A stretch of 26,444 nt of DNA from a virus (IMGVR_UViG_3300010883_000368:1-26444); one strand, 5' to 3'; shown: positions 1-26,444, counted from the stretch's first letter. Notes: a model not told the origin generated them from the letters alone. A program made the numbers and translations.

Positions 1-963
1 ATGAGCTCTAGCTGGTCCCTGTTTGATACTCACCAACGAAGAAATACTCTTATCATGCCTTGCGATGATGGTAACTTCGTAAGAACATACGGTATATATT
101 CTGGTTCTCATTTAACCGGGTCTATTGTTAAATCATCTAGGCCAGATCTGCTGGATTTAAACAATTTAGGCGACTTTACGTCAAACTATGACTCTAAGTT
201 GTGTTTAGTTGATGAGGCATGGACCTATACTAACACAAACCTGGAAGCAGAAAGTCCAAAATTGAGTAGTACCGATAGAAGAGTGTCCTCCGCTCAGACA
301 TCCCAGTCTTCGTCAATGCCAGCCCCGAGATTTTTTAATCCTAACGATTACGGATTGATTGGTTCGTCAGAGACTGCTTCTAATTTAATATCTATTTTTT
401 CCATTCCTACTTTATTCTATGGAAACAGACTTCGGCCAAACAGTATCAAGATGAAGTCACATCTATACAAGGGCGGCGGAGCAATTACGGGTACAGGGTT
501 AGACAAAAGGTTTGCCCAGGGTTCCGATCAGCGTATGGAAGTTAACTTATGTGATGATGGATATGGGAATATTATCAGATGCGATACAAGCGGATCTGTG
601 GCTACCGGTAATTCGGTTGGGACAGTATATTATGAAGACGGCGTAATCGCCCTTAAGTCCCCTCATTTGTTTTCTTTTGGGCAGCACAACTATACATTAG
701 ACTTTGAGGGAGAACAAAACACCCACATACTGGAACTATTGGTTCCTGTTGGTAGAAATTTATTTAACTCATCCAGTAATCCAAATTACAATGCTTACAA
801 ACCAGTTGCCGACGCAAATGAAGAAGCGGAATCCTTTATTTATCTTTCAACATTAAATTTTCATGATAGTAATATTAACGTTGTCGGCAAAGCAAGATTC
901 GCTCAGCCGATTATAAAAAGAATTAACGACAGATACATGATTAGGGTTAAATTTGACTTCTAG
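1..963 (+). CDS. Virion structural protein, probably C-terminal part of a tail/baseplate protein (5' end may lie outside window)
   Basis: The frame is open from the first base, so the ATG at 1 may be an internal methionine and the gene may extend further left. The visible 320 residues have no signal peptide or membrane segment and are rich in Ser, Asn, Gly and aromatics. The region around residues 145-260 (a Gly-rich KGGGAITGTG stretch, then GTVYYEDGVIAL) and the ending (FAQPIIKRINDRYMIRVKFDF region, residues 300-320) resemble the C-termini of large tail or baseplate proteins of T4-like marine phages, as I remember them. No enzymatic motif is visible. It overlaps the next gene by 11 bases, so it is probably the last gene of a structural operon. 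The exact virion role cannot be assigned. Confidence 0.55.
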   Translation: MSSSWSLFDTHQRRNTLIMPCDDGNFVRTYGIYSGSHLTGSIVKSSRPDLLDLNNLGDFTSNYDSKLCLVDEAWTYTNTNLEAESPKLSSTDRRVSSAQTSQSSSMPAPRFFNPNDYGLIGSSETASNLISIFSIPTLFYGNRLRPNSIKMKSHLYKGGGAITGTGLDKRFAQGSDQRMEVNLCDDGYGNIIRCDTSGSVATGNSVGTVYYEDGVIALKSPHLFSFGQHNYTLDFEGEQNTHILELLVPVGRNLFNSSSNPNYNAYKPVADANEEAESFIYLSTLNFHDSNINVVGKARFAQPIIKRINDRYMIRVKFDF

Positions 964-1519
964 ATATATTTTAGGGCTTGACGTCTCGACAAGGATTATT
1001 GGTTATACGCTGCTAGATGCAGAAACTGGTGCCCATGTTTTATCAAACGCTGTTACAATGAATCAAAAGGCAAGCTTTGTTTCAAGGGGATCCCATTTTC
1101 ATGATACTCTTGAAGATCTTAACTCGGGATATGACATTTCATCAATCTGGATCGAAGAGCCTTTCATGATGTTTTCTAAAGGTGGATCAAGCGCGCAAAC
1201 CATGAGCCGCCTGTCATCCTTTAACGGCTCAATCCAGTACATGTGTTATATGACGTTTGGTCTTGAACCAAACATGATTAACTCAAACCACGCAAGAAAA
1301 ACCTTGGGCATAAAAATTCAAAGAGAAAAGCTCTGCGGCATTAGCACAAAAGAACAGATTCTTTCCTGGGTTAAAGATAAACTACCTGATTTCGACTGGC
1401 CTACTAAGATGCTTAAGTCCGGACCCAGAAAAGGCTTAAAAATAGAAGGGCCTTCGTGTTATGATATAGCTGATTCTTTTGTTGTTGCAAAATCTGGTTT
1501 TGTAAAATTGACTGTATAG
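953..1519 (+). CDS. ruvC: RuvC-like Holliday junction resolvase
   Basis: This is a 188-residue RNase H-fold nuclease expected to cut four-way junctions and branched replicative DNA before packaging, the job of endonuclease VII (gp49) in T4. The RuvC catalytic acids are in place: D10 in LGLDVST, E68/E69 in IWIEEP, and D171 and D174 in YDIADSF. This matches the D-E-D-D set of bacterial RuvC. Residues 112-120 (NHARKTLGI) match the substrate-side segment of phage RuvC-like proteins. The start is TTG at 953, since the next in-frame Met is residue 36, after motif I. An AGGG lies 6 bases upstream. The gene overlaps the preceding one by 11 bases and is followed by the primase after 14 bases. Confidence 0.88.
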   Translation: MTSRYILGLDVSTRIIGYTLLDAETGAHVLSNAVTMNQKASFVSRGSHFHDTLEDLNSGYDISSIWIEEPFMMFSKGGSSAQTMSRLSSFNGSIQYMCYMTFGLEPNMINSNHARKTLGIKIQREKLCGISTKEQILSWVKDKLPDFDWPTKMLKSGPRKGLKIEGPSCYDIADSFVVAKSGFVKLTV

Positions 1520-1533
1520 TGATATAATCATGT

Positions 1534-2475
1534 ATGCGTTCAGCAAATAACAAAACGAGTTTCCTTTCAAGGATATTCTCAGATGTAAGACTATCTAGCG
1601 ATACATCCGAGATCTCGGTGCAGTGTCCTTTTTGTGGAAAGGCCGGCAAAAGTAAAATGTGCATCGTCATTGAAACTGATGTATACCACTGTTGGGTTTG
1701 TGATCAAAAGGGCCGCGGCCTAGGTCGCCTTATAAAAAAAATAGCTCCACAGAAGCTGCAAGAGTATAACGAGCGGTATAAATCGATAAAGGGACCGAGG
1801 GAAACCGCTGAAGAAGCCATCCCAGATGTCACTCTTCCCGAAGATTTTGTTTTATTAGCCGCTAACAAACGATTGGATCCGGATGCCCGTCAAATTTTAA
1901 AATACGCTTATGACCGCGGCTTTACGAAAGAAACTCTTTGGAAATTCAGGGTAGGTTTTTCAAAAACTAACCAATGGCGCCGCCGGCTTATGCTTCCTTC
2001 GTTTGACGAAGACGGTGCTCTTAATTTCATCACCGGTCGAGCTATCGATAAGAATAACAGCTTTAGATATAAGAATGAATCTGCTCCTAAAAACACAGTA
2101 ATATATAACGAGATGGATATCGATTTTTCCGAAGCTTTGGTCTTGGTCGAAGGTCCGCTAGATTTAATTAAAGTCCCACACAATTCGACTTGCTTACTAG
2201 GGTCAAGTCTAAGCTCGGAATCCAAGTTATTCCATAGAATTGCAAAAAATAGGACCCCCGTTATTCTTTTACTAGACCCGGATGTCAAGAAAAAAGTCTT
2301 CCGCATTGCCGATTTGCTGTCTAAGTTTTCCATAGACGTAAAGGTTAACTTTCCACCTGAAAACAAGGATATAAATGACCTTAATGAATCAGAAGTTGAA
2401 CATTTGATAAAAACATCACAACAATATACATATTCATACAAAATGAAAATTAAATTAGGAGCTATAAAAATATGA
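1534..2475 (+). CDS. DNA primase, DnaG/T4 gp61-type (zinc finger + TOPRIM)
   Basis: The 313-residue protein should make RNA primers for lagging-strand synthesis. An N-terminal zinc-binding domain has C31-x2-C34 and C53-x2-C56. A DnaG-like core follows (residues 125-175, including the RRLMLPSFDEDG segment and TGRAID), then a TOPRIM fold with the acidic motif VEGPLD (E206, D210) and the DxD motif LLDPD (D248, D250). There is no helicase domain, so a separate gp41-type helicase must be encoded elsewhere. The length is close to T4 gp61 (about 340 residues). The ATG at 1534 has only a weak SD. Its stop overlaps the next start in an ATGA arrangement, which suggests translational coupling to the recombination nuclease. 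Confidence 0.87.
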   Translation: MRSANNKTSFLSRIFSDVRLSSDTSEISVQCPFCGKAGKSKMCIVIETDVYHCWVCDQKGRGLGRLIKKIAPQKLQEYNERYKSIKGPRETAEEAIPDVTLPEDFVLLAANKRLDPDARQILKYAYDRGFTKETLWKFRVGFSKTNQWRRRLMLPSFDEDGALNFITGRAIDKNNSFRYKNESAPKNTVIYNEMDIDFSEALVLVEGPLDLIKVPHNSTCLLGSSLSSESKLFHRIAKNRTPVILLLDPDVKKKVFRIADLLSKFSIDVKVNFPPENKDINDLNESEVEHLIKTSQQYTYSYKMKIKLGAIKI

Positions 2476-5400
2476 CGATTAAAATAGCGCATATTGCTGA
2501 TATTCACTGGAGAGGCTTGTCTCGACATGAAGAATATAGAAAGACATTCGAGATATTTTTCAAGAAGTGCCGAAAACTAAAGCCGGACTACATTTATATC
2601 GGTGGTGATATAGTACACTCCAAAACGCAGAACATTAGTCCTGAGTTGATTTCGCATCTTTCATGGTGGTTTACTGAGATGGCCAAGATCGCGAAAGTCG
2701 TTGTCATTCTTGGGAACCATGATGGTTTAATGTTAAACACTGATCGGATGGATACGGTTTCTCCAATTATCGAAGCGTTAAACAACGATAATATCTGTTT
2801 CTTTAAGGATTCGGGTGTTCATCAATTTGCAGATCACCCTGGCTTTAATTGGTGTGTCCTAAGCTGTTTTGACACCCAGAATTGGAAAAAAGCAAGGCCT
2901 AAAAAGGGTGATGTTAACGTTGCACTTTATCATGGTGCTATTTGGGGATCTCACACCGACCTGGATTTCATGCTGGATGGTGATGATAGCGTCGATATTT
3001 TTAAGGGCTTTGATTTTGCAATGCTGGGCGATATTCATAAGCGCCAAGCTATGGATAAAGAAAAAAGGATTTGGTATTCAGGTTCCACAATCCCTCAGAA
3101 CTTTTCAGAAACCCAGCAAAAGGGTTTTCTATTCTGGACTATTAAGGATAAAGATAATTTCGACGTAAAATTCCATCCTATCAAGCATGTACATCCTTAT
3201 GTAACTCTAGATTGGGATAATGATCTAGATGCACTAGTCAAAAGCGCTTCAAGTCTTAACGAAGGATCTAGAGTAAGAATTAGAGCTAACGAACGACTTC
3301 CTTACGCTTTAGCTAGAAAAATATCTAAGAAAATACGAACAGACTGCAAAGCGTCAGATGTTGTGTTCAAGTATGACACTGCAAACAAAGTAATGCCAGC
3401 TTCGGAAGAAGTAAACGAAATTGCCAAGTCTGGTACTCTGGATTCTAGAACCATTAAGAAGCTTTTAAGGACTTATAACGGTGGAGAAGAAAGACGCGAA
3501 GAGTTTTGGACAGAAATTGATAACCAAGTAGACACTGCACTCAATAACAGTTTAAAGACGTTCCAGCACGGCAATCGATGGTCTATCAAAAAAATGGAAT
3601 TTGATAATACGTTTGGCTATGGAAAAGATAACGTAATCGACTTTACTAAATTAAACGGTATTGTCGGGCTCTTTGGAAGAAATCGAGCCGGTAAGTCTAG
3701 CATTCCTGGAACACTAACATACGGTCTTTATAATAAGAATGATAGGGGCATTGTATCTAATTTACACGTAGTAAATGCTCGAGCTGATTATTGCCAAGCC
3801 GCTATAACATTTTCTGTAAATGACCAACTTTATCGATCAGAGAGACAGTCCGTAAAGTGCACCTCTAGAGGTACAGAAACATGCATGACTCATCTTAATC
3901 TATACGAGGTTGATGAGGATTATTCAATCGTCAAAGATATGTCTGGTGAGCAACGTCGCGAGACCGAAAAGGAGCTGACGCGATTGATTGGCACTAGCGA
4001 TGATTTTCTTTTAACTTCTTTTGCATCACAGGGAGGAATGAATAGTTTTATAAACTTAGGAGGATCCGAAAGACGTAAGACTATTTGCAGATTCCTGGGT
4101 CTAGACGTGTTTTCTGAGTTAAATAAGATATTTAGGGATGCTAGTTTAGAAACAAAAGCCAAAATGAAGACCTTCAAAGGTAAGGACTATGAGAAAGAAA
4201 GAAAGGAAGTCCTGGACACTCTAAAAGATCTAAGGGCACAGAGGGACGAATGTAAGGATGAAGTTATAGTAATAACTGCGAATCTTGAATCCCAGCTCTC
4301 TGAATTGCAGACGTACAAATTACAAATCAATGCTGACGTTGGCGACATTGATGTTATAGAGTCACATATAAATGACCTTAAAGACAAGATCTCTTCTTTG
4401 ACTTTAACCATCACAGACTCAAACGCAAAAATCCAGAAAGCGAAAAAAGTTATTTCTGGAGCAGAAGTAGCCTTAGATCAGAGCGAGTACGAGAGGCTAG
4501 CACTAGATGTTAAAGCTACGGAAGAATTGCTTGATAAGAAGACCGCGATCGAATTAAAGATAAAGGAGTCTAAGACAAGGCTCAAGAATTGTAACAAAAA
4601 GATAAAATTGCTAGGATCACACGAATACGATCCGGAATGCGAATTCTGCTGTAATAATGAATTCGTTAAAGAAGCTCATGAGGCACAGATGAGATTACCG
4701 GATATTGAGGCAGAATTATCCGCGATGAATGATACTCTCAGTAATGTAACACGGGGTATAGACAGCGGTAAGTATAATTTAGCAAAAAATTATGTTGATA
4801 ACTTTGATAAAAGAAAAACAAAGGTTACGGAGCTCAAGCTAAAGTTATCCAAACTTGAGCTTGCAAGAGAAAAGTACTCATCCGAGCTAACTTCAGCGGA
4901 AAATAATTTAGTAGAACTCGAGGCTAATTTGGTGTTAGCCAAAAAAGCATCTGATCCGGAATTGGTCATACAGATTACAACTCTAGAAGAAAAAATTAAT
5001 AATCTAAGGATAGAAAAGTCCTCGAAGCAAGCATCACTTTCTAAGTTAGCTACAAAGATTGGCGTGCATCAAGAAAAATTAAAGAATATTGATGATGGGC
5101 AAAAATCCTATAACAAGATTCTAATAGACTGGTCCGTTTATGAATTCCTTTTGGTTGCAACTAGCTGGCGCGGCATACCGGCTGCAATCCTACAATCGAT
5201 GGTACCAGCTATAAATGAAGAATTGGCTTCGATCCTTCAAGAGTCCGTGGGTTTTACCATAGAGCTTGAAATAGACGATTCTAAGACTGAGATGTACATT
5301 AACTATGGTGACAGCCGCCGACCTATTGAGTGCGGCTCTGGTATGGAAAAAATGGTTTCCAGTTTAGCTCTCCGAGTTGCCCTAACCAATATTAGTTCAC

Positions 5401-5609
5401 TTAGCAAGTCTGACATGCTCATTATTGATGAAGGATTCGGCTCTCTGGACGTTGCGAATGTAGAAGCTGTAACACAGCTTTTGCAAAAATTAAGAACCTG
5501 GTACAGGCTAATTATACTGATTAGCCACGTCGACCTTGTTAAAGAATCTGTCGATGATATTATTGAAATTACAAGCTGTGATAAAAATGCTAAGGTTGTT
5601 TATGGATGA
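2472..5609 (+). CDS. Single-chain Mre11-Rad50 (SbcD-SbcC; T4 gp47-gp46) recombination nuclease fusion
   Basis: This 1045-residue protein joins two subunits that are separate in T4 and in bacteria. The N-terminal Mre11/SbcD phosphodiesterase carries all its metal motifs: D10-x-H12, GGD46, GNH83D84, H154 and GDIH189, followed by YSGST (202-206). From about residue 365 a Rad50/SbcC ATPase begins: Walker A GRNRAGKSS (402-410), Q520, a long coiled coil (about 555-890) with a zinc-hook CxxC at C723/C726, a signature-like GSGMEK (955-960), Walker B LIIDE (D986, E987), D-loop SLD and switch His H1019. T4 gp47 plus gp46 total about 900 residues. The reading frame is continuous with no frameshift. It overlaps the primase stop by 4 bases. 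Expected role: end resection and recombination-dependent replication. Confidence 0.93.
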   Translation: MTIKIAHIADIHWRGLSRHEEYRKTFEIFFKKCRKLKPDYIYIGGDIVHSKTQNISPELISHLSWWFTEMAKIAKVVVILGNHDGLMLNTDRMDTVSPIIEALNNDNICFFKDSGVHQFADHPGFNWCVLSCFDTQNWKKARPKKGDVNVALYHGAIWGSHTDLDFMLDGDDSVDIFKGFDFAMLGDIHKRQAMDKEKRIWYSGSTIPQNFSETQQKGFLFWTIKDKDNFDVKFHPIKHVHPYVTLDWDNDLDALVKSASSLNEGSRVRIRANERLPYALARKISKKIRTDCKASDVVFKYDTANKVMPASEEVNEIAKSGTLDSRTIKKLLRTYNGGEERREEFWTEIDNQVDTALNNSLKTFQHGNRWSIKKMEFDNTFGYGKDNVIDFTKLNGIVGLFGRNRAGKSSIPGTLTYGLYNKNDRGIVSNLHVVNARADYCQAAITFSVNDQLYRSERQSVKCTSRGTETCMTHLNLYEVDEDYSIVKDMSGEQRRETEKELTRLIGTSDDFLLTSFASQGGMNSFINLGGSERRKTICRFLGLDVFSELNKIFRDASLETKAKMKTFKGKDYEKERKEVLDTLKDLRAQRDECKDEVIVITANLESQLSELQTYKLQINADVGDIDVIESHINDLKDKISSLTLTITDSNAKIQKAKKVISGAEVALDQSEYERLALDVKATEELLDKKTAIELKIKESKTRLKNCNKKIKLLGSHEYDPECEFCCNNEFVKEAHEAQMRLPDIEAELSAMNDTLSNVTRGIDSGKYNLAKNYVDNFDKRKTKVTELKLKLSKLELAREKYSSELTSAENNLVELEANLVLAKKASDPELVIQITTLEEKINNLRIEKSSKQASLSKLATKIGVHQEKLKNIDDGQKSYNKILIDWSVYEFLLVATSWRGIPAAILQSMVPAINEELASILQESVGFTIELEIDDSKTEMYINYGDSRRPIECGSGMEKMVSSLALRVALTNISSLSKSDMLIIDEGFGSLDVANVEAVTQLLQKLRTWYRLIILISHVDLVKESVDDIIEITSCDKNAKVVYG

Positions 5610-5850
5610 TAAACCGGAAATATTGGAAAGCAATGGAGTACTTATTGTTATAGATGCCAGTTATTCTTCTGCCGATTTTGATTGTTCTGTTTGCGGATTA
5701 ATTATAAATGGCTTAGAAGATGTAACATCTGTTAATAATTATGGATGTTGTTCAGATTGTGAAGAATACTATTACTGGCCTAACAAAAAACAATGGAAAT
5801 TAGGCTGGCGCCCAAAAAAACAAGACGTTCAGCAAAAATTGAATAATTAA
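5602..5850 (+). CDS. Small zinc-ribbon protein, unknown function
   Basis: The protein has 82 residues. Two cysteine pairs, C28-x2-C31 and C50-x2-C53 (C49 is an extra), make a four-cysteine zinc ribbon. An aromatic/basic tail follows (YYYWPNKKQWKLGW region) that could bind nucleic acid. The start chosen is ATG 5602, with AAGG 6 bases upstream; a longer in-frame extension to 5536 only copies the end of the preceding gene in another frame. It overlaps the Mre11-Rad50 fusion by 8 bases, so it is probably co-translated with it. I do not recognise a named family. A DNA- or RNA-binding accessory factor is a guess from the composition. Confidence 0.72.
   Translation: MDDKPEILESNGVLIVIDASYSSADFDCSVCGLIINGLEDVTSVNNYGCCSDCEEYYYWPNKKQWKLGWRPKKQDVQQKLNN
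5843..5850 (+). promoter_or_regulatory. Weak copy of the putative late-promoter motif (ATAATTAA)
   Basis: ATAATTAA lies 20 bases upstream of ATG 5871, the same spacing as the clear ATACTTAT copies elsewhere. It overlaps the stop codon of an Asn-Asn-stop ending, so it may simply reflect AT-rich coding. Support is weak. Confidence 0.25.
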
Positions 5851-5870
5851 TAGATACACTGGAGAAAAAA

Positions 5871-6263
5871 ATGGAAACGACCCCCGCACAATATCTTAGT
5901 TTTGATGAAATCAATACACTCGGAAATATCCTAAATCACACGTTTGGAAAAAGCTCAACAAAAGACAAGGGATATAGCATTACTACCTCTATACAGGGAA
6001 GCATGCTTACTTTAAAATACGCAACAGTGGTACATTTTAATAGTACCGACGGCCTAGCGGTTCAGAAAAAAGAGCATGAGAGGCAGTCGAACGAAATGCT
6101 TCAAGAGAAAATTAAAGAAGTAAAGGCCGACTTTAAGGAACAAGCCGGTAGAGCATTAAAGGTTAGTGAGAAAGGAAGTAGTGACGATGTTGAATTAATA
6201 TCATCACAAAGTGAAAGAAAAATTGCATATTATAGACGAGCGATAATTTTTGAGATTAGCTGA
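5871..6263 (+). CDS. Unrecognised protein in the small-terminase (gp16) position
   Basis: This 130-residue protein starts at ATG 5871 with GGAG 6 bases upstream. Its stop shares one base with the start of the large terminase (TGATG). It appears to have a short helical start, a beta-rich stretch (residues 37-60), a charged helix likely to form a coiled coil (about 66-95) and a C-terminal strand rich in basic and aromatic residues. In T4 and most tailed phages the small terminase subunit sits directly before the large one and is a coiled-coil oligomer, so TerS is a reasonable hypothesis from position and the helix. I see no helix-turn-helix and no sequence signature that proves it. Confidence 0.7.
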   Translation: METTPAQYLSFDEINTLGNILNHTFGKSSTKDKGYSITTSIQGSMLTLKYATVVHFNSTDGLAVQKKEHERQSNEMLQEKIKEVKADFKEQAGRALKVSEKGSSDDVELISSQSERKIAYYRRAIIFEIS

Positions 6264-7852
6264 TGGCTACTAAACAAAAGCAAAGGCAAATAAAGGAAAT
6301 AGTCCGATGCGGCAAGGAGCCTGAGTATTTTTTCAACAAATACATAAAGATCCAGCATCCTACTAGGGGTGCAATACCTTTCAAGACTTACGATTTCCAA
6401 GACCAGTGCGTTAATGCATTCCGCGACAATCGCTTTAACATAGTATTAAAAAGCCGGCAGCTTGGTTTATCCACAATTTCAGCCGCGTACGCAACTTGGC
6501 TAGCTATATTTTACAAAGATAAAAACATATTGGTTATTGCAACCAAGCTTTCAGTTGCACAAAACTTTATTAGGAAAGTTAAATTTTGTCTTCAATCAAT
6601 GCCAAAATGGCTACTACTTCCAGAAATAATTAATAATAACAAGCAGGCTTTAGAATTTTCCAATGGTTCAACCATCAAGGCGATACCTACATCAGAAGAT
6701 GCAGGTCGTTCAGAAGCTTTGACTCTATTGATCGTTGATGAAGCAGCTTTTGTTAGAAATTTTGACACTATTTGGACCGGCCTATATCCGACCCTATCCA
6801 CCGGTGGTCAAGCTATTGTATTATCGACCCCTAATGGAGTAGGCGGGCAATATTATGATTTGTGGCGCCAGGCTGTTTCCGGCGAAAATATATTCAACCC
6901 GATAAAACTTGATTGGGAAGTCCATCCAGATCGTGGTGAAAAATGGTTTAAGGAAGAGACTAGAAATATGTCTCCTAAGCAAATTGCCCAAGAGCTTATG
7001 TGCGACTTCGCTGCCTCTGGAGAAACATTCCTACAGTCGGAAGATATAGACCACTACAGGACCATGGTTAGAGACCCTATCGAACGCTGGGGCCCCGATA
7101 TGAATGTTTGGACTTGGGGTTATCCTTTATCAGAGAAAAAATACATAATTTCTGCTGATGTATCTCGCGGTGATGCAGCTGATTATTCAACATTCCACAT
7201 AATCGATACAGAAATGTCCGAAGTTGTTGCTGAATATAGGGGAAAACTCCCACCCGATAAATTTGCACAGCTATTAGCGGAAGCTGGTAGAAGATATAAT
7301 CAAGCAACTATCTGCCCGGAGAGTAATTCTTTCGGATATGCTGTGATAATGAAGCTTAGGGATCTTGAATATAAAAATATATACTTTGAAAACGAAAAAG
7401 ACTATTTCTCTTTTCTGTACGGCGGCGGAGATATTTCAAAAGCTGGCTTTAGTACCCAGACTAAATCAAGGAACCAAATTTTAACTAAGCTTGAAGAAGT
7501 ACTAAGGACTAAAAAAGTGCGAAGCTATTCTTCTAGATTTTATGAAGAAATCAAGACTTTCGTTTGGCAAGGCCAAAAGGCTCAGGCTAGAAAAGGCGCT
7601 AACGATGACTTGATTATGTCTATGGCCATCGGAATTTGGCTATATGATACTAGCCCACAATATAACAAACAATCTACGGACCTAAACGCGGCTATGTTGT
7701 CTGGTTTTGCTGTTAACAGCACAGATATTAGTGATACAGTATTAAAAGACCCTGCAATTTCTACCGATGGTAGTATTTATACAAATGACGTCCGCAAAAG
7801 CTGGGATTCTAAAAATAATCCTTTAGGCAATCTAGATTGGCTTCTTAAATAG
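6263..7852 (+). CDS. terL: Terminase large subunit, T4 gp17-type DNA packaging motor
   Basis: The 529-residue packaging ATPase-nuclease pumps DNA into the prohead through the portal and cuts the concatemer. The ATPase domain has a P-loop KSRQLGLST (63-71), Walker B LLIVDEAA (D159, E160) and coupling motif LSTP (187-190). The RNase H-like nuclease has D299 in ISADVSRGD, E353 in CPESN, and D448/D449 in GANDD. GFSTQTKSR (395-403) is a typical gp17 nuclease-domain segment. The P-loop has Leu where classical Walker A has Lys; the Lys sits at the front (K63), as in many phage terminases. It is shorter than T4 gp17 (about 610 residues), mostly at the N-terminus. The portal gene follows after 15 bases. 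Confidence 0.96.
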   Translation: MATKQKQRQIKEIVRCGKEPEYFFNKYIKIQHPTRGAIPFKTYDFQDQCVNAFRDNRFNIVLKSRQLGLSTISAAYATWLAIFYKDKNILVIATKLSVAQNFIRKVKFCLQSMPKWLLLPEIINNNKQALEFSNGSTIKAIPTSEDAGRSEALTLLIVDEAAFVRNFDTIWTGLYPTLSTGGQAIVLSTPNGVGGQYYDLWRQAVSGENIFNPIKLDWEVHPDRGEKWFKEETRNMSPKQIAQELMCDFAASGETFLQSEDIDHYRTMVRDPIERWGPDMNVWTWGYPLSEKKYIISADVSRGDAADYSTFHIIDTEMSEVVAEYRGKLPPDKFAQLLAEAGRRYNQATICPESNSFGYAVIMKLRDLEYKNIYFENEKDYFSFLYGGGDISKAGFSTQTKSRNQILTKLEEVLRTKKVRSYSSRFYEEIKTFVWQGQKAQARKGANDDLIMSMAIGIWLYDTSPQYNKQSTDLNAAMLSGFAVNSTDISDTVLKDPAISTDGSIYTNDVRKSWDSKNNPLGNLDWLLK

Positions 7853-7867
7853 AACCAAGGGATAAAA

Positions 7868-9871
7868 ATGGCTGAACAAAATTTATTTCAAAGACTAACT
7901 AAACTCTTTTCTTCTGGTCCGACCATCAAGAGAAGAGTCAGGAACTTTTCTAAGCAAGATAAAAATGCATCGTCAGCAGTTGATCTCTTTAAGAAAGCTC
8001 ACAGTGACGTCTATAACTCTACTTTATCAGCTTATGGTACATTCGACAGAATGGCCAGGTATTCTGATTTCAGCGAAATGGAGAGCACTCCAGAGATAGC
8101 TAGTGCTTTAGATATTTACGCTGAAGAAACCGTCGCACCTGATGCAAACGGTGTTTCTCTCCATATTTACTCAGAGAATAGAAAGATTAAGGAGCTTCTG
8201 GAAACGCTCTTCTACGATACACTAAACGTCAATTTTAATCTTGTTATGTGGGTACGTAATCTTTGTAAGTACGGCGATTTCTTCCTCTTCAATGACATTA
8301 GTCCAGAATATGGCGTCATCAACGCTTACCCAATCGCAATTACGGAAATGGAACGAGAAGAAGGCTTTGACCCGAACGATCCCTCTGCGATAAGGTTCAG
8401 GTGGATTACTCAAGGTAACCAAGTTTTAGAAAATTGGCAAGTATCCCACTTCCGACTACTAGGGAATGATGCATTCCTTCCTTACGGGTCTTCTGTGCTT
8501 GAAAGTGCACGTCGCATTTGGCGACAGCTTATCCTGATCGAAGATGCTATGCTAGTATACCGCGTAATTCGTAGCCCGGAACGTAGAGTATTCTACATTG
8601 ACGTAGGAAACGTCCCGCCGGAGGATGTAGCAAATTATCTTGAACAAGCAAAAACTAGTTTAAAGAGAAACCAAGTGGTCGCTAAATCTTCGGGAAATGT
8701 TGATTTAAGATACAACCCAATGTCTGTCGATGAGGATTATTTTATTCCTGTTCGTGGCGGAGATTCTGGTACTAAAATTGAGAGCCTCGCCGGCGGACAA
8801 AACACGTCAGCCATTGAAGATGTCGAGTACATTCAGAAGAAGCTTTTTGCAGCTTTAAAGATACCCAAGGCTTATCTTGGCTATGACGAAGATATTGGTT
8901 CAAAAGCCACACTTGCTCAAGAAGATATCCGGTTTAGTAGAACAATTACACGGATCCAGAAAACTATCTTAGCTGAACTTAATAAGCTCGCCATGATCCA
9001 CCTATATGCTCATGGATTTACTGATGAGGACTTATTAGAATTTGAAATGCAGTTAAGCAACCCATCTGCAATAGCCCAGCAGCAGAAATTGGAATTAATA
9101 AACACCAAATTCGCTATTGCTGGCAGTGCTCCAGAAGGAGTTGTTTCTAGAAGTTGGATATTAAAGAACGTCATGGGTTTCACTCGAGACGAGATTGAAG
9201 AAATAGGGGAACAGAAATTAGCAGAGAAATTAGAAGACCTTGAATTAGAAGCCGCACAAGCTCCTGGCGGAGATGAAGGTGGAGGTGAAGATGCAGGAGG
9301 AGATGAAGGCGGCGATGAAGGGGGCGACGACGACGGCGGCCTTTTCGCTAGTGATTACAACCTAGGCTCCGTACTCGATGGCCGGCCATCAAATGTTTCT
9401 AACGTTTATAGAGAAATAGACGAAGAGGATGATAGTGATGATTCTTTAGATGACTTGGATGACTTAGACGAAATCGATTTAGACGATTTTGATAATTCCA
9501 TTAAGAAATCCAACCAAGCTAAAAATGTCTTCGGCGGAAAGCTAAAGAAGAATAAAATTCAGCGCCAAAAACACCATATCCCTGACTTTGCGTCCATAAC
9601 AGGGGTCGGCAGAAATACGCGTCCACAGGATTCTATGAATCAGCCTTATGACGAAGACTTCGTTTTAGGACGATCTTTTAGGGAAGCAAAATTAGCAGAT
9701 TTTCTAATTCCCGATTCAACCGAATACTTATCTACTGAGCGACCCCGACTGTCATCCGGCATGAAGGCCACTTTAGAGAAATTTGGACAGTCACTTGGTA
9801 TAAACAGAGTGCTAAATGAATCAAACATCGAACAAAACTTTGAGTTAGACACAGACGACGAGGAACCATGA
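7868..9871 (+). CDS. gp20: Portal vertex protein, T4 gp20-type
   Basis: The 667-residue protein should form the dodecameric ring that nucleates the prohead and holds the terminase and neck. The gp20 family is recognised from the run starting at APDANGVSL (about residue 90), the NLCKYGDFF segment, SHFRLLGNDAFLPYGSS and the clamp/stem region ending KIPKAYLGYDEDIGSKATL (about 335-355). It is longer than T4 gp20 (about 520 residues) because of an extension after about residue 465. That extension contains a Gly-Asp-Glu repeat block, a strongly acidic Asp-rich run and a basic/polar tail. An AAGGGA precedes ATG 7868. The stop overlaps the next ATG (ATGA). Confidence 0.95.
   Translation: MAEQNLFQRLTKLFSSGPTIKRRVRNFSKQDKNASSAVDLFKKAHSDVYNSTLSAYGTFDRMARYSDFSEMESTPEIASALDIYAEETVAPDANGVSLHIYSENRKIKELLETLFYDTLNVNFNLVMWVRNLCKYGDFFLFNDISPEYGVINAYPIAITEMEREEGFDPNDPSAIRFRWITQGNQVLENWQVSHFRLLGNDAFLPYGSSVLESARRIWRQLILIEDAMLVYRVIRSPERRVFYIDVGNVPPEDVANYLEQAKTSLKRNQVVAKSSGNVDLRYNPMSVDEDYFIPVRGGDSGTKIESLAGGQNTSAIEDVEYIQKKLFAALKIPKAYLGYDEDIGSKATLAQEDIRFSRTITRIQKTILAELNKLAMIHLYAHGFTDEDLLEFEMQLSNPSAIAQQQKLELINTKFAIAGSAPEGVVSRSWILKNVMGFTRDEIEEIGEQKLAEKLEDLELEAAQAPGGDEGGGEDAGGDEGGDEGGDDDGGLFASDYNLGSVLDGRPSNVSNVYREIDEEDDSDDSLDDLDDLDEIDLDDFDNSIKKSNQAKNVFGGKLKKNKIQRQKHHIPDFASITGVGRNTRPQDSMNQPYDEDFVLGRSFREAKLADFLIPDSTEYLSTERPRLSSGMKATLEKFGQSLGINRVLNESNIEQNFELDTDDEEP
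9268..9342 (+). repeat. Imperfect GGAGATGAAGGC-type repeats encoding a Gly/Asp/Glu-rich portal segment
   Basis: Several degenerate copies of a 9-12 base GGnGATGAAGG unit encode repeated GGDEGG peptides within the portal C-terminal extension. Such repeats can change copy number, so length variation between related phages is plausible. Confidence 0.7.
9724..9731 (+). promoter_or_regulatory. ATACTTAT motif inside the portal gene, possible internal promoter
   Basis: This is an exact copy of the intergenic motif, and the surrounding 13 bases (9721-9733) are identical to those before the tail sheath gene (21981-21993). It encodes Tyr-Leu in the portal, so it may be coincidence. Confidence 0.25.
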
Positions 9872-10725
9872 AAATGAAAAAATCCCACAACAAAAAAAGA
9901 AATGTCGGGATTATCTACGAGCAATTGGTATTAAAACTAAGCCAGGCATTGGTCGAAAATGATAAGAAGACATTCTCAGACACTAAACAGATCGTAAAAA
10001 AGTTTTTTGCTAAAAAGACAGAGCTATATAAAGAGCATCGCCTTTTAAATAGTATTGCTATCACGAATATCACTAATGCAGCGGTTATACCAGCTATTCT
10101 TGCGGAAACAAAGAGAGCTAGCTATCGTATTAACGAAAGAAAGCTTGAATACGAGAAATCTAAGCTTATCCGCAAAATTAATGAAACGTTTGGCAAATCT
10201 TTTTATTCTACTAGGGTACCAAACTATACTGACTTAGCTTCGATACAAACACTCATCAATGAGTATAGAGAAGCTGGCGATGCAGATCCAATAATTTTAG
10301 CAGAGTACTCCTCGAAAATTACGGACATACTTCTCCGCGAAAAACGATCAAAGAATTTAGATGATTTGAAGAACACAGAAGTTAATTCTTTGGTCGTTAA
10401 AATTATGAATGAAAAATTCAACAAATCATATTCTCGGACGCTAAGCAATTCCCAGAGACGGATCCTTAATGACTGGATTATTTCGGAAGGCATGCCTAAT
10501 AGTGGTCTAGTCAATGAGTTGAAGACCGTTAGGGTTCAGGCTTTAAACGAAATTAGTGGCTATAAAAATAAATGCGAAAATAATACGCTTTCTGAAAAAA
10601 TACAAAATGTAGAAAAAAATGTACTTAGTACTGAATTCCCAGAAATTCTAAAAGAAGAGCATATTATTAAAGCAATGACAATGATTCAGATTATTTCTGA
10701 ACTTTCTGGAGAAGATAGTGAATAA
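9868..10725 (+). CDS. Conserved-position head protein between portal and prohead protease, function unknown
   Basis: The 285-residue protein is mainly alpha-helical and highly charged, with a basic N-terminus (KMKKSHNKKRNVG) followed by YEQLVLKLSQALVE. It has no membrane segment, no enzyme motif and only one cysteine. Its start ATG 9868 overlaps the portal stop, though the ATG at 9874 is also possible. Its own stop overlaps the protease GTG start by 8 bases. In T4 this slot between genes 20 and 21 holds the prohead core genes 67 and 68, but this protein is much larger and I see no clear homology. A prohead core or assembly role is inferred only from position. I recall similar proteins in this slot in other environmental T4-like phages, but cannot name the family. 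Confidence 0.8.
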   Translation: MKMKKSHNKKRNVGIIYEQLVLKLSQALVENDKKTFSDTKQIVKKFFAKKTELYKEHRLLNSIAITNITNAAVIPAILAETKRASYRINERKLEYEKSKLIRKINETFGKSFYSTRVPNYTDLASIQTLINEYREAGDADPIILAEYSSKITDILLREKRSKNLDDLKNTEVNSLVVKIMNEKFNKSYSRTLSNSQRRILNDWIISEGMPNSGLVNELKTVRVQALNEISGYKNKCENNTLSEKIQNVEKNVLSTEFPEILKEEHIIKAMTMIQIISELSGEDSE

Positions 10726-11329
10726 ATTAAAATTATTAACAGAATGGTCTGCATGGGAATATGACAAAGACCAAATTAAAGAAGCGATAGAGTCTGGAAG
10801 TAATCGGCTTATAATGAAGGGTATTCTACAGAAATCCAATACCTTGAATCAAAATGGTCGAGTATATCCTTTCGAGATTCTGGAAAGAGAAGTCCGCAAC
10901 TATCAAAAGTTTATTGAAGAAAACCGTGCACTCGGTGAATTAGACCATCCAGACAGTTCGGTTGTTGAGCTTAAGAATGCTAGTCATATTATAAGAGAAG
11001 CTTACATGGACGGCGACGTCTGCCACGGTACTGTAGAAATACTCGATACCCCTTCCGGAAAAATATTAAAAAGTTTAGTGCAATCTGGTGTAACGCTAGG
11101 AATCTCTTCTCGAGGTGTTGGTTCAACAAGAAGAGATGGCGACCATCAAGTGGTACAAGACGACTTCCAGCTTATTTGCTGGGACTTTGTTAGTGAGCCT
11201 TCAACACCTGGCGCTTTTATGATGAGAGAAGGCCGAGAGATATCTGAAGCTGAACTAAAACAAGTCTTTAACAAAACAGACCGGCTAAATAGAATATTCA
11301 ATGATGTTTTAGAATGGAGTAAAGAATAA
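10718..11329 (+). CDS. gp21: Prohead maturation protease, T4 gp21-type (peptidase family U9/S49-like)
   Basis: The 203-residue serine protease should cleave scaffold, core and capsid proteins inside the prohead and finally itself. Family signatures are NGRVYP (46-51), GELDHP with the catalytic His H77, and LGISSRGVGS (127-136) with the nucleophile at S130 or S131. The DFVSEPSTPGA segment (about 166-176) is also typical. The length matches T4 gp21 (about 210 residues). The start is GTG at 10718, with GGAGAAG just upstream (10708-10714); no ATG lies before the conserved domain. It overlaps the previous gene by 8 bases and the following gene by one base (TAATG). Confidence 0.93.
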   Translation: MNKLKLLTEWSAWEYDKDQIKEAIESGSNRLIMKGILQKSNTLNQNGRVYPFEILEREVRNYQKFIEENRALGELDHPDSSVVELKNASHIIREAYMDGDVCHGTVEILDTPSGKILKSLVQSGVTLGISSRGVGSTRRDGDHQVVQDDFQLICWDFVSEPSTPGAFMMREGREISEAELKQVFNKTDRLNRIFNDVLEWSKE

Positions 11330-11751
11330 TGGCTTATTTTGACGCAGACAGACGCCGCACAGGCCTACTGCCACCTTCCGGAAGTATGAATGCACCTCCT
11401 GGTGTAAATAGTACTGCTGAATATATCGTCTCTGGTTTACCATTCGTTAGCAGTTCAGCATTCAACGCTACAACTACATACGAAATGGAATTCCCAGCAA
11501 TGACTCAATGGTTTTATGTTGAAAATCTGGGCAATGCTGCTATTGACTTAGGTTTTACAGCAGCTGGAGTGGCTGCTAGCAACAAATGGACAATCGCTGC
11601 AACGACGACCTCTCCAAAATTTGAAGTCCGAACAAAGAGTGTGTTCCTGGTGGGCACCGACACTAAGACTTATCAGGTTGTTGCTGGTCTAACACAGATT
11701 CCATCTGGAAGTGTGCCTGATTATTCCGCTAATTCAGATTGGGGTAGATAA
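11329..11751 (+). CDS. Small beta-rich protein, possibly a capsid-associated or decoration protein
   Basis: The 140-residue protein starts one base before the protease stop ends. After a Pro/Gly-rich start (residues 10-25) it is almost wholly beta-type sequence, rich in Ala, Thr, Val and Phe, with few charges, as in head decoration proteins. Segments such as FYVENLGNAAIDLGF (57-71) and the ending LTQIPSGSVPDYS (121-133) look like a beta-sandwich virion protein. I recall similar proteins in the head cluster of environmental T4-like phages, but this is not a named-family assignment. No enzyme motif is visible. Confidence 0.75.
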   Translation: MAYFDADRRRTGLLPPSGSMNAPPGVNSTAEYIVSGLPFVSSSAFNATTTYEMEFPAMTQWFYVENLGNAAIDLGFTAAGVAASNKWTIAATTTSPKFEVRTKSVFLVGTDTKTYQVVAGLTQIPSGSVPDYSANSDWGR

Positions 11752-11753
11752 AA

Positions 11754-12197
11754 ATGGCTAAAGTTTCCCGCGCAGTTTTAAAGGATTTAGTTAAAGAATG
11801 CTTGGTAGAGATACTCGCAGAGGGATTAACGAGCACTGCTAATACAATAAATGAGTCGAAGTCAAGAAGACCAAGGAAATCTAAGAAGTCTAGGGATGAT
11901 AGAATTTCTCCAGAAGTATTTCAAAAAAGAAATAAGATGCTCCTTGAGAAAACGTCCGCTATCTCAGATTCCAGAAAAGAAGCAATTTCTAATTTGACCG
12001 ATGACCCAATGCTGCAAGAAATATACGCCGACACCGCGCAGACAACTTTATTGGAGCAAAAGGTTGGTGAAGGAAAGGGCAACAATTACGTCCCTACAGA
12101 TGCTGCACAGAAAATGGTTTATGATAATAATTTAGAGGATTTATTTGAAGGGTCTCAAAATTGGGCTTCATTGGCGTTTTCTAATGGTAAAAACTAA
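11754..12197 (+). CDS. Charged head-cluster protein with N-terminal amphipathic helix, function unknown
   Basis: The protein has 147 residues. It opens with an amphipathic helix LKDLVKECLVEILAEG (9-24), which ends in an L-x-E-G sequence matching the T4 prohead protease consensus [L/I]-x-E. A very basic segment (RRPRKSKKSRDDR, about 38-50) and a mixed helical remainder follow. Internal core proteins of T4 heads are similarly small, charged and cut by gp21, so a prohead-core or internal-protein role is plausible but inferred. The gene begins two bases after the preceding stop with only a weak SD. Confidence 0.75.
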   Translation: MAKVSRAVLKDLVKECLVEILAEGLTSTANTINESKSRRPRKSKKSRDDRISPEVFQKRNKMLLEKTSAISDSRKEAISNLTDDPMLQEIYADTAQTTLLEQKVGEGKGNNYVPTDAAQKMVYDNNLEDLFEGSQNWASLAFSNGKN

Positions 12198-12205
12198 TTA
12201 ACAAT

Positions 12206-12213
12206 ATACTTAT
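12206..12213 (+). promoter_or_regulatory. Putative late promoter element ATACTTAT
   Basis: This exact ATACTTAT sits 21 bases before ATG 12235, in a 37-base gap. Three other exact intergenic copies occur in the window, two of them also 22-24 bases before a start. It would act like the -10-like late promoter of T4, but the sequence differs from TATAAATA. Confidence 0.5.
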
Positions 12214-12234
12214 TCACATACTGGAGAATAGCAA

Positions 12235-12510
12235 ATGCGCAAAAGATTAAAGGCTAAGCAACTAAGAAATTTCGTTATTTCCGAAATTAGAAAATTACAG
12301 GAAACTGAATTATCTGGTGAACTAGAGCCTATTGAAGATGTAGAGACTATTGAAGATGTGTGGGAAGGCGGAGACAACCTAGAGCAAGACATTGATTTTA
12401 TGAAAGCTTTGGATATCCAAGAAACCCGTTTAGTTAAAAAGTTACGTCGAATTCATGAAGCTAAAAACAAGCTTCGAAAAAGAGTACTTAAGAAACTCGA
12501 CAAGGAGTAA
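12235..12510 (+). CDS. Small highly charged helical protein, function unknown
   Basis: The protein has 91 residues. Its basic N-terminal helix LRNFVISEIRKLQETE (10-25) is of the same kind as those in neighbouring small head proteins. An acidic middle follows with a repeated IEDV/TIEDV unit (33-43), then a strongly basic helical C-terminus (LVKKLRRIHEAKNKLRKRVLKK). The basic-acidic-basic layout suits an internal or core protein that contacts DNA or scaffold. The start ATG 12235 has GGAG 8 bases upstream. The gene follows a putative promoter. No family recognised. Confidence 0.75.
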   Translation: MRKRLKAKQLRNFVISEIRKLQETELSGELEPIEDVETIEDVWEGGDNLEQDIDFMKALDIQETRLVKKLRRIHEAKNKLRKRVLKKLDKE

Positions 12511-12515
12511 AATAA

Positions 12516-12995
12516 ATGGCTACACATAAACAATTAATGGTTGAAGTACCTATCACAACTAGGGGACTAGGCACTTCTGACACAACAACTGTCAACGCAT
12601 GTTTCCCAGCTAGCCCTATTCATGCTGGCGAGATTAACGACGAATCTATAAAAGAGCTAGCTCAAGCACTCTTACTAGACGGTGTTGTTAATGATTCCGG
12701 TCATACATTCGGTGAGTTTAACAGAGACTACGGCGAATCAGCACCTTCTATTGCTGACGTTGATATTGGCGCACACAATCTGCCAAGTCCATACGTTCCT
12801 AATCCAACAAGTCCTGGTCCTGGTAGTTTCAACGACACGGACAAACCACCGGCTCCAACATCTGATCACTTGGTTAATCCCGGCGATCAATGGGGCAGCG
12901 GCGTTGGATCTTCGCTAGATGTTAAAGCAACTTCTGATGCTCAATCAACTGGCGCTTTAAATGACTTTCAATTAGGTTCAGCTCCAGGGGCTTAA
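12516..12995 (+). CDS. Pro/Gly/Ser-rich, largely disordered head-cluster protein, function unknown
   Basis: The protein has 159 residues. The first 60 may fold (VEVPITTRGLGTSD, then a helix INDESIKELAQALLLDG at 40-56). The rest is Pro, Gly, Ser and Asp-rich and probably disordered. It has a strong SD (AGGAG, 8 bases from ATG 12516), and the previous gene ends 5 bases upstream. The only cysteine is C29. There is no membrane segment and no enzyme motif. Its place in the head operon suggests a minor head or prohead component. Confidence 0.72.
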   Translation: MATHKQLMVEVPITTRGLGTSDTTTVNACFPASPIHAGEINDESIKELAQALLLDGVVNDSGHTFGEFNRDYGESAPSIADVDIGAHNLPSPYVPNPTSPGPGSFNDTDKPPAPTSDHLVNPGDQWGSGVGSSLDVKATSDAQSTGALNDFQLGSAPGA

Positions 12996-12998
12996 TAA

Positions 12999-13559
12999 AT
13001 GTCTTCATCCCTTACGGGCAACAATAATTTTCCGAAAGCCCATGGCGATTCGAGAAATGACTTAGGTTATGGTAGGCTTTCCCCAAAGTATCACGTTGAT
13101 CGTGGTCATGGGGATCCTACCTTTCCTTATGTTGAGCCTCCAACGGATTTAGGGGATGAAGATCTTCTCGATGTCGAGGATGAAGATATAGCAGCTGTCC
13201 ATGCAAAAACAATCGAGCCAAGGGATTATGATCCTTTGCCTCACCATGATCCATTCTCTTTCGTCAGTGGTAATACCCGATTAGGCGAAACTAGTGGCAG
13301 AAGTATTTCCCCTATTCCCAACCTCTATAAAGGTAGGGAAACATCTGGCGGTGGTACCTCTAGCGGGGGTCACACTGGACCAACATCAGGGTTTGCTTCG
13401 AAGTCGCGACCCACTGGTGATAGATATGGCTATAGTACAATGTACGGTGAAGATGAGGCAGGTGACGAACCGGCCTATTCATTAGAAGACATAGCTGAAA
13501 AACAGATAGAAGAATTAAAACGATATATCAGAATGGTACTACTGGAGTATGCCTCGTGA
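12999..13559 (+). CDS. Disordered acidic/Gly-rich head-cluster protein with C-terminal helix, function unknown
   Basis: The protein has 186 residues. Most is low-complexity: His/Asp/Pro-rich (20-85) and Gly/Ser/Thr-rich (105-145). The C-terminus is a single amphipathic helix (LEDIAEKQIEELKRYIRMVLLE, about 162-183), like those at the N-termini of two neighbours. Such a lone terminal helix is a likely docking peptide for capsid or scaffold. AGGGG lies 8 bases before ATG 12999. Its stop overlaps the GTG start of the bS21-like gene (GTGA), which suggests coupled translation. Confidence 0.72.
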   Translation: MSSSLTGNNNFPKAHGDSRNDLGYGRLSPKYHVDRGHGDPTFPYVEPPTDLGDEDLLDVEDEDIAAVHAKTIEPRDYDPLPHHDPFSFVSGNTRLGETSGRSISPIPNLYKGRETSGGGTSSGGHTGPTSGFASKSRPTGDRYGYSTMYGEDEAGDEPAYSLEDIAEKQIEELKRYIRMVLLEYAS

Positions 13560-13771
13560 AAAATAAATGCAACTTTTCTGTAAAAGCAAAGCCTAGACAA
13601 AAAGGTTCTGTCGAAGAGCAGAATGCTAAGCTAATAAGGATATTCTTTAAGAAATTTAAGAAGTCTGGGATCATCCAAGATCTTAGGAAAAAAGAGTATC
13701 CGATTACTAAAGGCATGAAAAAGAGACAGAAAAAACATCTTGGCAAACGCCGGGCACAAAAAAAAGAATAA
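13556..13771 (+). CDS. rpsU: Ribosomal protein bS21 homologue
   Basis: The protein has 71 residues, the same length as E. coli bS21. It aligns along the core: KKFKKSGIIQDLRKKEY matches bacterial [21 protein letters not shown] in spacing and character, and the Lys/Arg-rich tail (MKKRQKKHLGKRRAQKK) matches KRAKASAVKRHAKK. bS21 binds the 30S platform near the 16S 3' end and helps initiation. Virus-encoded bS21 is known from pelagiphages and large phages and is thought to enter host ribosomes. The start is GTG 13556, with GGAG 8 bases upstream (13544-13547); the nearby ATG at 13567 is out of frame. The position inside a head-assembly operon is unusual. A basic virion protein that merely resembles bS21 is the alternative. 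Confidence 0.72.
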   Translation: MKNKCNFSVKAKPRQKGSVEEQNAKLIRIFFKKFKKSGIIQDLRKKEYPITKGMKKRQKKHLGKRRAQKKE

Positions 13772-13798
13772 TAATAAAGACTTTATGTCATATAATAT

Positions 13799-13806
13799 AT
13801 AATTAA
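13799..13806 (+). promoter_or_regulatory. Possible late promoter (ATAATTAA within an AT-rich gap)
   Basis: The 59-base gap before the scaffold gene is very AT-rich. ATAATTAA lies 24 bases before ATG 13831, the spacing seen for the exact ATACTTAT copies. A TATAAT just upstream (13791-13796) could alternatively be a host-type -10 element; no convincing -35 is visible. Confidence 0.3.
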
Positions 13807-13830
13807 CTCTATACGATATGGAGAAATATC

Positions 13831-15552
13831 ATGAGCAGAATTTACAAAGAGGCTTTGAGCGACGCAAAAAAGCTCAGAGAGATTGCGGAACAAAATGCTA
13901 AGAATAAAATTATAGAAGCCGTTGCTCCTAGAATTAAGCAGTTAATTGAAGCTGAATTAATGGATGACGACGCTGAAGACCTAATAGATGAATTAGAGTT
14001 TTTCGAGCCTGTTGATGATGAAGCTCCAGCTGTAGATGATCTTGTATCTCCAGAGGGTGCTGCATTACCATCGGAGCAGTCCGCTGAGATGCCTGTTGCT
14101 ACTACTTTAGATCTAGAGCCGCTTTTATTCGATCTAGAATCTAAGGAAGCCGAAGAAGCCGTTCCTACAGAGTTTTCCTTCGAAAAGGATGGAAAACAGC
14201 TAAAGGTCTCTGTCACTGTTGAATCTGCATCTGAAGCCAATGCTCGAGCAATTGGCGGAAGCAAGAAATATAAAATGAAGAAAAATAGTTTGGGTTTCCT
14301 AATCTCTGCTCTAACAGAGGCAAAAAACAATCGCCAACGTAAGGTGATTTTAAAAGAGATTAGAAAGATACAAAGAAAGCTTATAATTATGAGTGAGGCT
14401 GGTGATAATCCTAGTCGCACAAAACTGAACGCTCTTAACTTATTAATAAAGGAGATCAAAGTAATGAGACGCAAAGGAAAAACCAGTCGCCCCTTGAATG
14501 AAACAACATGGTGGCTTAATGAAGAAGATGGTGAAGAAGTCGAAGATATGGATATGGATATGGATTTAGAAGATGAAGCTGCTGATGAAGATGCTGAAGC
14601 TGAAGTTGAAGTAGACGTCCCAGCTATTGAAGACGCCGTAGCTTCTCTTGCTGATGCTCTTGGAATGTCTCTTGAAGATGAAGCTGCTGATGAAGACGCT
14701 GAAGTTGAAGACGACGATGACATGGACATGGAGCTCGATCTTGAAGACGAAGACATGGCCGAAATGCACGAAGCTGATCACGAAGACAAAGACGAAGGAG
14801 ACGACGACGACGATAAAGATGTGGTTGAGATTTCTGAAGCTATGATCCGACGTGAAGTTAGCCGTATGAAAAGAGCAGCTGTATCGAAAAGAAACAGAAA
14901 AGCTAATTCTCGTAAGCTAAGAGAGTCCCGTCGTCGTAGACTTGCTCGTCGTCGTAGACTTGCTGAAATGGGCGATCCAGTTGCTGCAATGCACGGTTAT
15001 GCTGACGAAGTAATAGAAGTTACTGAAGAAGACCTGATTAACGCTTTGGCTGATGAACTTGGTTCTTCAGGTGATGATTTAAACATCGATGGATCTGGTG
15101 ACGCTACTAAATCCGCTGGTGCTTTTGGTGGAGGCTCTGCTAAGCCAGCCGCCGTTGCTGCTGTTGCAGAACGACGTCTTCGTAAAGCTAAGAAGCAAAT
15201 TGTAGAAGCTAAGCGTCAAGCTGCTTCCGCAAAGAAAGAATTAAGAGAGTCAAATCTCTTCAACGCAAAGTTATTGTATGTTAATAAGTTAATGCAAAGT
15301 TATGATATTAATGCAAAGCAGCAGAGAGCAATAGTCGAGGCTTTAGATAATGCCAAGACGCTCCGCGAAGCTAAGTTGCTTTACACAACACTCACCGAAT
15401 CACTTAAAAAAGGTCGTCGTACTCAGGGCGGTACAATGACTGAAAGTGTTTCTAGAACTGGTTCCGCTAGCAAATCTGTCCGGTCGTCTGCTCCGACCAA
15501 CAATGGCACAGAGCTCGGAAGATGGGCAGTTTTAGCCGGTATCAACAAATAA
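13831..15552 (+). CDS. gp22: Prohead core scaffolding protein, gp22-like, enlarged and charge-banded
   Basis: The protein has 573 residues, against about 270 for T4 gp22. It is placed directly before the major capsid gene, as in T4. The N-terminus is helical and rich in [L/I]-x-E sites (LRE 15-17, IAE 18-20, IIE 27-29, LIE 38-40), the gp21-type protease consensus. The middle alternates strongly acidic blocks (about 235-330, Asp/Glu/Met repeats) with a basic block (RESRRRRLARRRRLAE, about 364-379). The C-terminal helical region (about 470-525, FNAKLLYVNKLMQSYD then QQRAIVEALDNAKTLREAK) is the most recognisable scaffold segment of marine T4-like phages. GGAG lies 8 bases before ATG 13831. It should be degraded during maturation. 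Confidence 0.85.
   Translation: MSRIYKEALSDAKKLREIAEQNAKNKIIEAVAPRIKQLIEAELMDDDAEDLIDELEFFEPVDDEAPAVDDLVSPEGAALPSEQSAEMPVATTLDLEPLLFDLESKEAEEAVPTEFSFEKDGKQLKVSVTVESASEANARAIGGSKKYKMKKNSLGFLISALTEAKNNRQRKVILKEIRKIQRKLIIMSEAGDNPSRTKLNALNLLIKEIKVMRRKGKTSRPLNETTWWLNEEDGEEVEDMDMDMDLEDEAADEDAEAEVEVDVPAIEDAVASLADALGMSLEDEAADEDAEVEDDDDMDMELDLEDEDMAEMHEADHEDKDEGDDDDDKDVVEISEAMIRREVSRMKRAAVSKRNRKANSRKLRESRRRRLARRRRLAEMGDPVAAMHGYADEVIEVTEEDLINALADELGSSGDDLNIDGSGDATKSAGAFGGGSAKPAAVAAVAERRLRKAKKQIVEAKRQAASAKKELRESNLFNAKLLYVNKLMQSYDINAKQQRAIVEALDNAKTLREAKLLYTTLTESLKKGRRTQGGTMTESVSRTGSASKSVRSSAPTNNGTELGRWAVLAGINK
14569..14710 (+). repeat. Two 37-base direct repeats in the scaffold gene
   Basis: Positions 14569-14605 and 14674-14710 differ at only two bases and encode the repeated acidic peptide EDEAADEDAE. 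The copies are 105 bases apart, a whole number of codons, so gain or loss of the block would keep the frame. Confidence 0.85.
14929..14964 (+). repeat. Perfect tandem 18-base repeat encoding two RRRRLA units
   Basis: CGTCGTCGTAGACTTGCT occurs twice back to back (14929-14946 and 14947-14964) and makes the Arg-rich block of the scaffold. The identical bases, not only the peptide, suggest a recent duplication. Confidence 0.85.
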
Positions 15553-15595
15553 GCCCCCTACACTCAATCTGACAAATCTTTAAAGGAGATATATA

Positions 15596-17506
15596 ATGTC
15601 AAAATTTACATTAGATCAGTTGACTGAGGGCATTCGCCAACGCCATGTTGGTGCTCAATACCGTCGACTTACCGAGAAGTGGAACCGTACTGGTTTACTT
15701 CGAGGTCTAGAAGGACAAAATCGTGAAACGATGGCCGTTCTTCTTGAAAACCAAGCTGCTCAAGCACTTCGAGAAGCTAACACACTCGGAAACTCTGGTG
15801 GCGGAGCCTCTGGCGACGTTCGTGGTTTCCAAAACGTTGCATTCCCAATCGTTCGTCGAGTATTCGGTGGATTGGTAGCGAATGAAATCGTTTCTATTCA
15901 ACCTATGAGCTTACCTTCCGGTCTGCTTTTCTATCTTGATTACACATACGGCTCTGAAGTCGGTGGTATCGCTTCTGGCGATGGCGCTTATTCAGCAGGT
16001 CAGTCGATCTATAACTCGCCTTCTGGTAAGGGTGTTCGATCTGGTTCTTTAGGAACTGGTGGTAACTACGATCTTGCTGGTTCTGGTTATTCTCGTAAGC
16101 ATGCTAATACTGGCCTATTATTGGGCTTGAACTTGGGAACTACGATTGGTGGTGTTGGATCTTTCAACGACTCCGGTGGTTGGGTTTCTGGCTCACACGT
16201 TGCAGCTGAATCTGCATTGACTGGTACAGTTGGCCGATTGCTTCAGTTTGATCCTGGTTTGGAAACAAACGTTACGAATGGTGATGACACCGTTCAGTTC
16301 GTTATTGTTCCTACTGGTGATGTTACTGGTTCTGCTGGTGCATCTGCTGATCTTACAATGATCAAGGACATTGGATTGTTTAACGTTGATGGTACCCTTA
16401 TCTCGTCGGTAACAGCTCCTAGCACTTTAAACATGCAAGGTGGAACTGACGTTGCTAACCTTCGACGTCTTAACCAACGTGGTAACTGGAGTGCTACTTC
16501 AACACCTGCTTGGACTTCGGACCCAGTTGGCGGATCTCACATCCTTATGGTTATCATGAGAGACGGTGGCGTTGTTAATGGATTAACAGCCGTAGATACT
16601 GATTGGGGACTTTCGTTCGTCCGTGGTGATACTTTGGATGTTGGCGGTGATGGCGATGCTCTTACTATTCCTTCTTTCGAAAGTACATCTCTTGACGGTG
16701 GTGCTGCTGCATCTACGGTTGAAATCCCAGAGATTGACATCAAGATCGAGTCTATTGCTGTTACAGCACAGACCCGTAAGTTGAAAGCTAAGTGGTCTCC
16801 AGAGCTTGCTCAGGACCTCAATGCTTATCACAGTTTGGATGCTGAAGTTGAGCTTACTCAAATCCTTTCAGAGCAGATTGCTCTTGAATTGGACCGTGAG
16901 ATTCTTAACGACCTCCTTACTCAAGCGAACGGCGCTAACCTTTACTGGTCACGCTCTCCTGGTAAGTTTGTTCATAAAGAAACTGGTGCTGTTCAAACTC
17001 GGTTAAGTAGTTTACATCCTGGACCTGCCTTCACTGGTACTGTTCGCGAATGGTATGAGACTCTTACTGAGACAATCATTGATGCCGCTAACCAAATCCA
17101 TCGTAAGACCCTCCGTGGTTCTGCTAACTTCGTGGTCGTAGGCCCTGACGTTGCAACAATCCTTGAGTCTTCGATTCTTTACAAGCCTGTTTACAGTCTT
17201 GATGGAGAAGGTCAAGCTTCTGGAATGAGCATTGGTGCTGAAAAAGTTGGACAGTTGAGCAATCGCTTCACAGTTTATAAAGATCCTTACTTCCCACGTA
17301 ACAAGATTCTTCTTGGATACAAGGGTGGTTCTTATCTAGAAACTGGGTACGTCTATGCTCCTTATGTGCCTCTGATCGTCACTCCTACTATCTTTGCTCC
17401 TGAGGACTTCACTCCTCGTAAGGGTGTCATGACTCGTTATGGCAAGAAGATGGTTCGTTCTGACTTCTACGGTACAGTTACTTGTATGGATATGAACATC
17501 ATCTAA
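15596..17506 (+). CDS. gp23: Major capsid protein, T4 gp23-type
   Basis: The 636-residue HK97-fold capsid protein matches the gp23 family at AFPIVRRVFGGLVANEIVSI (82-101), IQPMSLPSG, and the strongly conserved RKLKAKWSPELAQDL / LDAEVELTQILSEQIALELDREI region (about 395-435). It is longer than T4 gp23 (521 residues). The extra length is mainly a Gly/Ser/Asp-rich region at about 120-380 that probably forms surface insertion domains. The likely maturation cut is L-R-E60/A, near the position used in T4 (residue 65); other L-x-E sites are at 9-11, 25-27 and 49-51. A near-ideal SD (AAAGGAGAT) precedes ATG 15596. A strong terminator follows the gene, fitting very high expression. Confidence 0.97.
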   Translation: MSKFTLDQLTEGIRQRHVGAQYRRLTEKWNRTGLLRGLEGQNRETMAVLLENQAAQALREANTLGNSGGGASGDVRGFQNVAFPIVRRVFGGLVANEIVSIQPMSLPSGLLFYLDYTYGSEVGGIASGDGAYSAGQSIYNSPSGKGVRSGSLGTGGNYDLAGSGYSRKHANTGLLLGLNLGTTIGGVGSFNDSGGWVSGSHVAAESALTGTVGRLLQFDPGLETNVTNGDDTVQFVIVPTGDVTGSAGASADLTMIKDIGLFNVDGTLISSVTAPSTLNMQGGTDVANLRRLNQRGNWSATSTPAWTSDPVGGSHILMVIMRDGGVVNGLTAVDTDWGLSFVRGDTLDVGGDGDALTIPSFESTSLDGGAAASTVEIPEIDIKIESIAVTAQTRKLKAKWSPELAQDLNAYHSLDAEVELTQILSEQIALELDREILNDLLTQANGANLYWSRSPGKFVHKETGAVQTRLSSLHPGPAFTGTVREWYETLTETIIDAANQIHRKTLRGSANFVVVGPDVATILESSILYKPVYSLDGEGQASGMSIGAEKVGQLSNRFTVYKDPYFPRNKILLGYKGGSYLETGYVYAPYVPLIVTPTIFAPEDFTPRKGVMTRYGKKMVRSDFYGTVTCMDMNII

Positions 17507-17534
17507 TCATTGATTAGTTGAATAATACAACACT

Positions 17535-17570
17535 AAGGGCGGCAAGATGCAAATCTGCCGCCCTTTTTTA
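17535..17570 (+). terminator. Rho-independent terminator after the major capsid gene
   Basis: AAGGGCGGC pairs with GCCGCCCTT, and after a bulged A an inner AGAT/ATCT stem is capped by a GCAA tetraloop. TTTTTT follows at once. It lies 28 bases after the capsid stop. Confidence 0.93.
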
Positions 17571-17624
17571 TTTGTTTAATTATGAACACTCAATCAATTT
17601 GTTGTATTATACCTGTGCTTAGAC

Positions 17625-17632
17625 ATACTTAT
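17625..17632 (+). promoter_or_regulatory. Putative late promoter element ATACTTAT
   Basis: This exact motif copy lies 54 bases after the capsid terminator and 92 bases before the next ATG. Because the terminator should stop upstream transcripts, a promoter is needed here. A TATTAT at 17605-17610 is a possible host-type -10 alternative. Confidence 0.5.
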
Positions 17633-17633
17633 C

Positions 17634-17709
17634 GATAAGCCCCTAGCACGGACATAAGGCGGACCCCACACGCTAGCTAGGGAATCATGTGGACAAACTT
17701 ACCTTTATC
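17634..17709 (+). promoter_or_regulatory. Long structured 5' leader of the 172-residue virion-protein gene, possible pseudoknot
   Basis: CCCTAGC (17641-17647) is complementary to GCTAGGG (17676-17682). CCACA in its loop (17666-17670) can pair with TGTGG downstream (17688-17692), which would form a pseudoknot. GATAAG (17634-17639) can pair with TTTATC (17704-17709, one G-U) to close the whole element just before the SD. Elsewhere in the window leaders are only about 20-40 bases. Role unknown; RNA stability or translational control are possibilities. Confidence 0.4.
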
Positions 17710-17724
17710 AATTAGGAGAAAATT

Positions 17725-18243
17725 ATGCCAAAAATCAATTATTCAACAACAAAGGGCCTTTATCAAGAATCAGGGTCTCATATCGCTTTAACTGGCGGAA
17801 AGCTTAGCTATAGACGCCCAGTCGTAGCACTTACCGATGCAGCTGCTGCATCCGCCAACCGCGGGGCTTTGAAGGTTACCGAATCCGGTACACTTTTCAC
17901 AGTTCCAGCATTAACCTCTGGTACCCAGACCATCGACCTTCCGGCAACGTCTTCTACAGCGATTGGTACTACATACTCGTTTGTGTGTCTTGCCACAACC
18001 GGCCAAATCCTTTCAATTACGGGCGGTGGTTCTGATAAAATTATTGCATGCTTCCCAAAGGGAGACGGTGATAATACTGCAATCGCTCAAGCATACGCAA
18101 CCAGCTTTAGTCTAACCGCCGCGGCAGTTATTGGTTCTTCATTTTCAATTACTTGCGTTTCTGCTACCGCTGGAACAGCTTGGCTTGTACATGATGTCGT
18201 TGACGGCCTTGCCGCAAACACTGGTTCCTTTACTGCAGCCTGA
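17725..18243 (+). CDS. Beta-rich virion protein, probable capsid decoration or head-surface protein
   Basis: The protein has 172 residues, starting at ATG 17725 with AGGAG 6 bases upstream. After a polar start (YSTTKGLYQESGSH) the sequence is nearly all beta-type, rich in Thr, Ser, Ala and Gly and poor in charge. Segments such as TIDLPATSSTAIGTTYSFVC (69-88) resemble small head-stabilising proteins. It is transcribed alone: a terminator and promoter motif precede it and a terminator follows. That pattern, right after the capsid gene, fits a protein made in very high copy. I do not recognise a named family, so the decoration role is inferred from position, composition and isolation. Confidence 0.8.
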   Translation: MPKINYSTTKGLYQESGSHIALTGGKLSYRRPVVALTDAAAASANRGALKVTESGTLFTVPALTSGTQTIDLPATSSTAIGTTYSFVCLATTGQILSITGGGSDKIIACFPKGDGDNTAIAQAYATSFSLTAAAVIGSSFSITCVSATAGTAWLVHDVVDGLAANTGSFTAA

Positions 18244-18246
18244 TAT

Positions 18247-18270
18247 TTAGGAATAGTTTACTATTCCCTA
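18247..18270 (+). other. Small stem-loop just after the stop codon
   Basis: GGAATAG (18250-18256) pairs with CTATTCC (18261-18267) around a TTTA loop, with flanking TA/TA pairs possible across a bulge. It has no T-tract, so it is not itself a terminator; it may protect the mRNA end or be a processing site. Confidence 0.5.
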
Positions 18271-18280
18271 CAATTAGAAC

Positions 18281-18316
18281 AACCACCCTTCCAGCAATGG
18301 TTGGGTGGTTTTTTTT
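18281..18316 (+). terminator. Rho-independent terminator after the 172-residue virion-protein gene
   Basis: AACCACCC pairs with GGGTGGTT. Inside it, CCA/TGG closes another GCAA tetraloop across a TT/TT internal loop. Eight T residues follow. Confidence 0.93.
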
Positions 18317-18338
18317 AAGTTAAAAGCAATTGGGCCGC

Positions 18339-18346
18339 ATAATTAA
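18339..18346 (+). promoter_or_regulatory. Possible late promoter (ATAATTAA)
   Basis: The motif lies 22 bases after one terminator and 44 bases before the next ATG, where a promoter is needed. It differs from ATACTTAT at two positions and matches the copy before the scaffold gene exactly. Confidence 0.3.
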
Positions 18347-18390
18347 TAATGAAAACATTTGTGAGATTTAATCGTAAGGAGATAAAATAA

Positions 18391-18705
18391 ATGTCTGTAA
18401 GAAAATCAACGACTACTACAAGTACAAGAACAGAACCGAAATCAAGTTCGCCTGCAGCACCTGCAGCACCAGCTGTACACTCGCACGCAAACTTAGAAAG
18501 TGACATTGCTTCTCTAGTAGCAAAGATATCTTCTTTAGAAGCCGAAATCAATTCTTTGAAAGCTGCTGTAGCTGCCAAGCCTGCTCCTGCTCCTGTAGCT
18601 GCTGCCGGCGCACCTGGTGAAGATGCTCATTTAAGAAGTGAATTGAAAAAATACTTTAACACTTCTAAGAATAGTAAGGTGGGAACATACATCCCAGAAC
18701 TGTAG
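18391..18705 (+). CDS. Small coiled-coil protein with Ala/Pro linkers, function unknown (likely virion-associated)
   Basis: The protein has 104 residues. It begins with a basic Ser/Thr-rich disordered tail and an Ala/Pro run (20-32). A heptad-patterned coiled coil follows (about 34-62, LESDIASLVAKISSLEAEINSL), then a second Ala/Pro linker (63-76) and a short C-terminal segment (LRSELKKYFNTSKNSKVGTY). This tail-linker-coil-linker-anchor layout suits a trimeric or dimeric fibre or tether. A strong SD (AAGGAG) is 9 bases before ATG 18391. Like its neighbour it is isolated between two terminators, which suggests independent, high expression. There is no recognised family. Confidence 0.75.
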   Translation: MSVRKSTTTTSTRTEPKSSSPAAPAAPAVHSHANLESDIASLVAKISSLEAEINSLKAAVAAKPAPAPVAAAGAPGEDAHLRSELKKYFNTSKNSKVGTYIPEL

Positions 18706-18732
18706 GTCGCACTTTCACTGTAACACTTACAT

Positions 18733-18760
18733 AAGGTTGGCCATAGTGCCAACCTTTTTT
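18733..18760 (+). terminator. Rho-independent terminator after the coiled-coil gene
   Basis: AAGGTTGGC (18733-18741) pairs perfectly with GCCAACCTT (18748-18756) around a CATAGT loop, followed by a T-tract. It is the third terminator within 1.25 kb. Confidence 0.93.
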
Positions 18761-18788
18761 ATTTTTAGTTTTTTTCTTGTACTCATGG

Positions 18789-18860
18789 ATAATTATATGT
18801 AAAGCATAGCAGTGCCCCGGAATTTCAGTAGGGAACGAAGGGTATTTCTTGTATAGTTAT
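18789..18860 (+). promoter_or_regulatory. Possible late promoters ATAATTAT (18789-18796) and ATAGTTAT (18853-18860)
   Basis: Each copy differs from ATACTTAT at one base. The second lies 17 bases before ATG 18878. At least one promoter is expected here because a strong terminator ends at 18760. The sequence between them (18797-18852) holds a CCCC run and two GGG runs that could pair, but I see no clear stem. Confidence 0.35.
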
Positions 18861-18877
18861 AAACATGGAGATTGCCA

Positions 18878-20044
18878 ATGGCTACATTCGCTAATACATC
18901 ATCACCGACACCATTTTCAGCATTCGATTCTGATTCAGCATTTCAGACCGAAGCCGATGCAATGTTCGTTTTTGTTAAGCGCAAATTAGGTGATGACATC
19001 CTCTCTGTAGAGCTTACTAAAAAGCAGGTTTGGGCTTGTTTTGAAGAAAGTGTTTTTGAGTTTGGTAAGTTTATTAACGAATATATGACAAAGTCGCAAT
19101 TGGGCAACATGCTCGGCGGCGCTACGGGCTCCTTATCGGGGAGCGAGGGCAGGTTTCCAAGGGAAACACTAGAATTCCTCATAAGGAAAGCTGAGCCTTA
19201 TGCCACGCAAGCTGCTGTCGGTGGTTCGCACGACGTGATGAGCGGGTCTATAATAATGTCCTCTTCGAAACAGGACTATGACGTATATAAAGAATTGGTA
19301 AATGATAGCGGTGAACTAATCTTTGACACGCAGACACACAAGACAAAAATGAGAATATTCGAGGTATTTCATTTTAATCCACAAGCTGCTTATAGATTCT
19401 TCGACACAACATCAGCCATAAACTACTTGAACAATGAATTCTCTTTTGAATCATTTACACCAGAGACCGTCTTTTATGTTTTGCCTGTTTTTGAAGATGT
19501 TCTTCGAGCAGGCCAGATGGACATATCCAACCGCGTAAGAAGGTCTAACTTTTCTTATCAGCTAATAGGCACCAACCTTAGGCTGTTTCCGCGGCCTACT
19601 GACGCTAGCGCCGGCAAAAAAGTATGGCTCCGAGTCGGCTTTGTAAATGATGGCTTGACAACCCCGTTTGAAGATGCATCGATGGACGGTATCTCCGCTC
19701 CACATAATCTGCCTTACGGAAACATTGATTTCTCTAACATCAACTCGATGGGCAGACAATGGATTAGGCAATATACGTTAGGAGGCTGTAAGGAAGTCTT
19801 GGGCCTCGTAAGGTCTAAGTTTGGTAGTATTCCAATTCCAAACGGGGATCTATCATTAAACGGCGATAGCCTGATCAGCGCCGGTAAAGAAGAAAAAGAC
19901 AGGTTACGCACTGAGCTAAGGGAAATGTTCGATTCTTTGACTTATGACAAATTAATCGAAACTCAATCCACAGAGGCAACCAACATTCAGACGATTTTAA
20001 AGACAATTCCCATCCCGTTAGGTAAGTGTATAACCGTAGGGTAG
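18878..20044 (+). CDS. gp13: Neck protein, T4 gp13-like
   Basis: The 388-residue protein should form part of the collar that seals the head after packaging. It is mixed alpha/beta. The helical start (ADAMFVFVKRKLGDDI and VWACFEESVFEFGKFINEY, about 25-65) and the later NFSYQLIGTNLRLFPRP and KKVWLRVGF (about 225-260) resemble the gp13 family of marine T4-like phages. T4 gp13 is somewhat shorter (309 residues). ATG 18878 was chosen because GGAG (18867-18870) lies 7 bases upstream; a TTG two codons earlier is in frame but too close to that SD. It opens a new run of neck and tail genes after a terminator. Confidence 0.72.
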   Translation: MATFANTSSPTPFSAFDSDSAFQTEADAMFVFVKRKLGDDILSVELTKKQVWACFEESVFEFGKFINEYMTKSQLGNMLGGATGSLSGSEGRFPRETLEFLIRKAEPYATQAAVGGSHDVMSGSIIMSSSKQDYDVYKELVNDSGELIFDTQTHKTKMRIFEVFHFNPQAAYRFFDTTSAINYLNNEFSFESFTPETVFYVLPVFEDVLRAGQMDISNRVRRSNFSYQLIGTNLRLFPRPTDASAGKKVWLRVGFVNDGLTTPFEDASMDGISAPHNLPYGNIDFSNINSMGRQWIRQYTLGGCKEVLGLVRSKFGSIPIPNGDLSLNGDSLISAGKEEKDRLRTELREMFDSLTYDKLIETQSTEATNIQTILKTIPIPLGKCITVG

Positions 20045-20054
20045 GAGACTCTGA

Positions 20055-20699
20055 ATGGCTAGATTATTTATAACACCGAGAGAAATCGATTTAATATCCG
20101 ATATTACAAAAGAAATTCACAAAGATGTAATTGGGCAAGTGGTTTTTTATTACCCGGTTAGAGAAGACATAACTAAGGTACATGACGTATATGAAGAAGC
20201 TGTCGAAAAGGTTTTCGATCCACCTATTGAGATAGACGCACGGCTTGAATGGCAAGCAAGGGAAGTATCAACAGATAGGTTTGGGCATCACGCTGTAATG
20301 TCTATGACTGTTTACCTACACTATAGGGATGTAGTCGACAGAGGGCTAGAGATAAGGTCGGGTGATTATATTTCTTGGGGTGATAATTTCTTTGAGATAA
20401 CATCAAGTAAATTCGATTCAGTCATATTCGGCCAGGTTGAACATGTGACCGGATACGTTTTGACAGCTAAGACAGCTAGAAAAGGCCAAATCGACATCCG
20501 GCCATTAGGGCCTACTAAAGAACACTACGCTGATCCAGGCGCTGTACAGGAAGAATTCGAACAACAGAGAGGCGCTTCCGCTAAAGGCGATCGCCGAGAA
20601 CTGGTAACAGATGATGTTTTAGAAGAACCGGTTACAGGTGCCAAAATTGTTTCGAAGCGTGGGTCGAATAAATCTTCATTTTATGGAGATAGTTCATGA
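20055..20699 (+). CDS. Neck/head-closure protein, probably gp14-like
   Basis: The protein has 214 residues. A short helical N-terminus (ITPREIDLISDITKEIHKDV) precedes a beta-rich domain, with a typical connector-type GDYISWGDNFFEIT segment (about 113-126) and VEHVTGYVLTAKTARKG (about 138-154). The last 50 residues are polar and disordered. T4 gp14 (256 residues) follows gp13, and both form the neck, so position and fold character support gp14 or another head-closure factor. GGAG lies 7 bases before ATG 20055. Its stop overlaps the next ATG (ATGA). The sequence match to T4 itself is weak. Confidence 0.6.
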   Translation: MARLFITPREIDLISDITKEIHKDVIGQVVFYYPVREDITKVHDVYEEAVEKVFDPPIEIDARLEWQAREVSTDRFGHHAVMSMTVYLHYRDVVDRGLEIRSGDYISWGDNFFEITSSKFDSVIFGQVEHVTGYVLTAKTARKGQIDIRPLGPTKEHYADPGAVQEEFEQQRGASAKGDRRELVTDDVLEEPVTGAKIVSKRGSNKSSFYGDSS

Positions 20700-21970
20700 C
20701 TACAAAATATACTAAGCCAGACGTAGCACCGACATCACCAAACGCAATATTTCGATCAAGCATACCGGAAGATTTTGAATTACCTTCGTGTGGTATCGAA
20801 GACATCGACAGATCTATTTTTAAATTATTCGATGAAGAATTACCACTTTTCTTTGTTCAGAAAGACAATAACACAAAAATACCAGTGATATTTGCTACTG
20901 GAGAAAGAGCTTTTATACTAAGAAGAAATAAGCCATTAACGGATAAGTCTGGTGCTTTGATTCTTCCACTAGTATCAATTTTAAGGTCTGGTCTCGACCA
21001 TGAGCCTACTGCTAATGGCTTCGGCGTTGGGCCTGGTGATGGAACGATGGTCATCTCTAAAAGAAAGCACCACGAATCATCCGACTATTTTAATAAAGAG
21101 AATTCAGAAGGTTTACAGAACCAAGGCAACGTTGTTAACCAAAAAAAGCACCTTGGTCCTTCTTTAAGAAGTTATAGAAGAAATATCGGCACTACTGGCA
21201 TTAGTAATGCACCGTCTGCGCCAGTTACAGAAATCATCTCAATGCCTTCGCCAAGGTATTTTAGTGTAACCTATGAAGTGACTTTTTGGGCACAATATCT
21301 CCAGCAGATGAACGATATGTTAGAAGCTGTCATGTCATCTTACACACACAATCCCTCCAGGTCATTTAAAATTGGGACTGAAAAAGGTTATTGGTTTGTG
21401 GCTTATGTTGATTCAGCGCTTACTGGGGACCTTAATTTTGATTCAATGACTGACGCAGAGAGAATTGTTAAATATAATTTTAGTATTTCCGTTAATGGGT
21501 ACATAATTAATCCTAAGTTCCCTGGTTCACAAACGTTACTGAGGCGTACCTTGTCAGCTCCTGAAATTTCATTTGATACTAGTATTACAAACTCAGCGGC
21601 AACATTTGTTGTAGGAATCCCTAGTGGTCACCCTGAAGATTATATGAATACCGATTTAGAAAACGCAGACGATCCTTTGCCTGGTGCTGGAATCGGCGGA
21701 GTCAAAATTCCAGCTGTCGGCCCAGCTTCCGCAGGGAAATTTGCTGGTGATGTATCTATCAGTGGCGGAACTAGCGCTACTATCGGAGGCAGAAAAGCTG
21801 AAGTTAACAAAGGCGGGGTCTTCGGAGGCGCCGGCGCAAATGAATATTACAGACTTGAAGCTTATATCGATCCATTTACCGGTGAAACGGTCTATCGCAG
21901 GGTTTTGATTAAGTCAAAAAGGTCTAGACACGGCGAAACAGTACATTCTATGCTAAGCATTGAGGATTAG
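20696..21970 (+). CDS. Tail terminator / sheath stabiliser, gp15-like
   Basis: The 424-residue protein lies between the neck genes and the sheath, as gp15 does in T4 (272 residues). The central segment VTYEVTFWAQYLQQMNDMLE (about 190-210), then KGYWFVAYVDSALTGDLNFDSMTDAERIVKYNF, is the pattern of phage tail terminator and sheath-stabiliser proteins: a beta strand, a dimer helix and a further strand. The N-terminal 150 residues and a Gly-rich tract (about 325-380) are extra relative to T4. GGAG lies 7 bases upstream of ATG 20696. Attribution to gp15 rests on order and this motif, so T4 gp3-like tail completion is the alternative. Confidence 0.6.
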   Translation: MTTKYTKPDVAPTSPNAIFRSSIPEDFELPSCGIEDIDRSIFKLFDEELPLFFVQKDNNTKIPVIFATGERAFILRRNKPLTDKSGALILPLVSILRSGLDHEPTANGFGVGPGDGTMVISKRKHHESSDYFNKENSEGLQNQGNVVNQKKHLGPSLRSYRRNIGTTGISNAPSAPVTEIISMPSPRYFSVTYEVTFWAQYLQQMNDMLEAVMSSYTHNPSRSFKIGTEKGYWFVAYVDSALTGDLNFDSMTDAERIVKYNFSISVNGYIINPKFPGSQTLLRRTLSAPEISFDTSITNSAATFVVGIPSGHPEDYMNTDLENADDPLPGAGIGGVKIPAVGPASAGKFAGDVSISGGTSATIGGRKAEVNKGGVFGGAGANEYYRLEAYIDPFTGETVYRRVLIKSKRSRHGETVHSMLSIED

Positions 21971-21983
21971 CGGATTGCAACGA

Positions 21984-21991
21984 ATACTTAT
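21984..21991 (+). promoter_or_regulatory. Putative late promoter element ATACTTAT
   Basis: This exact copy is 22 bases before ATG 22014, in a 43-base gap before the first sheath gene. The SD AGGAG follows at 22001-22005. Confidence 0.5.
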
Positions 21992-22013
21992 CTTATGATT
22001 AGGAGAAATAATT

Positions 22014-25000
22014 ATGGCAGAACAAACATTTAGAAGCCCAGGATTTTTCGAACAAGAAATTGACTTGTCGGCAAGAACTGAAGCTACATTGGGCACACCC
22101 GCAGGAATTATCGGAACTTCGGATTTCGGACCTGCATTTGTGCCAGTTACAATTGGAAGCTTTGCAGATTTTCAAACCCGGTTTGGTGGTTTAAACCCAG
22201 ACCAATTTGGCCCTTACGCGGTAAACGAATTCTTAAAAAGAAGAAGTGCAGTAACATACTGTCGTGTGCTTGGAGCTGGAGCTAATACAACAACTGGAGA
22301 TATTTCAAACTACGAGTCTGGCGGCGTTGTTAAAAATGCTGGCTTTAAGGTAGCTGGCGTTGATGGCACTATGGACGAGCTTGGTCGTAATCTTGGTGTA
22401 GTCCAATTCATTACAGCCAAACACACGATACCAGCCGCTTCGGATATAGGTTTCCCTGTATTCACTGATAACGACAGTTTTCCTTCTGCGAGAGAAAAGA
22501 CGACATTCGCTAGCATGGTTATAACATTGAGTGCTTTGCCTACGTCAACTGACACTTTATCAATTACGTTTGGTAATGCTACCACCCCACAGGTTATTAC
22601 TTATACTGGCGGCGCAGGTACGGATTCCACTTCTTTCGGTAGCGATACTGCTGAGATTTTTGGAGCTAACAATGCTACGACGACTTTAACTGCGGCTTCA
22701 ATCGCAGTTCTTGCAACCGCGGTGTCTGGCTATACTGCTACGTCATCCGGTGCTGTAATTACAATAACTGCAGATACAGCTGCTGTAACCACCCATGACC
22801 TCGCACATTCAGATACTCTGACTGCAGCGGCTACGGTCGTGAAGACTGCTGGAGATACAACAACTGCAACGGACGATACAGCTTACTTGATTAGAGCTGG
22901 CTTGATGACTACTACTGGTTCAACATTCTATGTTATGAATACTGCTGAATTTGCTGAAACTAGAGAAACTCCGGCTGGTTCATTCGCAAATGACACTGCA
23001 AACCCTGACGCAAGTCGTCGATTTAAATTAGCTCTTTGGAGAGCTGATATCGAAGCCGATGCGGATGGCGATGAAGGTGATGCTACTTTTGGGAAAGATG
23101 ATGGAATCAACGGCATCAGGGTTTTTACTGCGTCGCTCGATCCAAATGATCCTTATTACCTCAGTAAGATTCTCAACACGAATCCGGATAAATTTCAAGA
23201 AGAGCAGCACTTACTTTACTGGGACTTCCCAGTTGAAGATGAATTAGCCTCTGTTAAAACAGGTGCAGCTTCTATTGCTATTGTGTCTGGTTCTACAAAT
23301 ACTACAGCAGGCGGAGTACTCGATACGTACGATGACCTCTATGGTAGATTTGATACGAGATATACAGCACCTCAGACTACTAAGTTTATCAGTCAGCCTT
23401 TTGGTAGTACTGAATTTGATATGTTCTATTTTGAATCTCTATCAGACGGTGCATACGCTAACGATAAATTCAAAATATCCATTGCTAATATTAAGGCTTC
23501 TAAAGATCCCAACAATGACTTCGGGACGTTTGAAGTTCAAGTAAGGAAATTTGCGGATTCTGATTTAGCTCCACAAATGGTCGAGCGCTTCCCTGGTCTT
23601 TCCATGGACCCGACGTCTGAAAGATATATAGCTAGAGTCATCGGTGATTTCCGAGTTAGATTTAACTTTGACGAAGTTAATGATGATGAAAGAAGATTGG
23701 TTTTATCTGGAAAATATCCAAATAAATCAGCGTATATTAGAGTCCAGATGACTGATGAGCAAAAATCCGGTGAGATTCCAGACGCTGCTCTTCCTTTCGG
23801 TTTCCGCGGATTGCCATCATTATACACTAGTCCAACAAGGAAAAATGTTCAAGATGGATCTACAAACATTACGACTGCAACCCAGAGATTAGCTTGCATT
23901 ACTGCAACGTCTTTGACCGGTAGTATTGTTCCACCTCTACCATTTAGATACAAGGTTACAAAAGGTTCGGTTAATACATCGCCTGCGTTTTTAGGAGAGC
24001 CTGGATTAAAAGAAAGAGCGGATGCTAGATTCTACTGGGGCGTTAAAAACGACAGATTAGCTTCTGGTTCTCTGAATGTCTATAATGCAAACGGCGGCTC
24101 TGAAATAAACAATCTTGTTCGAACATACACTAAAATGCAGGGTATCCAAAAGATGGATTCTCTCCATGCAGCAGGAGCTCAGTCGGATGATTTCAATAAT
24201 CACAAATTCACTTTGGCTCGTGTTGCTATTAGACAGCAATTAACAACTTCTGGACATATTGATACAAACGGAGCACTTACTGGCTCCGCAAGTCAACACA
24301 TGAAAGAAGCTGTGTACATCAGAAATGGTTCGGTCGATCCAAAATCCTACACTGTCCGTGATGATGTAGAAGGAACGGATAGAATCACATTCGCTAGTTT
24401 AATCAACTCTAGTTCATTACTGTTTAATCGCTTCACTGGCTATGCTAAGTTTACCAACATATTCTACGGTGGATTCGATGGATTAAACATTCTAGATAGA
24501 GACTGCTCAAGAATGAATGATCGATCTGCTTCTACTGAAACTGGCGGAAAAGGTGGAGATTCTATAACTAATGGTATAGGGTTGAGTGGCGGCGACGCAG
24601 GTACTCTTATGGGTGCTGGAAAACTTAACAACGTGATCTCTTCTTACAGAACAGCTGCTGAAATTATGACAGACCCCATGACTGTTCGAACTAACATTCT
24701 TACAATCCCGGGAATCAGAGACAAATACATCACTGATTACGCCGCTGACCTTAACAAAGACTATAGTATGGCTATCTATGTAATGGATATTCCAAACTAT
24801 GATGAGAGCGGCGTCAGACTGTTTGATGACGATAGTGCACGACCAGGGGTTGACAAGACTTCTGAGGAATTCACCAGAAGAGTTGTTGATAACAATTACG
24901 CTGCAACTTACTTCCCTGACGTCTTTATTGAAGATGCTACTAACGGCGGAAGAAGAATTAAGGTACCATCATCGATTGCTGCTTTGGGAGCTCTAGCATA

Positions 25001-25520
25001 TACTGATTCAGTTGCTTATCCTTGGTTCGCACCAGCTGGTTTTAATCGTGGTGGTATTGAATTTGTTAAAAACGTCACAACGCGCTTAACTACTAACGAC
25101 CGTGACGTTTTGTATGATTCTAGAATTAACCCGATTGCAACTTTCCCTGGTGGAGACTTTGTGATCTTTGGACAGAAAACTTTACAAGTGTCTGCGTCTG
25201 CTTTAGACAGGGTCAACGTACGTCGTATGATGCTTGAATTAAAGAGACAAGTGATTGGCGTTGCTGATAAAATGTTATTCGAAATGAATAACGCAACTAC
25301 GAGAAACAGGTTTATAAATCTTGTATCTCCAAGACTGTCACTTATTCAAGCCCAGCAAGGAATCGAATCCTTCAGGGTTGTAATGGATGATACAAATAAC
25401 ACAGAGAGAGATCGTGAAGCAAACCGCTTGAATGGTAAAATTATCGTTGTTCCAACAAGGACAATCGAATTTATTTCTATAGATTTTATTATTACCAACG
25501 CAGGTGTTTCCTTTGAGTGA
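22014..25520 (+). CDS. gp18: Tail sheath protein, T4 gp18-type, enlarged (first of two paralogues)
   Basis: The 1168-residue contractile sheath subunit compares with 659 residues in T4. The N-terminus (SPGFFEQEIDLSAR, GTPAGIIGTSDFGPAFVPVT, ADFQTRFGG) and the C-terminal core (about 985-1168: IAALGALAYTDSVAYPWFAPAG, then a helical Arg-rich stretch and the last beta strands) are the conserved sheath core that packs on the tube. Between them lie insertion domains. One at about residues 166-288 is a Thr/Ala-rich, beta-type block with no charge clusters, probably exposed on the outside. The SD AGGAG is 8 bases before ATG 22014, and a promoter motif lies upstream. A second sheath gene follows after 31 bases. 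Confidence 0.94.
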   Translation: MAEQTFRSPGFFEQEIDLSARTEATLGTPAGIIGTSDFGPAFVPVTIGSFADFQTRFGGLNPDQFGPYAVNEFLKRRSAVTYCRVLGAGANTTTGDISNYESGGVVKNAGFKVAGVDGTMDELGRNLGVVQFITAKHTIPAASDIGFPVFTDNDSFPSAREKTTFASMVITLSALPTSTDTLSITFGNATTPQVITYTGGAGTDSTSFGSDTAEIFGANNATTTLTAASIAVLATAVSGYTATSSGAVITITADTAAVTTHDLAHSDTLTAAATVVKTAGDTTTATDDTAYLIRAGLMTTTGSTFYVMNTAEFAETRETPAGSFANDTANPDASRRFKLALWRADIEADADGDEGDATFGKDDGINGIRVFTASLDPNDPYYLSKILNTNPDKFQEEQHLLYWDFPVEDELASVKTGAASIAIVSGSTNTTAGGVLDTYDDLYGRFDTRYTAPQTTKFISQPFGSTEFDMFYFESLSDGAYANDKFKISIANIKASKDPNNDFGTFEVQVRKFADSDLAPQMVERFPGLSMDPTSERYIARVIGDFRVRFNFDEVNDDERRLVLSGKYPNKSAYIRVQMTDEQKSGEIPDAALPFGFRGLPSLYTSPTRKNVQDGSTNITTATQRLACITATSLTGSIVPPLPFRYKVTKGSVNTSPAFLGEPGLKERADARFYWGVKNDRLASGSLNVYNANGGSEINNLVRTYTKMQGIQKMDSLHAAGAQSDDFNNHKFTLARVAIRQQLTTSGHIDTNGALTGSASQHMKEAVYIRNGSVDPKSYTVRDDVEGTDRITFASLINSSSLLFNRFTGYAKFTNIFYGGFDGLNILDRDCSRMNDRSASTETGGKGGDSITNGIGLSGGDAGTLMGAGKLNNVISSYRTAAEIMTDPMTVRTNILTIPGIRDKYITDYAADLNKDYSMAIYVMDIPNYDESGVRLFDDDSARPGVDKTSEEFTRRVVDNNYAATYFPDVFIEDATNGGRRIKVPSSIAALGALAYTDSVAYPWFAPAGFNRGGIEFVKNVTTRLTTNDRDVLYDSRINPIATFPGGDFVIFGQKTLQVSASALDRVNVRRMMLELKRQVIGVADKMLFEMNNATTRNRFINLVSPRLSLIQAQQGIESFRVVMDDTNNTERDREANRLNGKIIVVPTRTIEFISIDFIITNAGVSFE

Positions 25521-25527
25521 TACTTAT
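25520..25527 (+). promoter_or_regulatory. Putative late promoter element ATACTTAT
   Basis: This exact copy begins at the last base of the first sheath gene's stop and lies 24 bases before ATG 25552. It would allow the second sheath gene to be transcribed on its own. Confidence 0.5.
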
Positions 25528-25551
25528 AGATTGATAACAGGAGTTTAACAA

Positions 25552-26444
25552 ATGGCAGAAAAAATTCTAAAAAGCCCGGGCGTATCCGCTAGAGAGATTG
25601 ACTTAAGTCAACCGGGTCAGGTGGCAATTCAAGGCACACCAGCCGTAATTATTGGTACTGCGCAAAAGGGTCCGGCATTTGTCCCGGTAACTTTTGCAAA
25701 CATGGCCGATTTTAATTCAAGATTTGGACCCAGCGATGGCAAAAAGTTTGGCCCTATTGCAGTAGCTGAATGGATGAGGAATGCTAGGTCTGGTGCTTAT
25801 GTACGAGTGCTTGGGGTTGGTAAAGGAGAAAAAGCTCTTTCAACAGGCGTTGTTGAAAATGCTGGCTTTGTCGTCGGTTCTAGACAGGTACAAGCTACTG
25901 GTTTAGTAGGTCATAACAAGTATGGTGCATCCGGCGGTCCTTTAGGTCGTACAATGTTCCTTTCTGCTATTATGGCTGAAACCAGTACTTCTAAATACTT
26001 CACTGATGCTGGAATTAGCTCTCCTATGAGTGCTTCTATTATTCGTGGTGTCATGATGTTTCCATCCGGCGTTTTACCTGGTCTTTCGGGATCTGGTGCG
26101 TCTAATCCTACAACCGCTTCTGCAAATGCTGCTGGTACAGGGTTTCCTGGAACAATGGTTCAGGCTTATGGTGCTGGATTAAACGCTGGTGCCCGACACG
26201 GATCAATGGATCTATCTGCAAATGGTGGTTCAACATTCACGATGTATTTAAACGGCTACAGTGGAACATATCCATCTGTAATCACTGCATCCATGGATCC
26301 AGGATCAAGCAATTATTTTGCAAACGTTCTAAACACAGATCCAGCCTCGATCGAAAAGAAAGGCCATTTGCTGTATTCTCACTTCGATATTGATTCAGCT
26401 CTTGCTACTGTCGCTCCAAATAATGGAATGCCTGGGCACCGAAC
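25552..26444 (+). CDS. Second tail sheath protein paralogue, truncated by window end
   Basis: The frame is open from ATG 25552 to the last base (297 codons seen), with AGGAG 8 bases upstream. Its start (MAEKILKSPGVSAREIDLS, then GTPAVIIGTAQKGPAFVPVT and ADFNSRFG) matches the first sheath gene at roughly half of the first 90 residues. A later segment (FANVLNTDPASIEKKGHLLYSHF) matches LSKILNTNPDKFQEEQHLLYWDF of the first. It lacks the Thr/Ala-rich insertion at the equivalent place and instead has its own Gly/Ser/Met-rich stretch (about 180-240). The two are therefore old duplicates rather than a recent copy. Whether the rest is intact cannot be seen. Confidence 0.9.
   Translation, partial: MAEKILKSPGVSAREIDLSQPGQVAIQGTPAVIIGTAQKGPAFVPVTFANMADFNSRFGPSDGKKFGPIAVAEWMRNARSGAYVRVLGVGKGEKALSTGVVENAGFVVGSRQVQATGLVGHNKYGASGGPLGRTMFLSAIMAETSTSKYFTDAGISSPMSASIIRGVMMFPSGVLPGLSGSGASNPTTASANAAGTGFPGTMVQAYGAGLNAGARHGSMDLSANGGSTFTMYLNGYSGTYPSVITASMDPGSSNYFANVLNTDPASIEKKGHLLYSHFDIDSALATVAPNNGMPGHR

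Follow-up and report, generated by a model that had tools for sequence, protein, structure and literature searches.

A single-chain Mre11-Rad50 protein, probably of the R555 type, in T4-like marine phages

Mre11/Rad50 is a universal DNA-break-processing enzyme. Forms in which its two subunits are joined in one chain have been described: Yoshida, Claverie and Ogata (2011) reported the Mimivirus protein R555 together with twelve other fusions of Mre11 to Rad50 or of SbcD to SbcC, one of them in a phage (PMC3175470). The carriers were Mimivirus, a Bacillus phage (0305phi8-36, NC_009760), plasmids and eukaryotes, and it was proposed that a retained helix-loop-helix and a nine-to-twelve-residue connection keep the normal interface between the subunits (PMC3175470). 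In scaffolds from Global Ocean Sampling the same authors analysed 249 homologues of R555, many of them accompanied by phage primase and endonuclease genes, and suggested a phage origin of these scaffolds as possible (PMC3175470). Our literature search gave no paper in which one of these fusions was tested biochemically, and the later papers among its results appear only to cite the 2011 work.

The window analysed here, a virus contig of 26,444 bases from a marine phage, carries a gene of this type. The frame at 2472-5609 has no internal stops; its ATG start overlaps, by 4 nt, the stop of the primase gene before it, and its product unites the whole Mre11/SbcD nuclease and the whole Rad50/SbcC ATPase in one chain. 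A Pfam search of the protein identified Metallophos at residues 3-189 (E 5e-11), AAA_23 at residues 378-620 (E 9e-9) and, weakly and under the cut-off, SbcC_Walker_B at residues 948-1005 (E 0.0015), and PHROG identified the SbcC-like phrog_77 at residues 328-1042 (E 1e-49). The first-pass annotation had placed Mre11 and Rad50 in a single 1045-codon frame, and the open reading frame, the Pfam and PHROG matches and the fold matches all bear this out. The novelty that it implied is another matter, viral Mre11/Rad50 fusions, including those of phage and of ocean metagenome scaffolds, having been published in 2011 (PMC3175470). Because the fusion type was described then, the window fusion is a good example of it and no discovery; what is new here is that the fusion is fixed in a lineage with RecA, that its Rad50 signature is SGME, and that fused proteins stand apart from split ones in a small phage tree. 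The ocean scaffolds probably derive from genomes of the kind seen in the window. The gene and its parts are as follows.

2472-5609, plus strand: single-chain Mre11-Rad50 (SbcD-SbcC) gene, 1045 codons (open reading frame call and profile matches)
2472-3206, plus strand: Mre11 phosphoesterase domain, residues 1-245 (Pfam, invariant ligands, fold match)
3207-3401, plus strand: Mre11 capping domain, residues about 246-310 (the model of residues 1-372 aligns to SbcD/Mre11 chains through 300-304)
3405-3560, plus strand: Mre11 helix-loop-helix (Rad50-binding), residues 312-363 (model helices and structure alignment)
3561-3575, plus strand: true tether, residues 364-368 (two models)
3576-4151, plus strand: Rad50 N-lobe, residues 369-560, with Walker A GRNRAGKS at 402-409
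4152-4607, plus strand: Rad50 ascending coiled coil, residues 561-712 (model secondary structure)
4608-4658, plus strand: zinc-hook-type apex, C723-E-F-C726(-C727)
4659-5159, plus strand: Rad50 descending coiled coil, residues 730-896 (whole-chain model)
5160-5606, plus strand: Rad50 C-lobe, residues 897-1045, with signature SGME 956-959, Walker B D986 E987, D-loop D993 and H-loop H1019

The closest described system is R555. It shares the order of an N-terminal Mre11 followed by a C-terminal Rad50 in one chain, the retained helix-loop-helix and, by its published description, GDxxH and an Asp in place of P. furiosus His206 (PMC3175470), and the ocean homologues of this type likewise adjoin phage primase genes. 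However, R555 comes from a giant virus that infects amoebae and has 1351 aa, its coiled coil being as long as in cellular proteins, whereas the window protein has 1045 aa and belongs to a T4-like phage lineage. T4 gp47/gp46 is also a phage Mre11/Rad50 pair proposed for end resection, with the gp47 gene upstream of gp46 in the direction of transcription, but it is encoded by two genes with 46.2 and 46.1 between them, and it has GDxxD, GHxH, the signature SEGE and a shorter coil (gp46 has 560 aa). Bacterial SbcD and SbcC have the same fold in both halves (Z 24-31 to SbcCD chains), but they are separate chains, and the window protein falls far under the SbcC/SbcD family cut-offs. The Mre11-Rad50 arrangement is found again in Tenacibaculum phage pT24 and in the huge-phage records LR756501 and LR756508, the first two having single frames with the SGME signature; all three proteins are nevertheless only 22-37% identical to the window protein, and the gene of LR756508 is interrupted by a 305-aa ORF. 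This ORF, at 4665-5582 of the locus L018 from the 484-kb huge phage, interrupts the gene just after the GDIH motif and has a TnsA-like nuclease match. A group I intron was considered for LR756508 and rejected, since Rfam gave no match even when its thresholds were relaxed from the gathering values; the interruption is possibly a homing-type insertion.

The genes around the fusion are as follows.

953-1519, plus strand: RuvC-like Holliday junction resolvase (phrog_159, E 1e-7; conserved neighbour)
1534-2475, plus strand: primase-like protein with zinc finger and Toprim (phrog_47, E 1e-46; synteny)
5602-5850, plus strand: small Cys-rich protein, its start overlapping the fusion stop (conserved neighbour)
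6263-7852, plus strand: T4-type terminase large subunit, downstream (Pfam Terminase_6N, E 2e-21; synteny)

Among the other proteins of the window are a portal, a protease, a major head protein and a tail sheath of T4 type. In the marine loci the recurrent order is RuvC, primase, fusion, small Cys-rich protein (ZnR), small ORF, terminase (TerL), portal and head protease, with variation in that genes are sometimes inserted between primase and fusion, or the Cys-rich protein is absent; the block from primase to terminase holds the fusion in nearly all of about 90 loci. Copy number was checked in the 11 relatives that have long records (115-273 kb); these are possibly incomplete, so that absence from them is not absolute. 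Each of the 11 has one full-length fused match, and this is its only MR gene. No second SbcC-type gene exceeded the AAA_23 cut-off in these relatives, the one extra match being weak and 23 positions long (G009), and a search with Metallophos (PF00149) for a separate Mre11 copy gave a single 224-aa phosphoesterase frame (G006) as its only extra. RecA is present in 10 of the 11 (E about 1e-64); it was seen in the records of the relatives, the window being a 26-kb fragment. As judged from these sequences, the fusion has become fixed throughout a lineage of T4-like marine phages in which RecA is encoded as well.

Some further features of these genomes are worth recording. The phage with the nearest terminase (42%) is Flavobacterium phage immuto (L105); AAA_23 finds nothing in its record, which has two large ORFs without Pfam match beside the terminase and carries two small phosphoesterase frames. 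At 13556-13771 the window has a small ORF that Pfam matches weakly to ribosomal protein S21 (E 4.5e-5, under the cut-off), and in the matching region of Microcystis phage Mel-JY01, between head protease and capsid gene, there is an annotated RpsU. Inteins enlarge the portal frames of three relatives (L049 13462-19116, L066 10129-15828 and L026 6792-9563), with one to four Intein_splicing stretches per frame and HNH matches in two. The contigs L102, L103 and L104 are binned in bacterial MAGs (Methylococcaceae, Halobacteriovorax and Gemmatimonadetes), which are possibly host hints or mis-binning.

T4 gp46/47 has a proposed role in resection (PMC3016280), and in recombination-dependent replication it provides 3' tails for UvsX. 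We consider it likely that the window gene encodes a single-chain Mre11-Rad50 nuclease of the R555 type, fixed in T4-like marine phages, which carries out ATP-gated end resection for recombination-dependent replication. By analogy with known complexes we infer that two chains would pair as an (MR)2 homodimer, giving the usual assembly of an Mre11 dimer with a Rad50 dimer. On binding ATP the Rad50 heads would close and cover the Mre11 site, which hydrolysis would open, so that DNA ends are cut, and the resected 3' tails would pass to the phage-encoded RecA for strand invasion and replication. The fusion would provide a fixed 1:1 stoichiometry and one-step synthesis, without a new interface. Host DNA degradation or counter-defence might be the main role instead of the processing of replication ends, T4 gp46/47 being annotated as also needed for host DNA degradation, but the neighbours here are a resolvase, a primase and a terminase, and the relatives carry RecA, which makes this unlikely.

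An alignment of the window protein with 44 relatives was used to examine the active sites. In the Mre11 half, D10, H12, D46, H49, N82, H83, H154, D187 and H189 are invariant in all 45 sequences, D10, H12, D46, N82, H154, D187 and H189 among them being metal-ligand positions. In the Rad50 half the same is true (45/45) of the Walker A GKS, Q520, S956-G957-M958-E959, D986-E987, D993 and H1019; Walker B reads LIIDE, and Q-loop, D-loop and H-loop are all present. Since these positions are invariant, the gene is under purifying selection as one active frame. The earlier claim of a full Rad50, with coiled coil, CxxC hook, signature and Walker B, proved correct in every element, with the signature in the variant form SGME rather than SxGE/SGGE, a form shared with the fused proteins of LR756501 and pT24 mentioned above. 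The hook is C-x2-C in the window protein, its closest relatives, the locus L010 and the Microcystis phage, and most relatives have the variant PCGDxFPxC. For the Mre11 half, the expectation that every metal motif would be found held as to their presence, but their form is that of the R555 variant: residues 45-49 are GDxxH, His49 replacing the third Asp of the canonical GDxxD, and residues 186-189 are GDIH, Asp187 replacing the first His of the canonical Mre11 GHxH. A motif comparison showed that T4 gp47 and a cyanophage protein keep the canonical motifs.

The Asp187 and SGME variants could change activity. With Asp in place of a canonical metal-ligand His, and GDxxH in place of GDxxD, it might even be supposed that the nuclease half is degenerate and that the chain serves chiefly to tether DNA in the manner of Rad50. 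However, the ligand positions, D187 included, do not vary in the 45 sequences, and GDxH is also found in a split phage protein (Vibrio D146), so that degeneracy seems unlikely. Asp is able in principle to bind metal, and for this reason nuclease activity would be expected from the variant site.

AlphaFold models were built on the alignment of the same 45 sequences. The whole-chain model (pLDDT 82.7) has a pTM of 0.49, and therefore leaves the placement of the two halves relative to each other unfixed; the model of residues 1-372 reaches pLDDT 87.0 and pTM 0.76. Residues 1-363 resemble Mre11/SbcD, the top match being the full-length Thermotoga chain 3tho_B (Z 25.7, 325 residues aligned, rmsd 9.5), where the large rmsd arises probably because the helix-loop-helix is placed differently relative to the core; residues 1-301 match E. 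coli SbcD 4m0v with Z 25.6 and rmsd 3.0. Residues 368-1045 resemble Rad50/SbcC, with a best Z for the heads of 30.8 (rmsd 3.8 over 355 residues, 7yzo_D). At the junction the model of residues 1-372 has helices at 312-319, 325-335 and 343-363, and the structure alignment takes in the helix-loop-helix, reaching residue 363 for 3tho_B (the T. maritima Mre11 of full length) and 362 for 6s6v_A (E. coli SbcD). What had been taken for a linker at about residues 340-365 is thus mostly the predicted helix 343-363 of the helix-loop-helix, and only about 364-368 is unstructured; the tether has 5-8 aa, a figure that varies with the model from which the end of the helix is read. The spacing from L331 to W370 is 40-43 residues in 45 of 45 sequences, implying that this region is a conserved structural element and no loose linker. 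In the models and the fold alignment both the capping region and the helix-loop-helix are retained between the two halves, and the retention of the latter argues for the usual Mre11/Rad50 interface being kept. The first-pass annotation had put forward that a fixed tether could change the control of the nuclease by ATP hydrolysis, which is a conjecture.

The fusion would be merely genetic if cleavage or internal initiation yielded separate Mre11 and Rad50. The only candidate for an internal start of a separate Rad50 is an in-frame ATG at codon 375, near the Rad50 start, but it has no ribosome-binding site, several relatives have no Met there, and it sits within the first Rad50 strand (369-378 in the whole-chain model); separate subunits are therefore very unlikely. 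It had been suggested that the phage would have no separate pool of Mre11, and with the fusion as the sole MR gene in the 11 long relatives there is indeed no sign of one.

Homologues were sought first in IMG/VR, giving 14 loci at 30-92% identity; a wider IMG/VR search found 576 or more related stretches, and the 80 best were taken further; a MAG search added three fusion-bearing contigs. One frame spans nearly the whole protein in 94 of the 105 loci examined, an open-frame count that has the best 80 of at least 576 stretches among its sources and takes in duplicates, the window itself and the record of Listeria phage LMTA-57. Six of the remaining 11 are contigs that end inside the gene (L003, L004, L013, L014, L077 and L104), and the other five are the split outgroups L020 and L021, the distant single-frame L016 and L019, with weak C-terminal alignment, and the interrupted LR756508 (L018). 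About 90 of the IMG/VR loci examined, from many samples, have a single-frame homologue (30-75% identity) with the junction intact, and the fusion was therefore not made by assembly. No stop or frameshift was seen at codons 330-370 in the relatives, and close relatives never have two genes.

The LMTA-57 record (L017) is a case apart. Near 4962, just ahead of the sbcD stop, its homopolymer is one A shorter than that of the two-gene phage LP-064, and translation in this frame would take in the intergenic region and the ribosome-binding site of sbcC, so the joined frame could be a sequencing error in the record and no conserved fusion. That the window fusion is likewise an artefact, two ordinary genes merged by a stop codon lost in assembly or sequencing, has a precedent in this 1009-aa frame but can be dismissed as having next to no probability, since independent contigs at 74-75% and at 37-45% identity carry the same in-frame junction, the spacing is conserved, and the window junction has no leftover ribosome-binding site and no intergenic stretch.

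To compare fused with split proteins, 12 of the former and 9 of the latter, all from phages, were placed in an unrooted maximum-likelihood tree, a small sample with no giant-virus or eukaryote sequence. The branch between the two groups has ultrafast bootstrap values of 95 for the Mre11 part, 96 for the Rad50 heads and 100 for both together. This separation is compatible with a single, old fusion event within the set of phages sampled, but several such events were inferred in 2011 (PMC3175470). The top viral fold matches are full-length proteins of the 'DNA repair exonuclease' type from Yasminevirus, Tupanvirus, Harvfovirus and Catovirus (E 2e-53 to 3e-46), and we infer that these are the giant-virus side of the R555 family. 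Among plasmid homologues only weak Rad50-type matches were found, and no fused gene. It is conceivable, and we put this forward tentatively, that a large marine lineage depends on its single-chain protein as an obligate nuclease, that this protein, with the Asp187 and SGME common to fused viral proteins, derives from one old fusion spread among phages and giant viruses, and that its ATP control is altered.

By the count given here, the fusion is the normal state in an abundant group of marine phages and no sporadic oddity. The compact one-chain phage protein would offer a fixed 1:1 complex for structural and single-molecule study of the ATP gating of Mre11, and the comparison gives a clearer view of how the viral fusions relate to the split proteins of phages.
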